Positions 1 to 64,000 of a stretch of 64,000 nucleotides of DNA are shown here, in pieces; the stretch's first letter is position 1, and each line of letters begins with the position of its first letter. Below the pieces are notes generated by a model. It saw only the letters and a list, made by a program, of their open reading frames with translations, made no database searches and had not been told where the DNA came from. Source of the stretch: a virus. Where the stretch lies: positions 58,095 to 122,094 of IMG/VR virus record IMGVR_UViG_3300023174_000077, one strand, 5' to 3'. The position numbers were made by a program, and so were the translations under genes.

Positions 1-1399
1 GTATAATAATTTGTTCAGACTTAAATGAATCTGCAAAAACCACATTAAAAAGATTTTTAATTGATACACCTGTTGATAAAGTTCCATAAGATGCTATAAG
101 TATTCTTACTTTACCATCATTTAATTCCATTTGTTTTTTGATTTCTTCTCTTTGTTTTGTTCCAATTTCACCATCAATATAATAAAATTCTTTATCGCTA
201 ATATCTTTTTGTAATTTTTCTAAAATTTTTTGACCATATTCAATAGTATGAAATAATACCAAAGTATTATTGGTGCATTTTTCAACTATTTTTTTAATAA
301 AATCTAATCTTTTATCAGAAACATGTATATATTCTTTTTCAATCAAGTATGCTGCTTGCCCAGCTCCTTGTTTTTTGACATAATTTATTTTATCATTAAA
401 TTCTTTATCATTATGATTCAAAATTAATACTTTTATATCCATAGGAGTAATAATTCCCTTTTCAATTAAAGTTTTTGCTTCTACATTTGAAATTATAGGT
501 CCCAAAACAGATTGTATATAAAGTATTTCCATTGTTTCTTCAGTTGGAAATGTTCCAGATACACCATAACGATTATATGCAAAGCCAAATGTTTTTGATA
601 AAATTGTTTTTAATGATTTTGCCTTACAAGTATGTGCCTCATCACATGCTACTGTATGAAATTGCTCAAAAAATTCCTTTGGATAATTTACTAATGATTG
701 ATATGTGCCGATACAAATATTAGGATTTTCAGAATTAGAATGTTTTCGTGGTCTATCAGACATAATTTCTTCAATATTTAATTGCAGAGGATTAAGATTT
801 CCACCATCTAATTCTTTATTTCCACCAATGTTGTAATCAATAATGTCATCAAAAAATTGTGTTACGAGTGATATAGATGGAACAATTAAAAGCATTTTTG
901 CATCTGGATTGATATGTAAAAGTGTATAAAAAAATACAATTGATATAATTAATGATTTGCCACCAGAGGTTGCTACTTCGGCTAAACAATAACGATTTTT
1001 TAAAATTTTAAAAGCAGTTTCTATTTGATGATCATAAGGCATAAAAGGAACCCATTGTCCATCTTTTTTAACTTTATGATTTTTAAAAAAATCTTTACAA
1101 AATGCTTGCACTTGCTCTAATGTAACATTTCTATTAATTGGGAAATCTTCTTTATTGGTGATTGTAAATTTAGTATCAATAATTTGGCATGCTTTTAAGC
1201 ATTCTCTCCAAAGTCCTAAATTAATTTTCCCATTATGGAAAACAGTATCTTTTCCGTTCCAATATCCCGCTTTAAAAGCAGGAGTGAAGCGGTAGCCTTT
1301 AGGGTTACGAGTTAACCATATTTCTAATTGGTGATATTCTGTTCGTGTTGCTTGTGAAACAATAAACTTTTCGGTTTGAGGATCGTATGTAAGTTCCAT
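1..1399 (-). CDS. uvsW: UvsW-like DNA/RNA helicase (C-terminus cut by window edge)
   Basis: SF2 helicase. In T4, UvsW unwinds R-loops and branched DNA and moves replication from origin- to recombination-dependent initiation. I translated the minus strand by eye. The frame is open for 466 codons from ATG at 1399 to the left edge. The N-terminal accessory region (first ~110 residues) is followed by a Walker A variant ATSGGKS, a DEAH box in ACDEAHTCK, motif III SGTFPT, and a second RecA lobe with LVLFHT, YIDGE, and ASYGTLSTGVSIKNL, typical of UvsW. The last visible residues are SFKSEQIII, so motif VI lies outside the window. It diverges from the tagged ADP-ribosyltransferase-like gene at 1443. 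Identification is firm from motif order; exact substrate is inferred from T4. Confidence 0.92.
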   Translation of the reverse strand, partial: MELTYDPQTEKFIVSQATRTEYHQLEIWLTRNPKGYRFTPAFKAGYWNGKDTVFHNGKINLGLWRECLKACQIIDTKFTITNKEDFPINRNVTLEQVQAFCKDFFKNHKVKKDGQWVPFMPYDHQIETAFKILKNRYCLAEVATSGGKSLIISIVFFYTLLHINPDAKMLLIVPSISLVTQFFDDIIDYNIGGNKELDGGNLNPLQLNIEEIMSDRPRKHSNSENPNICIGTYQSLVNYPKEFFEQFHTVACDEAHTCKAKSLKTILSKTFGFAYNRYGVSGTFPTEETMEILYIQSVLGPIISNVEAKTLIEKGIITPMDIKVLILNHNDKEFNDKINYVKKQGAGQAAYLIEKEYIHVSDKRLDFIKKIVEKCTNNTLVLFHTIEYGQKILEKLQKDISDKEFYYIDGEIGTKQREEIKKQMELNDGKVRILIASYGTLSTGVSIKNLFNVVFADSFKSEQIII

Positions 1400-1427
1400 A
1401 AAAGTTATATTAAAATAAATAAGAAGG

Positions 1428-1438
1428 TTTAATATATA
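1428..1438 (+). promoter_or_regulatory. TTTAATATATA phage promoter motif, 4 nt before the 1443 start
   Basis: Exact TTTAATATATA followed by GTGT and the ATG at 1443. The same word recurs before many genes here. With a -10-like element this close, the transcript would be leaderless or nearly so. Confidence 0.6.
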
Positions 1439-1442
1439 GTGT

Positions 1443-2363
1443 ATGAAATATTTAAAGTATTTTGAATCAAAGGTAATACCTTTTAAAAAAATATATTCTG
1501 ATTATAGAACTATAGATATAGAAAATTTGAAACCATTGAAGGATTCTGATACAATTATAGTATATCATGGATTTTATAGTTTATCTGATGCTAAAATTGC
1601 ATTAACACAAGGTTTATCAGGACAAGATATTGCTAAAAGAGTTTATAGTTATGAATCTGGTAATAATAAAAAAGGGCTATTTGTCTCAATTGATTTCAAT
1701 GTGGTTAAAAGACGATTTTCATCTTCTGGTATAATAATTGAATTTGCAGCAAAAGTTGCTGATTTAGAAGCACCAATATGGGTGGAGGGTAGATATTATA
1801 CACAAGGAGAATATACCAAATCATTTACTGATTGGAATCATGAAACTGGAACTTCAAAACAGAGAGAAGAACAAAGATTAAAACAAAGAAAGCAATTAGC
1901 AAATAGCGAGTATGATTTTATAAGATTAAGCGATAGACCTGAATTGGCCGAATCTTTATATTTAAATTCTGAAAATCAAGCACTTTTTGTTGGGAATTTA
2001 AATCCAAATATGATTAAAGCGGTATGGTATAATTCAAAAGAAAAATATAATGACCCTTGGAAAAGATTTACAACCAAGGAATTTACAAAAAAATTTAGTT
2101 TGAAAAAGGATAAATACAAATATCCACACCGTCAATATTTACCAAATGATGAATTCACAATTGAAGATTTTAAAAGAAGAGTTTTTAAATTCTCAAAAAC
2201 ACCACAAGAAGCTGAAGAAATGTTCCAAAACTATTTGGAACATTATTTAAACGATAAGTACGCTAATAGATATGAATTGAGACAAATGGGATTTTTTCCA
2301 AAACAAATTGCTGAAATTTTGCGTTTAAGAGATACTAATGATTTTGACAAATGGATTAAATAA
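1443..2363 (+). CDS. Tagged ADP-ribosyltransferase-like protein (putative packaged effector)
   Basis: 306 residues. The N-terminus MKYLKYFESK is one of the recurrent capsid-targeting-like tags in this window. After it, residues ~38-45 read TIIVYHGFYS, then GLFVSIDFN (~77-85) and IIIEFAAKVADLEAPIW. This YHG ... GLFVS ... layout is that of phage ADP-ribosyltransferase-like domains. The middle has a charged R/K/E/Q-rich stretch (EEQRLKQRKQ), then ENQALFVGNLNPNMIKAVW, a segment I associate with a family common in marine phages. The C-terminal ~100 residues are unassigned. If the analogy to T4 Alt holds, it would be packaged and injected to modify host proteins. Catalytic residues cannot be proven by eye. 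ART assignment is moderate; the tag is directly visible. Confidence 0.55.
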   Translation: MKYLKYFESKVIPFKKIYSDYRTIDIENLKPLKDSDTIIVYHGFYSLSDAKIALTQGLSGQDIAKRVYSYESGNNKKGLFVSIDFNVVKRRFSSSGIIIEFAAKVADLEAPIWVEGRYYTQGEYTKSFTDWNHETGTSKQREEQRLKQRKQLANSEYDFIRLSDRPELAESLYLNSENQALFVGNLNPNMIKAVWYNSKEKYNDPWKRFTTKEFTKKFSLKKDKYKYPHRQYLPNDEFTIEDFKRRVFKFSKTPQEAEEMFQNYLEHYLNDKYANRYELRQMGFFPKQIAEILRLRDTNDFDKWIK

Positions 2364-2386
2364 ACTCATCTAATTAGATGAGTTTA
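2361..2386. terminator. Bidirectional terminator containing both stop codons
   Basis: Perfect 26-bp palindrome (TAAACTCATCTAA / TTAGATGAGTTTA) followed by T-rich sequence on the plus side. The stop of the plus gene (2361-2363) and of the minus gene (2374-2376) both lie inside it. Confidence 0.8.
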
Positions 2387-3252
2387 TTTTTATTTAAGAA
2401 ACCATATTTTTTAAATAATTTATATGTTAATATTTTATACCACGGCAAATCACTAACAAAATTAATATTAAGCTTATCATAAGCATATTTAGCATTTTCC
2501 GAACAATTGTCTATTTTACCAGACCATTTTATAACTTCCTGATTGATGTTGATATTTGATTCGACTAAGAATACCCCATTTCCATTTAATTCTGCTGAAC
2601 GTCCTACTAATATAGTATTATCAGATTGATTGGTATTGACGAAAACTTTAAAATTATTTAATGTGCCTACCTGAAATATTTTTTGTTCAAGTTGGAAGGT
2701 GTCACTGACTCTGCTTAGTGTTGTGTAACAAAAATTTGCCGAATCTTGAATTATTGGTAAAAATTTTGGACTTATTACTATAAATGTTGCAGCTCCAAGA
2801 CGAGAATTTACAGCTATAAGATTTGAAAGAATTGTAATTCTTGTTATTAAGCTTCTAAATTCTGTTGCATCATCTTTATTTGTATCATTTATTAAAATAT
2901 CGGCATCTCCTTTAATCCATTTTGTAAATTTAGTCCAAATGTTAGTTTGTTCTGTTCGTGTATTTTTATATGATTTATCATTTTTATCTGCTAATTCTAC
3001 ATATTTATCATATAATTGTTGTGATAAATTATTAATTAAAATTGATTTACTAGATTTAACAAAAGTATATTGCTCACATTTAAAAGTTTTTTTATTAATA
3101 CCTAAACTAATAGTTGAATAAGAAGTAGTTTCATCTTTTGTGATTGATTGATCAATATAACTGATTTGAAATTCCGGTTTATCTGTTTTATAAATAGCTG
3201 CTGTATTTAAAAATGACGAATTTAGATAATTTGTTTCATTATTTTTATTCAT
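2374..3252 (-). CDS. Hypothetical protein with gp23-like capsid resemblance
   Basis: 292 residues, not firmly recognised. Residues ~135-235 contain LIAVNSRLGAATFIVISPKF, then FQVGTLNNFKVFVN, NTILVGRSAELNGNGVFLVE. That order (RxGAxxxIxSP, GTLxxxxKVFV, TxLVGxxxxxxxGVF) is how the C-terminal part of T4-type gp23/gp24 capsid proteins reads. The protein is much shorter than gp23 (~520 residues), and the first 130 residues look unlike a capsid protein. It may be a capsid-derived decoration or vertex protein, or a chance likeness. Its start lies 7 nt after the stop of upstream clpP, so the two are probably co-transcribed. Confidence 0.5.
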   Translation of the reverse strand: MNKNNETNYLNSSFLNTAAIYKTDKPEFQISYIDQSITKDETTSYSTISLGINKKTFKCEQYTFVKSSKSILINNLSQQLYDKYVELADKNDKSYKNTRTEQTNIWTKFTKWIKGDADILINDTNKDDATEFRSLITRITILSNLIAVNSRLGAATFIVISPKFLPIIQDSANFCYTTLSRVSDTFQLEQKIFQVGTLNNFKVFVNTNQSDNTILVGRSAELNGNGVFLVESNININQEVIKWSGKIDNCSENAKYAYDKLNINFVSDLPWYKILTYKLFKKYGFLNKNKLI

Positions 3253-3259
3253 TTTATAT

Positions 3260-3919
3260 TTATTTTTTTCGTGGTTTAATTATTTCATCGATAATACCAT
3301 ATAATTTAGCTTCGGAAGAAGTCATCCAATAATCTCTATCAGAATCTTTTTCAACTTTTTCAAATTTTTGTCCAGTATTTTCAGAAATAATTTCATATAA
3401 TTCTTTTTTAAGAGAATTTATTTCTTTTGCATCAATTTCTATATCTGATGCCTGAGCGTATCCAGTATATCCAATCGGTTGATGTATCATTGTTCTCGCT
3501 CTTTTTAATGATTTTCTTTTTCCTTTTGTTCCCGCACATAATATAACAGCTGCCATTGACGCTGCTAATCCAGTATTTATTGTTATTACGTCTGGACGTA
3601 TAAATTCCATTGTATCTAATATACCAAGTCCATCATATACAGAACCACCTGGTGAATTAATATACATTTTTATATCTTTTTTATGATCCAATTGTTCTAA
3701 ATAAAGTAATTGGTTTTTAATTAATTCGGATGTATAATTATCAATTTCGTCATTGAGAAATACAATTCTATCATTAAGTAATTTGGTATAAATATCTAAC
3801 ATAAATCCTTTTTCATTATCAATAATAAAATGGGAATTATTGTGAATTGTTTGTCTAATGACACTTTCAGGAACTTTTGAATAAAGAAATTTTTGATAAT
3901 CTGATGCTAATTTTTTCAT
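3260..3919 (-). CDS. clpP: ClpP-like serine protease
   Basis: 219 residues, the length of a bacterial ClpP subunit. It shows the ClpP core YINSPGGSVYDGLGI, the nucleophile in GLAASMAAVI (Ser121), His146 in MIHQP, and an Asp in DSDRDYWM (Asp196), so the triad is intact. An N-terminal extension of ~35 residues precedes the ClpP fold. ClpP forms tetradecameric chambers fed by ClpX/ClpA/ClpC. No Clp ATPase gene is visible here, so the phage subunit would have to work with host unfoldases. Phage ClpP homologues are also used as prohead proteases, so a capsid-maturation role is possible. A ClpS adaptor is encoded at 56905-57183. Family assignment is firm; role is open. Confidence 0.93.
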   Translation of the reverse strand: MKKLASDYQKFLYSKVPESVIRQTIHNNSHFIIDNEKGFMLDIYTKLLNDRIVFLNDEIDNYTSELIKNQLLYLEQLDHKKDIKMYINSPGGSVYDGLGILDTMEFIRPDVITINTGLAASMAAVILCAGTKGKRKSLKRARTMIHQPIGYTGYAQASDIEIDAKEINSLKKELYEIISENTGQKFEKVEKDSDRDYWMTSSEAKLYGIIDEIIKPRKK

Positions 3920-3967
3920 AAGAGTTATATATAAGAATTGCGAAAAGATTAAAATCCAAAATTATTT

Positions 3968-3978
3968 TTTAATATATA
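3968..3978 (+). promoter_or_regulatory. TTTAATATATA phage promoter motif upstream of 3994
   Basis: Exact match to the recurrent motif, ending 15 nt before the ATG at 3994. The leader is A-rich with no Shine-Dalgarno sequence. Confidence 0.55.
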
Positions 3979-3993
3979 AAAGAAAAAATTAAT

Positions 3994-4293
3994 ATGAAAT
4001 TAACATTTGATATGCATGGTTATACAATCGTTATTGAAGAAACGGAAGAAAATTTAATTAGAGTTTCTGCAACAAAAGACGATGAAGTAGTTGAAGAATT
4101 TGAACTTGAAGGTGGTGAAGATCATCCCGATATGGAAGACGAATCTTTACCAGAAGTAGGTGAAGAAGAAGGCGAAGAAATTGAGGGTGAAACACCAGAA
4201 GGAGATTTCGAAGAAACAGAAGAAGTAAATCCAGAAGAAAAACTTGGCGAGTCTAAATTATACAATTTTGCTGCTTTTTTAAATAGAAAATAA
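3994..4293 (+). CDS. Small acidic protein
   Basis: 99 residues, function unknown. The first ~35 residues (MKLTFDMHGYTIVIEETEEN) look like a small beta-strand domain. The middle 50 residues are dominated by Glu and Asp with Gly/Pro spacers (EEEGEEIEGE). The last residues, KLYNFAAFLNRK, resemble the N-terminal tags found elsewhere in the window but sit at the C-terminus. A long acidic stretch would suit a scaffold/core component, a DNA mimic or a host-protein antagonist; nothing decides between these. It has its own motif promoter and terminator, so it is a monocistronic unit. Confidence 0.75.
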   Translation: MKLTFDMHGYTIVIEETEENLIRVSATKDDEVVEEFELEGGEDHPDMEDESLPEVGEEEGEEIEGETPEGDFEETEEVNPEEKLGESKLYNFAAFLNRK

Positions 4294-4313
4294 TTTTATT
4301 ATCTTTAACTTAA

Positions 4314-4342
4314 AATACCTGCATGATTTCCGTGTAGGTATT
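4314..4342 (+). terminator. Terminator of the acidic-protein gene
   Basis: Stem AATACCTGCA / TGTAGGTATT (one G-U pair) with a 9-nt loop, followed by CTTGTTTA. It sits 20 nt after the stop at 4293. Confidence 0.65.
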
Positions 4343-4376
4343 CTTGTTTAATAATAAATTAATATATACATTAAAA

Positions 4377-4408
4377 TTTGTTTATTCAATAAATTTTAAT
4401 TATCTTTG
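4377..4408 (+). promoter_or_regulatory. Bacteroidota-type vegetative promoter
   Basis: TTTG at 4377-4380, 20-nt spacer, TATCTTTG at 4401-4408. This matches the Bacteroidota sigma-ABfr consensus (TTTG, 19-21 nt, TAnnTTTG). The ATG of the HAD gene follows 14 nt later. It suggests transcription by unmodified host RNA polymerase, that is, early expression. Confidence 0.85.
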
Positions 4409-4422
4409 CACAAAGAAATATA

Positions 4423-5544
4423 ATGAGAAAATTAAGTAATTACAATTCTTTTTTAGAAACTAACAGGTTAAGCTATTATAGTTTTGACTGGGATGACAAT
4501 ATATTACATATGTCAACTCCTATTCACATGGATAAATTAGTTGAAGGTATTTGGCAACCTTTATCTGTATCACCTGCAGAATTTGCCATAGTTCGTAATG
4601 ATGTAAATTATCGGAATAGAGATAATAACCCCTATAAAGCTTATGAAGAATTTAGAGATATGGGTCCAAGAGGCAATCAATCTTTTTTATTAGATGTGAA
4701 AACCGCTATTCAAGATTCTAAATTCGGCCCTTCATGGGATAAATTTATTCAATGTTTAGTTGAAGGTTCTATATTTGCTTTAGTAACGGCAAGAGGACAT
4801 GAATATCAAACACTTAAAAATGGTGTTAAATATATTATTGATAATTGTTTAACAAAAGAACAAGGTGACTTAATGTATAAAAATTGCCATAAGTTTTTAA
4901 CTTATTTTGAGAATAAAACTATGGTAAGAGAAAATAATACCAATTTATCAAATACTAATTTAATAAACTATTATTTAGACAAATGTAAGTTTTATGGAGT
5001 TGGGTTTCCATTTTCTGCATCATTTAATAATGAATTTAAATTAGATCCTTCAATTAAAATCGAAGAAGCAAAGAAAATAGCATTAGAAAAGTTTTTGAAT
5101 ATTTGTAATAATTATGGATTAAAATCTAAAAAATATGTTTCGGTCGGATTTTCTGATGATGATAAGAAAAATGTAGAACATGTTAAAAAGTTTTTTGAAT
5201 TTAAATCTACTATTTATGAACATATGAAATTAAATGTGTATGATACATCTAATAAAGTATCACATAAAACAAGATTTGAAAATGGTATAACAGAAGATAT
5301 GGGTCCTTCAATATCAGGAAAAGAAAATTCTCTTTTAAGATTTATGGGTCCGAATTCGATGCCAAATACTTTGCAAAATGCAACTAATGATTGGAGTCAA
5401 CCAAATTACACTTTATTACAAAAATCGAAAGTAGCAAACCTTTTAACAAAAGATTCTATAAAAAAGAAAGTAAAAAAGTTAAAAAAGAAAAATGCAAAAC
5501 CTAAAGATAACCTTAATACAACCAAACATAATTTGGGAAAATAA
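4423..5544 (+). CDS. HAD-like phosphatase, tagged N-terminus
   Basis: 373 residues. HAD motif I is FDWDDNIL (Asp22/Asp24), motif II is ALVTARGHE, and a motif III/IV acidic cluster is VGFSDDDKKN. Large insertions separate motifs I and II, and a lysine-rich tail (SIKKKVKKLKKKNAKPK) ends the protein. MRKLSNYNSFLE at the start fits the tag shared by other proteins here. The gene has a host-type promoter 14 nt upstream and overlaps the next gene by 53 bp, so the two are probably expressed together early in infection. Substrate is unknown; nucleotide, sugar-phosphate and RNA-end phosphatases all occur in the superfamily. Family assignment is firm. Confidence 0.8.
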   Translation: MRKLSNYNSFLETNRLSYYSFDWDDNILHMSTPIHMDKLVEGIWQPLSVSPAEFAIVRNDVNYRNRDNNPYKAYEEFRDMGPRGNQSFLLDVKTAIQDSKFGPSWDKFIQCLVEGSIFALVTARGHEYQTLKNGVKYIIDNCLTKEQGDLMYKNCHKFLTYFENKTMVRENNTNLSNTNLINYYLDKCKFYGVGFPFSASFNNEFKLDPSIKIEEAKKIALEKFLNICNNYGLKSKKYVSVGFSDDDKKNVEHVKKFFEFKSTIYEHMKLNVYDTSNKVSHKTRFENGITEDMGPSISGKENSLLRFMGPNSMPNTLQNATNDWSQPNYTLLQKSKVANLLTKDSIKKKVKKLKKKNAKPKDNLNTTKHNLGK

Positions 5545-6256
5545 AAAAGTTAATTTAACTAATTATGAAACTTATATAAATAATATAACATCCAAACCGG
5601 ATGTTATTATTTTGCCTGAAATGTTTTCAACAGGTTTTATAATGAAGCCAGAATTGGTAGAAAATATGAATGGTGATACTATTAATTGGATGAAAAATAT
5701 AACCAATAATAGTAATTCATATTTGATGGGTAGTTTAATTATTAAAGAATTAGATAATATATTTAATCGCTTTTTATGTATTAAAGGAGAATTAATTGAA
5801 TTTTATGATAAAAAACATTTATTTGCTTATGCTGGTGAAGATAAATGTTATACTGCTGGTAATCAGAGAAAAATAATTAATATAAATGGTTGGCGTATCT
5901 TATTACAAATATGTTATGATTTAAGATTTCCTGTATTTTCAAGAAATCAAGATGACTATGATGTAATTGTATATGTTGCTAATTGGCCAGCTAAAAGAAG
6001 TTTAGCTTGGAAAACACTTTTACAAGCCAGAGCAATTGAAAATCAATCTTATGTCATTGGCGTTAATAGAGTTGGAATAGATGGTAATAATTTAGAATAT
6101 ACAGGTGATAGTAGTTTGATTTCACCCATAGGTGAAATCATTTGGACTTCTGAAGAAGAAGAAGTTATAGATTTAGAATTAGATGCAAATTTATTGCAAC
6201 AAGTAAGAAATCAATTACCATTTTTAAAAGATAGAGATAATTTTGAAATAAAATAA
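5492..6256 (+). CDS. Carbon-nitrogen hydrolase, omega-amidase (YafV/Nit2) type
   Basis: 254 residues, a full-length nitrilase-superfamily enzyme. The catalytic triad is visible: Glu43 in ILPEMFSTGF, Lys107 in FYDKKHLF, Cys141 in QICYDLRFPVFSRN. LPEMFSTGF and CYDLRFPVFSRN are characteristic of omega-amidases, which hydrolyse alpha-ketoglutaramate or alpha-ketosuccinamate to the 2-oxoacid plus ammonia. The start lies inside the upstream HAD gene in another frame (53-bp overlap). I kept it because MQNLKITLIQPNIIWENK is the normal first beta strand of the fold. The enzyme would be cytosolic and metabolic, which is unusual for a phage. With the glutamine synthetase at 59692 it suggests interest in ammonia/glutamine flow. 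Subfamily is inferred by eye. Confidence 0.85.
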   Translation: MQNLKITLIQPNIIWENKKVNLTNYETYINNITSKPDVIILPEMFSTGFIMKPELVENMNGDTINWMKNITNNSNSYLMGSLIIKELDNIFNRFLCIKGELIEFYDKKHLFAYAGEDKCYTAGNQRKIININGWRILLQICYDLRFPVFSRNQDDYDVIVYVANWPAKRSLAWKTLLQARAIENQSYVIGVNRVGIDGNNLEYTGDSSLISPIGEIIWTSEEEEVIDLELDANLLQQVRNQLPFLKDRDNFEIK

Positions 6257-6277
6257 CCACTTATAATGTGGTTATTT
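6251..6277. terminator. Bidirectional terminator
   Basis: AAATAACCAC-ttataat-GTGGTTATTT between convergent genes. It includes the stop of the omega-amidase gene and ends just before the stop of the minus-strand membrane protein gene. Confidence 0.75.
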
Positions 6278-6278
6278 A

Positions 6279-6566
6279 TTAATCAATTTTATCATTATCT
6301 TCTTTTGCAACTTCATTTCCACTTGAAGCTATTTTATCGTCGGATTTTTTAAAAATACTTTCAGCCATATTAAATCCAAATAAACCAGCTACTACTAAAA
6401 GTAAGCCATCGAACATTGAATCAGGACATATCCATTTGCTATTACCAGCGGCTATAAATGCTAATGCAATGCAACTAAAAAGTGTGACTAAGCCAGCAAA
6501 TCTCTTTGAACTAAGAGGACTATTTGCGCTTAATAGATCAAGAAAAAACTTTTTCATGTTAAACAA
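6279..6566 (-). CDS. Small two-helix membrane protein (holin-like)
   Basis: 95 residues. Two hydrophobic segments (RFAGLVTLFSCIALAFIAAG, then GLLLVVAGLFGFNMAE) are joined by a short polar turn containing a Cys, and a charged tail of ~28 residues follows (KKSDDKIASSGNEVAKEDND). Size, two predicted transmembrane helices and a hydrophilic C-terminus suit a class II holin, and SSKRFxGL before the first helix recalls small holin-like proteins of Bacteroidota phages. No endolysin is adjacent, so lysis function is an inference. Other phage inner-membrane proteins, such as exclusion proteins, look similar. Confidence 0.65.
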   Translation of the reverse strand: MFNMKKFFLDLLSANSPLSSKRFAGLVTLFSCIALAFIAAGNSKWICPDSMFDGLLLVVAGLFGFNMAESIFKKSDDKIASSGNEVAKEDNDKID

Positions 6567-6630
6567 TAATTTTTTATATGATATATATTATATAAAAAAA
6601 TAAATTCATGGTAAGTGGATTAGTCAATAG

Positions 6631-7119
6631 ATGTTTAACAGAATTAAAGAAGATTTTTTAAAATTAAAGAAAATTTTTAAAGCAAAGAATGAACATTTTC
6701 TAAAAACAGATTTTGTTTTTTATAAAAGGTGGAAATTATTAATAAAAATTTTAATTTTTTTTAATAAAAATTATGTGGCTTGTGAAATAGCTCGTAAAAA
6801 ATTTAAAGTTCATAGAAATTTTATAGTTATCGGTTTAAAATGGAATGGTAAAAATGTTAAAAGAAGAGCCATTGGTTATGCAAAAGACTTTGTTAATTCA
6901 AATAGAGATGCAAAGTGCATTTATTGCGAAACAAAATTAACAGAGGAAAATGCCACAACTGATCATATAATACCAATTGCTTCCGGTGGTAATAATTGCA
7001 AAGTTAATTTAATAGTATGTTGCCAGCCTTGCAATTCCGATAGAGGAACAACACCGTTTAAAAAATATCTAAAACAAAAAAATATAAAATATAAAAAAAG
7101 TAAATATACTTTTATATAA
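6631..7119 (+). CDS. HNH endonuclease
   Basis: 162 residues. The C-terminal half holds an HNH module: CIYCETKL, TTDHIIPIASGGNN, NLIVCCQPCNSDRG. Two CxxC knuckles bind zinc, and the DH ... N ... N residues form the beta-beta-alpha-metal site. The basic N-terminal ~85 residues (many Lys/Phe/Ile) have no recognised domain. As a free-standing phage gene it is most simply a homing-type mobile endonuclease, though a packaging or degradative role cannot be excluded. It sits alone between two bidirectional terminators, as expected for an insertion. Confidence 0.88.
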   Translation: MFNRIKEDFLKLKKIFKAKNEHFLKTDFVFYKRWKLLIKILIFFNKNYVACEIARKKFKVHRNFIVIGLKWNGKNVKRRAIGYAKDFVNSNRDAKCIYCETKLTEENATTDHIIPIASGGNNCKVNLIVCCQPCNSDRGTTPFKKYLKQKNIKYKKSKYTFI

Positions 7120-7148
7120 AAAATGGATTAATTTTTAATCCATTTTTT
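7118..7148. terminator. Bidirectional terminator
   Basis: AAAAAATGGATTAA / TTAATCCATTTTTT inverted repeat separating the convergent HNH and primase genes. A- and T-tracts flank it on both sides, and both stop codons touch it. Confidence 0.8.
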
Positions 7149-8285
7149 CTTTTCTCTTTTTGGAATCCATTTTAAATCATATATATCTTTGCTAAAAAAA
7201 TTATCTAATTCTAATTTATTATACGGATTTTGGACTAAACCAGCCAATTTATTTAAATCTTTAACTTGCGATATTCTATACATTAATGAATATGGATCAG
7301 AAGATTTCTTTTTATCAACAATTTCTTCGAATAATTTTTTCCATAAGAATACTCTATAACCTGCTTTAATTTTTTCTTCTGATTTAGAAAATCCTGCTTC
7401 GTCATTATCAAAAAAGTATTGTATATCTACATTATTATTTTCCAATAAACTCATATTTGTATTTACACCAACAACACCCACAGAATTTGGATAAAATAAT
7501 GAATCTAAATAACCTTCAAATATAGTTATAGTTGATTCAAAATCAATATTTAATATATTAAAAAAAGAACTTAATTTATTGTAAATTAATAATTGATTTA
7601 AGTCAACACCTTCAATTTCATCTTCTGTTATATTATTTACCCAACGATAAAGTGTTTCAAAATTATAAATTTTAAAACTTCTATATCTTCCTGATTTTAA
7701 ATTTCTGGTTTGTATTCCTAGTATTTTATCATCTTTTCTATTTAATAAAACTATTACCCACTCATATTTATCTTCATTTAACCAATGTTTTGCTTGATAA
7801 ATATTTTTTGACATGTTATCTGTGATGCCTCTATCTAATAGATAAGTATGTGCAAAACCGCCTTTAATGATAGGTTTAAACTCTGTCAATACTGAATTTC
7901 CAGAATTAAATAATTTTTCTAAATCTGTAAGATTTAATAATTCGTCAAAATTAACTTCGGACATATCAGATTTATAATCTGATATGTTTACTGCATTTTT
8001 TAGGTATTCAATCATTTCTAATTTCTTACCTGGATCTATCATTATTTGAAATCTTTTGCATAAAGAGTTTAATGATGATTTATGACCACAATTAAAACAT
8101 TCAAAATGTAATGAATTAAAAAATACATTACCTCTTTTCTTAGAAGCGGAACGGGCTGAGTCTCCACATATTGGACATGAAAAATTAAATCTATTATCAT
8201 ACACGATAATATTTTTTCGGTTTGCTGAAGCGAAAGATTTATTTAGTATTTCTTGAACTAAAGTTTTTACATAATTTGTGTCCAT
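7128..8285 (-). CDS. DNA primase, T4 gp61-like
   Basis: 385 residues. The zinc ribbon CPIC (37-40) ... CFNC (63-66) is followed by GHKS. A TOPRIM core comes later: IFEGYLDSLFYPN (the glutamate strand) and QYFFDNDEAGFSKSEEK (the DxD strand). In T4, gp61 makes RNA primers with helicase gp41; no helicase gene is visible here. EGYLDSLFxPN with FDND is close to the gp61 pattern. The first codons MDTNYVKTLVQEIL form a plausible N-terminal helix. The gene stands alone on its strand with a divergent neighbour at 8338. Confidence 0.85.
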   Translation of the reverse strand: MDTNYVKTLVQEILNKSFASANRKNIIVYDNRFNFSCPICGDSARSASKKRGNVFFNSLHFECFNCGHKSSLNSLCKRFQIMIDPGKKLEMIEYLKNAVNISDYKSDMSEVNFDELLNLTDLEKLFNSGNSVLTEFKPIIKGGFAHTYLLDRGITDNMSKNIYQAKHWLNEDKYEWVIVLLNRKDDKILGIQTRNLKSGRYRSFKIYNFETLYRWVNNITEDEIEGVDLNQLLIYNKLSSFFNILNIDFESTITIFEGYLDSLFYPNSVGVVGVNTNMSLLENNNVDIQYFFDNDEAGFSKSEEKIKAGYRVFLWKKLFEEIVDKKKSSDPYSLMYRISQVKDLNKLAGLVQNPYNKLELDNFFSKDIYDLKWIPKREKKKWIKN

Positions 8286-8337
8286 AGAAAATTATATAAG
8301 TAAATAAATCTAAGTTGAATAAAATATATATAGTTAT

Positions 8338-9588
8338 ATGAAATACTTAATAGATTTTACTGAAATAAATGAATTAAAAAAATCATTTACTTATATAGAT
8401 AGAACTTCTACACCATATACTGAAAAGGGTGATTTAACACATTCTCGTTTTTCTGAATTTTCGTCAAAAAATAGTCAAGGATGGGAATTAATGGGTATGC
8501 AAGAAATAGATAAAGACGGATATGAAATTAGTGACAAATATATAAAATTTGATAAATTCAGTTATGAATATAATTTATCCGAACCAGAAGTCAATATAGT
8601 TAAGCATGTTATAACGGCTGCATTAGGTGAAATAGCAAATCAAAATTGGATAGATGCTTTTAAATTTGAATCTAATAAAGCTTATGCTACAATTTTATTG
8701 GGTAAAATAGGATTTGTATTTATAAAAGATAATCAAAGTAAGTATTTCACACCAATTTTAAGATATCCTAAGGGCAGAGAAGGAAATACATTTTGGTTAA
8801 ATGCTGAATTTGAAAAAGGTGAACAATGGGCTAAAACCGTTATTGTCACAAAACCAGATGTTTCCGATAATGAATTGGAACATAATGGTATAGCATTATT
8901 ACAAGCAACTTATAGAAAATTATGGGAAACTGAAAACGAAAAAAGAAGAAGGGAAGAAAGACCTTTATTGCCTGAAACTGCAATTAAAAAAGTGAATGCA
9001 GCTGCTTTTGTTAAATCAAATACAATAATTAGAAATACAGGTGAAAAACAATTTTTTATAGTATACGTTCAAGGTTCAAAATATAACCCAATTGATTTTG
9101 CTAGAAAAGCTTGTGGTGCTAATATTGAATTAACTTCATATACAAGAATTCCAACCACATTACCAGCATCAACTAAAAAAGAAAAAGATTCAAAAAAGAT
9201 AAATTATTTTTATTTTGATCCAAATGATGATCCAAAAAATCAATATTTGTTAAATAAATATAAGAATGATCCAGCACAATTAAAAATAGTTAAAGCAAGT
9301 ATTGATAGATTAAAACTTATCTTATATAAGGATAACAAGACAGAAAAATTTAAATATGCAGTTTTAAAACGTCCTTTAATTACTAAAAAAAGTTATCCTT
9401 ATAAAGAAATTGAAATAAGTGATCCTATGATAAAAGGAAAAGAAGTTAAATCAATCATTGAATTAAAATCTGGTGATAAATTAAGAATACCTGTTATTGA
9501 TGAAAAAAATCCTGGTAGAATTACATTTAATGAAGTGACTATCGGGCCAATAGATTCTAAAGATAATAAAAGAGTATCTGTATATTAA
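8338..9588 (+). CDS. Hypothetical protein, N-terminus partly tag-like
   Basis: 416 residues, not recognised. The start MKYLIDFTEINELKK shares MKYL-x-x-F with the tag family, but FTEINELKK departs from it. Mixed alpha/beta, very rich in Lys and Asn, with no signal peptide or transmembrane segment. A GRITFNEVTIGP strand and TKKSYPYKEIEISDP near the end suggest a beta-rich C-terminal domain. AAALGEIANQNWIDAFKFES in the first third looks helical. Upstream is an AAAATATATATA sequence near the ATG, a degenerate promoter motif. Probably a virion or packaged protein if the tag is real. Confidence 0.75.
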   Translation: MKYLIDFTEINELKKSFTYIDRTSTPYTEKGDLTHSRFSEFSSKNSQGWELMGMQEIDKDGYEISDKYIKFDKFSYEYNLSEPEVNIVKHVITAALGEIANQNWIDAFKFESNKAYATILLGKIGFVFIKDNQSKYFTPILRYPKGREGNTFWLNAEFEKGEQWAKTVIVTKPDVSDNELEHNGIALLQATYRKLWETENEKRRREERPLLPETAIKKVNAAAFVKSNTIIRNTGEKQFFIVYVQGSKYNPIDFARKACGANIELTSYTRIPTTLPASTKKEKDSKKINYFYFDPNDDPKNQYLLNKYKNDPAQLKIVKASIDRLKLILYKDNKTEKFKYAVLKRPLITKKSYPYKEIEISDPMIKGKEVKSIIELKSGDKLRIPVIDEKNPGRITFNEVTIGPIDSKDNKRVSVY

Positions 9589-10088
9589 TCCTTTAATATA
9601 TCATTAATTTTTTTATCACGCATATAAGCTGTTAAATTAAAATCAGGAAAATCATTAGCATATCTATTTTTATCTATTTTCATTACATTTTTGTAAATTG
9701 AGGCATGAAAATCGCTTAATGAAATTAATTCAAAATTATATTTGTAAAATTTTTGTGTTCTAGTTAATTCAGTTTGATAAAAAAAATCTTTGATTATAAC
9801 AGAATTACCGTTGTTTAAACAAAAAGAGAATAATTCTCTAAATTTTTTATTATGAGAGTTTCTATCAAAAGATGCCGAATTTTTTTGTAAAAAAGTATTT
9901 AATTCTATACAAAATATGCTATTTTGAAAATCAAAATTATTATATTCTCTAATAAATGGTTTAATGTTATGTTTAAGTATATCTTCTAATAAAAAATCAA
10001 ACAATAATTCATCAGTAAATGACATATTAAACATATATATACCACTATGTTTATCTAAATAATTTGCTATTTCTTTTGCTATATCCAT
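9585..10088 (-). CDS. Hypothetical protein of the polymerase operon
   Basis: About 167 residues, unknown. I chose ATG 10088 (MDIAKEIANYLDKHSG) because it starts 2 nt after the stop of the upstream gene. A longer form would overlap that gene by 25 bp. The sequence is alpha/beta with a run of aromatic residues (FNMSFTDELLFDFLLEDIL) and no known motif. It is the last gene of the minus-strand operon and overlaps the convergent gene at 8338-9588 by 4 bp. Confidence 0.7.
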   Translation of the reverse strand: MDIAKEIANYLDKHSGIYMFNMSFTDELLFDFLLEDILKHNIKPFIREYNNFDFQNSIFCIELNTFLQKNSASFDRNSHNKKFRELFSFCLNNGNSVIIKDFFYQTELTRTQKFYKYNFELISLSDFHASIYKNVMKIDKNRYANDFPDFNLTAYMRDKKINDILKD

Positions 10089-10090
10089 AG

Positions 10091-10375
10091 TTAATTTTTC
10101 TTTTCTGTAAACCAAATATCATTTGTATAATAATTCGAATATGTTGCTCCAAAATTAATATTTTCTTTCATACAAGTTTTATCCAAAAGTTTTTGAAGAG
10201 GGATATCTTCTTTATAATTGAATATTAATTTTGATAATTCTTTCTCTGCATTTTTTGCACTTATATTACCAACTGGTATTGTAAATTTTATAATTTTTGG
10301 ATTTTCTGAAATTATTTCAGATTTAATTTTCTTCTTCCAAAAAAAGTTTTTTAATTTTGTTAATAGTTTTTTCAT
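10091..10375 (-). CDS. Hypothetical small protein of the polymerase operon
   Basis: 94 residues, unknown. A basic N-terminal helix (KKLLTKLKNFFWKKK) precedes a short conserved-looking core, KIIKFTIPVGNISAKNAEKE, then a polar C-terminus. It begins 2 nt after the upstream gene ends, so it is translationally coupled. The amphipathic basic helix could bind DNA or membrane; no evidence distinguishes them. Confidence 0.7.
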   Translation of the reverse strand: MKKLLTKLKNFFWKKKIKSEIISENPKIIKFTIPVGNISAKNAEKELSKLIFNYKEDIPLQKLLDKTCMKENINFGATYSNYYTNDIWFTEKKN

Positions 10376-10377
10376 AG

Positions 10378-10611
10378 TTATTTATACAATTGTTCCACAA
10401 TATATTCAGAATACTCTATAGATGTATCTATTTGATTGCTAATATAGTTTATATAATACATACTATATTCAAAAGTTTTATATGCCTCTGTTTCTTCCAT
10501 TTCTAATGGTATATATTCTGTGTCGTTTAATATAGCATCAATTTTCCTATCTCTATTTATGATAGTCATTTCTCTTTCAACCTCACCCATAGTGGCTGGG
10601 TCTATGCTCAT
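10378..10611 (-). CDS. Small paralogue A, NRDRKIDxIL family, directly after polymerase
   Basis: About 77 residues. I place the start at ATG 10611 (MSIDPATMGEVE), 1 nt past the polymerase stop TAG (10613-10615). An ORF start at 10713 would overlap polymerase by 100 bp. It contains IINRDRKIDAIL ... EMEETEAYK, the block shared with the proteins at 13528 and 13874. The C-terminal half is rich in Tyr and Ile. No database family comes to mind. Conserved placement next to polymerase and clamp genes suggests a replication-linked accessory role. Confidence 0.7.
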   Translation of the reverse strand: MSIDPATMGEVEREMTIINRDRKIDAILNDTEYIPLEMEETEAYKTFEYSMYYINYISNQIDTSIEYSEYIVEQLYK

Positions 10612-10612
10612 A

Positions 10613-12034
10613 CTATATTTCCCAGTCATCCCATTTTTGGTTGTTAAAGTCTTCATCGGAATAGTCTTCTTCTTCATTTTCTTTTTGTTTTTTCTTTTGT
10701 AAAGAACTACCAAATATATCTAATACAACAGAAAGTCGTTTTGTTATTTCTGGAAGTCCCAATGGTTCGATAATAGAATTAATTGGTGATAAAATACACT
10801 TATCAAATTGTTCATCTAAATCAATTTCAGGAGCAAATTCAATAGGATAAGAACCACGATTAAATGCAAATACAGAATTCATTTTTTTATCTTTGCAGTA
10901 ATAATACTTAATTTTAGAACCTGATTTTAAAAATTCATATTTAAATTGTAAATCTTTATTTCTATGTAATAACCAATTATAATACGCTGATGCTTTTACT
11001 GCAAAATGTGCTCCATTTACAAATACTAATTTATTTTTATCATCTAAAACTTTTTCATTATAATTAGAACAAGAAGATTGCATACTGATTTCATCAATCC
11101 GATCAGGTACACATAAATCAAATTCTTTTTTAAGATTTTTAACCAATTTGAGCAATTCACGAATGTTAAATGTATCTGGATGACTAAATAAATATTTAAT
11201 GATGTCCACAATTTTATCTCTTGCAAAAGATGGAGTTGATCTTCTAACAAGTTCAACACCTTTTGGATAAATATAATTTAATCTTTCATATGGGATGCCA
11301 TCTTCAAATACAATATGTTGAATATATTTCTTTTTAGCAATATAAATAACTGATTCGCTAATTCTTTCTAATTCAAAATCTTCTTTATTTGAAACGCCAT
11401 AACTTTCAGCATATTCTTCTAAACATTTTTTGAAATATCCAGCATATCTATAATAGTCAAGACCATGTATAAAATCTAATTCATGAGCCCAATTCCATTT
11501 AAGTTTTTCTTCTAAATTATTATCTTTAATAAAAGTTTCAAAATTACGATTTTTAATCCATTTACCATCAACGATAAACATATCTATATCTTCAATATTT
11601 TGTATATCTTCTAATTTAGAATAAACACCTAAACAATTTGGATTATCTGATGCAATTTCTTCTCTACCATGTAGAATTATATGAGCTTTTGTTATTTTAT
11701 TTAAATTGGAAAAGAAAAGATTTTTCCAATCTGAATGTGTAATAGCTGGTTTGAATGATACGAATAAACTATCAGTATCTGCATAAATACTAACTGGTTC
11801 TTTTTTTTCGTTAATTTGTTTTATATTTCTAATACAAATCTTTTTATGTAATTCGGTATCATTATGCCATTGATTATACCAATAATCTTCATTAACACGA
11901 TTCATAGTTTTTGTTAAATCTCTACCTTGAGCCGTAATTGAAGAAGCCACATGATTATTAAACAAGACGAAATAGGACGCAGCGAAGGCGCCATATGATC
12001 CATTCAATACTAATTTTAGTTTTATTACCCCCAA
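10613..12034 (-). CDS. DNA polymerase, family B (gp43-like), C-terminal part from motif B
   Basis: The frame opens just after a TAG and first offers TTG at 12034. It starts inside motif B (KLVLNGSYGAFA) and continues through motif C YADTDS (residues 84-89), KKKYIQ, PKGVELVRRSTPSFARD, and a C-terminal tail (GSSLQKKKQKENEEEDYSDED) that would carry the clamp-binding peptide. The thumb and the end of the palm are intact. The exonuclease domain and motif A are absent and appear nowhere else in the window. The helix that should precede motif B is encoded just upstream (12054-12161), beyond a hairpin with a stop. So this is either a split gene, a bypass-decoded gene, or a broken copy. The polymerase identity itself is firm. 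Confidence 0.9.
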   Translation of the reverse strand: MGVIKLKLVLNGSYGAFAASYFVLFNNHVASSITAQGRDLTKTMNRVNEDYWYNQWHNDTELHKKICIRNIKQINEKKEPVSIYADTDSLFVSFKPAITHSDWKNLFFSNLNKITKAHIILHGREEIASDNPNCLGVYSKLEDIQNIEDIDMFIVDGKWIKNRNFETFIKDNNLEEKLKWNWAHELDFIHGLDYYRYAGYFKKCLEEYAESYGVSNKEDFELERISESVIYIAKKKYIQHIVFEDGIPYERLNYIYPKGVELVRRSTPSFARDKIVDIIKYLFSHPDTFNIRELLKLVKNLKKEFDLCVPDRIDEISMQSSCSNYNEKVLDDKNKLVFVNGAHFAVKASAYYNWLLHRNKDLQFKYEFLKSGSKIKYYYCKDKKMNSVFAFNRGSYPIEFAPEIDLDEQFDKCILSPINSIIEPLGLPEITKRLSVVLDIFGSSLQKKKQKENEEEDYSDEDFNNQKWDDWEI

Positions 12035-12053
12035 CTAATTTTTTAGTTGGGGG
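12028..12053 (-). other. Perfect hairpin inserted in polymerase motif B region
   Basis: CCCCCAACTAA-aaaa-TTAGTTGGGGG on the minus strand: 11 bp with a 4-nt loop, including five G-C pairs in a region otherwise nearly all A-T. It lies between the codons for ...YYNALQLAL (ending 12060) and KLVLNGSYG (starting 12016). The intervening 43 nt contain TAA and TAG stops and shift the frame. A terminator is possible in either orientation, but no long U-tract follows. Position, stem-loop and stop resemble the T4 gene 60 bypass element. Confidence 0.75.
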
Positions 12054-12161
12054 TTAAAAAAGAGCGAGCTGTAAGGCATTATAATAATCTGCCTCTTTTT
12101 TCAACTCGCTCGCTTTATTTTTTAGTGACTCTAATTCAATTAATTTTTCTTCTTTTGTCAT
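12054..12161 (-). CDS. Polymerase fragment: helix preceding motif B
   Basis: 35 codons from ATG 12161: MTKEEKLIELESLKNKASEL, then KKEADYYNALQLALF and TAA. In family B polymerases a charged helix ending in a Q-[ML]-A-[LI]-K pattern runs directly into motif B, so this reads as the missing lead-in to KLVLNGSYG downstream. The same frame stays open upstream to at least 12239 (ending ITPYDFFNNFLTKIYTIS before the Met), where it runs into the homing endonuclease gene on the other strand. That suggests the endonuclease replaced or displaced the rest of the N-terminal half. As an isolated 35-mer it would make no sense. Confidence 0.7.
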   Translation of the reverse strand: MTKEEKLIELESLKNKASELKKEADYYNALQLALF

Positions 12162-12235
12162 AGATATTGTATAGATTTTTGTTAAAAAGTTGTTAAAAAA
12201 GTCGTAGGGCGTTATGATAATTTTATATATAATAT

Positions 12236-13000
12236 ATGAAAGAAAATAAATATTATATTTATGCCTATTTAGATCCTTCTAAACCAATTCAAAAAACTTA
12301 TGAAGATTTTTCATTAATATATGAACCTTTTTATATAGGTAAAGGTAAAGAAGGTAGAAAATTAGTTCATTTAAAAGATTATAAATTAAAAAATAAAACG
12401 CATTTGTCTAATAAAATTTTAAGCATAAGGAATAATGGTTTAGAACCATTTATAGTGGAATTATATGATAATTTATCAGAAGAAGAGTCTTTAATTATTG
12501 AAAAAAACTTAATTTCTATTATAGGTAGAAGAATACTAAAATCAGGTCCTCTTGTAAATATAACTGATGGTGGTGAGGGTGTTTCTGGGCTTAAACATAC
12601 ATTCGAATCTAGAATTAAAATGTCAAATAAAGGCGAAAATCATCCAAATTGGAATAAGAAACTATCAGAAACAACTTGTAAGAAAATATCAGAAAAATTA
12701 AAATTAAATAATCCTATGAAAAATCCAGAAATTTCTGAAAAAGTAAGATTAAAAAATATAGGAAGAACTCCTTGGAATAAAGGTTTATCCACACCAAAAG
12801 ATATTTGTAAAAAATTAAGCGATAAAAAAATAAAATATTTTAATATACAATTAATATCAAAGAAAGATAATACAATACAAACATTTTATAGTATATATGA
12901 TGTTATGTCTTTTTTAGGAAAATGCTATCGTTCAGTCTATTTATACCTTCAAAAAAACGAATCCAAAGATTATTTTATCAAATATGAAATAAAAAACTGA
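12236..13000 (+). CDS. GIY-YIG homing endonuclease
   Basis: 254 residues. The GIY-YIG core is YYIYAYLDP (residues 6-14) and EPFYIGKGKEGR (~31-42). It is followed by LSEEESLIIEKNLI, and by NUMOD3-type DNA-binding repeats: NHPNWNKKLSE, NNPMKNPEIS and GRTPWNKGLS. A C-terminal segment, FYSIYDVMSFLGKCYRSVY, resembles a helix-turn-helix NUMOD. It lies on the strand opposite the replication operon, between a polymerase fragment and an unknown gene. Such enzymes cut an uninterrupted allele and spread by repair. The adjoining interruption in polymerase motif B is the obvious candidate target site. Confidence 0.92.
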   Translation: MKENKYYIYAYLDPSKPIQKTYEDFSLIYEPFYIGKGKEGRKLVHLKDYKLKNKTHLSNKILSIRNNGLEPFIVELYDNLSEEESLIIEKNLISIIGRRILKSGPLVNITDGGEGVSGLKHTFESRIKMSNKGENHPNWNKKLSETTCKKISEKLKLNNPMKNPEISEKVRLKNIGRTPWNKGLSTPKDICKKLSDKKIKYFNIQLISKKDNTIQTFYSIYDVMSFLGKCYRSVYLYLQKNESKDYFIKYEIKN

Positions 13001-13003
13001 AAA

Positions 13004-13504
13004 TTATTCGTGAAGATTGACTGGAGTTCTCATTTCAGTAATAGGTATTTCAACATTTTCAATTTCAAATAAGTCTTTTAAGGCAGATTGATAGTTGGTA
13101 AATAAATTTAATTTTGTAAATTTGGATGAAATTTGCCATAATGGAGTTTTATTGTTATTTAATACTAAAGAATCAGAAGTCATATTTAAATTTTTGAATT
13201 TACCTTTTGGTGAAATATAACCTATTTTTTCTGGCATAATTAAATCTCCTAAATGTTGTTTTAAAATATAATAATTTCCAGTAAATAATACTTCATATTG
13301 ATTATTTTCCCCAATTCTAATTTTTTCTATTATAGCCATGTAGATTTTTCTTTTACCATCTTCAAAAGGATTGCTTAAAATAAAAACACAACCACCTTTA
13401 ATTGGATCACTTGAAGCGATGTGCATTGGTTTAAATGGATGTTTTGATTTATAAAGATGTTTATAATTTTCGTTAAATATGTCGTAATTAATTAAATAAT
13501 ACAT
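13004..13504 (-). CDS. Hypothetical protein, weakly tag-like N-terminus
   Basis: 166 residues, unknown. MYYLINYDIFNENYK loosely fits the tag pattern (M-x-Y-L-x-x-[FY]-x-x-F). The rest is beta-rich: GGCVFILSNPFEDGKRKIYM, QYEVLFTGNYYIL, KIGYISPKGKFKNL. No catalytic motif is recognisable. It lies 23 bp downstream of paralogue B and is separated from the polymerase remnants by the homing endonuclease. Confidence 0.65.
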   Translation of the reverse strand: MYYLINYDIFNENYKHLYKSKHPFKPMHIASSDPIKGGCVFILSNPFEDGKRKIYMAIIEKIRIGENNQYEVLFTGNYYILKQHLGDLIMPEKIGYISPKGKFKNLNMTSDSLVLNNNKTPLWQISSKFTKLNLFTNYQSALKDLFEIENVEIPITEMRTPVNLHE

Positions 13505-13527
13505 AAAGTATATATTATAGATGAAAA

Positions 13528-13857
13528 TTAATCTTCTTTAGTTTTATCATCGTATTTAAAATCTAAATAAAATAATTTACCACTTGGGCCTGACATTGGT
13601 TTTTTTATTGAGTTTAAATACTCTTTATATTCTTCTGTATCTTCTATTTTTAATTCTTCATAAGGATCATCAAATAGAATTGAATCTATTTTTCTATCCC
13701 TATTTATTGCTATAACTTTATTTTTAGCAATTTCTAATAATTTGGAATCACCATCTGCAATTGTTGATGCTGCAACTTTCCTAACAATAGGTAATATACT
13801 TGAAAATGAGCTATTTGTTGCGGTAAGTGTATTTGTCGGAGTATTTGATATTAGCAT
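13528..13857 (-). CDS. Small paralogue B, NRDRKIDxIL family
   Basis: 109 residues. The central block VIAINRDRKIDSILFDD ... ELKIEDTEEYKEYL matches paralogues A (10378) and C (13874). The N-terminus is low complexity (Ser/Thr/Asn), and the C-terminal tail is charged (DFKYDDKTKED). It starts 16 bp after paralogue C ends, in the clamp operon. Function is unknown. Confidence 0.75.
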   Translation of the reverse strand: MLISNTPTNTLTATNSSFSSILPIVRKVAASTIADGDSKLLEIAKNKVIAINRDRKIDSILFDDPYEELKIEDTEEYKEYLNSIKKPMSGPSGKLFYLDFKYDDKTKED

Positions 13858-13873
13858 ATTCTGTTATACAATT

Positions 13874-14185
13874 TTACAAGCTTCTTCCATCTTTTTTCCA
13901 TTTTTTTTGATTTTCCTCCGATAATCTCTTATATTCATCAGTATCTTCTATATTTGTTGCTGTAAAATCTTTATCATATAATATAGAATCAATTTTCCCT
14001 TCTCTATTTTTAGCAGTTATACTTGCAGCAAAATTATCAAACATTATAGTATTTAGGATATCTTTATCAATTTCTTCTTGAAATATTCTTGCGAGTTCCG
14101 TTTCAACATCTATACCACAATTTTGTTTTATATCATCTATTTCTTCTCTTGTAATCGAAGCTGTTATTCCTAAAATATTATTCAT
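13874..14185 (-). CDS. Small paralogue C, NRDRKIDxIL family
   Basis: About 103 residues. The start ATG 14185 (MNNILGITASITREEID) overlaps the clamp stop by 8 bp (ATGAATAA), implying translational coupling. The shared block here reads TAKNREGKIDSILYDKD ... NIEDTDEYKRL. The N-terminal half is helical and acidic (DVETELARIFQEEIDKDIL). The tight linkage to the clamp gene suggests a function at the fork or a clamp-associated regulator; this is inference. Confidence 0.75.
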   Translation of the reverse strand: MNNILGITASITREEIDDIKQNCGIDVETELARIFQEEIDKDILNTIMFDNFAASITAKNREGKIDSILYDKDFTATNIEDTDEYKRLSEENQKKWKKDGRSL

Positions 14186-14966
14186 CGTCATCATCAAATG
14201 TTTGTTCGAAAGATAACATCAAATTAGATATATTATCTTTTACTAAAATAAATGTTTCAAACATATAGAAATCAATTAAATCCATATCATCATTTATGTT
14301 TGAAAGGTATTTTTTATTAAATACTATTTTTTGATTAATTGAAGAATCAATTTCCCCAACCAAAAGTTCCCATTTAGAAGTTTCGCTTGCTGTTATTTTT
14401 CCATCTTCGATATCAATAGATAAAATCTTTTCTTCTGAATCAATTGCCGATAGTTTCTTAATATCATGAAAATCTCTTTTTGTAATTTGAAAATTATAAT
14501 TAGCATTATCTATATCTGTCCTAGCTTCAATTGCATCTGAATTTAAATCTCTAATTAAAGAATCTTCACCACCAATAGAATTTATTTTTAATTTACCATT
14601 TGTGAATTGAGAAGAACGAATTTGCATTACATCGGCATTATCATTATGTGGTTTATATATGATATCCATTTTAACTTGTGTATCAATGTTAAAAAATTTG
14701 AGACTTTTAATTAATTTTGGAGCATTGACTATGATAAAATCAAATATAGATTCTTCATTAAAATTATCAAAATAATTTATAGTTGGTAATATATAAGATT
14801 TTAAAGCCAAAACTGCTGAATCATTGGCTTTCATGGAATACATTAAAATTTTATCAGATTCTATTTTAAGTTTTACAACAGGATTTATATTTGATAAATC
14901 TTGAATTTTATTTATAAAATCTGGAAAATAACGCTTATTTAAGTTAATTGACATTTTTTTACTCAT
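14178..14966 (-). CDS. Sliding clamp, T4 gp45-like
   Basis: 262 residues, slightly longer than T4 gp45 (228). The N-terminal LNKRYFPDFINKIQDLSNIN, KLKIESDKILMYSMKANDSA, YNFQITKRDFHDIKKLSAID and the final DLIDFYMFETFILVKDN, with an acidic C-terminus (TFDDDDE), follow the beta-alpha-beta repeats of phage trimeric clamps. It would tether polymerase to DNA and, in T4-type phages, activate late transcription with gp55/gp33-type factors. The clamp loader subunit is at 62265-63242. Identification rests on overall pattern and operon context, not on a strict motif. Confidence 0.75.
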   Translation of the reverse strand: MSKKMSINLNKRYFPDFINKIQDLSNINPVVKLKIESDKILMYSMKANDSAVLALKSYILPTINYFDNFNEESIFDFIIVNAPKLIKSLKFFNIDTQVKMDIIYKPHNDNADVMQIRSSQFTNGKLKINSIGGEDSLIRDLNSDAIEARTDIDNANYNFQITKRDFHDIKKLSAIDSEEKILSIDIEDGKITASETSKWELLVGEIDSSINQKIVFNKKYLSNINDDMDLIDFYMFETFILVKDNISNLMLSFEQTFDDDDE

Positions 14967-14995
14967 GCAATTTATATTATTAAGTAATTAAATGT

Positions 14996-15511
14996 TTAAT
15001 TCTTTGATAGAAAATTGTATAACTCAATTGTATTCTTTACTTGATAGCCAATATCACTTAATAATTTAACTAATGATCTTAAATGTTCTATATGTGTTTC
15101 GATTAATTCGGTTGCTCTTTTAGCTTCTACTAAGTGTCCGTCTATTATAGATGTCATATGACTATTTGAAACTTTACCATTAACATTTAATGCTGATTTA
15201 CCAAGAGCATACCAAACAATTTTATCTTGTTCTTGTCTTTTATATTTAACTTTTTCTTTGGAAAGTTTTTGTAAAAAAACTGCAATTTCATTTTGTAATC
15301 TTTCTCTATGAACTAATGCATCAACCTGTAAATCAACTATTTTTTGTGCATTTTCTGAATTATATTGCAATTTAGCAATTTCTAAAATTGGTTGTATATC
15401 CCTTGTCCATTCTTCTCTTTTAACAGTGAAAAATTCCTCCATTCGATTATTAGATTCCTCTTTTTTGGCAATAGCTTCTAATTCTTCTTTTTCGTATAGG
15501 GTAAATGACAT
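14996..15511 (-). CDS. UvsY-like recombination mediator (tentative)
   Basis: 171 residues, almost entirely helical. EEWTRDIQPILEIAKLQYNS, then RLQNEIAVFLQKLSKEKVKY with many basic residues, and the closing HLRSLVKLLSDIGYQVKNTI match the layout of T4 UvsY (a charged helix, then a hydrophobic helix ending in a G-[FY]-x-[IV]-K pattern). UvsY loads UvsX on gp32-coated ssDNA. UvsW is encoded at the left edge of the window, supporting a T4-type recombination system. It is first in the replication operon, with a TTTAAATATATA-like sequence upstream of the start. Confidence 0.5.
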   Translation of the reverse strand: MSFTLYEKEELEAIAKKEESNNRMEEFFTVKREEWTRDIQPILEIAKLQYNSENAQKIVDLQVDALVHRERLQNEIAVFLQKLSKEKVKYKRQEQDKIVWYALGKSALNVNGKVSNSHMTSIIDGHLVEAKRATELIETHIEHLRSLVKLLSDIGYQVKNTIELYNFLSKN

Positions 15512-15557
15512 AAAATTTTTATTTTTATATATTTAAATTATTTATTGTTGCGGAAAA

Positions 15558-16289
15558 TTAATGTTTATTAATAAAAATTAATTCAAAATTACCTTCTAAA
15601 TCTTCAATTATATAAGAACAAGATTCTACAAAATCTCCTGTGTTGTAGTATTCGCCTTCTATAATTTCTGGACTATGCGTATGACCTATCATTATAGAAT
15701 CACATTTTTTATCTTTTACAAGTTCAATAGATGCTTTTTTATATTCAGTTAAAAATTTAATTATATTTTTGACTTTACTTTTTATATAAGCTGAAAAGCT
15801 CCAATAATTTAGACCAAATAATTTTCTTATCTTATTATATATCAAATTAATTTTCATTGATAATTCATAACCAAAATCACCAATTAAATAAAGTATTTTA
15901 TGCGTGGCTACAAATCCGTCAAAACAATCACCATGAACTAATAAAATATTTTCACCTTTAAGAGAAGTGTAAATAAATTCGTCACAAATTAAAATAGTAC
16001 CAAGATTTATATTTCCGTCTTTAATTAAATCTCTAACATAAAAATCATGATTTCCAATCAAATAAACTACATTAACATTATGTCTGGATAATTTAAGAAT
16101 CTTTTGAATAACAGTTGAATAATTTTGATTCCAATAAAACTTCCTTTTTAAGGCTGTCATATCAATAAAGTCTCCAATAATAAAAAGATTTTCGAATTCG
16201 TATTGTTTGAGAACCTCTAATAATTTATCTGGTTGAGAGTTTTTATTACCGAGGTGAATATCGCTTATAAATAAACTTTTAATTTTCAT
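15558..16289 (-). CDS. LpxH-like calcineurin-type phosphoesterase
   Basis: 243 residues. All metallophosphoesterase motifs are present: SDIHLG (Asp10/His12), IIGDFIDM, LIGNHDFY, LLVHGDCFDG, MIGHTHSP, and YYNTGDF near the end. The GDFIDM/GNHDFY spacing with a helical insertion is typical of UDP-2,3-diacylglucosamine pyrophosphohydrolases (lipid A pathway), but a nucleotide or general phosphodiesterase is equally compatible. It diverges from a glycosyltransferase, and their start codons are mirror positions of one perfect palindrome. Such a pair could alter host envelope glycans or lipid A. Confidence 0.82.
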   Translation of the reverse strand: MKIKSLFISDIHLGNKNSQPDKLLEVLKQYEFENLFIIGDFIDMTALKRKFYWNQNYSTVIQKILKLSRHNVNVVYLIGNHDFYVRDLIKDGNINLGTILICDEFIYTSLKGENILLVHGDCFDGFVATHKILYLIGDFGYELSMKINLIYNKIRKLFGLNYWSFSAYIKSKVKNIIKFLTEYKKASIELVKDKKCDSIMIGHTHSPEIIEGEYYNTGDFVESCSYIIEDLEGNFELIFINKH

Positions 16290-16334
16290 AAATAAATATT
16301 TATTATATATAATAAATATTTATTTATGAAAATT
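16281..16334. promoter_or_regulatory. Perfect 54-bp palindrome carrying both start codons of a divergent gene pair
   Basis: Each half-site contains AATTTTCATAAATAAATATT reading inward to a TTATATATAA centre. The palindrome runs without mismatch, and the ATGs at 16289 (minus) and 16326 (plus) are symmetric about 16307.5. It probably holds two overlapping divergent promoters and could extrude as a cruciform. Confidence 0.85.
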
Positions 16335-17282
16335 TTATACGGAATACAAACTACGGGAAATGGACATCTAACGAGATCACTTAAAATTATCAATAAATTA
16401 AAATTACTCGGTCATGAAGTAGATATTTTAGTATCTGGTAAAAACTATAATACCATTTTTCCATTTGAAGTTAAATATAGATTTCAAGGGTTTACTTTTT
16501 ATTATACTTCTAATTCCAAAATAGATTATTTGAAAACTATTTCAAATCTTAATTTATTAGATTTTATTAAAAATATACAATTATCTTTAAAAAAATATGA
16601 TAAAGTTATATCTGATTTTGAACCTATTACTGCTTGGGCTTGTAAATTACAAAATAAACTATGTTATGGCATTTCAAATCAATGTTCATTTACAAGTAAA
16701 AAAACACCAAGAGCAGGTAAAGATTTTTTAGGTGAAAATATTTTAAAATGGATGGCACCAGTTACTATTCCTATAGGATTGCATTACGAAAAATATGATA
16801 ATTTTATTTTTAAACCGATAATTAGTGATGATGTTATTAAAACAAATACATTAGATGCCGGACATTATACCGTTTATTTACCTTCTTATAGTTTAGTAAA
16901 TCTAATTGAAGAATTATCTAGTCTTAATAATATATTTCATATATTTCATTCTGATATAAAAACAGTTTATCGTTTTAAAAACTGTGTTATTTATCCAATT
17001 GATAAACCAAGTTTTGTTACAAGTTTTATTAATTCACATGGAATCATTACTAATGCTGGGTTTCAAACTTCTTCGGAAGCACTTTATATGTCAAAAAAAT
17101 TAATGGTAATTCCAGTAATAGGGCAGTATGAACAAGAATGTAATGCAAAGGCATTAAAAAATATGGGAATAATGACTGGAAAATTAGAAGATATTGAATT
17201 TTTTTTACAAACCGATAAAATTGAAATTGATAAATGGGATGATCAACTTGATGAAATTTTAAAAATTATACTTTCCTCATAA
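16326..17282 (+). CDS. Glycosyltransferase, MurG/UGT (GT-B) type
   Basis: 318 residues. The N-terminus MKILYGIQTTGNGHLTRSLK has the Gly-rich loop and GHxxR pattern of GT-B enzymes related to MurG. LGHEVDILVSGKN follows. The C-terminal nucleotide-sugar site is seen in SHGIITNAGFQTSSEALYMS and KLMVIPVIGQYEQECNAKAL (the N-A-G-F-x-[TS]-x-E motif). It resembles a family of uncharacterised prokaryotic glycosyltransferases common in Bacteroidota. Donor and acceptor are unknown: phage DNA modification, surface glycan change or protein glycosylation are all possible. The gene overlaps the convergent WYL-like gene by 17 bp. Confidence 0.85.
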   Translation: MKILYGIQTTGNGHLTRSLKIINKLKLLGHEVDILVSGKNYNTIFPFEVKYRFQGFTFYYTSNSKIDYLKTISNLNLLDFIKNIQLSLKKYDKVISDFEPITAWACKLQNKLCYGISNQCSFTSKKTPRAGKDFLGENILKWMAPVTIPIGLHYEKYDNFIFKPIISDDVIKTNTLDAGHYTVYLPSYSLVNLIEELSSLNNIFHIFHSDIKTVYRFKNCVIYPIDKPSFVTSFINSHGIITNAGFQTSSEALYMSKKLMVIPVIGQYEQECNAKALKNMGIMTGKLEDIEFFLQTDKIEIDKWDDQLDEILKIILSS

Positions 17283-18198
17283 ATGTATAAAGTTTGAAAA
17301 TTTTATTTCCTTTTACTATATCTGGATTTTCAGCCACTTCTTTTAATTCTTTACCAGTAATAGTTTGTAATACTTTAAATTGTCCAACATTTTCTACTGA
17401 TACTTGATTTCCTTTTTCTCCTTCAGTTCCAAGTATTGCTATATAATTTTCGCCATAAATAGATTTTAAGAAAGTAATTCTTAAATTAGCAGCATTTTGT
17501 TCGTTTTTAAGATATTGATTTTCATAAGGATTATCTAAATCAAGTTCCGTATTAGTATTAATAACTTTTATTTTAATAGGTTGTGTTTTAACTTCTGGTT
17601 GTAATTGTATATCTTTTCTACTTTGTATTTCCTCATCTTTTAATAAAGTTTCTTGATTTCTTCTAATTTCATTAAAATCTGCTCTAGCAATAATACCACC
17701 ACGCATACCTTTATCATACATATTATATCCAGCTGGTGCAAGACGGTAAAATGAACCAGTAAATATAATAGATTTAATTTTATCATAACGAAACATTCTC
17801 CATATTTTTTCTATGTTTCTATTATTTGAAACAGACCAACCTTTTAAGTGATAACCTCTTATTAATAATTTACCAACAGAAGAGCGTCCAAAAACCATAG
17901 GATAAATAACTCTTTCATGTCCTACTGTATGATTATCTTTCGCTCCTTTATATGTTATTAAAAAAATCATACCATATTTAATTGCTTTAATTATTAAATC
18001 TTCTGTAGGTGCAATTGGTTTATTAATCGGTATATTTTGGAAACCTTCTACATTACCGAGTGAAAATCTTGGCGCACTGGCACCACCAGATGGTATATAT
18101 TCATTATCTTCGTTTAAAAGATAATTAGTTTTTGTAATAAATTCAACTGGTTCCGAATTTTCGTGGAGTAATATGTTAGATAGTTTTTCCAATATCAT
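17266..18198 (-). CDS. WYL-like domain protein
   Basis: 310 residues. Residues ~65-160 read like a WYL domain: IIKAIKYGMIFLITYKGA, HERVIYPMVFGRSSVGKLLI, RGYHLKGWS and WRMFRYDKIKSIIF. The R-x-[IV]-x-P ... G-x-L-L-x-[RA]-x-[HY] ... [FW]-R-x-[DY]-[RK]-I order fits. No helix-turn-helix is obvious at the N-terminus, which instead starts MILEKLSNILLHENSE, a possible tag variant. The C-terminal ~150 residues are charged, then beta-rich (QFKVLQTITGKEL). WYL domains sense ligands in transcription regulators and defence-island proteins. This one may be a sensor or a virion protein. Confidence 0.55.
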   Translation of the reverse strand: MILEKLSNILLHENSEPVEFITKTNYLLNEDNEYIPSGGASAPRFSLGNVEGFQNIPINKPIAPTEDLIIKAIKYGMIFLITYKGAKDNHTVGHERVIYPMVFGRSSVGKLLIRGYHLKGWSVSNNRNIEKIWRMFRYDKIKSIIFTGSFYRLAPAGYNMYDKGMRGGIIARADFNEIRRNQETLLKDEEIQSRKDIQLQPEVKTQPIKIKVINTNTELDLDNPYENQYLKNEQNAANLRITFLKSIYGENYIAILGTEGEKGNQVSVENVGQFKVLQTITGKELKEVAENPDIVKGNKIFKLYTFMRKV

Positions 18199-18202
18199 AG
18201 TT

Positions 18203-18213
18203 TATATATTAAA
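18203..18213 (-). promoter_or_regulatory. TTTAATATATA phage promoter motif for the WYL-like gene
   Basis: Exact motif on the minus strand, ending 4 nt before the ATG at 18198 (spacer AACT). Confidence 0.6.
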
Positions 18214-18221
18214 AATTAAGA

Positions 18222-18232
18222 TTTAATATATA
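18222..18232 (+). promoter_or_regulatory. TTTAATATATA phage promoter motif for 18238
   Basis: Exact motif, ending 5 nt before the ATG at 18238. It lies back to back with the minus-strand copy, only 8 nt apart. Confidence 0.6.
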
Positions 18233-18237
18233 GTAAT

Positions 18238-18990
18238 ATGAAAAAGAAAATATCTAATTCACAGGAATTAAACCATTATTACAATTTAATTAATTTAAAA
18301 CTAAAAAAATATTCTGATATGAATATACCAGAAGATAAGATTGCTAAATATTTATCACCTGGAACTATTAATTTTAATAATTTCATCAGCGAGGATGATG
18401 ATTTAAAAGATGTTGATGGCATTGAAGTTGTATTAAAAGATATTATACAAGATACTTATGCTGCTTTTAAAGACGGTTTATTTAGAAAAATAAAATCTGG
18501 TGAAATAACAAAATTTGAAAATTATTCTATTAATGAGAATATTTTTAATTTTGATACCAATGATGATGATATTAAACAACACCAAAAAGCCTTAGCTGAT
18601 ATTTATAAATCAAGTCTTTCATATATAAATTTATTAAAAAAAGATATACATTTATATTCCGTAAATGATGAAGGGGTTGTAAAACATGTAATGGTTTTTA
18701 CTTCAACAGAACTAGAAAAAGTAAAAAATAATATTTTGAATAAATTAATTGATTCTACAAAAAATAAATCTTATTCATTTAACGATAGTGCAATTGATAA
18801 AAAAATTATGATAAAAGATATAATCAATTATGATAAGTTAAAAGAGTTATTAGATAAAGAAATAACTGAAGATGATGTTGTTGAAACAATTGCTGCCGCT
18901 AATACTGGATTAAATGTTGAAGTTAAATTCAACAAGAAATTAGAATTAAATGGCGAAACATATTTTTTATTTGAAATAGTATCAGCATAA
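18238..18990 (+). CDS. Hypothetical helical protein
   Basis: 250 residues, unknown. Mostly alpha-helical and Lys/Asp/Asn-rich, with segments such as DDIKQHQKALADIYKSSLSY and EKVKNNILNKLIDSTKNKSY. A short beta C-terminus (NVEVKFNKKLELNGETYFLF) ends the protein. No signal peptide, transmembrane segment or catalytic motif is seen. The close promoter motif suggests the same expression class as the sheath and terminase neighbours, that is, late. Confidence 0.75.
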   Translation: MKKKISNSQELNHYYNLINLKLKKYSDMNIPEDKIAKYLSPGTINFNNFISEDDDLKDVDGIEVVLKDIIQDTYAAFKDGLFRKIKSGEITKFENYSINENIFNFDTNDDDIKQHQKALADIYKSSLSYINLLKKDIHLYSVNDEGVVKHVMVFTSTELEKVKNNILNKLIDSTKNKSYSFNDSAIDKKIMIKDIINYDKLKELLDKEITEDDVVETIAAANTGLNVEVKFNKKLELNGETYFLFEIVSA

Positions 18991-19224
18991 TTTTTTCATA
19001 TAATTATTTTCATGATCTAAAATATTGTTTTTAAACTCTATGAGAATTTGACATTTTTCATATTCTTCATTATCTTCAAAATAGGATATCATTTTATCAA
19101 CTATATTTACATTATATGGCTTTTTATTTATATCTAAAAATTTGCCAGATTTAATTCTTTTATAATTGGTTTCCATTTGGAAATTAAATGCTGTATTTAC
19201 AAGTTTATCTAAAAAATTTTTCAT
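18982..19224 (-). CDS. Small hypothetical protein
   Basis: 80 residues, charged and helical (MKNFLDKLVNTAFNF ... DKMISYFEDNEEYEKCQILI). The C-terminal half resembles a TPR-like or coiled-coil helix. It overlaps the convergent gene at 18238-18990 by 9 bp. A near-consensus host -7 element (TATCTTTA) lies upstream on the minus strand without a clear -33. Function unknown. Confidence 0.6.
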   Translation of the reverse strand: MKNFLDKLVNTAFNFQMETNYKRIKSGKFLDINKKPYNVNIVDKMISYFEDNEEYEKCQILIEFKNNILDHENNYMKKLC

Positions 19225-19279
19225 TTGTTATAATTTTATTAAAGATACGAAAAATTTCATTTAAAAAAGAATATGTTTT

Positions 19280-19290
19280 TTTAATATATA
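19280..19290 (+). promoter_or_regulatory. TTTAATATATA phage promoter motif for the fibre cluster
   Basis: Exact motif, ending 15 nt before the ATG at 19306. It is the likely head promoter for at least the first two fibre genes. Confidence 0.55.
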
Positions 19291-19305
19291 AAAATAAAAC
19301 TATTT

Positions 19306-20325
19306 ATGTCAACATATAGCACACCAGGAACACTCACATATTCAGTTAGCTATTCTAGTTTAGATGCTATGATGGCTGACTTAAAAGATAATACCAGTGG
19401 GTCTATACGTGCTATACAATTAAGAAATTCTGTATTAACATTATGGGATCGCGGTGGGGCTGGAAGTTCAGCATCAATAAGCACAATAAATTATATTAGC
19501 AATACCGCTAGCACAGCAACTATAGGTGGCTTACCAATTGGAACAAATTTTTCTACTGGTTTATCTTTACAACAGATATTCGATGCTATGTTTCATCCAT
19601 ATGTTGCACCAACAATTACACGATTAAGTTTAGGCACTTCAATAGTTGGAAGTTGGTATAATACTTTATATTTAGAAAATGGTTCTAATTTATATAATAA
19701 TATTTATATTAATTGGAATATAAATCAAGGTAGTGTTAATTTAATAGGAAATCTTGTTTTATCTAATAATAATATACGTCAATATGGCAGTTCTGGTTTT
19801 ATATATAATTTGGCTGGCGAACAATATTATAATTTATTAGCAACTCAAAGTGGTATAATTACTGTTGCTTCTCAATCTAATTCAACACAATATGTTAATT
19901 TAAGCGTTAATGATGGTATAAATACAATTGTTGCTACAACAAGTGTTGTTTTCTTAAATAAATTTTATTGGGGTAATTTTGCAACTAATCCTGCAACTTA
20001 TTCATTTACAAATGCAGATATCTCTACTCTAAATGGAGCAAGTGTTAGCTTAACTGGAATAGATGGCTCAATTGGAAATGGAAATATATTAACTAATACA
20101 AAAACACAGACATTAAATGGTATAAATGGTGCTGGAAAATATTTAGTATTTGCTTTTCCAACTTCATTTGGAACACCTGTGTTTGTAACAAATGGATTAG
20201 TAAATACCGCTTTTAGTTATACTAATTCAGTTTATACAAATATAAATAGTGTAACACAATCATATAGTATTTGGTATTCTAATACAATACAAACATCACC
20301 AATTACTTATTTTCAAATAAATTAA
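19306..20325 (+). CDS. Tail fibre/adhesin protein 1
   Basis: 339 residues, rich in Ser/Thr/Asn/Gly and beta-prone, like virion fibres. A module around residues 75-105 (TIGGLPIGTNFSTGLSLQQI, then FDAMFHPYVAPTI) recurs in the gene at 23163 (VGGITPYTSFNT ... IFDMLLYPSLQPSF), followed in both by Ig-like strands and an F/I-K-[FW]-x-x-G-x-[FY] strand. The shared layout suggests paralogous attachment proteins. No enzymatic motif is seen. It is the first of five consecutive fibre-type genes. Confidence 0.75.
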   Translation: MSTYSTPGTLTYSVSYSSLDAMMADLKDNTSGSIRAIQLRNSVLTLWDRGGAGSSASISTINYISNTASTATIGGLPIGTNFSTGLSLQQIFDAMFHPYVAPTITRLSLGTSIVGSWYNTLYLENGSNLYNNIYINWNINQGSVNLIGNLVLSNNNIRQYGSSGFIYNLAGEQYYNLLATQSGIITVASQSNSTQYVNLSVNDGINTIVATTSVVFLNKFYWGNFATNPATYSFTNADISTLNGASVSLTGIDGSIGNGNILTNTKTQTLNGINGAGKYLVFAFPTSFGTPVFVTNGLVNTAFSYTNSVYTNINSVTQSYSIWYSNTIQTSPITYFQIN

Positions 20326-20335
20326 ATTAATTAAT

Positions 20336-23113
20336 ATGTCTCAAAATATAGGAACACTTGTAACATCACCATTAAGACCAAACGATTCTTTAGATCCAAT
20401 TGCTATAATTTTTTCAAGTGAAGCAAAAGGCGGACACCACTCTTATGCTACATATGCCGACATGTTAAATGCGCAAGTTTCATATCCGACTCGTTTTGAA
20501 TTTGGTATGTTAGCAACAATTTATGCTGATCCCACCGCATCATATAATAATACATATCAATTACAATATAATTATAATAGCACATCTTCTTCAGATGCTA
20601 ATAACTGGATTCAATATAATGGAATTCCGCAAACAAAACCTATGGAATGGCAAGATTCAGTTTTGTCAAGAACTAGTTCTATTCCGTCATCTAATAAAGA
20701 TGGTGATAGATATTTAATAATAGGAACTATTTCAGGTTCTTCTTCTGCTGTTAGAAGTAATAATTGGAATGGACATGTTGATAAAATTGCTACATATGAC
20801 GCAAGAGTTAATTTTTGGAATTTTACCTTTCCTATGGAAGGTATGAGTGTTCGTGCTGACAATGAAAAAGATGTTATTTATAAATATAGTGGAATATATG
20901 CTTCTGGTGGCTCTTGGGCTAAAGAATATTTAAATCAAGTTTATTCTTTAACTGCTTCTTCAAGTGATGGCATTAATTTTACAGCTATAGCTAATTTATA
21001 TAGTTATTATAAACCATCAGTTTTTTATACAAGGTTTTTAACTGCAAGTAAAGGACCTAATTTATATTTTAATATAAATAATGTTGGTTCTGCTTCTGTT
21101 GTTAAAATTGTTGGTTCTGGAATACAAGCAGCAATTGCAGCCGGTGATTTTAATACAGATTTAGAGTATCAATTAATTTGGGATGGAACACAATTTCAAG
21201 TTCCGTATAACTCATCTGTAACAACTATTGGAAATCCTGAAACTGGAACAACTTATTCTGGTGGTGTGTACAATTGGAATACAACGCCAAGTTTTGTAAC
21301 TACAACGCCAATTGGAACGGCAATTGATAGATTTAATAAAATCTTAGCTGCTTTGGTTCCTTCAGCTTCGCCAGCTTTATCAAATATGGCGCCTTTTTAT
21401 GGATATAATGGTAGACTATCTTTTCCATTTTCTGATCCAAGTGTAAGTAATTTTAATTCAGCAACTCCATCAGTTACTTCTGGATATGGTGCTGTTGGTT
21501 TAAATGGATTATTTGCAACATCTTCAAATCGTTTAGGCGTTTTTGCAGCTACCACAAGTAGCAATCGCAATTTAACTATGTCGGGTATAATTAATTTAAA
21601 TAGTGGTGGCTCAAATACAGGCATACCTTATTATAATAATTCGTTTGCTGATGGAAATCAAGGATATTTATATTTGGTAGTAAATGGTTTGACTGTATCA
21701 ACTGCAACTTTATCTAATATAGCAGCAATAGATACTACTAATGGAAGAACTAGGCCTGGATTTATATTAGGAGCTGCTACTGCTTCAAAATTTGCAACAG
21801 GTGCGGCGTTTGAATTATTTTGGGGTAGAACTGGTTCTTATTTTATTCCAAGTGGTTCTTATTTAGGGCCATATACATATACTGCATCAATTGGTTTAAC
21901 AGCAAATTCTTATGGATTTACAAGAGGATATAATTATGTAAAAATAGTGCAAAATACAACAACAAATATAATAAATGTGTCAGGTATAGATTTTATTTTA
22001 GATGATAATCCAACAACTGTGACTGTTACGGGTCCTTCTTTAAATGTTAACACTTATTATTTGGATACAAACTATTTATCAGGCATAATATATTATAATA
22101 AACTTCAAATTACATTTTACGCAAATATTATTTCACCATATGCGAATGTTTATGCTGATGGTAATGCAATAACTATTTCTGATTATTCGTCAACTAATGC
22201 AAGTCCGTATCCAAATATTCCTGATCAACTATTACCATTACCTTCTTTAACACAAAGTTCAAATTTCAATTCTTTAAGTGTTCAAACCACAACTATAACT
22301 ATAGGACCTGGAGAACAAAGTCTAAGAAGAATTGATGATTCTATTGGTTTGTATGTAAAACAAGTTAATAAACCAGCAGCAAATAATGGTTGTTTTACTT
22401 TTTCAACTGCTGCTGGCTATTCTATAAATAGAATTGTTTTTGATAACTTTATTACTGTTCCATCAATAGGTAGTACTGAATATTTTAGAGAAGAAAGTTA
22501 TAGAATAAAATCAGGACTTGCTTATGATACTATTGCTTCTATAACTAATAACCCTTATTCATCAACTGCATCTTTGGCTACAACCAATACATCTGATTTA
22601 CAAATTTATAATGGTGGATTAAGATATCCAACTATAAACTTTCAAACTATTGGTGTTAGTAGTGATACTAACCGAAATATAATATATCCAGAAACTAATT
22701 ATTCTGTCTGCACTGGAACTAGATATTATAATAGATACTTTTATTATTCTACACTACTTGCTGCATATTATCAATTTAATATAAAATTTAGTGGTTCAGC
22801 TAGTATTATAAGTACAACAAATTCATTCACTAACGGTACTAATCAAATAAAAGTAGAAGTAAAATTACCAGGTGTTACGGGATGGTTAGATACGGCTACT
22901 AAATTAAATACATTAACATATCCAAGTCCTATTGATGGCGCTGGCTGTTTGGATCCAAGTAGTAGTACAATTATTGGTGGTTCTGGTTATAATATACAAA
23001 CAGGTTGGCCAGGAGTAAATTTAAATACAAGTAGTGGCTATATTGTGATGAGAATAACAGCTCCGCAAGGTTGGACTGGTTATCTTACACAAAGTGTAGT
23101 AACTCCTTATTAA
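20336..23113 (+). CDS. Tail fibre/adhesin protein 2
   Basis: 925 residues, beta-rich and Ser/Thr/Asn/Tyr-dominated. The N-terminal ~110 residues (YATYADMLNAQVSYPTRFEF, GMLATIYADP, YQLQYNYNSTSSSDANNWIQ) look like the conserved baseplate-attachment head of Bacteroidota phage fibres. The long central part has repeated beta segments and no recognised enzyme domain. The C-terminus ends in strands (GYIVMRITAPQGWTGYLTQS) that may be a receptor-binding tip. The 10-bp gap to the upstream gene indicates one transcript. Confidence 0.75.
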   Translation: MSQNIGTLVTSPLRPNDSLDPIAIIFSSEAKGGHHSYATYADMLNAQVSYPTRFEFGMLATIYADPTASYNNTYQLQYNYNSTSSSDANNWIQYNGIPQTKPMEWQDSVLSRTSSIPSSNKDGDRYLIIGTISGSSSAVRSNNWNGHVDKIATYDARVNFWNFTFPMEGMSVRADNEKDVIYKYSGIYASGGSWAKEYLNQVYSLTASSSDGINFTAIANLYSYYKPSVFYTRFLTASKGPNLYFNINNVGSASVVKIVGSGIQAAIAAGDFNTDLEYQLIWDGTQFQVPYNSSVTTIGNPETGTTYSGGVYNWNTTPSFVTTTPIGTAIDRFNKILAALVPSASPALSNMAPFYGYNGRLSFPFSDPSVSNFNSATPSVTSGYGAVGLNGLFATSSNRLGVFAATTSSNRNLTMSGIINLNSGGSNTGIPYYNNSFADGNQGYLYLVVNGLTVSTATLSNIAAIDTTNGRTRPGFILGAATASKFATGAAFELFWGRTGSYFIPSGSYLGPYTYTASIGLTANSYGFTRGYNYVKIVQNTTTNIINVSGIDFILDDNPTTVTVTGPSLNVNTYYLDTNYLSGIIYYNKLQITFYANIISPYANVYADGNAITISDYSSTNASPYPNIPDQLLPLPSLTQSSNFNSLSVQTTTITIGPGEQSLRRIDDSIGLYVKQVNKPAANNGCFTFSTAAGYSINRIVFDNFITVPSIGSTEYFREESYRIKSGLAYDTIASITNNPYSSTASLATTNTSDLQIYNGGLRYPTINFQTIGVSSDTNRNIIYPETNYSVCTGTRYYNRYFYYSTLLAAYYQFNIKFSGSASIISTTNSFTNGTNQIKVEVKLPGVTGWLDTATKLNTLTYPSPIDGAGCLDPSSSTIIGGSGYNIQTGWPGVNLNTSSGYIVMRITAPQGWTGYLTQSVVTPY

Positions 23114-23131
23114 TAAGTAAGACATTTAAAA

Positions 23132-23142
23132 TTTAATATATA
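23132..23142 (+). promoter_or_regulatory. TTTAATATATA phage promoter motif inside the fibre cluster
   Basis: Exact motif 20 nt before the ATG at 23163. It marks a second transcription unit for fibres 3-5. Confidence 0.5.
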
Positions 23143-23162
23143 AAATAAATAATAAATTTTAA

Positions 23163-24509
23163 ATGGGTTTAACTCCACTTACACAGACAAATATTGCATT
23201 TAAAAATATAATCGGTCAAGCACTAGGCGCAACCGCTAATGACTGGTATGTTGAGACTAAACCTATAAGTTTTAATATAGGTTCTGATACAGTTTGGTTA
23301 GATACAATTAGTTCAACGCCTTCTATTGCTGTTGCTGCTAATGTAGCATTAAATGTCGTGGCTGGTATGACAGGTATAAGCGAAACTATAACAGCAGGTC
23401 AATACCATGCTTATTTATTAATTTGGCCTCCAACGGCACCAAGTGGAACTGATTCTGTAACAGGAAACAGTTACTCTTATGGGAATGGTTCTTTAAGTGG
23501 TATCTATGCTGGTAGCACAGTTAGAAATATAATTCCCGATAAATATGGAGTTGGCTATCGTCCTGCTATTACATTGACGGATAATACAACTTTAAATCCA
23601 AATGATTCTCGTTCTTGGTATTTACAATATAATGCGGGTGTTTATTACCAAGATATTATTGCTTCACCAAATCCAGCAACAGCTTCGGTCTATGTTTATG
23701 TTGGCAATACATTAAAATCTCGTCCTAATACACCATATACAAATACTAATTTATCACAAGTATCAGTAGGTGGTATAACACCATATACTTCATTTAATAC
23801 GGTTACTAATAATAGCATTTTTGATATGTTATTATATCCATCATTACAACCAAGTTTTAGTTCATTTACTATACAAAATGTTTCTTCGCCTTATGAAGTT
23901 GGGTATAATCAACTTTTAGGTAGTTATACTATGAGTTGGACTATAGCAAATTCTGCAAGTATTACTTCTAATAGTATTTATATTTATGGTATAACTGGTT
24001 CAAGATTATATGGACCAACAAGTAATAGTGGGATATTATCAAATACTTTTTCTGCCGTAGTTTATTCAATCCCTACAACTATAACTTATAGTATAACAGC
24101 ACAAACTACTGCTGGAATTATAATTCAATCATATTATAATATAAAGTGGAACTATGGTGTATATTATGGTGCCTCTACACAATCTTTATTAACAACTTAT
24201 GGTGGATTTTATTCATATCAAAAAAATTTAACTGGTGTAATAAATGGTAGTTATATATTACCGGGTGGAACATTTTCTACATATAAATATATTTTAGTTC
24301 CAGATTCATTTTCTGCAATTAATAATATAACTTGGAATAATATACCATTAGCTATGGCTGATAATACAGATGGATATACTTCAAGTGCAAATAATTTATA
24401 TTATAATTATGTAAATTTTAATAATTTTCAAGGAATTTCATCTAATTATAAAATATATAGAACTAAGAACATGATGGCAGCAACGATGTCAAATGTAATT
24501 ATTTCATAA
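23163..24509 (+). CDS. Tail fibre/adhesin protein 3, paralogue of protein 1
   Basis: 448 residues. The first ~200 residues are unique beta-rich sequence (SFNIGSDTVWLDTISSTPSI, AGQYHAYLLIWPPTAPSGTD). From ~205 the protein follows the module of the gene at 19306: VGGITPYTSFNT ... IFDMLLYPSLQPSF, an SYTMSWTIANSASI strand, then YNIKWNYGVYYGAS. This indicates duplication with exchange of the N-terminal part. It is probably a virion attachment protein; the receptor is unknown. Confidence 0.72.
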   Translation: MGLTPLTQTNIAFKNIIGQALGATANDWYVETKPISFNIGSDTVWLDTISSTPSIAVAANVALNVVAGMTGISETITAGQYHAYLLIWPPTAPSGTDSVTGNSYSYGNGSLSGIYAGSTVRNIIPDKYGVGYRPAITLTDNTTLNPNDSRSWYLQYNAGVYYQDIIASPNPATASVYVYVGNTLKSRPNTPYTNTNLSQVSVGGITPYTSFNTVTNNSIFDMLLYPSLQPSFSSFTIQNVSSPYEVGYNQLLGSYTMSWTIANSASITSNSIYIYGITGSRLYGPTSNSGILSNTFSAVVYSIPTTITYSITAQTTAGIIIQSYYNIKWNYGVYYGASTQSLLTTYGGFYSYQKNLTGVINGSYILPGGTFSTYKYILVPDSFSAINNITWNNIPLAMADNTDGYTSSANNLYYNYVNFNNFQGISSNYKIYRTKNMMAATMSNVIIS

Positions 24510-24528
24510 AATAAAATAAATAATAAAA

Positions 24529-25260
24529 ATGCCAGGATATACAGGGTCAATACCACTTACAGGATTTATAGCACCAAGCGATACAGCAGATACTTATGCA
24601 GTATTGGATCCTTTATTTGGAATAGACGGATTGAGAAATGTAAATTCATTAGCTGAAATGTATGCTATACCTGCTGGTAGAAGAAGACAAGGTATGGTAG
24701 TTGGTGCTGGTGGTAACTATTATAAATTAAGAAGTAGTCCTTGGAATTACGATTCAACTGATTGGGATTTATTTATAACACCACCTTCAACAGGAACTAC
24801 TACAACAACTCAGAATTTAATAACATCTGGTACCGTTAGTGTGCCAGCTAATTATCAATATTTAGTATATGGTGGATTGCAAATAGGAGCTGGTGGTGCA
24901 TTACAAAATAGTGGTAGTGTTGTTATAATAAATGGAACTTTATCATTTACAGGTAATGGAACCTATTCTGGTGCTGGAAAACTTATTTATTTAACTGAAT
25001 TAAGTAGAAATACAGAATTACTTGGACCAAATCCAAATTGGAATACAACACCACCAAGTGTTAAATATTCTGCTAGTTTTAGTAGTACAGCTACAGTTCC
25101 TTTAACTATAACACATAGTTTAGGAACTACTGATATTGTTTATTCAGTAAGGGAAAATAATAATTTTATCACAGCTAATGTTGAAATAAATGATAGTAAT
25201 TCAATAAAACTTACTACAAATTCTTCTGTCGCTAATGGACGCATAAATATAATAGGTTAA
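24529..25260 (+). CDS. Tail fibre protein 4 with shared C-terminal module
   Basis: 243 residues. The N-terminus contains IPLTGFIAPSDTADTYAVLD and LAEMYAIPAGRRRQGMVVGA plus a GGNYYKL strand, a short head domain seen in many phage fibres. The C-terminal ~50 residues (LTITHSLGTTDIVYSVREN ... NGRINIIG) match the end of the following gene (ATITHNLNTMFYIIQLFDYN ... CGIVIIG). They look like an exchangeable beta tip. Between them is a short beta-helix-like run (LQIGAGGALQNSGSVVIING). Two bases separate it from the next gene. Confidence 0.75.
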   Translation: MPGYTGSIPLTGFIAPSDTADTYAVLDPLFGIDGLRNVNSLAEMYAIPAGRRRQGMVVGAGGNYYKLRSSPWNYDSTDWDLFITPPSTGTTTTTQNLITSGTVSVPANYQYLVYGGLQIGAGGALQNSGSVVIINGTLSFTGNGTYSGAGKLIYLTELSRNTELLGPNPNWNTTPPSVKYSASFSSTATVPLTITHSLGTTDIVYSVRENNNFITANVEINDSNSIKLTTNSSVANGRINIIG

Positions 25261-25262
25261 AA

Positions 25263-28055
25263 ATGAGTGTTAATAAAATATATAATATACAAGAATGGCA
25301 GCAAATTGTAACAGCAGTTACACCAAGTGCATCTGCTAGTATTATTTACCCAAAAACAGATGGTAAATGGTATTATATGAATAATGATGGTGTTGAAAAA
25401 ATAACATCATTGTCTTATAATGTTGGAAATGGTTTAACTTCTAGTACTGCTTCTGGATTATATAATTTTAATTTATCTGTTAATATTGACGGATCTAGTT
25501 TGACTTTTTCTAATTCAAAAATATCAGTAGGTTATTTAACATCTTCCGTTTTTTCTAAATTTGGTCCAGCAACAGCAAGTTATATATTATCTGTGAATAG
25601 CTCTGGAAATCCAATTTGGATTCCTAATGTTAGTGGTGGTATAAATGGTACAGCAGGATGGATTGCTAAATTTAATGATGTTAATTCTGTAACAAATTCT
25701 AATATTTATGACAGTAATACATATATAAGTATGTTTACATCATCTAACAGTGCAACATCTCCTAAATTATTCGTAAATGGCTCAATTGATGCTTCTACAT
25801 ATTATATAAATTCTAATTTAACAAATGGTATTTCTATTACAACTACAAATCCAGCAAGTGGTAATATATTACAAATAACTACACCTAATTTTGTTATTAC
25901 AGACGGCTCTGCTAATTTAATTAGTGGTTCTGGAAGTAGCACAACTGGTAATACACTTAATTTATTAAATGTTGTTACAGTAAAAGCTACAGCTTCAAAT
26001 AATGCAACATCTTCAGTTATACTTCCTTTTGTTAAATTAGTAGGTATTGGTACAGCAAGTCCTTCACATTTATTTACTATATTTGCCACACAATCAGCTT
26101 TTAGATTAGTTGACGGATCTCAAGGTGCTAATAAATATTTAGTTTCTGATGCAAATGGTGTTGCGACATGGCAATCATTAGTAATAAGTGGAAGTGTTTC
26201 GTTAAATTTAGCTACTGCATCTGGTTTAACAGTTAGTAATTATGTATATTCTATTTTACTTAGTCCAAATTCTGGATTAACTTTAAGTAATTCTGGATTA
26301 GCAATAAATCCTTCTGCTGCTGGTTATGGTTTAACATTCAGTAACGGAAGTTTTAGTTTTATAGGAAATATAAGTATAAATACAGGTAATGGTTTAACAT
26401 ATTCTGGAAATACTTACTCTGTAAATCTTGGGATAAATAGTGGTTTAACATTTAGTGGCTCCTCTGTTTTATTACAGCTTGGTAGTGGACTTGCTATAGT
26501 AAATGGTGCTCTTGCTTCTTCCGGTGCAACCATACAAAATGGTATTACGAATTCAATTCCATATTATGATACAACTACTACTTTAGGTAATTCTGTTATG
26601 TCGCAAATTGGAACTAATATATTAATTGGCACAACATCAAATATCGGTGGTAAATTATATATTGCTGGTTCATTTAGTTCAACAGGAAATGCAATTATCA
26701 ATAATATCAATATTGGTAGAGGCGTTGGAACTACTAATTTAATTTTTGGAAACACTCGTTTAGCAACTTATGGAACACCTGGTATATATAATATAGCTAT
26801 TGGTGATAATTCTTTGAATTCGAATAATCTTGGCTCAAATAATAATATAGCAATTGGTTTAACAGCTTTAGCTAATTTAACAAGTGGAAATAATAATATT
26901 GCAATAGGTAATTATGCTGCAATTAATTCAAATTCAAGAGATTCTGTAGCTATAGGTTATAATGTTGCTAAAAATTTGGGAGATGAAAGTGTTGCAATAG
27001 GTGCCTCTGCAGGTAAAGCCGGTAATCAAAATATATCAATAGGTTATTATAGTGGTGCTAGTGTACTAAGTTCTTATAATGTATTTTTGGGTTATAGATC
27101 TGGTATTAGTTTTCTTGGTAGTTATAGTATTTTTATTGGTGGGTATGATTCAAATGTTTCAACATCAAATAATATATTTATTTCTGATGGTGCTGGAAAT
27201 TTAAGAATTTACTCTCCTGCTTCGGGTAATGTTTTAGTTGGAACAACATCTGAAACAGGAAGCAAATTAGTAATAAATGGTAGTGCATCATTTTTTGGTA
27301 ATTTACAAATTATTGACGGAACACAAAATGCCGGAAAAATACTCATATCTGATATAAATGGTAATACAAGTTGGTTTATACCAGTTGGTTTGGGTATGAC
27401 AATTTCTGGTTATACATTCTCAGTTAATTTACAATCTAATTCAGGTTTAATGGTTGATATGACTGGATTAGCTGTTAATTCAAATATCGCTAATATAGGT
27501 TTGTTATATTCAGCAGGTAGTATGTCTGTTAATCCAAATATTGCTGGTTATGGTTTAACATTTGGTGGTGGTAGTATGTCATTTACTACAAATATAAATG
27601 CTTTAGAAGGATATTTACCATATTTCAATACTACTACTTCATTAACTAGTTCGGTTATTTATCAAACAGCATCGAATATATTAATTGGTACAACATCAAA
27701 TATAGGAGCAAAATTAGTAGTTAATGGTTCAGCTTCTTTTTATGGTGGATTAAGAATTGCTGATTCTACTTATGGTATTAATAGGGTTTTAACTTCTGAT
27801 TCACAAGGTTATGCTACTTGGCAATCTTTGACCGCTTCTGGTGGTTCATTAAAATACTCAATGACGCAATCTTTTGTTGCAAATACACCGGCTACTATAA
27901 CACATAATTTGAATACAATGTTTTATATAATTCAATTATTTGATTATAATACAGGTGAAGAAATAATGGGTGGATATTCAAGTCGTACTTCAACACAAGT
28001 TACAATAACATTAAATACAAGTGTAGCAAATTGTGGAATAGTAATTATTGGGTAA
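25263..28055 (+). CDS. Long tail fibre with YadA-like head repeats
   Basis: 930 residues. The middle section (~residues 495-640) holds repeats of the [IV]-A-[IV]-G-x-x-A type (NNIAIGLTALANL, NNIAIGNYAAINS, SVAIGYNVAKN, SVAIGASAGKAGN), the signature of YadA-type trimeric beta-roll heads. Repeated NGLTxSG/SGLTFS strands and a module L-x-[IV]-x-G-S-A-S-F-x-G-x-L ... D-x-x-G-x-x-x-W (three copies or near-copies) flank it. The protein is therefore probably a homotrimeric fibre. The C-terminal ~50 residues are the module shared with the upstream gene. It probably determines host range. Confidence 0.8.
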   Translation: MSVNKIYNIQEWQQIVTAVTPSASASIIYPKTDGKWYYMNNDGVEKITSLSYNVGNGLTSSTASGLYNFNLSVNIDGSSLTFSNSKISVGYLTSSVFSKFGPATASYILSVNSSGNPIWIPNVSGGINGTAGWIAKFNDVNSVTNSNIYDSNTYISMFTSSNSATSPKLFVNGSIDASTYYINSNLTNGISITTTNPASGNILQITTPNFVITDGSANLISGSGSSTTGNTLNLLNVVTVKATASNNATSSVILPFVKLVGIGTASPSHLFTIFATQSAFRLVDGSQGANKYLVSDANGVATWQSLVISGSVSLNLATASGLTVSNYVYSILLSPNSGLTLSNSGLAINPSAAGYGLTFSNGSFSFIGNISINTGNGLTYSGNTYSVNLGINSGLTFSGSSVLLQLGSGLAIVNGALASSGATIQNGITNSIPYYDTTTTLGNSVMSQIGTNILIGTTSNIGGKLYIAGSFSSTGNAIINNINIGRGVGTTNLIFGNTRLATYGTPGIYNIAIGDNSLNSNNLGSNNNIAIGLTALANLTSGNNNIAIGNYAAINSNSRDSVAIGYNVAKNLGDESVAIGASAGKAGNQNISIGYYSGASVLSSYNVFLGYRSGISFLGSYSIFIGGYDSNVSTSNNIFISDGAGNLRIYSPASGNVLVGTTSETGSKLVINGSASFFGNLQIIDGTQNAGKILISDINGNTSWFIPVGLGMTISGYTFSVNLQSNSGLMVDMTGLAVNSNIANIGLLYSAGSMSVNPNIAGYGLTFGGGSMSFTTNINALEGYLPYFNTTTSLTSSVIYQTASNILIGTTSNIGAKLVVNGSASFYGGLRIADSTYGINRVLTSDSQGYATWQSLTASGGSLKYSMTQSFVANTPATITHNLNTMFYIIQLFDYNTGEEIMGGYSSRTSTQVTITLNTSVANCGIVIIG

Positions 28056-28069
28056 TTAAACAAATATAA

Positions 28070-28122
28070 TATTTTTTAATATAGATAGGAGAACAAAAAT
28101 AACTTATATATATTAAAAAATA
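28070..28122. repeat. Inverted repeat with facing promoter-like motifs
   Basis: Arms TATTTTTTAATATA (28070-28083) and TATATTAAAAAATA (28109-28122) are perfect inverted copies around a 25-nt centre containing AGGAGA. Each arm carries TTTAATATA, a truncated promoter word, pointing inward. It lies 12 nt before the hub gene, so the plus-strand arm may drive that gene. Confidence 0.55.
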
Positions 28123-28133
28123 ATTATATTTTT

Positions 28134-29069
28134 ATGGAACAAGAACAAAAGAATATGACCGAAGAAGATTACCTTAGAAGGCATCTTGAAAAATTTGAGA
28201 AAAATAAAACAACAATTGAACCTTCTAATCTTCCTAAGCAACAAAAAGACAATTCCCGCTTTACAGATTTACAATATCAATCTTTTGATTGTGGACTTTT
28301 TCCTTGCGGAATGTTTTATCCAATAGGAACAACTATTAAAATAAGACCAGCATCAGTTAAAGAAATTCAAGCATATTCTATGGTTGATGACAATAATTTT
28401 CCTGATATTATTGATAAAATGAATGATATGCTTATGGCATGTGTTCGTGTTCAATATCCTAATGGTGATATGGCTTCTTATTTAGACATCAAAGAACAAG
28501 ATAGAATCTATATTTTATTCTTGATAAGAGATTTAACATTTCAACAAGGCATGTATTTAACGGTAAATAAAGAATGTAGTTGTAAAAACGAAGTTTCGGT
28601 AGAATTAAAACCTTCTAATTTTGTATATTTTGATTTAAATTCAACTATGGAAAAATATTTTGATTCTTATACAAGATGTTTTATTTTTGATTACAAAGGA
28701 CAAGAATTTAGTTTAACAATGCCAAATATAGGAATACAAAAATCTTTTACCGAATATATTACAGAAGAAGTTAATCAAAAGAAAGATCCAAATTTAAGTT
28801 TCTTGAAAATTATGCCTTTTTTACTTGGTGATAGAAATAGTATTGATAAAAAAGAGATTAAAGAACAATTAAAAACATTCCAATCACTTTCCGTTGATTC
28901 ATTTCAATTTTTAAATTCCGCAATAAATCATATGAAATTTGGCATTGAAAAATTAAGAAAAAATTGTGATATGTGTGGCAAAGAGGTCCATACTGAAATG
29001 GTATTTCCCGACGGAGCGTCAGGTATTTTCGTTATTCATGATGCCTTTGAGAGATATTTTGAAGAATAA
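28134..29069 (+). CDS. Baseplate hub protein, gp26-like, with zinc-knuckle
   Basis: 311 residues. RFTDLQYQSFDCGLFPCGMF, GTTIKIRPASVKEIQAYSMV, LFLIRDLTF and a cysteine-containing CSCKNE segment are followed by EKLRKNCDMCGKEVHTEMVF. This order (ring of small beta domains, a mid CxC, a CxxC before an F-x-x-[FY]-F-like end) matches gp26-type hub/assembly proteins of T4-like phages as I remember them. In T4 gp26 closes the baseplate hub. It overlaps the next gene by 29 bp in another frame, the same arrangement seen for gp26-gp51. Subfamily is an inference. Confidence 0.6.
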   Translation: MEQEQKNMTEEDYLRRHLEKFEKNKTTIEPSNLPKQQKDNSRFTDLQYQSFDCGLFPCGMFYPIGTTIKIRPASVKEIQAYSMVDDNNFPDIIDKMNDMLMACVRVQYPNGDMASYLDIKEQDRIYILFLIRDLTFQQGMYLTVNKECSCKNEVSVELKPSNFVYFDLNSTMEKYFDSYTRCFIFDYKGQEFSLTMPNIGIQKSFTEYITEEVNQKKDPNLSFLKIMPFLLGDRNSIDKKEIKEQLKTFQSLSVDSFQFLNSAINHMKFGIEKLRKNCDMCGKEVHTEMVFPDGASGIFVIHDAFERYFEE

Positions 29070-29295
29070 ACTTTTGCTTCAAGAAAACTTTCATACTAGT
29101 GAAATAAGTATGGATGATTGGGCATTTTGGCAATTTGAAGAAAATATAAAAGTTGCAAATTCAATTATAGAAGAAAAAGACAAAGCAAGGAAAAAGGACG
29201 AAGAAGAACAAAGAAAAAATATGCCAGGTATGCCAAATATGAATATGAATGGCTTTAATAATATGTCAAGTATGATGAATAAATTTAAAAAGTAA
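29041..29295 (+). CDS. gp51-like baseplate hub assembly protein
   Basis: About 84 residues from ATG 29041 (MPLRDILKNKLLLQ); ATG 29038 would add one Met. An upstream start at 28966 lies deep in the hub gene and is unlikely. The core is MDDWAFWQFEENIKVANSII, where W-x-[FY]-[WE]-x-[FY]-E recalls gp51 catalysts of hub assembly, which sit directly after gp26 in T4-like phages. The tail is charged, then Met/Asn/Gly-rich (MPGMPNMNMNGFNNMSSM). Translation is probably coupled to the hub gene. Confidence 0.55.
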   Translation: MPLRDILKNKLLLQENFHTSEISMDDWAFWQFEENIKVANSIIEEKDKARKKDEEEQRKNMPGMPNMNMNGFNNMSSMMNKFKK

Positions 29296-29318
29296 CCAAT
29301 TGGTTACTTTTTAAATTT
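29281..29318. terminator. Perfect palindromic terminator after the hub genes
   Basis: 38-bp perfect palindrome centred on CCAATTGG, containing GTAACCAATTGGTTAC flanked by A and T runs. The stop codon at 29293 lies inside it. Confidence 0.8.
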
Positions 29319-29429
29319 TAAAATTATTTTATATTAATAAATTTTAAAAAGTTGATAATACAGAGGTTTTTATTTTTTATATATAACATATAACTAGAGA
29401 TATCTAGTATTAAAAATAATATAAAAATT

Positions 29430-30044
29430 ATGCCATTACCACATTATAATCAACTTTTAATGACAGGCGCTCCAGGTGGTCCTGGAACTACTCCACAAGA
29501 ACCTGTATTTTTAAACCTGTTTGAAATTAATTTTGTTTTACCAACAATTTTAGCCAATCAAGGTCGTGATACTATGTTGTTACTTGAACAAGCTACTAAT
29601 GTTACATTTGATTTATCACCAGATATCGAAAGAGCAGAACAAAGATTCAAATATTCAACTAGAAAGTTTATTAAAACTCCGCAAAAAACTGATGTTGAGT
29701 TTGATATAAATTTCAATGTGAATGTAAATAATTCAGGTGCTATGGAAACTTGGAATACTTTAAAAGCATGGTATGATTTAGCATGGAACTCACAAACAGG
29801 CGCTTTACATTATAAAGCTGATACTATTGGAACCGTTATTGTCAATCAACATGATAAAAAAGGTTTAGTTTTAAGACGAGTTACTTTCCAAAATGCTCAA
29901 ATTTATGGTTTAGGAACAACTGAACTTAAATGGGATGCAACAGATATTTGGAGCTGCACTGCTAAATTTGTTGCAGATTACTGGTTTGATGATTATATTG
30001 ATAATGGTATTATTTTAACAGATCCTTATATAAGTGGTTATTAA
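29430..30044 (+). CDS. Tail tube protein, gp19-like
   Basis: 204 residues, near the size of T4 gp19 (163) with small insertions. FLNLFEINFVLPTIL, LEQATNVTFDLSPDIER, TDVEFDINFNVNVNNSG, TLKAWYDLAWNSQTGALHYK, GTVIVNQHDKKG, VLRRVTFQNAQIYGLGTTEL and the final WDATDIWSCTAKFVADYW follow the strand order of myovirus tube proteins. It assembles hexameric rings under the sheath (encoded at 43797). It is monocistronic, between two strong terminators, as expected for an abundantly made late protein. TTTTTTATATATAACATA lies ~55 nt upstream as a possible promoter. Confidence 0.85.
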   Translation: MPLPHYNQLLMTGAPGGPGTTPQEPVFLNLFEINFVLPTILANQGRDTMLLLEQATNVTFDLSPDIERAEQRFKYSTRKFIKTPQKTDVEFDINFNVNVNNSGAMETWNTLKAWYDLAWNSQTGALHYKADTIGTVIVNQHDKKGLVLRRVTFQNAQIYGLGTTELKWDATDIWSCTAKFVADYWFDDYIDNGIILTDPYISGY

Positions 30045-30045
30045 T

Positions 30046-30076
30046 AAAAAGACGAACTAAATTAGTTCGTCTTTTT
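30046..30076 (+). terminator. Strong terminator after the tail tube gene
   Basis: AAAAAGACGAACTAA / TTAGTTCGTCTTTTT, a 15-bp stem with U-tract, 2 nt past the stop codon. Confidence 0.88.
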
Positions 30077-30089
30077 TTATATATACAAT

Positions 30090-30845
30090 ATGAAATTTTT
30101 AGAAAGTTTTACATCTTTTTTCAAAAAAGATAAACCAGAAGAATTTAAAGGTAAAACTCAAACTTATCGCTTTTCTGATATTACTGATGAAAGTGGTAAT
30201 AGAATGGGCACCTGCAAAGAATGTGGCAAAAGAGTAGATATAACAGAACATTCTGAAGAAGTATGTTTGAAAGAGCAAGAACAAGAATTAAATGAATCAG
30301 CCAACTCGGAAGATTTAAAATTAAGTATTCTATCTGGAATACCTGATACAGATTTATTACATTCGCATCAAAATTATTATAATACTATAATATATCCACC
30401 AGTTGAGGCGGAAGAACAATCAGGAATAAATGGTTTATCAAAAACTTATAAAATGCCTTTTAATTTAACAGATATAGAAGTAGAAAATATTGCTATTATT
30501 TTTAGATATGACGAAGAAGTTATTAGACATTTATATGTAGGGTTGATTAAATTAAATCCAGAACTTCCTAAATCAGAAGATATTAACAATATGTATCATA
30601 TAATTCTTGGTGCATGTTCAAAATTTTTACCAATTGATATAAAAGATTATATAAATCATTCAATAGAAATTGAAAGAATGCCAACTAAACTTGATTCTAA
30701 TTATATCTTTAAAAGAAAAGATAGTCATTCTGTAGCATATGAATTATTATATAATAGTGTAATAAATATGGGATTAAAACTTAAATGGTTTCCTTCTATT
30801 GAAACACTTAATTTTATTTATAAAAAATTGAAGCAAACTATTTGA
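30090..30845 (+). CDS. Tagged hypothetical protein with CxxC zinc-like pair
   Basis: 251 residues. It starts MKFLESFTSFFKK, a variant of the recurrent N-terminal tag. CKECGKRVDITEHSEEVC (residues ~47-64) could form a small zinc site. The rest is helical and acidic. The C-terminal half (NLTDIEVENIAIIFRYDEE ... IETLNFIYKKLK) has no recognised domain. It is followed 24 bp later by the gp47 gene. Possibly virion-packaged if the tag is functional; otherwise unknown. Confidence 0.72.
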   Translation: MKFLESFTSFFKKDKPEEFKGKTQTYRFSDITDESGNRMGTCKECGKRVDITEHSEEVCLKEQEQELNESANSEDLKLSILSGIPDTDLLHSHQNYYNTIIYPPVEAEEQSGINGLSKTYKMPFNLTDIEVENIAIIFRYDEEVIRHLYVGLIKLNPELPKSEDINNMYHIILGACSKFLPIDIKDYINHSIEIERMPTKLDSNYIFKRKDSHSVAYELLYNSVINMGLKLKWFPSIETLNFIYKKLKQTI

Positions 30846-30869
30846 TTTTATTACACTATAAGTAGTAAT

Positions 30870-31964
30870 ATGTCAAAAATTTTACTTATAGGCGACACGC
30901 ATTTAGGACTTGGATATCCTAATAAATTAGATCATTATTTTAAAGTTTCACAAGAGTATTTTGAAAAATTCCTTTTTCCAATACTTAATAAATTAACTAA
31001 AGATGACATTATTGTTCATCTTGGAGATTTATTTGATAACAGAAACATTGTTCCAATTAACATTCTAAATTATGCACAATCTATTTTAGAAAAAATGGCA
31101 CAAATCTGTCCTGTGCATATTATTATTGGGAACCATGATATTTACAATAAATCGATTAACGATGTTAATTCATTAAAACCATATAATTATATTCCAAATG
31201 TTTATATTTATGAAACAACTACAAAAATAAATTTTAATGGTAAAACAATTTTATTAATGCCTTGGGTTGAATCAAAAAAAGAACAAATAAAATTATTACA
31301 AGAAAATTCTGGTTGTGATTATCTTTTCTGTCACTCCGATTTAAATGGTGCTAAAATGCATTTAACTTCGGTAGCACATAGAAATTCTGATAAAATTGAT
31401 GTTGAAGAATTTGGTGGATATAAACATGTTTATTCTGGTCATATTCATTTAGTGCAAAAAAATAAAAACTTTACTTTTGTAGGTTCAATTCATGAAATGG
31501 ATCGTAATGATATTGATAATCAAAAAGGCATATTTGTTTTAGACACTAACAAAAATGCTGAATTATTTATTCCAAATAATATATCCCCAAAGTTTAAAAA
31601 GATTTATATAAATAAAGAAGAAGATGTTGAATTGTTAAATGAAGATATGACTAAAAATTGGGTAGATTTATTCGTATCAAATAGTTTATTAGTTAATAAT
31701 AGGAAATTAAGAAGAAAAATGGAAACTATTTTGCAAACAGGTTCATTTGCTTCTGTTGAATATGTTGATGATATTTCTGTTGAAGAAAAAATAAAAGAAG
31801 ATGAAAAAGTAGAATCTTTATCAATTAATTTAGATTATAGTGAATATATTAAAAATTATATAAATGCTAATAATTATGAAACTGATAAAATAAAAAATGG
31901 TATTTTAAATGAATTTGATACTATTGTTGAAATATATAAAGAATCAAAAAAGAAATTAGATTAA
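30870..31964 (+). CDS. Recombination nuclease subunit gp47 (SbcD/Mre11-like)
   Basis: 364 residues. Mre11-type motifs are all visible: LLIGDTHLGLG (Asp8/His10), IVHLGDLFDNR, IIIGNHDIYN, LFCHSDLNGA, and YSGHIHLVQ, followed by TFVGSIHEMDRND. With gp46 (SbcC/Rad50-like, not in this window) it forms the T4 end-resection complex that degrades host DNA and feeds recombination-dependent replication. Length matches gp47 (~340). Its stop overlaps the next start (TAATG), so the next gene is translationally coupled. Confidence 0.9.
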   Translation: MSKILLIGDTHLGLGYPNKLDHYFKVSQEYFEKFLFPILNKLTKDDIIVHLGDLFDNRNIVPINILNYAQSILEKMAQICPVHIIIGNHDIYNKSINDVNSLKPYNYIPNVYIYETTTKINFNGKTILLMPWVESKKEQIKLLQENSGCDYLFCHSDLNGAKMHLTSVAHRNSDKIDVEEFGGYKHVYSGHIHLVQKNKNFTFVGSIHEMDRNDIDNQKGIFVLDTNKNAELFIPNNISPKFKKIYINKEEDVELLNEDMTKNWVDLFVSNSLLVNNRKLRRKMETILQTGSFASVEYVDDISVEEKIKEDEKVESLSINLDYSEYIKNYINANNYETDKIKNGILNEFDTIVEIYKESKKKLD

Positions 31965-32470
31965 TGGGAATAAAATCAAACTTGAAAAAAGTAAAAAGAG
32001 ATAATTCGAAATCAAATAATATATCATCTAATTTAGTGGTTTATCTATATGAAAAAGGACATTCTCCTATAACTACAAGATTTAAAGGTTATGGATTAGC
32101 AGAATGTGATACTTTATCAATTAGTAATTCGGAGTATATATATGAATATGAAATAAAAATTAGTAAGGCTGATTTTAAAAAAGATTTCATAAAAGAAAAA
32201 CATTCATATATAAAAAGCGGCAATTATGTAGTTGAAAATAAAAAAGGCATATGGTATAATACTGCAAATTATTTTTATTTTGTTGTTCCAGAAAATTTAA
32301 TCTCAGTCGAAGATATTCCGGAATATGCTGGATTAATGTATTCAATTGGAAATACATTTGTTACAATAAAAAAAGCACCATTATTACACAAAACAAAAGC
32401 AACAACTGAATTGATAAGAGCAATTTGTCATCAATTGACAACTAAATTGGTTTTTAATAAGATTATATAA
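31964..32470 (+). CDS. PD-(D/E)XK nuclease-like protein coupled to gp47
   Basis: 168 residues. AECDTLSISNSEYIYEYEIK gives a D ... E-x-K arrangement on neighbouring strands (EYEIKISKADFKKDF), and NYFYFVVPENLISVEDIPEY, AGLMYSIGN are typical of small PD-(D/E)XK proteins of the MmcB-like kind. Catalysis would need two metal ions. Start ATG 31964 shares bases with the gp47 stop codon. Coupling to the Mre11-like subunit suggests a role in DNA end processing or repair. The nuclease call is by pattern only. Confidence 0.6.
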   Translation: MGIKSNLKKVKRDNSKSNNISSNLVVYLYEKGHSPITTRFKGYGLAECDTLSISNSEYIYEYEIKISKADFKKDFIKEKHSYIKSGNYVVENKKGIWYNTANYFYFVVPENLISVEDIPEYAGLMYSIGNTFVTIKKAPLLHKTKATTELIRAICHQLTTKLVFNKII

Positions 32471-32870
32471 TTTGAATTTGATTTGAGTAAAATACTGCAA
32501 TTACATCTGGTGTTTTAACATTTTGTCCTGCAAATATATCTTTTTTGCCTTTTATATAAAACGCATCATATCCTTTTTCAATTAATTTTTTACGCAAATT
32601 AATGAAATAATTTGCGTTTTTCGCATGCTTCATACGCATATCATCCCATTTATTAAGAGAAATTATATATGGATTATGATAATTTAGTTTAACTGATATA
32701 ATATTTTTGCCAAAAATGTTGGAAAAATCTTTTTCTTTTGAAAACCAAATTCCTAATTTAGATGTTGGTTTTGTTATATTACTAGGTTCATTAAATTCTA
32801 AAAATTCAGCATCAGTTCCATGATACCATATTTCTTCACTTAATTCTTCAAATAATTTTAGATATTTCAT
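32463..32870 (-). CDS. Tagged ADP-ribosyltransferase-like protein (short)
   Basis: 135 residues. MKYLKLFEELSEE is a textbook copy of the tag; the ART-like domain starts at once with IWYHGTDAEFLEFNEP, then LGIWFSKEKDFSNIFG, a V-K-L strand, PYIISLNKWDDM, and PDVIAVFYSNQIQII at the end. YHGT ... G-I-[WY]-F-S ... is the core of polyvalent-protein ARTs. With the tag as the only extra sequence, the domain would be delivered almost bare. T4 packages Alt in a similar way. It overlaps the convergent nuclease-like gene by 8 bp. The upstream TTAAATATATAAATT resembles the phage promoter word. Confidence 0.65.
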   Translation of the reverse strand: MKYLKLFEELSEEIWYHGTDAEFLEFNEPSNITKPTSKLGIWFSKEKDFSNIFGKNIISVKLNYHNPYIISLNKWDDMRMKHAKNANYFINLRKKLIEKGYDAFYIKGKKDIFAGQNVKTPDVIAVFYSNQIQII

Positions 32871-32905
32871 AATTTATATATTTAATTCTAACAAATATAA
32901 TTTAG

Positions 32906-32916
32906 TTTAATATATA
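32906..32916 (+). promoter_or_regulatory. TTTAATATATA phage promoter motif, 4 nt before the 32921 start
   Basis: Exact motif, spacer CCTT, then ATG of the 1927-residue structural gene. Confidence 0.6.
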
Positions 32917-32920
32917 CCTT

Positions 32921-35900
32921 ATGAATAATTTGATATGGTTTAACAAAGAAGGCGATGCTTTAAATATACCAAAAGATCCAACTACCGGTGTTTATACCGG
33001 AACATTATTTTTTGATGAAAATAGTTCTGATACCTATAAAACAATTGGTTTATATCTATTCGAATCTGTTCCTACGATTGATTTGCAATCAATAAGTGGT
33101 GATTTAACTACCGAAAAATTTCAATTATTCAATGAAAATCGTTTCACTATTACAGGTAATTCTTATTTTACTCAAAGTGTGACTGAAATAAAAACATCAA
33201 ATCAACGTCCAGATTTTTATTCAAAATGGATTTATGGAGAAAATTTTGACACAAAATTTCCAGTTGGTTCTTCTATTGTATTCAATTCAAGTATATTTGA
33301 ATTTACTAATCCATTACAAACTTATACCGTAACAAGTGTTCAAAAAAATGCTATTATGGTTGTAACACCAACAGATAATAGAACATTCAATTTATTATAT
33401 TCAGGTTTAACTTTTTCAGACATTACGATAAGTGGTGTTAATTCAATTGGTATTTATGATTATAGAAGAGGTTTTATAGACGAATTATCATCTTGGAATG
33501 AACCTAAGTTTTATAATGAAGTCTATAATGGTAAAAAATTAACTATAATAAATGCTACATCAAGTTCAAACGCTACTATAAAAAGTAGTGCAGCAAATTA
33601 TGTAGTAACTATACAAAATAGCGATTTGCTTGATAGAAAATACTGGAAATATAACATTAATAATTTATCATATACACAATCACAAGATTTATTAGTTACA
33701 TTAACTTTGACAGGTGATTTACCAGCAGTATATACTGGTGGATTAAATATAAATGGTAAAAATATTTATTTTACAAACCCAATTCCTCAAAGTGTTTTTA
33801 AACCTGGAACACAATTTACGATAGCTGATAGTGTTTCAAATACGAATGAAATTACGGTTGATGTTATACAACCATTTATTACAAGTAATAAATTGAAATA
33901 TTATGCAACACAATCACAAGTTATTTGGAATAATTTAATTTATGAGTGTTTACAATCTTATACATGGACAGCCACATCAAGTATAACACCTGATGTAGGT
34001 GATTATTGGACAAGTTCAATTTCTTATTTACCTTCGCAAAATAATTTAACAACAGAAACTATATTAAATACGACAATTCATTTGGTTTCAAATAAATTTA
34101 ATTTTACACAGGTATATACTCAAAGTAATTCTGTAACTATGGCATCATTTGCTGATAGTTATGCTGATTTCTTTAATTTATTTAATATAGATTTATATTA
34201 TGAAAATAATTCATTAAATGCAGATTTAATTTGGAGTTCTAACTATGCTTCTGTTGATTATAGTTTAGGTTTAAATTCAATAACAAATACAGAAATAGTA
34301 TCGGAATTTTTAATTTCAACAGAAGATATATTGGCACCTCAAATAAATTTAAATACTTCGGAAAATTTTAATTATTCAATTGTAATTACTGATATTGATG
34401 ATTTTGGTATTAAATTTAATATAAACGGTCAAATTTATTCTGAAAGTGTTGATTACATTTATAATGGTTTAAATATAGATCAAAGAAAAACTATTGATAG
34501 AAGTTTAAGAAATTTTGTATTCAATAACTTTGCTCGTTTAGCAACATTAGGTATAAATGTTGTGTTAGAAACAAGTAGTTATACATCTGAATTTGATTTT
34601 TATAGAGATACTATTTCATTTCAAACAGTTTATCCAAATGTCCCATTTAAAATATCGGTTCAAATGGGTTCATTAGCTGCTTATTATGTTAAAAATAAAG
34701 AGATATATTTTAATGATTTAGGAAATTATTTAACTATAACTATCAATAATAAAACATATGCGCAAGCAATTTCCTCCGCAACTACAAGTTATTTTAGTCC
34801 AGATATTTCTACTTCAATTAGTAATTGGGTAAAAAATTATGCAACTATTTTACGAGGTTATGGTATTTATGCTTCTAATATAAGAAATATATTATTTTTA
34901 AATACAGTAGATGCAACAACATTAAATCTTTCAATAAAAACAAATAAATCTGCTACACCAGGTATTGATCAATGGATAATTAAAGATTTTACTTATGGTA
35001 ATTTTGGAATGTTAATTGCTGGCAATCAAGTTGTTTTATCTGCAACCAGCAGTCAAAGTTTTGAAACTTCTGGATTTGCTACAGGTATGATTATGTCTAT
35101 TAATAATACTCAATTTCCTTATAATAATCAAGAATATAATTTATTATATGTTGACTCTAATCAATTAGGTTTAAGTTATCAAGGTCCATTTTTCCAAGAA
35201 GAATTAAATGAGTGTACTTTATCTGCTTTTACAACATTAGCATTTTCGCCATTAGCTTATGAAGTCGAAGATTGTATAGCCTCAACCGAATCTGGTAGTG
35301 GGGGTTCATATAACCCAAATGAATATAGCAATAGTTTTGATATTAGTTATATCGCACCAAATACATATGATTTATTTACTTATGATAGCAATAATAGTAA
35401 TTTAAAAGATTTATTATATTTACCAAATTATGATGCAATTTTTACAGGTGGAACTACTATAACAAATATAGGTGCAACTGATTTATTATTTAATAATAGT
35501 ATAAGTATTCCCACTTCTGGTGTGAAAAAATTAGTTTATAATAATTTTAACAATTATATTTATGCTGTTACAAATACGAATATTTTAATAATTGATCCAG
35601 CATCCAATACATATATAGCTACTATGGCTATATCACCATTTGATATATTAATTAATCAAACAAACGGTGATGTTTATATAACAGATGGTTCAACATCATT
35701 AACAATATTTTATTATAATAATTTTACAACAACACCTAATTATACATTAAGTTTAAGTGGCGCTGGTAAGATGGAATATAATTTAATTGATAATTATGTT
35801 TACGTAATTGGCAATTCATTATATCAAATTAATACTCAATATAGAACTTTACAATCAACTATAACTATTAATAATCCAGATAATCGTTATATTTTTACAG

Positions 35901-38704
35901 AACCAATTTATGGTTCAATATATATTTGGGGTGATACAACTGCTGGAACAAGTAATACTTTCTATAAATATACTGCTGGTGTTATTACTTCTATTAGTAT
36001 AACTAATACTGATGATAATAAATTATTATATGATAATTTTACAGGTGATTTATATTTAAATCAACAATCGGGAAATAAATTTAGTAGAATAACTTCTGAT
36101 AATATAATAGTTTGGTCACAGGTAACAGATTATGGAGATTTTGTCATTAGTCAATATGATGCTGATATTTATTTAATTTCTAACTCTGGGACATTATATG
36201 TTATAGATCCTGAAACTGGTTATATAAAATATAATAATAATTTAAGTCCTTTGGGAGTTACATCTTATAAAATTATTTATGATCAAAAGAGAGAATCTAT
36301 TATAGTTGGTGAATATAACGGAAAATTAGTAGAAATACAAGTAACAATTAATTCAGAGATAACAATTTCGTCGACACATTCTACTGTTTCTTCTGTTGGT
36401 GATGCTTATTATGGTACATTAGATTCTTCATATCAACCGATGTCTGGTTTATGGGTAAAAACACGAGAGTATTTAAGAGGACCTCGTTATAATTATAGCG
36501 ATTCTAATGAAAAACAAGCACAATTTGTTTATAAATTTATTGATGATCAAACACCTGAAATTTTTATGTATGATATTTCGGGAAATCAATTATCAACTGG
36601 AACTTCATTTTCATACATAGGTCCAAAACCTTTAGAGAATGCTGTGTTAAATAGTTCTCCTAATTTAGATTTAAATAGAATAAGTGACCCTACTGCACAA
36701 CAAACTATATTTGAGGAAATTAATTATACATTAGATTATTTAGATTCAAATAATGGTATATCAATTTTTCCAACACCGTTAGAATTATTTTTAGGCTATA
36801 ATACTATTTATGAAGGCTATAATTCTACAACATTAAAAATGTATATGAGATGGAATGTATCATTAACTATGTCATACAATTCAGCATATAATAATGATAT
36901 AACATTTACAGATAAAGGAACATCTTCTGTATATCCAAATGGTTATGGTTATATAACATTAAATACAAATTCAACTAAATCATTTCTTTATTATGATGAT
37001 ATGAGTGTAACTGGATTACAAGCAGGACAAACTATTAAATTAATAGTTACAGATATAACTAATTTAAATAATAAATATTTATCATATAATAATGGACAAG
37101 AATTTTTAATTGATGCAATTTCAAATAATCAAATTGTGGTTAAATATATGACCACAAGTCATGGATTTGTATCAAGTTTAACAAATGAAAATACTATTAT
37201 ATCAAATTATCCGGAAATAGGTAGTAATACATATCTTCAAATAGTTTTTCAAACTATAGATAAAGAAGTTGCTTCAATTAATTTATATGGACAGACTGAA
37301 ATAGAAGATGTTAGGTATGCTGTTGAATTATATAATTCAGGTGGGCATGTTGTGAACCCAGAGGATGCATTTATTTTTAAAACATATGATATAAATGAAG
37401 GTGGTGTTGATTGGAAATTCTTAAATAATAAAAGAAAAGAAATGCTTATTGTAAGAGATCAAATTTTTCCTTATGTGGGTTCATATAAAGCAATTATAAA
37501 TGCAATTAATTATTTTGGTTATAATGATTTAGTATTATATGAATATTATAGAAATATAGATTTAAATTCGCCAGATTTTTATAAATTATTTAAGGTTGAG
37601 ATTCCAGATATATTTGATAATAGTGTAAAAGGTTGGACAACATATGATTATTTGTCATCTACGATGCCAAATCCTAATTTTGAAGAAACTAATTTATTTA
37701 ATTTAAGTTATAGAATTACTGATAAACAAGGAAATTGGGTATTACTTTACTCTTTACAAGAAGTAATAATAAAATTACAAGGACTAAAAAATTGGTTAGA
37801 AACACATGTTATACCTATTCAATTTAGAATTTTAGATATATCTGGTAGAGCTGATTTTCCTGCACCAAATTATATAGTTCATAAATCTTTTTCAAGGAAA
37901 AGTTATAAAATACAACAATTTATGACACCAATTGATTTTGATGTAAACGAAGCCTATCTGATGCCAGTGAATAGCGGTTCAACTATTTATAATGTTGTAA
38001 TTGATTTTAAAGTATCAAAAAAAGATTTAGAAAAAGTTCCTGATTATTTTAGTGTTGTGGTTAGAACATATAAAACATTCAAAGAATGGGATCCATTTTT
38101 AATTTATGATATAGGTGATGAAATAACTTATTATGGTAAAATTTATAAATCTGTTGTAAATAATAATAAATTAAATGATCCAAGAATTTATGATTCAATT
38201 AGTGATTGGAGTTCTGCAACAGAATATTTTAATGGACAACTTGCTAATTATGAAAGAAATATTTATGAATATTTAGGAACACAATCTTCTTTTGTTACTT
38301 TTGGAACTGCTTCTGTGCCAACTCCATATCAAACTACATTATGGTTAAATATAAGTCAATGGGTTCAACAAGATTTAGAACCAGTTCAAACAATAAAGGA
38401 GTATAGAAATGTAAATGTTAATTCATTAACTTATTCAACAAATCAGAATAATATTTTATGGTATGCGACTAATGTTTTACCAAGTGATACAATACAAGTT
38501 TCTAAACCATTTAATTTTAGTATTGATTCTAATATAGATCCTTTTATAACTATTGAAGTAACCTCAAATAATAATTATGGTTTAAATTATACGTCCAAAA
38601 AGAATTATGAAGTAAGAGGTTTAAATGATTTATATTCTGGATTAAAACCAACAGATTCTATTGGACCATTTGTTCCTATTATTCCTGTTATAAATCATAT
38701 TTAA
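32921..38704 (+). CDS. Giant baseplate/tail protein with beta-propeller-like segment
   Basis: 1927 residues, the largest protein in the window. The N-terminal ~800 residues are beta-rich modules. Residues ~835-1150 contain repeated strands of the type NNYIYAVTNTNILIIDPASN, NGDVYITDGS, DNYVYVIGNSLYQINTQY, GDLYLNQQSGNKF and GTLYVIDPETGYI, resembling a YVTN/NHL-type propeller. The region ~1440-1550 is less fibrous (GGVDWKFLNNKRKEMLIVRD, FPYVGSYKAIINAINYFGYN) and looks like a conserved tail core. Near the C-terminus (~1720-1790) two W-x(4-6)-Y-x-x-G-[DQ]-x-x-x-Y blocks (WDPFLIYDIGDEITYYGKIY) resemble small carbohydrate-binding modules. It is probably a baseplate-linked adhesin or wedge component; no T4 counterpart is obvious. 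Confidence 0.75.
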   Translation: MNNLIWFNKEGDALNIPKDPTTGVYTGTLFFDENSSDTYKTIGLYLFESVPTIDLQSISGDLTTEKFQLFNENRFTITGNSYFTQSVTEIKTSNQRPDFYSKWIYGENFDTKFPVGSSIVFNSSIFEFTNPLQTYTVTSVQKNAIMVVTPTDNRTFNLLYSGLTFSDITISGVNSIGIYDYRRGFIDELSSWNEPKFYNEVYNGKKLTIINATSSSNATIKSSAANYVVTIQNSDLLDRKYWKYNINNLSYTQSQDLLVTLTLTGDLPAVYTGGLNINGKNIYFTNPIPQSVFKPGTQFTIADSVSNTNEITVDVIQPFITSNKLKYYATQSQVIWNNLIYECLQSYTWTATSSITPDVGDYWTSSISYLPSQNNLTTETILNTTIHLVSNKFNFTQVYTQSNSVTMASFADSYADFFNLFNIDLYYENNSLNADLIWSSNYASVDYSLGLNSITNTEIVSEFLISTEDILAPQINLNTSENFNYSIVITDIDDFGIKFNINGQIYSESVDYIYNGLNIDQRKTIDRSLRNFVFNNFARLATLGINVVLETSSYTSEFDFYRDTISFQTVYPNVPFKISVQMGSLAAYYVKNKEIYFNDLGNYLTITINNKTYAQAISSATTSYFSPDISTSISNWVKNYATILRGYGIYASNIRNILFLNTVDATTLNLSIKTNKSATPGIDQWIIKDFTYGNFGMLIAGNQVVLSATSSQSFETSGFATGMIMSINNTQFPYNNQEYNLLYVDSNQLGLSYQGPFFQEELNECTLSAFTTLAFSPLAYEVEDCIASTESGSGGSYNPNEYSNSFDISYIAPNTYDLFTYDSNNSNLKDLLYLPNYDAIFTGGTTITNIGATDLLFNNSISIPTSGVKKLVYNNFNNYIYAVTNTNILIIDPASNTYIATMAISPFDILINQTNGDVYITDGSTSLTIFYYNNFTTTPNYTLSLSGAGKMEYNLIDNYVYVIGNSLYQINTQYRTLQSTITINNPDNRYIFTEPIYGSIYIWGDTTAGTSNTFYKYTAGVITSISITNTDDNKLLYDNFTGDLYLNQQSGNKFSRITSDNIIVWSQVTDYGDFVISQYDADIYLISNSGTLYVIDPETGYIKYNNNLSPLGVTSYKIIYDQKRESIIVGEYNGKLVEIQVTINSEITISSTHSTVSSVGDAYYGTLDSSYQPMSGLWVKTREYLRGPRYNYSDSNEKQAQFVYKFIDDQTPEIFMYDISGNQLSTGTSFSYIGPKPLENAVLNSSPNLDLNRISDPTAQQTIFEEINYTLDYLDSNNGISIFPTPLELFLGYNTIYEGYNSTTLKMYMRWNVSLTMSYNSAYNNDITFTDKGTSSVYPNGYGYITLNTNSTKSFLYYDDMSVTGLQAGQTIKLIVTDITNLNNKYLSYNNGQEFLIDAISNNQIVVKYMTTSHGFVSSLTNENTIISNYPEIGSNTYLQIVFQTIDKEVASINLYGQTEIEDVRYAVELYNSGGHVVNPEDAFIFKTYDINEGGVDWKFLNNKRKEMLIVRDQIFPYVGSYKAIINAINYFGYNDLVLYEYYRNIDLNSPDFYKLFKVEIPDIFDNSVKGWTTYDYLSSTMPNPNFEETNLFNLSYRITDKQGNWVLLYSLQEVIIKLQGLKNWLETHVIPIQFRILDISGRADFPAPNYIVHKSFSRKSYKIQQFMTPIDFDVNEAYLMPVNSGSTIYNVVIDFKVSKKDLEKVPDYFSVVVRTYKTFKEWDPFLIYDIGDEITYYGKIYKSVVNNNKLNDPRIYDSISDWSSATEYFNGQLANYERNIYEYLGTQSSFVTFGTASVPTPYQTTLWLNISQWVQQDLEPVQTIKEYRNVNVNSLTYSTNQNNILWYATNVLPSDTIQVSKPFNFSIDSNIDPFITIEVTSNNNYGLNYTSKKNYEVRGLNDLYSGLKPTDSIGPFVPIIPVINHI

Positions 38705-38707
38705 AAT

Positions 38708-38735
38708 AAAAAACCTCTCAAATGAGAGGTTTTTT
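38708..38735. terminator. Bidirectional terminator
   Basis: AAAAAACCTCTC-aaat-GAGAGGTTTTTT between convergent genes; tracts suit termination from both sides. The same CCTCTC/GAGAGG stem is reused at 59655-59693. Confidence 0.88.
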
Positions 38736-38736
38736 A

Positions 38737-39480
38737 TTATGCTTTTTCTTCTGTTTGTTCTTCTTTCTTTTTAGAAGTTTTTTTAGAAGTTTTTGATTTA
38801 TCAGTTGTAATACCAAGAGCGGCTGCTTCTTTTCTACCCCATTCTCTACCTTCAATATATACTCCTTCTTCAAAAGTTGCTGCCCAATCTTGAATATCTT
38901 TATTCAAAGATTTTGCATGGTTATCATAATAACCAATAACTTTAGATATAAAACCAATTTTACGAAGTATTTCAGCAAATAAATAAGTATCGGCTGTTAA
39001 ACCTTTTGGTTTGAAAGTTGAAATTAAATGATAAATATATGTAATTTCTGTAGCATCTGCTGTATAAGATTTTAATTCTGTATCATTTTTTGTATCTTTA
39101 CTTGTTTTAGATAATTCCCATTTACCTAACATGTCAGATAATTCAATTGCTAAAAATACGGTATTTACATCATATTCTAATTTTGAGATTAAGAGAGTTG
39201 TTAAAAAATTATATTGTTTTCTATTTAAATAGAAAGTAAATTTCATATTTTTTAATCTTTCAACATATTCTTTCCATGCTATTTGTGCAGAATAATATAA
39301 TTGATCTTTCTCAACTTCTGATTTACCTAAACCATGCTCAGTAGCCAATAAGTTTTCTATGCCAGAAATTTTTGTATCTAAAAAAATTTCATCTTCAAAA
39401 CTAATAGCTCTTAATGTTTGGTTATTTTCGAAAAATGATACTTGTGGTTTTACAACTGCTGTTTCATAAGTTTCTTTCAT
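38737..39480 (-). CDS. Hypothetical protein of the tape measure operon
   Basis: 247 residues, not recognised. Helical core (IAWKEYVERLKNMKFTFYLN, FLTTLLISKLEYDVNTVFLA) and a C-terminal lysine/serine/threonine tail (TSKKTSKKKEEQTEEKA). No membrane segment or enzyme motif. It is last in the minus-strand operon headed by the tape measure gene, so a tail assembly or structural role is likely but not shown. Confidence 0.7.
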   Translation of the reverse strand: MKETYETAVVKPQVSFFENNQTLRAISFEDEIFLDTKISGIENLLATEHGLGKSEVEKDQLYYSAQIAWKEYVERLKNMKFTFYLNRKQYNFLTTLLISKLEYDVNTVFLAIELSDMLGKWELSKTSKDTKNDTELKSYTADATEITYIYHLISTFKPKGLTADTYLFAEILRKIGFISKVIGYYDNHAKSLNKDIQDWAATFEEGVYIEGREWGRKEAAALGITTDKSKTSKKTSKKKEEQTEEKA

Positions 39481-39534
39481 AATTTATTAATTTATTTTTA
39501 TTGTTTTATTCTAGAATTAGTAATTTGTTTATAT

Positions 39535-39984
39535 TTAGCTAATAAAATCCGTATCAAAATCTGTACTTACTGTCAATTCTTTTGATAAGTCCGCTAATTG
39601 ATTAGCTCTCGAGATTTTATCAATTCCCCATTTTTTTATTAAAGAAGAAAAAGTTGAAATATCTGGTTTTACCAATTTTACTTTTCCTTTTTCTAAATCA
39701 AAACTAATTTTATCTATTTCTTGTTCGAATAAAATGTTGATAGATTCTTCATCAAATTTAGACATTAAAGTTTCATTAATTGAAACTAAAATATGCTTTC
39801 TAAGAATCCATTCATATTGATCAGATAATTTAGTAATTTTAATAACTACTTTTTGTGAATCATTTCCAATAAATTGGAATGCTACTTCATTTAAACATTT
39901 TTTTCTAATTATTTCATCAAAAATGTTGATTGTATCCTCAGATACTTCATAAAACTTGCTTATACCAGTAATTTCTTTACTCAT
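39535..39984 (-). CDS. Hypothetical protein of the tape measure operon
   Basis: About 149 residues from ATG 39984 (MSKEITGISKFYEVSEDTIN). A longer form from 40041 would overlap the upstream gene and add a hydrophobic leader (KLLLFINYNLKL) that I consider unlikely. Mixed alpha/beta with VAFQFIGNDSQKVVIKITKL and an acidic end (STDFDTDFIS). No motif recognised. Confidence 0.65.
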   Translation of the reverse strand: MSKEITGISKFYEVSEDTINIFDEIIRKKCLNEVAFQFIGNDSQKVVIKITKLSDQYEWILRKHILVSINETLMSKFDEESINILFEQEIDKISFDLEKGKVKLVKPDISTFSSLIKKWGIDKISRANQLADLSKELTVSTDFDTDFIS

Positions 39985-40030
39985 GTTAAAATGTAATTTT
40001 AAATTATAGTTAATAAATAAAAGAAGTTTA

Positions 40031-40465
40031 TTAACTGACAAGATATTTTATAATACAAGCAAGTATTAATCCACCTATTACAAAAGGAATACTTTTGTAA
40101 AGATTCATTATAAAATTATTTGATTTAAATAACGCAAATCCATATACAATTAAATAACTATATTTATCGACTTTTCTTATATCATAAAAATCATATAATT
40201 CACTTAAACCTTTGGAGTTTAAAAAAGTTGATAAACTATTGGTGTAATCTTTAATAAAATTTTGAGATATCATATTTATATCTGCGGTTCTAACACTAAA
40301 ATTTTCACCAAAAATATCATCAGGTATATTTAAAACGGTATACATTCTACTAGCTTTATCTATACGGATGTTAAATTGTGCTTGTAATTGTGTTTCGTAA
40401 TTTTTTATAGTTTTTTTGTATAAAAGGAAAAGTTTTATTTTTTTCCAAAATGATATATTATTCAT
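40031..40465 (-). CDS. Tail-anchored membrane protein of the tape measure operon
   Basis: 144 residues. A basic N-terminus (FWKKIKLFLLYKKTIKNY) leads to a polar alpha/beta body (ASRMYTVLNIPDDIFGENFS), and the C-terminus has one clear transmembrane helix (IPFVIGGLILACIIKYLVS). It is probably tail-anchored in the inner membrane or present in the virion for DNA entry. It lies between the tape measure gene and two hypotheticals on the same strand. No family recognised. Confidence 0.65.
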   Translation of the reverse strand: MNNISFWKKIKLFLLYKKTIKNYETQLQAQFNIRIDKASRMYTVLNIPDDIFGENFSVRTADINMISQNFIKDYTNSLSTFLNSKGLSELYDFYDIRKVDKYSYLIVYGFALFKSNNFIMNLYKSIPFVIGGLILACIIKYLVS

Positions 40466-40495
40466 AAAAGGTTTTATTTCTATTTATTAAAAAGT

Positions 40496-42952
40496 TTATC
40501 TTCCTTTTGTTTTCCTTGATAAAGTATCATGTTTTAATTCAGCTATTAACATATCTAATTTAGTTGCTAATCCACCAATTGCAGCAGGAATAGCTGCTAA
40601 GTTTGATAAACCAGCAGTATTGGTTTTAATATCTTGTAATACATTCAATATTTGACCAGACGTATCAGATTTACCACCAGGTGTTGATAATCTTGAAATA
40701 GGGCTTTTTTCAGCTTCACCTTGTAGCATATTTATACTATCAACAAAAATACCAGCTTTTTCTTCTAATGCATCCATCATTTTTTCAAACTGATCAGAAT
40801 CCATAAGTGACATAAGAACTATATTACCACTCATCATATTTAAAGCTTGTAATTTTTGTATATCAATGCTATTAATTGAATTAGATAAATTTTTAATACT
40901 TTTTCCTAATTTATCATAACTATTTGAAAGCATAGATAATCCTAATACTACACCAAGTGTATCAATTACAGAAAATGCATTTACATTACTACTTTTTAAA
41001 TAATTAAGCAATTCAACATATGCACGAATATTTTCAGACATAGAACGGACATAATTTGCAGGCATAAGATTTGTGTAATTACGTCCGCTTAATATTTCTG
41101 ATACGGAGACAATTTGTTTAGCAATCATTTCAGGTCCAGAACCTAAAAATTTATCTGATAAAAAGTCGCCAAAACCTTGTGCCGATGAAATCGCTACAAA
41201 ACGAGCCATTAATTCGGAAACAGAAAGAGCCCAATTTAGTGAAGGATATTTAGTAAAAGAACCTTCAGATAACTTTTTATCAACATTTACTATTTGTTGT
41301 GCAATATCTTCGGGTCCTGTTCCTAAAAGATTTCCTATAACATTTAAAGCAATTCCGCCAAGACCCATATTAGACAAAACTGAACCAAATGCTGATAAAG
41401 ATTTTGCAACACCAGATGCCCATTCAAGTGATGGATAAGCATCTTTTTTATATGTTCCTTGTGCTAAAATATAAGATGTTGCAACTATAACTCCGGCTAA
41501 GCCTAAAACCGCAACTGCTCCTGCCAATAAAGCAAGTGCTCCAACACCAGATATAGCAATAAACCCTAATCCAGCAACAGCTATACCAAAGGCTAAAATA
41601 CTTAATCCAACTCCTTGTGCCCAATCTAAACTTGGATATTTAGTATAATTTCCTGCTGAAATAAGATAGGAAGATAACATTAAAGCTGCTGCTACAATAA
41701 CAATACCTATTGCTCCTTCGGTTAAAGCTTCTAATCCAACTTTTGCTAAAAACCATGCTGCAGCACCTAAAACTATTGCAGATATTCCGATTGCTAATGC
41801 TACACCAACAGCTCCAAATAATTGCCCTGCTGTTAAATCTTTTGGCATAAGTGTAAAAGCCCAAGCTGAGCCAACAATTGCTAATGCTAATAATGGTAAA
41901 ATTAAAGCTGATAAAGCTGCCTCTGCAATTCCAATTTTTTTCACACCATATGCTAATAAAGGTATAGATAAAGATATTAAACTTAAAGCAAAAGCAACAC
42001 CTATTGCTGTCCATAATTTATCACTAGGCACTGATACCATTTTTGAAAATATCCATGCAGATGCAGCTACGGCTGCAGCAAATGGGACTAAAATTAATGG
42101 CATTAGTAATGCTTGCCTAGGTGTTATTTTTTCAATACCTTTTGCTATTTTTTCAATACCATATGACATAATTGTAAATGCTCCTGCAATTAATATAGCT
42201 GTTAAACCTTGTTGAAAAGTTATTGGAATAATTAATCGCATAAGCCAAGATGCTAATGCAATAGAACCACCAAAAGTGAGCATTACAATTGGAACTTTTT
42301 TTAGATCTGATAAATTAACTTCTTTTACTCCTTGTGTTATTTTTTCAATACCATATGACATTACAGCAAATGTTCCAGCTATTAATATAGCTGTTAAACC
42401 TTGTGCTATACTAATAGGCACAATTAAAGCAAATGCCCAAGATGCAACCATTATTGATGTTGCCATAGTTAAGACGACATAAAAGATATTTTTCATATCT
42501 TCTTTTTTTAACTTCATGGCTGATATCATTTCAAATGATTTTGCTATTAATGGTAAAGCAATAGATAAGGCAATAACAGAAAAGAAATTAACACTTCCAA
42601 TTAATTTAAAAGCAACACCTATAGCAAGAACACCAGCCGCAATCATTAAAACGGTATTAACACCATCTTTAATTTTTTGTTTTTTATCACCAGCGGCTTC
42701 AAAAACTTCTGGCTTTTTCTTATCTCTTGATAAGCGAAGTAAAGTTTCTTGGTTTTTGAGTATTTGCTGTGTATCCTTTTTAATACCTTGAATCCCTTTA
42801 TTGATTGCATCAATCTTTTTATCTAAATTATTCATTTTTTGTAATAATTTAGTTGCATCAGATTTTGCACCAGTTTTATCTTTAACTGCTTCAGCAACTT
42901 TATCTAAAGCTTTTGTTAAATCATTAAAAGCATCGAGTATTTTGGCATCCAT
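40496..42952 (-). CDS. Tape measure protein
   Basis: 818 residues. The N-terminal coiled coil (LLQKMNNLDKKIDAINKGIQ) is followed by ~400 residues of hydrophobic, Gly/Ala-rich segments, as in phage tape measures that sit in the tube and later form a membrane channel. Two copies of a module (QGLTAILIAGTFAVMSYGIE and QGLTAILIAGAFTIMSYGIE) and four copies of a Y-P-S-L-x-W-A-x-x-[VG]-like block (NYTKYPSLDWAQGV, DAYPSLEWASGV, FTKYPSLNWALSV, a weaker fourth) indicate internal duplication. The C-terminus is helical and polar. It is oriented away from the sheath and tube genes, so tail genes are scattered here. Confidence 0.8.
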   Translation of the reverse strand: MDAKILDAFNDLTKALDKVAEAVKDKTGAKSDATKLLQKMNNLDKKIDAINKGIQGIKKDTQQILKNQETLLRLSRDKKKPEVFEAAGDKKQKIKDGVNTVLMIAAGVLAIGVAFKLIGSVNFFSVIALSIALPLIAKSFEMISAMKLKKEDMKNIFYVVLTMATSIMVASWAFALIVPISIAQGLTAILIAGTFAVMSYGIEKITQGVKEVNLSDLKKVPIVMLTFGGSIALASWLMRLIIPITFQQGLTAILIAGAFTIMSYGIEKIAKGIEKITPRQALLMPLILVPFAAAVAASAWIFSKMVSVPSDKLWTAIGVAFALSLISLSIPLLAYGVKKIGIAEAALSALILPLLALAIVGSAWAFTLMPKDLTAGQLFGAVGVALAIGISAIVLGAAAWFLAKVGLEALTEGAIGIVIVAAALMLSSYLISAGNYTKYPSLDWAQGVGLSILAFGIAVAGLGFIAISGVGALALLAGAVAVLGLAGVIVATSYILAQGTYKKDAYPSLEWASGVAKSLSAFGSVLSNMGLGGIALNVIGNLLGTGPEDIAQQIVNVDKKLSEGSFTKYPSLNWALSVSELMARFVAISSAQGFGDFLSDKFLGSGPEMIAKQIVSVSEILSGRNYTNLMPANYVRSMSENIRAYVELLNYLKSSNVNAFSVIDTLGVVLGLSMLSNSYDKLGKSIKNLSNSINSIDIQKLQALNMMSGNIVLMSLMDSDQFEKMMDALEEKAGIFVDSINMLQGEAEKSPISRLSTPGGKSDTSGQILNVLQDIKTNTAGLSNLAAIPAAIGGLATKLDMLIAELKHDTLSRKTKGR

Positions 42953-42956
42953 AAGT

Positions 42957-42967
42957 TATATATTAAA
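42957..42967 (-). promoter_or_regulatory. TTTAATATATA phage promoter motif for the tape measure gene
   Basis: Exact motif on the minus strand, ending 4 nt before ATG 42952 (spacer ACTT). Confidence 0.6.
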
Positions 42968-43007
42968 TAAATAAGGGCTTTATACTTAAATAACTTTTTA
43001 AAAAATA

Positions 43008-43018
43008 TTTAATATATA
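43008..43018 (+). promoter_or_regulatory. TTTAATATATA phage promoter motif upstream of 43040
   Basis: Exact motif, ending 21 nt before the ATG at 43040; divergent from the tape measure promoter. Confidence 0.55.
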
Positions 43019-43039
43019 AACTATAAAACTTAATCTGAA

Positions 43040-43474
43040 ATGATTAAAAAATGGTATAAACATTATATTTTAAAAGAATCTATTAAAGAAATTGAACTTA
43101 ATAGAATATTAGATAAAATATCAAAGGGCGAAACTTTAACCATTAGGGAAGATGATTTTTTAACTTTATATAATCAAACACAAGATAGTGATCTAAATGA
43201 TTATGCATATCTTTCAAGAAATATAGCAATTGATAAAATTGCTGATTATTTAGAGAAAAAAAAGAAAATTTGGTGTAATTTAAGTGATCGAGATGGAAAA
43301 ATTGGCGACTTAATTTTAAAAGTTTATAAACCAGATTACAAGTTAATTCTCCGACATGGAGAATATTTTATGGAAGATAATTTATTATATAATATATCTT
43401 ACAATATAAAAAAAGATGAATATTCATTACATGAACAAGATGAATATTTTGAAGAAATAGAAGTAAAAAAATGA
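43040..43474 (+). CDS. Hypothetical protein
   Basis: 144 residues, unknown, charged. Starts MIKKWYKHYILKESIKEIEL, not a clear tag. Contains IDKIADYLEKKKKIWCNLSD and an acidic C-terminus (EQDEYFEEIEVKK). Overlaps the next, tagged gene by 4 bp (ATGA), so the two are translationally coupled. Confidence 0.72.
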   Translation: MIKKWYKHYILKESIKEIELNRILDKISKGETLTIREDDFLTLYNQTQDSDLNDYAYLSRNIAIDKIADYLEKKKKIWCNLSDRDGKIGDLILKVYKPDYKLILRHGEYFMEDNLLYNISYNIKKDEYSLHEQDEYFEEIEVKK

Positions 43475-43740
43475 AAATAAGAACATTTAAACAATTTTTA
43501 GAAGCAGTTTCTGGCACAATAGGAACTTTTTATGGTGATTTTGGTCCAGCTTCAGAAAGACCAAAATCTCCAAATACAATTACTTCTGCTGATACAAAAG
43601 TTATTGCATCTGATTTAACAGGTAAAATTTACACATACGATGATTATAATAATTTATATGAAGATTATCTTAAAAAAGGTGGCAAACCTCTTGAAGGTGG
43701 ATTTACACAAGAAAATTTAGATTTAATTTTATCAACATAA
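43471..43740 (+). CDS. Small tagged protein
   Basis: 89 residues. MKIRTFKQFLEAVSG is the tag that most resembles the T4 internal-protein targeting sequence (MKTYQEFIAEA). The remaining 75 residues are Gly/Pro/Asp-rich (TFYGDFGPASERPKSPNTIT, LYEDYLKKGGKP) with no domain. A small soluble protein behind such a tag is what an internal head protein looks like. It is followed by a strong terminator. Confidence 0.72.
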   Translation: MKIRTFKQFLEAVSGTIGTFYGDFGPASERPKSPNTITSADTKVIASDLTGKIYTYDDYNNLYEDYLKKGGKPLEGGFTQENLDLILST

Positions 43741-43750
43741 TTAAAATAAA

Positions 43751-43780
43751 AAAAAATACTTCCAAATGGAAGTATTTTTT
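43751..43780. terminator. Bidirectional terminator
   Basis: AAAAAATACTTCC-aaat-GGAAGTATTTTTT, between the tagged gene (plus) and the sheath gene (minus). Confidence 0.88.
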
Positions 43781-43796
43781 TTATTTTAAACTTTTA

Positions 43797-46700
43797 TTAA
43801 AGTGTTTGGAAACCACCTGCTTGAATTGAGCCGGTTTTAAGAACTGTTATATTATTTACTATAACTGCAAGCCCTTTAATTGGTTCAATATAAGTATCTA
43901 ATACACCAATTTGATTGTCAATAAGAGTTGTAGTATTATTTTCTGCGTCACATTTGTTAAAGTAGTTATATAAACCATTTTTATTAACAAATCCTGCACA
44001 AATAACATCTGCTCTTAATTTAATTTCAGATCTTGTATCTTGTGTATTGAATTTCCATTGGAAATTTAATAACATATCCACTAATGCATTTTCTAACTCA
44101 ATTAAAACTTCTCTAACATGTAAGTAAGATAATGCTGATTTGTAAAGAGTTAAAGCAGTATTTTCAGTATTTATTATCCAACCTCTATTTTTCTTATAAA
44201 TAATTGGGTTCATTTGAGCCATATTTAAATTATCAATATCAGTAGGCGAAAAATCCATTTCAACACCTGCAATGCCTTGTAATAAACCATTTTGAACACC
44301 TGCTGCAATAGTCCAAGGAAGTATAGAAGTCACATTAGTTGTGAATTTTCTCATATAAGTTGAAGCTACATACATTGCTGGTGGAACACTTAATGGAGTA
44401 CCATTATCATTTACTGTTACATATGGAGTGAAATAACCTACACAAGTATTACCATTACCTTCGGCAAATGAATATAAAAATGCAGGATTGCTATTTAAAT
44501 CACCACCTTGAGCTATATAAGCAGTATTTAATACTTTTGTTCCATTAGATAATGTATCTGTAAAATTTGGTGAAGAAGAATTTTTAAATTGTTTAATTGA
44601 TGGCATGTTAATGAAACCAAGACAATTTAATCTTCCACCACAAATATCAACTAATTGTTGTTTAGAAAATTCTGTTAAACCAAGTCCAAAAGAATCAACT
44701 AAATATCTAAAATCAATTGCATCTTTATTTATAAGAGCATTATATAAAGGCGTTCCTTTTTCTACTAAATTAAGTATTTCAGTTTGTTTTGCATCTGTTC
44801 CATCAGGAAGAGAAGCTTGACGAATTCTAAATCCTTTAAGTGGTATAGCCTTATAAGTAGTCACATAATTATCAAGAGAAGAATATCTCATAGTTTGATA
44901 AGTAGTTGTTGAACTTGGGCTACCTATTGGAAATTTATATATTGCCGCATCACAAGTTATTAATGCCAATGAAGTATCAGCTGAATATACTTTTTTAGAT
45001 AAAATTCTTGTTAAATTTTTAGCTTGTTGTCCAACTTCTAATTCAGCTGAAGAATTATCTTGAAGTAAGAAATCACCAACTATTATATTAGAATATCTTG
45101 TTGCATCAACCAAAATCTGATTAGGAACTTGTGTATAGCCAGTTGGAACTTCAATCTCAACTGTATCTTGATAATTTGATTCAAATGAATTGATATATAA
45201 ATTTTTATTAGAACCCCAATATACATTTAAATCTGTGTTTACACCTTTATAAGTATAAAGTGTATTATCAGTTATTTTTACAGTTAAATTATCACTTGAA
45301 TCAATATCCATAGCTAAATAGTATTTAACATCAGCATTCCATATTCTTGTAATATTAGTTAATGTTTCAGCAGTTATAGCATCAGATAAATAATAAGCAT
45401 ATACATATGATGCTGTATAACCTAATTCAGTAGCAAAGTTATAACCTATTGGTTTTGAATTATATGAGCTACCAATTGTTAATACTCCAGTATTATATGT
45501 TGAATCTGGTATTAATATATTAGTAAAACTTACACCAAAATTATTATTAAATGGATCTTGATTAATAGTACTTTGAATAACTATGAAATTAAGTCCATTA
45601 TATATGGCATTAGAACCTGTTAAAGTAGTTGGCTTAACAAATGTAACACTAGAAGCAGTATATGTGCCATATTGCCCAACACCTAAATTATAAGCCATAA
45701 CATTAGCATAAAAATAATCACCAGTATTTATTACACCATTGTAGTAATCTTCATAAAGAGAAGAATATTTAGCTACAACACCAACTGCGCTTGCACCTGT
45801 AACATTTGTTGTTGCTTGTGATGTTGTCGTAATCATTTGATTATCTGATAAAATTAATTCATTATCATCTGCGTAAATTACAACACAGTTATCTACAGTT
45901 TTTAACACATTTAATATACTATTAAAATCAGTAGTTGAAAATCCCATATTAGAAATAGTGATAGACTTATTGAGTGTAGTATCTGTTACAGAACTAATAC
46001 TCATGTTAGACATACTGTATTTATAATAGGTTGTACCATCAGTTGATAACATTATAGCAGCTCTTCCTAATGCTGAAGATTCTAATATAGTTCTTATAGC
46101 ATTAAATCTTTTAATTCTTCTATATTGAGTATAATTTGAAGTATCAGGATAAGCGGCGGTATCAGTAAATGTTATAGTAATTGAATTTACTGCGCTTGAA
46201 TTAATAGTATAATCGGTATTGTATGCTAATTCTTTATAACCAAAACTACCATTACTAACTGAATTTGTACCAATTGTTACATCTGTATAATTTAATGCTG
46301 TTACATTACCACCTTTTACCGAAACTGACATATAACCTAATACGATATCTGTAGCTGCCACTGTTGGAGCTGTAGAAGCAACTGTAGAAGTTACATTTGT
46401 AATTGAACCAGTTGAATCTAATTTAATTGTGCTATAATAAGAATAGGTTGCTGAAGCTGAAGCAAAATTTGTTGCAGCTACAGAAAATGTATAAGAACCT
46501 GCTGTTATATTAACTAAATTTCCACCAATTATAGCATAAGGAGAATTAGAATTTTGCGAATTCGAACCACTAGCAACTATATAATTAACTGCTGCTGTAG
46601 TAGAACTAAATGTTGAGATATTTCTCCAAATACCACTTACTCTTCCTTCTGCAAAAGTATTTGTTCTAAAACTTGTACCATAAGTTTTGTTATAAAATTC

Positions 46701-47783
46701 ATTACCTGGATCAATTGAATAAACATTACCAACTGCATCTAAATAACTATTTGTATAATTGTTAAATGAAATTAAATTTTGTTGATACGATAAGAAATCT
46801 ATTGAAGTTGCGGTTGAATCTATTAAACTATTGCTATTAATTAAATTATTACCAAGTAAATCAACTGCTCCTGTTGGATAATCTTGTTCTAATAAATCTG
46901 CATTAAATGCACAGAATAAACCAGTTACTTGTGTATCTTGATTAATAACAGTTTCGATGAATATGTTTTGATTATTTTGATCTCTAAAGTAAGGAATAAA
47001 ACTTAAACCTTGATAGTATTTTAATAAAGTTACATTTCTATCGTTAATAAAGTTTTCAACTTGTGATTTGATTAAACCAGTTGAATCAAAATATTTTGAA
47101 AAAGTTTTATCCACAGCTAATGATTGATAATTAGACCAATCACCTGCTACTACGATTACATCTACCATATAATCAGAAACATAATCAGTTGGATAAACAT
47201 ATGGTGGTACATTTGTGATAGAACCATACCATTGAGTCATACTGACATCAAATCCAGTTGCAGTTGTTTTAAATACAAATACTGTGATATATGAACCAGA
47301 TACGTTTGTAAAGTTTAATAATCTGTTTTCATAGTTTTGATTATTTGCTACAAGTGATAAAAATGAATCTGTACTTAATTTCCAAAATCCAGTAGTATCA
47401 TAAAATGCACTTAATGCACCGGTAGTTATTGAATCATTAGTATTATTTGTTGCGGTTGATAATGGTGCATATTCAATTTGATCTAATGTGCTATCTGTTT
47501 CTAAAAGATTTAATGCATAAACAGGAGAAGATTGAATCATTTGTGCTATTGTTCTTTGAAAAAATGATCCTTTTCTCTCTAATGTTCTATCGATTCCACC
47601 AAAATAGTTTGTTAAATCTTGTGTTGTTTTAATAAGCACAGGAGTATTTATAGGACCAGTTTTGGATACACCGATAACTAAATTTGTAATACCTTGTGTT
47701 GTGTTACTAGATAATACACTATTGTCATATTCGTTTATGTAAATTCCTGGTCTTTTATAATTACTTATTATTACTGCTGGCAT
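43797..47783 (-). CDS. Tail sheath protein, gp18-like, unusually long
   Basis: 1328 residues, about twice T4 gp18 (659). The N-terminus is typical: MPAVIISNYKRPGIYINEYD, then TNLVIGVSKTGPINTPVLIK and TQDLTNYFGG. The C-terminal domain is also typical: WTIAAGVQNGLLQGIAGVEM, NMAQMNPIIYKKNRGWIINT, SALSYLHVREVLIELENALV, NTQDTRSEIKLRADVICAGF, and a final IEPIKGLAVIVNNITVLKTG. Between ~120 and ~980 lie inserted beta-rich Ser/Thr/Asn/Tyr segments that would decorate the outside of the tail. It contracts around the gp19 tube. It is monocistronic, between a motif promoter and a terminator. Confidence 0.9.
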   Translation of the reverse strand: MPAVIISNYKRPGIYINEYDNSVLSSNTTQGITNLVIGVSKTGPINTPVLIKTTQDLTNYFGGIDRTLERKGSFFQRTIAQMIQSSPVYALNLLETDSTLDQIEYAPLSTATNNTNDSITTGALSAFYDTTGFWKLSTDSFLSLVANNQNYENRLLNFTNVSGSYITVFVFKTTATGFDVSMTQWYGSITNVPPYVYPTDYVSDYMVDVIVVAGDWSNYQSLAVDKTFSKYFDSTGLIKSQVENFINDRNVTLLKYYQGLSFIPYFRDQNNQNIFIETVINQDTQVTGLFCAFNADLLEQDYPTGAVDLLGNNLINSNSLIDSTATSIDFLSYQQNLISFNNYTNSYLDAVGNVYSIDPGNEFYNKTYGTSFRTNTFAEGRVSGIWRNISTFSSTTAAVNYIVASGSNSQNSNSPYAIIGGNLVNITAGSYTFSVAATNFASASATYSYYSTIKLDSTGSITNVTSTVASTAPTVAATDIVLGYMSVSVKGGNVTALNYTDVTIGTNSVSNGSFGYKELAYNTDYTINSSAVNSITITFTDTAAYPDTSNYTQYRRIKRFNAIRTILESSALGRAAIMLSTDGTTYYKYSMSNMSISSVTDTTLNKSITISNMGFSTTDFNSILNVLKTVDNCVVIYADDNELILSDNQMITTTSQATTNVTGASAVGVVAKYSSLYEDYYNGVINTGDYFYANVMAYNLGVGQYGTYTASSVTFVKPTTLTGSNAIYNGLNFIVIQSTINQDPFNNNFGVSFTNILIPDSTYNTGVLTIGSSYNSKPIGYNFATELGYTASYVYAYYLSDAITAETLTNITRIWNADVKYYLAMDIDSSDNLTVKITDNTLYTYKGVNTDLNVYWGSNKNLYINSFESNYQDTVEIEVPTGYTQVPNQILVDATRYSNIIVGDFLLQDNSSAELEVGQQAKNLTRILSKKVYSADTSLALITCDAAIYKFPIGSPSSTTTYQTMRYSSLDNYVTTYKAIPLKGFRIRQASLPDGTDAKQTEILNLVEKGTPLYNALINKDAIDFRYLVDSFGLGLTEFSKQQLVDICGGRLNCLGFINMPSIKQFKNSSSPNFTDTLSNGTKVLNTAYIAQGGDLNSNPAFLYSFAEGNGNTCVGYFTPYVTVNDNGTPLSVPPAMYVASTYMRKFTTNVTSILPWTIAAGVQNGLLQGIAGVEMDFSPTDIDNLNMAQMNPIIYKKNRGWIINTENTALTLYKSALSYLHVREVLIELENALVDMLLNFQWKFNTQDTRSEIKLRADVICAGFVNKNGLYNYFNKCDAENNTTTLIDNQIGVLDTYIEPIKGLAVIVNNITVLKTGSIQAGGFQTL

Positions 47784-47808
47784 AAATGTATATTATTTTT
47801 ATTTATGT

Positions 47809-47819
47809 TATATATTAAA
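47809..47819 (-). promoter_or_regulatory. TTTAATATATA phage promoter motif for the sheath gene
   Basis: Exact motif on the minus strand, 25 nt before ATG 47783, a few bases downstream of a terminator. Confidence 0.55.
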
Positions 47820-47823
47820 CTTG

Positions 47824-47861
47824 AAAACCATATTTTATCAAATTTAATAAAATATGGTTTT
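47824..47861 (-). terminator. Terminator of the tagged 205-residue protein gene
   Basis: AAAACCATATTTTAT / ATAAAATATGGTTTT, 15-bp stem with an 8-nt loop, starting 2 nt past the stop at 47864 on the minus strand. Confidence 0.75.
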
Positions 47862-47863
47862 GA

Positions 47864-48481
47864 TTATTTTAACGCTTGAATTCGTCTTTTAGCATCCTCT
47901 AATTTTTTCCTTTCTAAATCTAAATCTTTTTTAGCTTGTGTTTTTAATTCGGCTGCTGTAGAATCCGCTTTTTGTAAAGTTGTTTGTTGTGATTGAATAT
48001 CTTTAACTGTATTTTGTATATCCTGTTTAGCAACTTGTGTGTCACCTTGATTTTGTTGTATAGATTGTTGTTTAGCTTCTAAATCTTTTTGTTTTTGTTT
48101 TATAGTTTCTTCGGACTTTTTGATTTTTCTTTCTTGTTCCAATTGTTCTGCATATTTGCTAAAAAGAGGATTTGTTGGTGTATTTGGATCATCTTGTTGA
48201 TCCGGATTTTTCCAAATTATTTGATTTTTTGTTTTAGGAGTCGTCTTTTTAATAAATTTAGCAGCAATTAATTTATTATATAAATCTTTTGCTATACCTG
48301 TATCTGAAGGTGTGTCATCCTCTAAATATGTATTGTATATTTGTTGCAATTTAGCTTTATATTTATCAAATTGCTTTTTATTCATTTCAGATTGATTAAA
48401 AAGAGTCATATCTGCCTTTATTTCTAAAGGCACTTTTTCTTTTGCTAAATCAAATTTTTCGTATGTTTTTAAATATCTCAT
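47864..48481 (-). CDS. Tagged coiled-coil protein
   Basis: 205 residues. Starts MRYLKTYEKFDLAKE, a clear tag. The C-terminal half is a long Q/K/E-rich coiled coil (EQERKIKKSEETIKQKQKDL, AKKDLDLERKKLEDAKRRIQ). The linker includes NPDQQDDPNTPTNP. It overlaps the 3-prime end of the upstream tagged 956-residue gene by 4 bp (ATGA), implying co-translation. It could be a scaffold/core component or an internal head protein. Confidence 0.75.
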   Translation of the reverse strand: MRYLKTYEKFDLAKEKVPLEIKADMTLFNQSEMNKKQFDKYKAKLQQIYNTYLEDDTPSDTGIAKDLYNKLIAAKFIKKTTPKTKNQIIWKNPDQQDDPNTPTNPLFSKYAEQLEQERKIKKSEETIKQKQKDLEAKQQSIQQNQGDTQVAKQDIQNTVKDIQSQQTTLQKADSTAAELKTQAKKDLDLERKKLEDAKRRIQALK

Positions 48482-51348
48482 ATAAAATTATTATTAACTA
48501 AATAAGCGCCGACTACAACATCTTTGCCAAATTTTGCATTAGAAGTTAAAGCATTATAAGCTCCGTTTATATTAAGCTCAACATCATTTGTAATATCTAA
48601 AGATTTTTTTGTTAAATTTTCATTTATTAAAGCTTCTCCTTTTGCATTTAAAATACCTGGTGGGAATTGTCTTGTACTTCCACCAGAAAAACTACCACCT
48701 TCAATTTCCATACTAAATGTATTAGTATTAGCTAAAGAATCAATATTCGCAACAGTTAAATTGATTTTTTTACCATTTTCTAATGGCATCTTAAAAGCAC
48801 CAACAAATGTATTTTTCTTAGAATCAAATTTAAGTCCAAGATTTGCTTGAGCTGGTAGCGATTTATATTCTGAATAAGCTTTAATTATTGCTAAACTTCC
48901 AACTTGGAATTTAATTAAAACATTTTCCCCTTCTATTTTAGCTATATAACCAACTATTTTTTTCGCTGTTGCTTCAAATGTTGTATTATTTTTTGCCGGC
49001 TTGCAACAAAAAGCTATAAACATACCTTCTTTTAATGTTTCTGGTTTGAAAGATTCTACAATCCATTTAATTTGATCTACATTCTCTGAATCTTCTATTT
49101 GATTTCCAGTTCTCTCAGCTGGTTTTATTTTTGCTTTTATACCAAAATATTTAGTTAAGAAATCAGAACGCTTTTGATCAAAATTTTTGAGATCGTTTTG
49201 ATCTATCATATCTCTCATGAATTGTAGTAATACATTGCCTTCTTTTTTACCATCTTTTGTTTCTATAGTTGACGGGCCCAAAATTTTAATATATTTTTCA
49301 AATGAAATTAGTTCAGTTATTCTTTCGCCAAATTTTCTAAAAATAAGTTTGTTAACCCAAGGACCAAATCCTGGACCAGATTCTTGTGTCATAGTAGGAA
49401 CGGCTGACGAGCCAATATAAAAATATTCATTTCTCGTTTTTGTAGAAATTCTACCACCTGGACGACCAGAAGGTATATAATCTATAGCAAAACAACTATA
49501 AGCTTTACCAAATAAATCAACTATTTTTAATAATCTATTTTGTCCAGCTTCATCTACAAAATTAATTGTTGTTTTAGAATTTTCAATTTTTTCCTCTAAT
49601 TCTTTCTTTTGTTTTTCAGTTGTTGCAGTTTGTGGATCAAAATTACTTCCAAATGAATCTTCAAATGCTTTTAAACTAGTTTCAGAATTAGAATAATCAG
49701 ATTCTTTTATTGTTTTTGCTAATTTAAGCCATTCTTCTAAATATTCTTTTTCTTTAATTCCATCTTCATTCCAAAAATAATCATCATGCTCATCCAATTT
49801 ATTGTATAATTCTTCCATAATTCCAATAATTAATTCGGTTTCAGGAATTCCTATTCCTGAATTATTAGCATTTAAAGTAAATGAATTATCTTTGAATTTT
49901 TTAGCAAACTCTAAAAAATCTTTGTCAGCATTATCTTTTTTATTTTTTCTTAAATAATTAATTAAATTTTTAATATTCAATTTTTTAAGTATTGTTTCAT
50001 GCTCTCCATTTGCTTTTGTAATATCAGCAGGATCGACAATTGCTTCGAATAAATATGAATTTAAAATGAAATTTTCGTATATTTTTTCCAATGAAGTATC
50101 TTCAATAATACCTTCATATATTTCTTCAACATATCTAGTAGTACCTTTTTTAGTCAAAATTTGAAAAATAGGATTCGATAATCTTTTTCCCTTATTATTT
50201 CTTGGATCTATTTCACCTCTTCTGAGAATTTTTTCAATTTTTCTTATTTCAACCGGAACAATTTTACCACTTTTATTTTTCAATTTTATAAAAACAGGCT
50301 TACTCTGCAGTGACTGCAAACTATTAGGAAGATTACTAACTAAACTAATAGCTGTTATCGGATTATTTGGGTTTTTGGGAGTTGCTGGTGGACTTGAAAC
50401 TTTTTGAGTCGGTTTTCTGATACCTTCAACGGGTATATCTAAATCAACATCATATCCATATATATTTATAATCTCCCTTTGTGGAGTATTCATTTTTGGA
50501 CTTTGTGAAGCTATAAATTTCACATAAATTGATGTACTAAAACTAGAACCTGTTGGTTTAATTTTATAAGCATTTGAATATGTCACGTCATCAAGTGATA
50601 TTTGAAAAATATTAGAACCTGAAATTTTAATTTCTTTATTTTTTAAATTATTTGCGGTTAACGAAATAGTTTTAACTGATTGCGAACCTGTTATAACAGC
50701 ACCAAAATTTAAACTTATTGGGTTTACAGTTACACTAGCGGATCCACCAGTTACTGAAGCAGTTGAACCAGTAAATTCGGCGTGTAATTTTTCTGTTGTT
50801 TCTAATAATTTCTCAATATTTTTAATTAACTCATCTTTTTTATCAGAATTATCTTTAATATTTTTTATTGCTTTTTTAAAATTTTCTAAATTTTCTATTA
50901 ATGTTTCTTTTGTTATTCCAAAAATTTCTTGTCCTTCATCTAATGTATTTGACCAATCAATAGCACCTTTTATTAATCCAGTTTCCCCATTATTACCTAT
51001 TAATTGTTTAATTTTTTCAGATTCTTTTAAAGTTGTGTCATCGCAAACTTTCTTTATCTCTGCTAAATAATATTTTACTAATAATATTTTAATCTCTTTT
51101 TTTTCTTCATCAGATAAACTATCAAAAATAATATTATTTAATTCATTTTCAATAGCTTTAACAATTGATTCTACACGAGAATAGTTGTAACCAATTTTAG
51201 CTTTTCTAATTGTTGAGTTTATAAAACGACCTAATAAAGAGCCACCAAATGTAATTTCATTTGTTACAACTTCATTTATTTCTTCGGTATTGTCTATTTT
51301 AAATTTAAAATGTTCTAAAAATATATCTCTAGTATATAAATATTTCAT
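48478..51348 (-). CDS. Large tagged protein with ASH-like beta domain
   Basis: 956 residues. The N-terminus MKYLYTRDIFLEHFKF fits the tag loosely. Residues ~195-310 form a beta-sandwich-like unit: VTVNPISLNFGAVITGSQSV, KTISLTANNLKNKEIKISG, IFQISLDDVTYSN ... IYVKFIASQSP ... IINIYGYDVDLDIPVEG. This is the strand pattern of ASH/Ig-like domains common in Bacteroidota proteins. Pro-rich linkers follow (KVSSPPATPKNPNNP). The rest is helical and charged with a possible globular part around YSCFAIDYIPSGRPGGRIST and GPGFGPWVNKLIFRKFGERI. No enzymatic motif is certain. It is first in an operon with the tagged coiled-coil protein. Confidence 0.72.
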   Translation of the reverse strand: MKYLYTRDIFLEHFKFKIDNTEEINEVVTNEITFGGSLLGRFINSTIRKAKIGYNYSRVESIVKAIENELNNIIFDSLSDEEKKEIKILLVKYYLAEIKKVCDDTTLKESEKIKQLIGNNGETGLIKGAIDWSNTLDEGQEIFGITKETLIENLENFKKAIKNIKDNSDKKDELIKNIEKLLETTEKLHAEFTGSTASVTGGSASVTVNPISLNFGAVITGSQSVKTISLTANNLKNKEIKISGSNIFQISLDDVTYSNAYKIKPTGSSFSTSIYVKFIASQSPKMNTPQREIINIYGYDVDLDIPVEGIRKPTQKVSSPPATPKNPNNPITAISLVSNLPNSLQSLQSKPVFIKLKNKSGKIVPVEIRKIEKILRRGEIDPRNNKGKRLSNPIFQILTKKGTTRYVEEIYEGIIEDTSLEKIYENFILNSYLFEAIVDPADITKANGEHETILKKLNIKNLINYLRKNKKDNADKDFLEFAKKFKDNSFTLNANNSGIGIPETELIIGIMEELYNKLDEHDDYFWNEDGIKEKEYLEEWLKLAKTIKESDYSNSETSLKAFEDSFGSNFDPQTATTEKQKKELEEKIENSKTTINFVDEAGQNRLLKIVDLFGKAYSCFAIDYIPSGRPGGRISTKTRNEYFYIGSSAVPTMTQESGPGFGPWVNKLIFRKFGERITELISFEKYIKILGPSTIETKDGKKEGNVLLQFMRDMIDQNDLKNFDQKRSDFLTKYFGIKAKIKPAERTGNQIEDSENVDQIKWIVESFKPETLKEGMFIAFCCKPAKNNTTFEATAKKIVGYIAKIEGENVLIKFQVGSLAIIKAYSEYKSLPAQANLGLKFDSKKNTFVGAFKMPLENGKKINLTVANIDSLANTNTFSMEIEGGSFSGGSTRQFPPGILNAKGEALINENLTKKSLDITNDVELNINGAYNALTSNAKFGKDVVVGAYLVNNNFI

Positions 51349-51369
51349 GAAAAAATATAATATTTTTAT

Positions 51370-51380
51370 TATATATTAAA
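51370..51380 (-). promoter_or_regulatory. TTTAATATATA phage promoter motif for the 956-residue gene
   Basis: Exact motif on the minus strand, ending 21 nt before ATG 51348. Confidence 0.55.
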
Positions 51381-51482
51381 CCCCTAAATCCTATTTCAAA
51401 TAATTATAAAAAAACCTCTTTTATGGAATAAAAGCTAAAAATTTTTTGAATATATATTGTATTAATTTAAAAAATTAATTTT

Positions 51483-51767
51483 ATGAGGTTTAAAGAATTT
51501 AAAGTTGTAGATAGGGTCTTAACAAATCCTATTAAAATAGAAGAACAACTCATCAAACATAATTTGCAGTGGTTAGTGAACTCGGAAATAGAGGATGCTG
51601 TAGTAGAAATCAAAAACAATACTTTAATCTGGAAAGAAGGAAATTTTTATGCTGGAAACTGGCATTATGGAATATGGCAGAATGGTCATTTCCATGGCAT
51701 ATGGGAAAACGGCATATGGGAAAATGGTAATTTTAACGGAAAATCGAAATCTGGGATTAAAAAGTAA
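51483..51767 (+). CDS. Small protein with NG-x-W/F repeats, partly tag-like start
   Basis: 94 residues. Starts MRFKEFKVVDRVL, a weak tag match. The C-terminal half is made of short repeats: IWKEGNFYAG, NWHYGIWQNG, HFHGIWENG, IWENGNFNGK, a [WF]-x-x-G-x-[WF]-x-x-G pattern similar to MORN/toxin-like W-N-G repeats that form flat beta sheets. The function of such repeats in phages is unknown. The downstream gene starts 7 bp later. Confidence 0.72.
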   Translation: MRFKEFKVVDRVLTNPIKIEEQLIKHNLQWLVNSEIEDAVVEIKNNTLIWKEGNFYAGNWHYGIWQNGHFHGIWENGIWENGNFNGKSKSGIKK

Positions 51768-51774
51768 TCCAGAA

Positions 51775-52260
51775 ATGGATATAAAAAATAAATTTTCTTT
51801 TATGAAAAAGAAAAGAGTAATAACAAAAGTAAAAGAAATTTCTGATGTTATTTATAGTTCAAGTAGAATAAGAATCAGTAAAGAATTAAATGGCGAATTA
51901 TTTTTTGAAATTGAAAATGAAGTAACGGCAGATTTATCAGAAGCAATAGCAATAGCAATACAAAAAGACATAAAAGATGAAACATTTTGGGAAACTTCAT
52001 TTAATATAGATATAAATAATATATCTCCAGATAAAGCACTTTATTGGCTTTCTGGTGGTGATGCAGAATGGTTATCAAAAAATCATTATAATATAAATTG
52101 GTCTGAAGTTTATTTAACTTATCAAGAAGAATTTGGCTTAACTATTATAGATATAATCTTAAAAGCCAAAAATTTTGAAGATATAAGAAAAAAATTCATA
52201 CAAAAGTTAAATCTTCCAATTTTATATGAATTTGCACTAGAAAAAAATATTATAAAATAA
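51775..52260 (+). CDS. Hypothetical protein
   Basis: About 161 residues from ATG 51775 (MDIKNKFSFMKKKRV). A start at 51649 would lie inside the previous gene in another frame and give a non-natural-looking Met/Gly/Ile leader. Alpha/beta, with DLSEAIAIAIQKDIKDETFW and NFEDIRKKFIQKLNLPILYE. No known motif. Ends at a strong terminator that merges into the next promoter. Confidence 0.7.
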   Translation: MDIKNKFSFMKKKRVITKVKEISDVIYSSSRIRISKELNGELFFEIENEVTADLSEAIAIAIQKDIKDETFWETSFNIDINNISPDKALYWLSGGDAEWLSKNHYNINWSEVYLTYQEEFGLTIIDIILKAKNFEDIRKKFIQKLNLPILYEFALEKNIIK

Positions 52261-52262
52261 TT

Positions 52263-52304
52263 AAAAAGGAGACAAAAAACACTTGTCTCCTTTTTTAATA
52301 TATA
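52263..52304 (+). promoter_or_regulatory. Fused terminator and TTTAATATATA promoter
   Basis: Hairpin AAAAAGGAGACAA / TTGTCTCCTTTTTT ends in a T-tract whose last three T residues are the first bases of TTTAATATATA (52294-52304). The ATG at 52309 follows after CACT (4 nt). Termination of one unit and initiation of the next share sequence. Confidence 0.75.
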
Positions 52305-52308
52305 CACT

Positions 52309-52518
52309 ATGGAAAATAAATCAATATGCAGCAACCCATGGTGTAAAGCAACATACACATATGAAGGCGATACTTCACCAGGACAATGTCCTAAATGCAT
52401 TAGTTTTGATAAAGATTTATCTGGTGGAGTTAGTTGGACAACAAAACATTATACAGAACCAAGAAATGATGGTAGGGCACATGAAATTTCTATAAATATT
52501 AAAAATTATTTTAAATAA
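52309..52518 (+). CDS. Small zinc-ribbon protein
   Basis: 69 residues. CSNPWC (residues 7-12) and CPKC (27-30) form a CxxxxC ... CxxC pattern that can bind one zinc ion, followed by GGVSWTTKHYTEPRNDGRAH. Too small for an enzyme; a DNA- or protein-binding adaptor is plausible. Its stop shares one base with the next start (TAATG), so expression is coupled to the 280-residue protein. Confidence 0.72.
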   Translation: MENKSICSNPWCKATYTYEGDTSPGQCPKCISFDKDLSGGVSWTTKHYTEPRNDGRAHEISINIKNYFK

Positions 52519-53360
52519 TGGTAGGACATATTTTTGATATTGACACATTAATAAGTGTAAATTCACAACCTTGGATTGTTGATAAAAATAATCCAAATCA
52601 ACCATTAATGAAAATATCTAAAACTGATTATAATTTATTCAAAAATGGTGTTTATAAGAAACAAGGAAATAAAATTGAATATAATGGCAAAGTTTATTGG
52701 CTTCCAAATGAATTATTTGAAAAATTAAAAGTTATTGCCAAAAATAAAAAAATTGGTATGTTAGATTTCGCAATTTCATTAAAAGAATTCTTAAATGAAG
52801 ATATAATTGACGAATTAGATTTTACTATTAATTGGGAAAATATTTCTGGTTTAAAAAATAAAAATGAAGATATTTATATTTTATGTTCTAATAATACTGA
52901 AAAATATTATTCTAAAGTTTTGGAAAAATTAATGGAAAAATTAAAATGGGAAGGAATTGATATAAAGAAATTTTATTTTATTAATGAAACATTTTATAAT
53001 GTTAATTCTGATGAAATAATTTTTAAAAAGGCTTTAATTAATTTACAACATTTAACAGGTTATGAAATTCAAAACCAAAAATTCATAGATAAAGAGGTTA
53101 CTAAATATTCAAAATTGAATTTTTATGATAATGACTTTGATACTATTAAAATGACTAGTGAAATGAATTCTTATTTTAGATTTATTCTATCAAAATCAGA
53201 TATAGGATTAAAACAAGTAATTAAAGAAGGTTTAGATTATGATAAACCAGAATTTATTGTAAATAAAATTACTGGAAATAAATATAATAATATTATTACT
53301 AAATCAGTTAAAATAGATAATTCTTATTTAATGAAGTTTGAAAACTTTAAATGGAAATAA
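52518..53360 (+). CDS. Hypothetical protein
   Basis: 280 residues, unknown. The N-terminus MVGHIFDIDTLISVNSQPWI has a FDIDT strand that superficially recalls a HAD motif I, and ISGLKNKNEDIYILCSN with KKFYFINETFY give an alpha/beta fold. HAD motif II and III equivalents are not convincing, so I do not assign the family. The C-terminal half is Lys/Asn/Tyr-rich. Coupled to the zinc-ribbon gene upstream; bidirectional terminator downstream. Confidence 0.7.
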   Translation: MVGHIFDIDTLISVNSQPWIVDKNNPNQPLMKISKTDYNLFKNGVYKKQGNKIEYNGKVYWLPNELFEKLKVIAKNKKIGMLDFAISLKEFLNEDIIDELDFTINWENISGLKNKNEDIYILCSNNTEKYYSKVLEKLMEKLKWEGIDIKKFYFINETFYNVNSDEIIFKKALINLQHLTGYEIQNQKFIDKEVTKYSKLNFYDNDFDTIKMTSEMNSYFRFILSKSDIGLKQVIKEGLDYDKPEFIVNKITGNKYNNIITKSVKIDNSYLMKFENFKWK

Positions 53361-53384
53361 AAAACCGCTTTTAAGCGGTTTTTT
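53359..53384. terminator. Bidirectional terminator
   Basis: AAAAAACCGCT / AGCGGTTTTTT stem with a TTTA loop between convergent genes. Confidence 0.88.
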
Positions 53385-53386
53385 AT

Positions 53387-53821
53387 TTATTTCTTCTTTC
53401 TTGCTTTAGCTTTTTTTGCTTGAGCCCATAATTTAGCATCAGCTTTTCTTGCTCCACCAGCACCAGTTATAAAAGAATTTACACGACCCATTCCCCACTG
53501 ATGTTGAGCCACACCTGGTCTATGTCCTGCATTCCATGCTTGCATTCCTTTTGAAAAAACTTTTCTTAAAATACCCATAGGTATTCCAGATGCTTTTGCT
53601 TTTTTTCTTAACGCTTCTGTTACGCCTGATTTTTTTGCTTCATCAATTTTAACTTCATCATCGTATAAATCATCTGATTCGGAAATGTCATCAGACAATA
53701 ATTCATTTATACCATCATCTGTTAAATCAAAATCTTCTTCTGTTAAATATTGAGAGAAGTCTTCATGTAATTCATTGAAATTGAGTAAATGTTTCATATT
53801 TGTATTTTTATTTATCTCCAA
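53387..53821 (-). CDS. Tagged basic protein (conserved phage family)
   Basis: 144 residues (start ATG 53821, or the second Met a few codons in: MKHLLNFNELHEDFS). The second Met gives a clear tag; the preceding MEINKNTN could be untranslated. A very acidic middle (DDGINELLSDDISESDDLYD) precedes a basic conserved-looking domain: KASGIPMGILRKVFSKGMQA, HRPGVAQHQWGMGRVNSFIT, GGARKADAKLWAQAKKAKAR. I recall HRPG-x-x-Q-x-Q-W as a block in many marine phage proteins of unknown function. An acidic pro-region plus a basic DNA-binding-like domain behind a targeting tag suits a packaged internal protein. Confidence 0.75.
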   Translation of the reverse strand: MEINKNTNMKHLLNFNELHEDFSQYLTEEDFDLTDDGINELLSDDISESDDLYDDEVKIDEAKKSGVTEALRKKAKASGIPMGILRKVFSKGMQAWNAGHRPGVAQHQWGMGRVNSFITGAGGARKADAKLWAQAKKAKARKKK

Positions 53822-54071
53822 ACATTTTTTGATATGCTTTAGTTGCTGCAGATTTTTTAGTTTTTACTCTTTTACCTTTACCACCTTTGCCAGAAGTATA
53901 ATCAGCATCCCAGTCTTTTTTATATTCTTTTTTACCACGAAATCTGTCTATTTCTTTTTTCATGGCACCAGGATTTTTAGTTAAATATTTTCCAGGCACA
54001 TAATGTCCTTTATAATATGAGCCTTTCTTTTTTTCAACTAAAAATTCTTCAAAAGTAAAAATATTTTCCAT
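53808..54071 (-). CDS. Small tagged basic protein
   Basis: 87 residues. MENIFTFEEFLVEKKK matches the tag (F-x-x-F-L-x-E). The rest is strongly basic: YYKGHYVPGKYLTKN, AMKKEIDRFRGKKEYKKDWD, GKGGKGKRVKTKKSAATKAY. This resembles a small conserved phage family and looks like a DNA-condensing internal protein. It overlaps the following tagged gene by 14 bp. A gp21-type cleavage (after x-x-E) would release a very basic core. Confidence 0.75.
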   Translation of the reverse strand: MENIFTFEEFLVEKKKGSYYKGHYVPGKYLTKNPGAMKKEIDRFRGKKEYKKDWDADYTSGKGGKGKRVKTKKSAATKAYQKMFGDK

Positions 54072-54084
54072 TATCTATATATTA

Positions 54085-54693
54085 TTATTTATTTTTTAAA
54101 TATGTTGAAATCATCTCATTCATCCTTCTGGAATCCATCACCATATTATCATTAGTTTCTGTATTTTCAAATTCTTCTTCTTGAACTTGATTTTGCATAT
54201 CATTCAACCCTAAATCTTTTCTTATTTCTTTATAAAATTTTTCCAAATCAGATTTAACACTTGTATTGAATTTAATATTCTCTCTCATTTGACCCATTGT
54301 TTGATTTACAACTTCATGCATTCTTGCATTATTTTCACCATTATCAACTTGTCTTAACTGAGAAATAAAATGCTTTCTTGTCATACCAATTAAAAATAAA
54401 GTTTCCGCATAGTTTTGTGCATCTTCAAAAACTTTATTTTGTATATACTGATGTTCTTTAACTTTAGGAGCATCACCTAAATATAAATCTAAAAGAGAAT
54501 TTAAAACATTATCAGCTCTTTTTTTCGCCTCAACTATATCAGCTTCATAATTATATATTTGAATTTCTCCCAATTCAGGCAAATCATCTAATTTAGCTAG
54601 ATACATATTTACATCCAAATCTTTATTTTCTTCTTGAATTTTATTAAATTCTTCTTGAAGATTATTTATTTTATCATTTTTCTTTTCCGCCAT
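54085..54693 (-). CDS. Helical acidic protein next to terminase (possible small terminase)
   Basis: 202 residues, nearly all helical with coiled-coil character (NDKINNLQEEFNKIQEENKD, RMNEMISTYLKNK). In the middle, QNYAETLFLIGMTRKHFISQ and ENNARMHEVVNQTMGQMREN. Its divergent position directly beside the large terminase makes a gp16-like small terminase possible, since those are small helical ring-forming proteins, but no signature is visible. A scaffold or core protein would look similar. Confidence 0.45.
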   Translation of the reverse strand: MAEKKNDKINNLQEEFNKIQEENKDLDVNMYLAKLDDLPELGEIQIYNYEADIVEAKKRADNVLNSLLDLYLGDAPKVKEHQYIQNKVFEDAQNYAETLFLIGMTRKHFISQLRQVDNGENNARMHEVVNQTMGQMRENIKFNTSVKSDLEKFYKEIRKDLGLNDMQNQVQEEEFENTETNDNMVMDSRRMNEMISTYLKNK

Positions 54694-54711
54694 AGGAATT
54701 CAATTTTTTAC

Positions 54712-54722
54712 TATATATTAAA
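54712..54722 (-). promoter_or_regulatory. TTTAATATATA phage promoter motif for 54085-54693
   Basis: Exact motif on the minus strand, 18 nt before ATG 54693. Confidence 0.55.
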
Positions 54723-54736
54723 AAATATAATTTCGT

Positions 54737-56908
54737 ATGGCAACAACGAAAAAGCAACAACAAGAAGAAAATAAAAAATTTATATTCACTTCAAAAAATG
54801 TATCTGAAATAACCGAACAAATGAGTGACGGTATTATAATAAAAAGATATATGAACCCTTGGTTCAAAGGCGAAGTTGGTGTTAGAAGATCAGGTATATC
54901 ATTTGGTATAACACCTGAAGAATTTCAAGAATATATTAGATGTATGGATGATATACATCATTTTGCAGAAAAATACTGCCAAATTAAAAGAGAAGATGGA
55001 TCAATTGGTCCAATTAGATTAAGAGATTACCAAAAAGATATATTAGATTTATACAAAAATCCACGTGTAATACTTTGTGCTTCAAGACAATCAGGTAAAA
55101 CAATAAATGCAGCTATTTCAATATTACATTTTATAACATTTAATAATGATAAAAATGTAATGATTGTGGCAAATCTTCGTGATACAACTATAGAAATAGT
55201 AGATAAAATTAAATCAATTTATGTAAATTTACCATTTTTCTTAAAAGTTGGTATAAAGAACTGGAACCAAAAATCTATGGTGTGCGAAAATGGTTGTAAA
55301 ATTAGAACAGCAGCAAGAAGTAAAACACCTGCTATTGGTTTTACTATTGATTTACTTTATTTAGATGAATTTGCACATATTCCATCTAATATAATTGAAC
55401 CATATTATACAGCAGTTTATCCAATTGTTTCCGCTGTTAATAATTCAAAAATAATTATAACATCCACACCAAAAGGAATGAATTTATTTTATAAATTATT
55501 ATCAGATTCAGAAAGAGATGAATTGGATCCATTAAAAACTAATTTTAAATCTAAAAGAATATATTGGTATGAAGTAGAAGGAAGATTTGTAACATATTTT
55601 CGTTTATTTGAAAATAAACTATTTGAACATGGTTTAACAAAAGAAGAAGTTTTTGAACAAGTAAAAGCTGAATTTCCTCAAACCAAAGTCGAGATGAAAT
55701 GGATTGCTGATTTGGAAAAACATGTAATTCACATATATAATAAGCATGAGGGTGTAATTACAGCTGCTGAAGATGTTAAAAGATTTATGGTAGAAAAAGA
55801 TGATAAACAAATTTTTATACAACAAATAGCTTATGTAACAACTTGGCAAGAAGAAACTACTAAAGAAATTGGTGGCGAAGATGCATTTAACCAAGAATAT
55901 GGTTTAAGATTTGTAGATGGCTCTCGTTCGCTTTTAAGTGAAGCATTGATTGATGATTTATTAAAAAATAAAAAATCTTATATTCACTATCCATCTTATG
56001 AATTTGATAGAAGATTAAAGTTTAACTATGAAGATTTGAAATTTATTGATGATACTTCTATATTTTCCCCGTTAGATAGAAAAAAATTAAAAATTATTGT
56101 ATCGGTTGATATATCTGAAGGTTTGGGTCAAGATTATTCGGTTATAAATATGTTTAGAATAACACCAAAACCTATGGAAGTTATTGAAATGCATAAACAA
56201 GAATATAAATATCTTTCTGATTTTTTCATGTTACAGCAATTTGGTATATATAGGTCTAATCTAGTTTCAGTTAGACAATTAGCTGAAATATTTTATGTTT
56301 TAACTCATGAATATTTTGATCCAGAAAATGTAAAAGCGGTTGTTGAATACAATACTTATGGTGGGCAATTTTTAGCAGAAATGCCACATCTTTTTGATGG
56401 TAATAATAATTATGGTTCTGGTATATTTTTCCGTTATAAGCATCGTATAGATTCAGAAGAAGAAAAAATAGGTTTGCGAGTAACAACTAATAAAGAATTT
56501 TTAGTTAAAGACTACCAAGAACATATGAATAAAAGAAATTTTGAGATAAATAATACAAATACTGTAAACGAAATAACTACTTTTATCAAACATGTTTTAC
56601 CTTCCGGTAATATAAGATACGCCGCTGATACAGGAAATGACGATACGGTTATGACGATTGTAAATGCTGCAAGTGTATTTTCTAAATTTATTTTTAGAGA
56701 AATGGTGGAATCTGCAGCTTATGAATTAGTAGACGCAAATACTATTAAATGGTTTAATGATATGCTGAAAAATCAAGAATATCCAGATTATGACAAGGCT
56801 GATTATTCAGCATTAACAAATGTGACTAAACAAAGAAGATTTATGAATCAATACTCAAATAATAATAAAAATCCATTTAATAATGGAAATTCAAAAAATT
56901 GGTTTTAA
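54737..56908 (+). CDS. Terminase large subunit, gp17-like
   Basis: 723 residues. Packaging ATPase: LRDYQKDILDLYKNPRVILC, Walker A SRQSGKT (~115-121), NVMIVANLRDTTIEIVDKIK, Walker B LLYLDEFAH (~205-213), motif III IIITSTPKGMNLFYKL. Nuclease domain: IIVSVDISEGLGQDYSVINM (first Asp), AVVEYNTYGGQFL (Glu), and GNDDTVMTIVNAA (last acidic pair). It has 110 residues more than T4 gp17 (610), partly an insertion between the ATPase and nuclease parts (VKAEFPQTKVEMKWIADLEK). It drives DNA into the prohead and cuts concatemers. Its 3-prime end overlaps the convergent clpS gene by 4 bp. Confidence 0.95.
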   Translation: MATTKKQQQEENKKFIFTSKNVSEITEQMSDGIIIKRYMNPWFKGEVGVRRSGISFGITPEEFQEYIRCMDDIHHFAEKYCQIKREDGSIGPIRLRDYQKDILDLYKNPRVILCASRQSGKTINAAISILHFITFNNDKNVMIVANLRDTTIEIVDKIKSIYVNLPFFLKVGIKNWNQKSMVCENGCKIRTAARSKTPAIGFTIDLLYLDEFAHIPSNIIEPYYTAVYPIVSAVNNSKIIITSTPKGMNLFYKLLSDSERDELDPLKTNFKSKRIYWYEVEGRFVTYFRLFENKLFEHGLTKEEVFEQVKAEFPQTKVEMKWIADLEKHVIHIYNKHEGVITAAEDVKRFMVEKDDKQIFIQQIAYVTTWQEETTKEIGGEDAFNQEYGLRFVDGSRSLLSEALIDDLLKNKKSYIHYPSYEFDRRLKFNYEDLKFIDDTSIFSPLDRKKLKIIVSVDISEGLGQDYSVINMFRITPKPMEVIEMHKQEYKYLSDFFMLQQFGIYRSNLVSVRQLAEIFYVLTHEYFDPENVKAVVEYNTYGGQFLAEMPHLFDGNNNYGSGIFFRYKHRIDSEEEKIGLRVTTNKEFLVKDYQEHMNKRNFEINNTNTVNEITTFIKHVLPSGNIRYAADTGNDDTVMTIVNAASVFSKFIFREMVESAAYELVDANTIKWFNDMLKNQEYPDYDKADYSALTNVTKQRRFMNQYSNNNKNPFNNGNSKNWF

Positions 56909-57183
56909 AATTCTTCTAATGTAGTAGTTAAACCACAAGCAGATAATTTATTATTTAAAATTTGCATTTCAGATTGAGAACCTCTTTTTACATCACATTT
57001 ACCTTTAAAATGTATTAAGAAAGTGCATTGTTCCGCTTGTTGTTGTTCATGTCCAGCATATTTCATTAAACAATTAATTACATAATCGAATGTGTTTATG
57101 TCGTCATTCCAAACTATAACGGCATAAACTCCTTCAATAACTTCATCCAATTTGGATTGGTCTAATTCTTTAGTTTGAGGCAT
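56905..57183 (-). CDS. clpS: ClpS adaptor protein (N-degron recognition)
   Basis: 92 residues, the usual size of ClpS. AVIVWNDDINTFDYVINCLM holds the N-degron pocket residues (Asn26, Asp27, Asp28), and LIHFKGKCDVKRGSQSEMQI includes the conserved His58. C-terminal LNNKLSACGLTTTLEEF matches the end of the fold. The wording NDDxNTFDYVI and AEQC resembles Bacteroidota ClpS, so acquisition from the host is likely. ClpS presents proteins with Leu/Phe/Trp/Tyr N-termini to ClpA/ClpC-ClpP. Its start overlaps the end of the UVR-domain gene by 14 bp. A ClpP is encoded at 3260. Phage ClpS genes are rare in my knowledge. Confidence 0.9.
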   Translation of the reverse strand: MPQTKELDQSKLDEVIEGVYAVIVWNDDINTFDYVINCLMKYAGHEQQQAEQCTFLIHFKGKCDVKRGSQSEMQILNNKLSACGLTTTLEEF

Positions 57184-57583
57184 CTTTTAATTTTTTAATT
57201 TCTTGATTTAATATTTTTGCAAGTTCATAATTTTCTTCAGAAATAGCTTTTTCAAGTTCTTTTTCTAAATCTTGTTTACTTTTTGGTTTAGGTTCATCTT
57301 TTGTAACTATATTCAATAAGATATAATCTTTAAAAATCTCCGAATTATACGATTTAACAAAACTTATATCATTACCGTTAATTTTATAAAAAAACCAAAC
57401 TTTTTTAGACACAGGATCGTTATTATAAATAATAATATTCACAACTTGATTGTCATATAGTTGTCCATCAATCTTGGCGTGATAACCGCAAGGGAGATAA
57501 ATATTAACTTTATCTCCCTTACGGAGTTGTTTTAATAATTTAACTTTTTTTGATTCAAATAAAGATATAAACCATTTAAACAT
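57170..57583 (-). CDS. UVR-domain protein coupled to ClpS
   Basis: 137 residues. The C-terminal ~35 residues (DLEKELEKAISEENYELAKI, LNQEIKKLKDA) are a UVR motif as in UvrB, UvrC, ClpC and McsA. The N-terminal ~100 residues are beta-rich (GDKVNIYLPCGYHAKIDGQL, VWFFYKINGNDISFVKSYNS). In Bacillus-type systems UVR/McsA proteins act with ClpC. The overlap with clpS suggests this could be a second Clp adaptor rather than a repair protein. Starts MFKWFISLFESKKVK, with a hydrophobic first helix. Confidence 0.72.
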   Translation of the reverse strand: MFKWFISLFESKKVKLLKQLRKGDKVNIYLPCGYHAKIDGQLYDNQVVNIIIYNNDPVSKKVWFFYKINGNDISFVKSYNSEIFKDYILLNIVTKDEPKPKSKQDLEKELEKAISEENYELAKILNQEIKKLKDASN

Positions 57584-57584
57584 A

Positions 57585-58100
57585 TTAATACATTTGAATT
57601 TTATTAACTACATCTATAATAGTAATTTTTGTAGAAAAAACTTTTTCAGTTTCCGCAGCCCATTCTACAAATTTAACCAAATGTTCGTATCTATCATCAT
57701 AAATAATTAAATCTGTAGCTTTTTGATTTTTACGAAGTATTTGTTCAAACAATCTTGTTTTGAATTTAAAAGTTTCACCACCCCAATTGCAAAATACATC
57801 ATGAAATCTAAAATCATGAAAATCCAATATTGCTTGGACTTCTTGTTTAAGTTTATCCAAGCGTCCAGTGGCGATGAAGACATAATTATCTTCTTCAGAA
57901 ATTGCTTCAATATATTTATTATATGTCCACATATTCATAGCTGGATAAAAAACACTCATATCAAGTGATTCTTTTTTTGACCACCAACCTGTAGGATGTG
58001 GAAAAATTTCACCTTTTTCACGCAACCAAATTTTTCTACCTTCTTCAGGTTCCATAGTATGTATAAGGGTTTTGTCGAAGTCAAAACAAACTAATTTCAT
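57585..58100 (-). CDS. HAD-family phosphatase (SAK/PNKP-like)
   Basis: 171 residues. Motif I LVCFDFDKTLIHT (Asp7/Asp9), GWWSKKESLD, motif II FIATGRLDKLK, and motif III/IV LIIYDDRYEHLVKF. The P-x-G-W-W-[SD]-x-x-x-S-L block is typical of Swiss-army-knife/RNA-repair-type HAD phosphatases, which trim 3-prime phosphates. It could counter host RNA damage, or act on nucleotides. Host-type promoter 28-58 nt upstream; 1 bp gap to the UVR gene downstream, so HAD-UVR-ClpS form one early operon. Confidence 0.82.
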   Translation of the reverse strand: MKLVCFDFDKTLIHTMEPEEGRKIWLREKGEIFPHPTGWWSKKESLDMSVFYPAMNMWTYNKYIEAISEEDNYVFIATGRLDKLKQEVQAILDFHDFRFHDVFCNWGGETFKFKTRLFEQILRKNQKATDLIIYDDRYEHLVKFVEWAAETEKVFSTKITIIDVVNKIQMY

Positions 58101-58127
58101 GAGTAAAAATTTTTTTTATATATAATG

Positions 58128-58158
58128 CAAAGATACAAAAAAAAATTAAAAAAACAAA
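58128..58158 (-). promoter_or_regulatory. Bacteroidota-type vegetative promoter for the HAD-UVR-clpS operon
   Basis: On the minus strand TTTG (58158-58155), 19-nt spacer, TATCTTTG (58135-58128). Matches the Bacteroidota consensus. ATG 58100 follows 27 nt after the -7 element. Confidence 0.8.
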
Positions 58159-58163
58159 AAATT

Positions 58164-58562
58164 ATGAACAAAATTTTTATTATTGGTTTAATTATTTTAT
58201 CTGTTGGAATATTTATTTTTGGAATAAAAGAATATACAGATTTTAATAAAGAAAAAAAAGAATTAAATAATAGAATTGACTCTCTTAAAAAAGTTGATGA
58301 TAGTTTAATTAATGTTGGTATAGAAAAACAAAAAGAATATGATAAACTTGAACAATCGTTTCAAGCTGATTCATTAGTTTTAGTTGAACTAAAAGATAAA
58401 TATTCGGATGCTAAAGTGGTAGCTCAACAAAACGAAAAACAAGCAGAATATTACAAAGGAAGATATTCTAATGTGAAAAATAAAATAAATTATTTTGAAA
58501 CACATACAATAAATATAACAAGTGATAGTTTATTAATTTCACTTTCTAAAAAAATAAATTAA
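58164..58562 (+). CDS. Inner-membrane coiled-coil protein (i-spanin candidate)
   Basis: About 132 residues from ATG 58164 (MNKIFIIGLIILSVGIFIFG). An ATG at 58125 would add a basic 13-residue leader overlapping the minus-strand promoter. One N-terminal transmembrane helix is followed by a long coiled coil (KEKKELNNRIDSLKKVDDSL, QQNEKQAEYYKGRYSNVKNK). N-in membrane anchor plus periplasmic coiled coil is the Rz/i-spanin layout. The next gene, 2 bp on, has a signal peptide, as an o-spanin partner would. No lysozyme nearby, so lysis function is inferred. Confidence 0.6.
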   Translation: MNKIFIIGLIILSVGIFIFGIKEYTDFNKEKKELNNRIDSLKKVDDSLINVGIEKQKEYDKLEQSFQADSLVLVELKDKYSDAKVVAQQNEKQAEYYKGRYSNVKNKINYFETHTINITSDSLLISLSKKIN

Positions 58563-58564
58563 CG

Positions 58565-59116
58565 ATGAAAAAATTATTATTAATACTAACTTTAATTTTA
58601 ACAACAATTTCTGCTTTCTCACAGTATAAAAATTATAGTATTGTTGCTATTAATGAAAGCACATTAATTCCAAGATATTTACTTGCTGAAAATGAAACTA
58701 CTGGAACAAAAGATACAATTGGAATTGTAATAACAATCAAACAAGCTATGAAAATTAATACAGATTTAGAAATTTTGCAGCTTTATAGGGGATTACATGC
58801 AGAATGTGATTCAACGGTTAATTTTTTAGTGCAAGTTGTAGATGACTATAAAAAAGCAAATGTTTTAGCTGAAGAACAAATTAAGATGTCGGATTCATTA
58901 TTAAAAACTAGAAGCTCACAGATTGATAATTTGAAACAACAAATAGTAATATGCAATCAAAGAATATCAACAAAGGATAGTATAATTACATTAAAAGATT
59001 CTTTATTAGAACTGAATAAAAAGGAATTAAAACATAGATTAAAGAATAAAAATATATGGATAGGTGGTTTAGCAGCTCTTTCGACTTTTCTATTTTTATT
59101 AAATATGGGACATTAA
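58565..59116 (+). CDS. Exported coiled-coil protein with C-terminal membrane segment
   Basis: 183 residues. Signal peptide MKKLLLILTLILTTISAFSQ, ending in the SAFSQ cleavage context typical of Bacteroidota. The mature part begins YKNYSIVAINESTLIP, then a periplasmic coiled coil (KISDSLLKTRSSQIDNL-like, QQIVICNQRISTKDSIITLK), and a C-terminal transmembrane segment (IWIGGLAALSTFLFLLNM). Could be the partner spanin or an envelope-spanning accessory. Start is fixed by the signal sequence and the preceding stop. Confidence 0.65.
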   Translation: MKKLLLILTLILTTISAFSQYKNYSIVAINESTLIPRYLLAENETTGTKDTIGIVITIKQAMKINTDLEILQLYRGLHAECDSTVNFLVQVVDDYKKANVLAEEQIKMSDSLLKTRSSQIDNLKQQIVICNQRISTKDSIITLKDSLLELNKKELKHRLKNKNIWIGGLAALSTFLFLLNMGH

Positions 59117-59167
59117 TAAAAAGCGGTTTTAAAATATAATATATAATATACAAAATTAGATTTTTAA

Positions 59168-59644
59168 ATGAAACATATTAGAAAATTTGAAGGTTTTAGA
59201 ACTAAACCAGAGGAAAAAGTAAACGAAACCGTATTTCAGGTTGAAAACACATATAGAGTAAACATCATTGCTGATGTTGAGGCAAAATTACTTTCAGCTT
59301 ATGCTAAAAAAGTTAAGCAAAATATGAATAAAGATATTGCTGATTTAATGGGTAATGCAATGTTAGCTGAAGAAATTGTTAAATGGGTTCTTATAAATGG
59401 ATTAGATGTTGAAAAAATACCAGCATCAGCTATTATCGGTGGTGCTCAAGGACAAGCACAAGCGCAAGGTCAGGCACAAGTTCAAATTCAAGACGAAGGA
59501 CAACCACAGGCGCAAGCACAAGTTCAAGTACAATCTCAGCCACAAGTACAACCACAGGGACAAGAAATGGAAGAAGTTCAGGGACAAACTCAGCCACAAG
59601 CGCAAACACAAGCACAAGGTGGTAATGAAGAATTACCAGTTTAA
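59168..59644 (+). CDS. Tagged protein with Gln/Ala/Val-rich tail
   Basis: 158 residues. MKHIRKFEGFRTKPE is a tag. Residues 15-95 form a small helical domain (YRVNIIADVEAKLLSAYAKK, NAMLAEEIVKWVLINGLDVE). The C-terminal ~60 residues are a tandem x-Q repeat (AQGQAQAQGQAQVQIQ ... VQSQPQVQPQGQ) followed by NEELPV. The repeat is encoded by CAA/CAG-rich DNA (59443-59625). Low-complexity tails of this type could be flexible linkers or bind core proteins. Function unknown; packaging is predicted only from the tag. Confidence 0.72.
   Translation: MKHIRKFEGFRTKPEEKVNETVFQVENTYRVNIIADVEAKLLSAYAKKVKQNMNKDIADLMGNAMLAEEIVKWVLINGLDVEKIPASAIIGGAQGQAQAQGQAQVQIQDEGQPQAQAQVQVQSQPQVQPQGQEMEEVQGQTQPQAQTQAQGGNEELPV
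59443..59625 (+). repeat. CAA/CAG-rich tandem repeat in coding sequence
   Basis: Imperfect hexanucleotide-type repeats (CAAGCA, CAAGTT, CAACCA and relatives) encode the alternating x-Q tail. Such a tract can vary in length by slippage. Confidence 0.8.
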
Positions 59645-59654
59645 TATATTAAAT

Positions 59655-59693
59655 AATTAAAAAAACCTCTCAAATTGAGAGGTTTTTTTAATT
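59655..59693. terminator. Bidirectional terminator
   Basis: AATTAAAAAAACCTCTC / GAGAGGTTTTTTTAATT, 17-bp stem with a 5-nt loop, between the Q-rich gene and glutamine synthetase. Same stem core as at 38708. Confidence 0.9.
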
Positions 59694-60825
59694 ATTTAAA
59701 TTCTTGTAATTTACCATGTAATATTAATTTTTCCATTTCATTTGTCCCACATATTGTTAAAACCATTCTTTCAATTATTTCATACGGATCACCATTAGAC
59801 GCAGGTCTTCTATCTTCTAAATATCCAGGTGTTGTAGAATCTTCAATTGAAGATGGTATGCGGATTGAAGCGGTTCTATCACCAATTCCATATCTATATT
59901 CTTTTATAGAACAAGTTTCATTTGCGCCAGTTAAACGATTTTCATTATTTGGGCCATAAACGGCTATATGTTCATTTATATATTTTCCTAATTTTTCACA
60001 TGCTTCAATAACTAATTTCTTTTTATTAATTAAATCAGTTCTCATAGTTTTAGTTGAAAAATTAACATGCATGCCAGAGCCATTCCATTCATTTCCAATA
60101 TAAGGTTTTGGATCTAAAACTATATGATAATTATATACTTCTGATAATCTTTCTAAGATATATCTTGAAACCCATAATTGATCAGAACCTTCTTTTGCAT
60201 ATACTGGTCCAATTTGGTATTCCCATTGTCCTAATGCTACTTCGGCATTTATACCAGATATTTTCAATTCGGCATATTCACATAATTCAGCATGTCTTTC
60301 AACAAATTCTCTACCCGCAACATTTTTTCCACCAACAGAACAATAATAAGGCCCTTGTGGAGCAGGAAATCCATTTTTTGGCCATCCAAGAGGTTTGTCA
60401 CCATAATAAATAAAATATTCTTGTTCTAAACCATACATAGTATCATCATCATATTTATCTAAAGTTTCAACCATTTTTGCTCTTTTATTTGACCAATGCG
60501 GTGTCATATCTGTATTATACACTTCTGCTACAACAATAAATCCTTTTTGTTTAAATGGGTCTTTAAATATATTAACAGGTTTTAATAACAATTCTGATTT
60601 TGAAGTTTCTGCTTGTCCTGTTGAAGAACCATCGAAATTCCACATCGGTAATGTGTCTATATTATTTTTCCAATTAAAAAATAATGTATTTAACGTGGTT
60701 ACATTTTCTTTATTAAAAGGATTTATATCTAATTCTCTTTCAATAATTTTTGTTTTTGAACGGATTTGTTGAGGATAAGAACCATCAAGCCAAATATACT
60801 CGAGGTGGATGTTTACTTTTGACAT
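59692..60825 (-). CDS. Glutamine synthetase, type II (GSII)
   Basis: 377 residues, the GSII length (~350-375). Active-site blocks are intact: FDGSSTGQ (64-71), GLEQEYF (132-138), GINAEVALGQWEYQIGP (191-207), NGSGMHVNFST (248-258), NENRLTG (294-300), RTASIRIP (317-324), EDRRP (337-341). It makes glutamine from glutamate, ammonia and ATP in a decamer. GSII is the eukaryote/flavobacterial type and is not adenylylated, so the phage copy would bypass that control. Host origin is likely. Glutamine feeds purine, CTP and amino-sugar synthesis. Very unusual phage cargo. Confidence 0.95.
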   Translation of the reverse strand: MSKVNIHLEYIWLDGSYPQQIRSKTKIIERELDINPFNKENVTTLNTLFFNWKNNIDTLPMWNFDGSSTGQAETSKSELLLKPVNIFKDPFKQKGFIVVAEVYNTDMTPHWSNKRAKMVETLDKYDDDTMYGLEQEYFIYYGDKPLGWPKNGFPAPQGPYYCSVGGKNVAGREFVERHAELCEYAELKISGINAEVALGQWEYQIGPVYAKEGSDQLWVSRYILERLSEVYNYHIVLDPKPYIGNEWNGSGMHVNFSTKTMRTDLINKKKLVIEACEKLGKYINEHIAVYGPNNENRLTGANETCSIKEYRYGIGDRTASIRIPSSIEDSTTPGYLEDRRPASNGDPYEIIERMVLTICGTNEMEKLILHGKLQEFK

Positions 60826-60941
60826 AATGTAATTTTTTTATTTTTTATTTTTATATATCCAATATAAAAAATGTTGTTTTTCTATATTTGGATTTAAAAC
60901 TAATGTAGAAAAATTACATATAAGTAAAAACATAAGAAAAT

Positions 60942-61235
60942 ATGAAAACGATAAATGTTAGTGACGAATTGCATGGCAAACTAAAAATAGTTTCTGAGAA
61001 ATCAGGAATTTCTATACAAGAATTAGTTTCTTTAATAATAGAAAAGGGATTTTCAAGTATTATGGAAATAAATGAATTTGAAATTGATAATTTGCAAAAT
61101 TTAGAAGAATATAAAGAAGATATAAATGATTATATCAAGGTTAAACAAATGAAAGAAAATGATTTTATTTTTTCTTTAAAAACAGAATTATTTAAAAAAC
61201 CGGTATTAGTAATTAAAAATAAAATTATTTTATAG
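60942..61235 (+). CDS. Ribbon-helix-helix DNA-binding protein
   Basis: 97 residues. The N-terminal ~40 residues (MKTINVSDELHGKLKIVSEK, SGISIQELVSLIIEKGF) have the strand-helix-helix periodicity of Arc/CopG-type repressors (INVSDELH strand; two amphipathic helices). The rest is acidic, then a small hydrophobic end (KPVLVIKNKIIL). Probably a transcription regulator of neighbouring genes. TATATTTG lies 52 nt upstream as a possible but unsupported host -7 element. Overlaps the convergent gene by 11 bp. Confidence 0.75.
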   Translation: MKTINVSDELHGKLKIVSEKSGISIQELVSLIIEKGFSSIMEINEFEIDNLQNLEEYKEDINDYIKVKQMKENDFIFSLKTELFKKPVLVIKNKIIL

Positions 61236-61842
61236 GACAATCTGTAGCTGAATAAATATATTTATCATTTTTAAATATTTTTAAACCAAGTGCTTTTGCT
61301 GTTGTCATAACATCTAAGATACATTCTCCTTCACTACCACCAACTATTACAACTTCTTCATTTTTTAATGATTTTAATAAATCATATAATTTAATAGGAG
61401 CATGAAACCATTTATGATTATTACCAATATAAACAATAATAGTTCCTTCTGTTGTGTTGAAATAATCTCCTCTTTTTAAAAAATTATTAGTTTCTTTTTC
61501 TTTTATTTTATTATAGGTATCGTTTGATAATATTTTTTTATAAAAATCTACATCAACATCATAATTATATCGTTTTTCAATTAAATCTACTTGATTATTA
61601 AATCTATATAAATCATTTTTATTTTCGATATCGGGTGTTTCATCATATAAAAAATCTTTATCAGGATTTTTCCCTTCATGATGATTATCAAAAATTTGAT
61701 AAACTTTATCAAAATCATTACAATAGGTATTTAATGCGGCTAAATAATTTTTATTGAAAAATTTTTCAAATGATTTTTGTACATCAACAATAATTAAAAT
61801 TCTTTTTTTGGTAAAATTTTCAAATAATTTAAGATAATTCAT
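61225..61842 (-). CDS. Tagged isochorismatase-like hydrolase (possible nicotinamidase)
   Basis: 205 residues. The tag MNYLKLFENFTKKR is followed directly by the enzyme: RILIIVDVQKSFEKFF (catalytic Asp), a Lys-rich mid part (KEKETNNFLKRGDYF may carry the Lys), and EEVVIVGGSEGECILDVMTT (cysteine nucleophile). Asp-Lys-Cys is the isochorismatase/nicotinamidase triad. The zinc-binding D-x-H site of nicotinamidases could be QIFDNHHEGK. If nicotinamidase, it would remove nicotinamide made by the ADP-ribosyltransferase-like proteins and release ammonia. Substrate unproven. TTATATATAATATATG directly at the start resembles the promoter word. Confidence 0.7.
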   Translation of the reverse strand: MNYLKLFENFTKKRILIIVDVQKSFEKFFNKNYLAALNTYCNDFDKVYQIFDNHHEGKNPDKDFLYDETPDIENKNDLYRFNNQVDLIEKRYNYDVDVDFYKKILSNDTYNKIKEKETNNFLKRGDYFNTTEGTIIVYIGNNHKWFHAPIKLYDLLKSLKNEEVVIVGGSEGECILDVMTTAKALGLKIFKNDKYIYSATDCPIK

Positions 61843-61857
61843 ATATTATATATAAAA

Positions 61858-61885
61858 AAATCTATTACAATTAAGTAATAGATTT
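61858..61885 (-). terminator. Terminator spanning the gp25 stop, running into the next promoter
   Basis: AAATCTATTAC / GTAATAGATTT stem; on the minus strand the T-tract runs directly into TATATATAATATATG at the start of the isochorismatase-like gene. The stop at 61871-61873 lies in the loop. Confidence 0.72.
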
Positions 61886-62254
61886 GCCAAATTGAGCATA
61901 AACCTCATAATCTGCTATTTGAAAATAAATATACATTATATCATAAAAATTAACCATATCTTGTGTAAATACAACCTTTAAACTAAAATTCATGTTTGTT
62001 AATTCTGGTATATAATCAATAATTTGCGAATGTAATTCATTTTCCACATATGATGCTGAAACGGTTGTTTGATTAACTAACATTTCTAAATCACCTCCAA
62101 AAAAAGGATCACCCATAACATCACCTTTATTGGTGAATAATATCATTTTATATTTTTGTAAAATAACTTTTATTATATCATCTTCTATAACTTGATCAGC
62201 TGTATATGATGGATCATTTTTATCAATTACATAAAAATCGGTGAAGTTAAACAT
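61871..62254 (-). CDS. Baseplate wedge protein, gp25-like
   Basis: 127 residues (T4 gp25 is 132). DQVIEDDIIKVILQKYKMIL, FTNKGDVMGDPFFGGDLEML and VNQTTVSASYVENELHSQII, then a VVFTQDM strand, follow the gp25/lysozyme-like wedge fold: T-x-x-G-[DE]-x-x-x-x-P-x-[FL]-G-x-[DN]-L is the core motif. It joins baseplate wedge subunits. It is preceded by a TTAATATATAA sequence 4 nt upstream of its ATG. The clamp loader gene lies 10 bp upstream. Confidence 0.85.
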   Translation of the reverse strand: MFNFTDFYVIDKNDPSYTADQVIEDDIIKVILQKYKMILFTNKGDVMGDPFFGGDLEMLVNQTTVSASYVENELHSQIIDYIPELTNMNFSLKVVFTQDMVNFYDIMYIYFQIADYEVYAQFGKSIT

Positions 62255-62264
62255 AAGTTATATA

Positions 62265-63242
62265 TTAATTAAAAACTTCTCTGATTCTGGATAAAATTGT
62301 TATACCTAATATAAGTGGATCTGTATTTGTTTCTAATAATCTTGTATGATCTGTTATGATTGCGCTTACTTTAAAAAGTTTTTCAATCAAATTTGGTTGA
62401 TTTTGTATTATATAATCTATAAAAGGACGCCCAAGTAATGTTATCATTTCATCAACACCTTCCGCTGTAAATGTTTCAAGTATATAATGGTATATTTCAT
62501 CAAATGTTTTAGTTTCACCAAGAGCTATTTTATATAATTCTTCTTTTTTCTTAATATCTATATTAGTTGAATTTAAAATTTCACCATTTCTTCTGAAATG
62601 ATCAATAGCAATTAAAGTTTGACGAAAATCTGGAAAATTTTTATTGATAATTTTAGCTAAATCTTCTTTATTAATTTGAAAATTTTCTGCTGGTGCAATA
62701 ACCTCTTGTATTCTTTTATAAAATAATGTTTTTAATAATTTTTCTTCAGAAGGATCTTGACAATCGAAATTTACAAGCGAAAATCTTGATAATATTCCTT
62801 TTGAAACTTTATTGATATGATTAGTGACTAAAATAAATCTAACATTTTTAGCAGAATATTCCTCAATATATGCTTTTAAGGCATCTTGATATTGTTTTGA
62901 AGTTCTTTCAAATTCATCCAAAAATACATATTTAATAGTATCTGCTTTTATATCTATAGACATATCTAGACCCATATAAACTTTAGAACAAAAGTCATCA
63001 ATTTTAGTTCTTAAATCATCAATTGAAGTATAAAAAGATGAATTTAATTCTAATTTTGGTGAGTTTTTGGTATATTTTCCTATAAGTATTCTTGCTAATG
63101 TAGTTTTACCAGTTCCAAAATGTCCATAAAGGATTACATTATCATTTAATCCTGATTCAAATATTTTTTTTATTCTTGGTATTAATACCATGTCGTCAAT
63201 TGTTTTTGGACGCCATTTTTCAGATAATAAAAGTTGTTTCAT
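62265..63242 (-). CDS. Clamp loader large subunit, gp44-like
   Basis: 325 residues. MKQLLLSEKWRPKTIDDMVL is the N-terminal RFC-like signature; Walker A GHFGTGKTT (40-48), Walker B YVFLDEFER, sensor 1 LVTNHINKV, and the SRFSLVNF arginine-finger region are all present. In T4, four gp44 and one gp62 load gp45. No gp62 counterpart is visible. Length matches gp44 (319). It is an operon partner with gp25, a mixture of replication and structural genes. Confidence 0.93.
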   Translation of the reverse strand: MKQLLLSEKWRPKTIDDMVLIPRIKKIFESGLNDNVILYGHFGTGKTTLARILIGKYTKNSPKLELNSSFYTSIDDLRTKIDDFCSKVYMGLDMSIDIKADTIKYVFLDEFERTSKQYQDALKAYIEEYSAKNVRFILVTNHINKVSKGILSRFSLVNFDCQDPSEEKLLKTLFYKRIQEVIAPAENFQINKEDLAKIINKNFPDFRQTLIAIDHFRRNGEILNSTNIDIKKKEELYKIALGETKTFDEIYHYILETFTAEGVDEMITLLGRPFIDYIIQNQPNLIEKLFKVSAIITDHTRLLETNTDPLILGITILSRIREVFN

Positions 63243-63288
63243 AAAAATTTTATGATAAGAATTAAATAAGTTTTAGAAGAAAGAAAAT

Positions 63289-63299
63289 TTTAATATATA
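63289..63299 (+). promoter_or_regulatory. TTTAATATATA phage promoter motif upstream of 63311
   Basis: Exact motif, ending 11 nt before the ATG at 63311. Confidence 0.55.
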
Positions 63300-63310
63300 A
63301 AAACGTAAAT

Positions 63311-64000
63311 ATGATAGGTGATAAAAAAAATTATGACGAAGTTTTTTTAAGGAATCTCACAATTGCAGTGTTAGATACATTCGAAGGTGAAATTTCTTGG
63401 TATTACGAATTTTCAACTGGTACACGAAAAGTGATGGTTCCATTCTATTATTCAATGACAGGTGATGAAAAATTTGTAATTGATACATTTGTTGATGATG
63501 TCGTTTCTGATAATAGAAAAACAGATTTAAATACCGATCAAATACCAAGAGGAATTCTTAGCATGAATGGATTTGATATCTTAACAGAACAAATGGATAA
63601 CCCTAATGTTTGGATTAATACAAAATTTGAGGATACAGACGAAATAAAAACAATACAAGCAAGAATTAGACCTTTTCCAATTTCAGCTAAATATGAATTG
63701 GTGATTTTTTTAAATAGTGAAAATGATTATTTTAATTGTGCTGCAGCATTAATGGACACAATTGGCATTTATAGATATATGTCATTTGAATATAATGAAT
63801 TTGTAATAAATGCTGTGATGCAATTGCCTGAAAGTAATCAATTTGAAATTACAAGAGATAAAAGTTTTACTACCAAAAATGAAATTAAATTAACTGTTTC
63901 ATTTGAAGTATATACATTTTATCCTGCATATAGAAAACCAAATAGAACCGGAATAAGATCAATAGAAACACCGTCAAGTTGGTCAAATGCTTATACATAT
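63311..64000 (+). CDS. Tail completion/sheath stabiliser, gp15-like (C-terminus beyond window)
   Basis: I translated this by eye; open from ATG 63311 to the edge (230 codons). FLRNLTIAVLDTFEGEI, KVMVPFYYSMTGDEKF, IPRGILSMNGFDI, RPFPISAKYELVIFLNSEND, KNEIKLTVSFEVYTFYPAYR. This order (short N-helix, VP-x-x-Y strand, P-R-[IG]-x-[LF] strand, P-x-P-x-x-x-x-Y-[ED]-L strand, YP near the end) is that of T4 gp15, which caps the tail at the neck. Length (T4 gp15 272) would fit if it ends shortly beyond the edge. The assignment is by pattern only. Confidence 0.6.
   Translation, partial: MIGDKKNYDEVFLRNLTIAVLDTFEGEISWYYEFSTGTRKVMVPFYYSMTGDEKFVIDTFVDDVVSDNRKTDLNTDQIPRGILSMNGFDILTEQMDNPNVWINTKFEDTDEIKTIQARIRPFPISAKYELVIFLNSENDYFNCAAALMDTIGIYRYMSFEYNEFVINAVMQLPESNQFEITRDKSFTTKNEIKLTVSFEVYTFYPAYRKPNRTGIRSIETPSSWSNAYTY

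Follow-up and report, generated by a model that had tools for sequence, protein, structure and literature searches.

A 43-nt insert in a split viral DNA polymerase gene resembles the bypassed gap of T4 gene 60 and recurs among related phages

Translational bypass is known from bacteriophage T4 gene 60 and from the mitochondrial byps of Magnusiomyces capitatus, with weaker reports in Prevotella and Streptomyces phages (PMC5009743). Efficient counterparts in bacteria and phages have long been presumed, yet according to a review they are scarce (PMC5009743), and efficient programmed bypass in these organisms has so far meant roughly one well-studied case, gene 60. In T4 a subunit gene is split (gene 39, mobA) and the insert lies early in the second-half gene (PMC5009743, PMC11194080, PMC2988022): a 50-nt gap at codon 46/47 is preceded by a 5′ stem-loop ending at the take-off codon, with a hairpin and a stop codon at take-off and an HNH homing endonuclease nearby. 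The slide has been proposed to begin when the 5′ stem-loop completes its pairing and thereby pulls on the mRNA (PMC5009743; PMC11194080). The byps are short recurrent inserts within coding sequence that are skipped in translation, some of them without a perfect codon match (PMC5009743); they occupy many mitochondrial genes and are apparently independent of mRNA context. A further precedent is the T4-like polymerase gp43 in two pieces, whose split is linked to a homing endonuclease or to intercistronic untranslated sequence (PMC2988022).

Here, an insert of comparable anatomy is described in a window of 64,000 nucleotides taken from a viral record of 122 kb (IMG/VR IMGVR_UViG_3300023174_000077, positions 58,095 to 122,094). 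On the minus strand, an ATG at 12161 opens MTKEEKLIELESLKNKASELKKEADYYNALQLAL (...ADYYNALQLAL), the first coding segment of a polymerase C-half gene (12060..12161), which runs for 34 codons to the proposed take-off codon CTT (Leu, 12062-12060), placed by junction mapping against 68 loci. The frame is then closed by TTT followed by TAA (12056-12054), the second codon of a non-coding, frame-shifting gap of 43 nt (12017..12059) that ends with the proposed landing codon CTA (Leu, 12019-12017). The polymerase resumes in a different frame at AAA 12016 (KLVLNGSYGAFA...) and continues to a stop codon at 10615-10613; this second segment (10613..12016) encodes motif B, the YADTDS motif C and the C-terminus, with matches to PF00136 and phrog_262 (E 1.7e-44) and an omega of 0.07 against sister locus L003. 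An earlier sequence-only reading had located the gap, its stop and its frame shift in family B motif B, with Leu codons at both edges, all of which was confirmed, while the gap hairpin that it described as an 11-bp stem measures 12 bp, with an AAAA loop and a C5/G5 base (12027..12054, minus strand). The GIY-YIG gene that it placed about 75 bp further on indeed begins at 12236, leaving 75 bp to the polymerase ATG; this divergent plus-strand gene (12236..13000) encodes a LEM-3-type GIY-YIG putative homing endonuclease with NUMOD3 (PF22945 and PF07460).

The exonuclease and motif A, already recognized as missing from the window, are absent from the entire 122-kb record as well; this virus contig, of the linear class that often represents fragments, yielded one family B polymerase gene. 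The proposed search for the N-terminal half succeeded in the contigs of seven relatives and not in the window's own record. There the N-half has an ORF of its own (501-519 aa), located tens of kb from the C-half and carrying the exonuclease and motif A (DFASLYP; PF03104 and PF00136 matches), and it is intact elsewhere in five interrupted contigs (L012, L018, L027, L121, and L129). It terminates in a Lys/Glu-rich stretch just where the C-half starts, so that the gene split falls in the region before motif B. C-half relatives were found in IMG/VR, in huge-phage records of 635-642 kb (LR745206, LR756502), and in Lak phages, and none in the bacterial genome collection searched; the uninterrupted ones share the MTKEEK... 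start of the window gene and continue as KKEVDYYNALQLALKLVLNGSYGAFA without a break, straight into motif B. Read from these sequences, the polymerase is a true two-gene split, and the 43-nt insert, which follows the N/C split by 34 codons, is a second, different break inside the C-half gene. A split polymerase had previously been offered as the alternative to bypass; the split is real, but it lies elsewhere and does not take the place of the insert. Split T4-like gp43, likewise a two-piece family B phage polymerase, is thus the counterpart of the N/C split and not of the insert; unlike gp43, the halves here lie tens of kb apart, and the extra break in the C-half gives a continuous frame only if it is skipped. 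An AlphaFold model (pLDDT 42) was too poor for use.

Comparison with uninterrupted relatives, as first suggested by the sequence-only reading, bore out its prediction, the insert being cleanly absent in about 30 of them. The junction search over 68 distinct loci yielded 30 distinct interrupted C-half genes, a number to be read with the loci being related, and thus non-independent, and with the contigs being metagenomic and often partial. The 29 interrupted genes other than that of the window settle the question of chance. The hairpin pattern of the window gene, CCCCCN{8,20}GGGGG, has a single match in the 64-kb window, where 100 shuffles predict 0.00; the sole further C4/G4 match in the whole 122-kb record is a short CCCCTTTTCTAAGGGG. 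Inserts measure 36-48 nt and sit at six sites, which are neighbouring codon boundaries within 9 codons of motif B, the motif with the highest conservation in the polymerase, and their removal restores the same motif B in every interrupted gene. Assigned with a single reference peptide, the sites define class A (QLAL/KLV, 14 loci including the window), A2 (QLA/LKLV, 4 loci), B (KLV/LNG, 1 locus), C (LNG/SYG, 2 loci), D (NGS/YGA, 1 locus), and E (NGSY/GAF, 8 loci). Gap lengths fall into all three mod-3 classes, and a translated hairpin of 36-48 nt would sit inside motif B, on which grounds stop readthrough and simple frameshifting were rejected.

The geometry of the inserts is conserved. All contain a hairpin of a C-run and a G-run, in 27 of 30 as CCCCC and GGGGG, and the C-run begins 5-7 nt past the take-off codon throughout (30/30), exactly 6 nt past it in 24, the window among them. 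At the other end, 5-9 nt separate the G-run from the landing codon, with which the gap closes, in 28/30 (8 nt in the window). A stop codon occupies one of the first two gap codons in 26 inserts, directly adjacent to the take-off codon in 4 and at the second codon in 22, including the window; in L084 and L088 the only stop is at codon 7, and the zero frame of the L020 gap has none. Several hairpins are capped by GNRA or UUCG loops (GUAA in L025, L026, L031, and L084; GAAA in L020 and L003; UUCG in L027). When the C5/G5 pattern was sought across the same genomes, 19 of 20 interrupted contigs showed the polymerase hairpin, and three further matches that were inspected proved terminator-like, at an ORF end, or inside an ORF. 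Whatever the site, the geometry preserves the phase of whole codons, a sign that it is the ribosome that reads the element. Take-off one codon later, with the stop in the A site, was also considered and rejected; it finds no matching landing codon, and motif B would gain or lose residues.

A second RNA structure lies upstream of the gap. In interrupted genes the upstream coding sequence forms a long stem, the 3′ strand of which reaches as far as the take-off codon; its position shifts along with the insertion site. In the window this stem-loop spans 12056..12119 on the minus strand (z = -4.59; none of 300 synonymous shuffles as stable); its upper stem pairs 12111-12102 with 12071-12062, abutting the take-off codon, and its lower stem enters the gap. 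Relative to synonymous codon shuffles, interrupted genes have a mean z of -5.3 and uninterrupted genes one of -0.7 (Mann-Whitney p 6e-11, uncorrected for relatedness), and in 28/30 interrupted loci the stability was not reached in any of 300 shuffles. Among class A loci, 16 cells change on both sides with pairing kept, a count attained in 0/500 shuffles, again uncorrected for relatedness; the lower part of the stem joins the first bases of the gap to coding sequence lying farther 5′. The strong stem is missing in L017 and L020, and in class E it is found in 6 of 8 loci.

The codons at the two edges of the gap provide a further clue. At five of the six sites, which cover every locus of classes A-D (22/22), the take-off codon is synonymous with the last gap codon: CTT or CTG with CTA (14 loci), GCT with GCT or GCA (4), GTT with GTT (1), GGT with GGT (2), and TCT with TCA (1). 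The window pair CTT/CTA has its first two bases in common, and across the 14 class A loci CTA never changes, in contrast to the bases around it. As no tRNA gene was found in the 64-kb window, no clue from a phage-encoded tRNA-Leu is available there. Class E departs from the rule, its take-off codon being Tyr (TAT or TAC) and the codon before resumption AGC, AAC (three loci), GAC, TAA (two), or CAA; codon-matched landing therefore does not cover every case. For this class, two-of-three pairing, steering by the G-run with Shine-Dalgarno-like spacing, or pairing between take-off and landing regions are possible routes. It is conceivable, though unlikely, that the mechanism is mixed, with classes A-D using codon-matched bypass and class E reaching another recoding or splicing route through a look-alike element. 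Class E alone is without matched codons, and several of its loci can pair the sequence before take-off with the landing region (GCTCC with GGAGC in L012, for example). Yet it shares the C5/G5 hairpin, the 6-nt spacer, mostly a landing spacer of 5-8 nt, the 5′ stem at the frequency given above and, in part, the HNH neighbour.

The unmatched junctions of class E would also be explained if the insert were cut from the mRNA, either as a mini-intron or by a nuclease and ligase, possibly phage RNA ligases. The stems could equally guide cleavage or ligation, and a closing helix of early coding sequence with the landing region can form in L011, L028, and L031. Nevertheless, 36-48 nt is far below the size of known self-splicing introns, no conserved catalytic-looking core is seen beyond the stems, and splicing needs neither synonymous edge codons nor a hairpin some 6 nt past a whole codon at several sites, which makes removal at the RNA level improbable. 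Rfam gave no match at gathering level in the window and none at E <= 1 around the insert; with no recognizable catalytic RNA core and only 43 nt, a group I or other catalytic intron was rejected.

Does the interrupted gene still make a polymerase? Omega values of 0.03-0.20 in the downstream segment indicate purifying selection, and these, together with the interrupted gene being the sole PF00136 gene found in the window's record, speak against an inactivated copy whose work is done by another polymerase, even though an essential motif holds a stop codon and a frame shift. Assembly error is countered by the same insert appearing across different assemblies (for example L008/L009, L011/L022, L121-L123, and L126/L127/L138/L142), so that inactivation or artefact together rank as the least credible account. 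Only slightly more credible is a polymerase in three pieces, in which the 35-aa peptide is one protein and the downstream ORF, begun at TTG 12034 or at some other start, encodes another, and the pieces then assemble. This polymerase is already split once, gp43 of T4-like phages is known to work as separate 43A and 43B (PMC2988022), and the window does hold the in-frame TTG, 18 nt before the resume codon. A restart there, proposed earlier, is however unlikely, because 20 of the 30 interrupted genes have no in-frame ATG, GTG, or TTG between the last stop and the landing or resume codon. In many, the next in-frame start comes 30-39 codons on, past motif B, so a separately started protein would lack that motif; moreover, a separate short peptide needs no exact junction, hairpin geometry, or synonymous flanks. 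The gene 60-like bypass reading is the best supported of the explanations.

The comparison with gene 60 itself supports membership on anatomical grounds, with a putative function. As in T4, a split gene carries an insert early in its second half, a 5′ stem-loop ends at take-off, a hairpin stands at take-off with a stop codon mostly close by, and an HNH homing endonuclease is found nearby, while the gap (36-48 nt) begins mostly after codons 33-42 (34 in the window, 33-42 in most other phages). Unlike gene 60, these inserts lie in a catalytically central gene, at motif B of a DNA polymerase; they recur as many copies spread over six sites, where take-off is from a Leu, Ala, Val, Gly, Ser, or Tyr codon and not from Gly alone; and they possess the C5/G5 hairpin, a stop that is usually the second codon, and one class without a codon match. 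No equivalent of the KKYK nascent peptide, some 30 aa before take-off in gene 60, is evident by eye, and the conserved Lys/Glu-rich N-terminal peptide stands in differing register to the different insertion sites. The byps provide a parallel for unmatched junctions, but here a single gene of a bacterial virus is involved and the RNA stems are strong and conserved. Bypass in gene 60 is known; for the polymerase inserts it is proposed from sequence.

Insert gains or losses are evidently frequent. Presence and absence require at least 11 changes on the tree of the downstream protein, and close pairs illustrate the turnover. Downstream, the empty locus L006 and the class E locus L012 share 92-99% identity, to which L012 adds an HNH gene and the insert. 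L016 (class A2) and L020 (class E), at about 98% downstream identity, have dissimilar upstream DNA and carry different inserts at different sites. Inserts at different sites are also found in the window and its sister L003, with 91% protein identity downstream. In L008 and L030, the first 33 codons have a dS of 0.14 while the downstream dS is 2.9, near saturation. An HNH/DUF7487 gene, whose protein matches PHROG 'homing endonuclease' families, adjoins 17/30 interrupted against 1/21 uninterrupted genes (Fisher p 1e-4); with tree correction, 11 tree-independent pairs divide about 6:0 (median p 0.03). The link to a homing endonuclease suspected from the window therefore stands across the family, but mainly for HNH/DUF7487, the window's GIY-YIG gene being an exception. 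A homologue of the latter lies upstream of an uninterrupted polymerase in L072, and the GIY-YIG/NUMOD3 gene may be a replacement of the HNH gene. In L201-L205, other phages that encode distant relatives of the HNH endonuclease, neither a polymerase motif nor such a hairpin lies beside the gene.

The 9-codon span that holds all six sites is the size of a homing-endonuclease target, and we infer by analogy that the insert would protect against endonuclease cleavage. Such an immunity role has been proposed for the gene 60 insert (PMC5009743). With the free-standing HNH (mob) endonucleases of T4-like phages the present family shares an HNH protein beside a putative target gene, which makes immunity of the intervening-sequence type plausible. 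Unlike them, the family contains DUF7487, its cleavage target is putative, and its gene is not nearby in 13/30 interrupted loci, the window included.

Taken together, the insert is most probably a programmed translational bypass element of the gene 60 kind, lying in the C-half gene of a split family B polymerase. Briefly, the ribosome would read 34 codons to CTT and be held there by a stop one to two codons further on, together with a hairpin at a distance of 6 nt. Peptidyl-tRNA-Leu would then release CTT, and the ribosome would slide across 43 nt, aided by the 5′ coding stem-loop refolding behind it, until the tRNA pairs anew with CTA and decoding continues from AAA to give an intact QLAL-KLVLNGSYG motif B. 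The G-run of the hairpin, placed 5-9 nt ahead of the landing codon, may serve as a guide in the manner of a Shine-Dalgarno sequence. Insertion probably abolishes the target of the homing endonuclease encoded next door, which would explain why the insert is kept and has spread, and endonuclease and insert would thus travel as a cassette. A wider and more tentative proposal, for which we claim rather less, is that mobile bypass elements have, with homing endonucleases, invaded motif B of huge-phage split polymerases many times, with at least six take-off amino acids and with one class that lands without a codon-anticodon match, guided by the G-run as a Shine-Dalgarno-like anchor and by mRNA refolding.

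Our literature search, which covered mostly open-access journal papers, retrieved no bypass inserts in a DNA polymerase and no recurrent family of them in phages. If the ribosome jump is true, an almost unique trick would become a recurrent and probably mobile one. The family comprises some 30 natural variants, spread over six sites of one essential enzyme and accompanied by empty-site sister alleles, so that the rules of take-off and landing would be readable by comparison. It also supports the idea that bypass inserts are devices of immunity to homing endonucleases, and the interrupted polymerases exemplify a kind of gene that gene callers will flag as broken.

In the relatives' loci interrupted within polymerase motif B at NGSY/GAF (class E), where the take-off and landing codons are unmatched, bases preceding the take-off codon are able to pair with bases around the resume codon (L012, L018, L020, L027, and L063), as exemplified by GCTCC with GGAGC in L012. 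This pairing might serve as a landing guide that dispenses with a codon match. A second potential structure is a closing helix in which a stretch near the start of the coding sequence (GAGTCATT or GAGTCTTT), lying about 65 nt upstream of the take-off codon, would pair with the bases preceding the landing codon (ATGACT or AAGACT) in L011, L028, L121, L134, L008, and L030; its two strands covary in some of the loci interrupted at QLAL/KLV (class A).

A phage-encoded homologue of translation initiation factor IF3 is located immediately 5' of the polymerase C-half gene in L006, L014, L017, and L020, the L014 copy matching both domains (PF05198 and PF00707). In L072, a GIY-YIG protein homologous to that of the window is encoded at the corresponding upstream position, here beside an uninterrupted C-half, so the window-type GIY-YIG endonuclease is not strictly bound to the insert. 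Near the window polymerase, three small minus-strand ORFs (10378-10713, 13528-13857, and 13874-14197) share a peptide motif in the versions INRDRKIDAIL, INRDRKIDSIL, and KNREGKIDSIL, as if several small genes carried a short tail-like peptide.

In a different phage (L201, 1458-3335 and 3474-4298), a distant DUF7487/HNH-type relative adjoins a gene that, judged by eye, resembles one for a topoisomerase large subunit. This pairing resembles that of T4 genes 39/60 with mobA; no C/G hairpin was seen beside the DUF7487/HNH-type relative at L201.

An additional break site is present in polymerase motif C, at YADTD/S, in L015, L025, L031, L084, L093, L097, L129, L134, L135, and L167. In these relatives the break looks like a split intein, with a candidate N-part ending in ...KPSEILKTDKIL directly before a stop codon and, in L025, a candidate C-part ...HTFIANDMLVHN preceding the S downstream of the N-part. 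Added to the others, the YADTD/S break gives one polymerase gene with up to three kinds of break.
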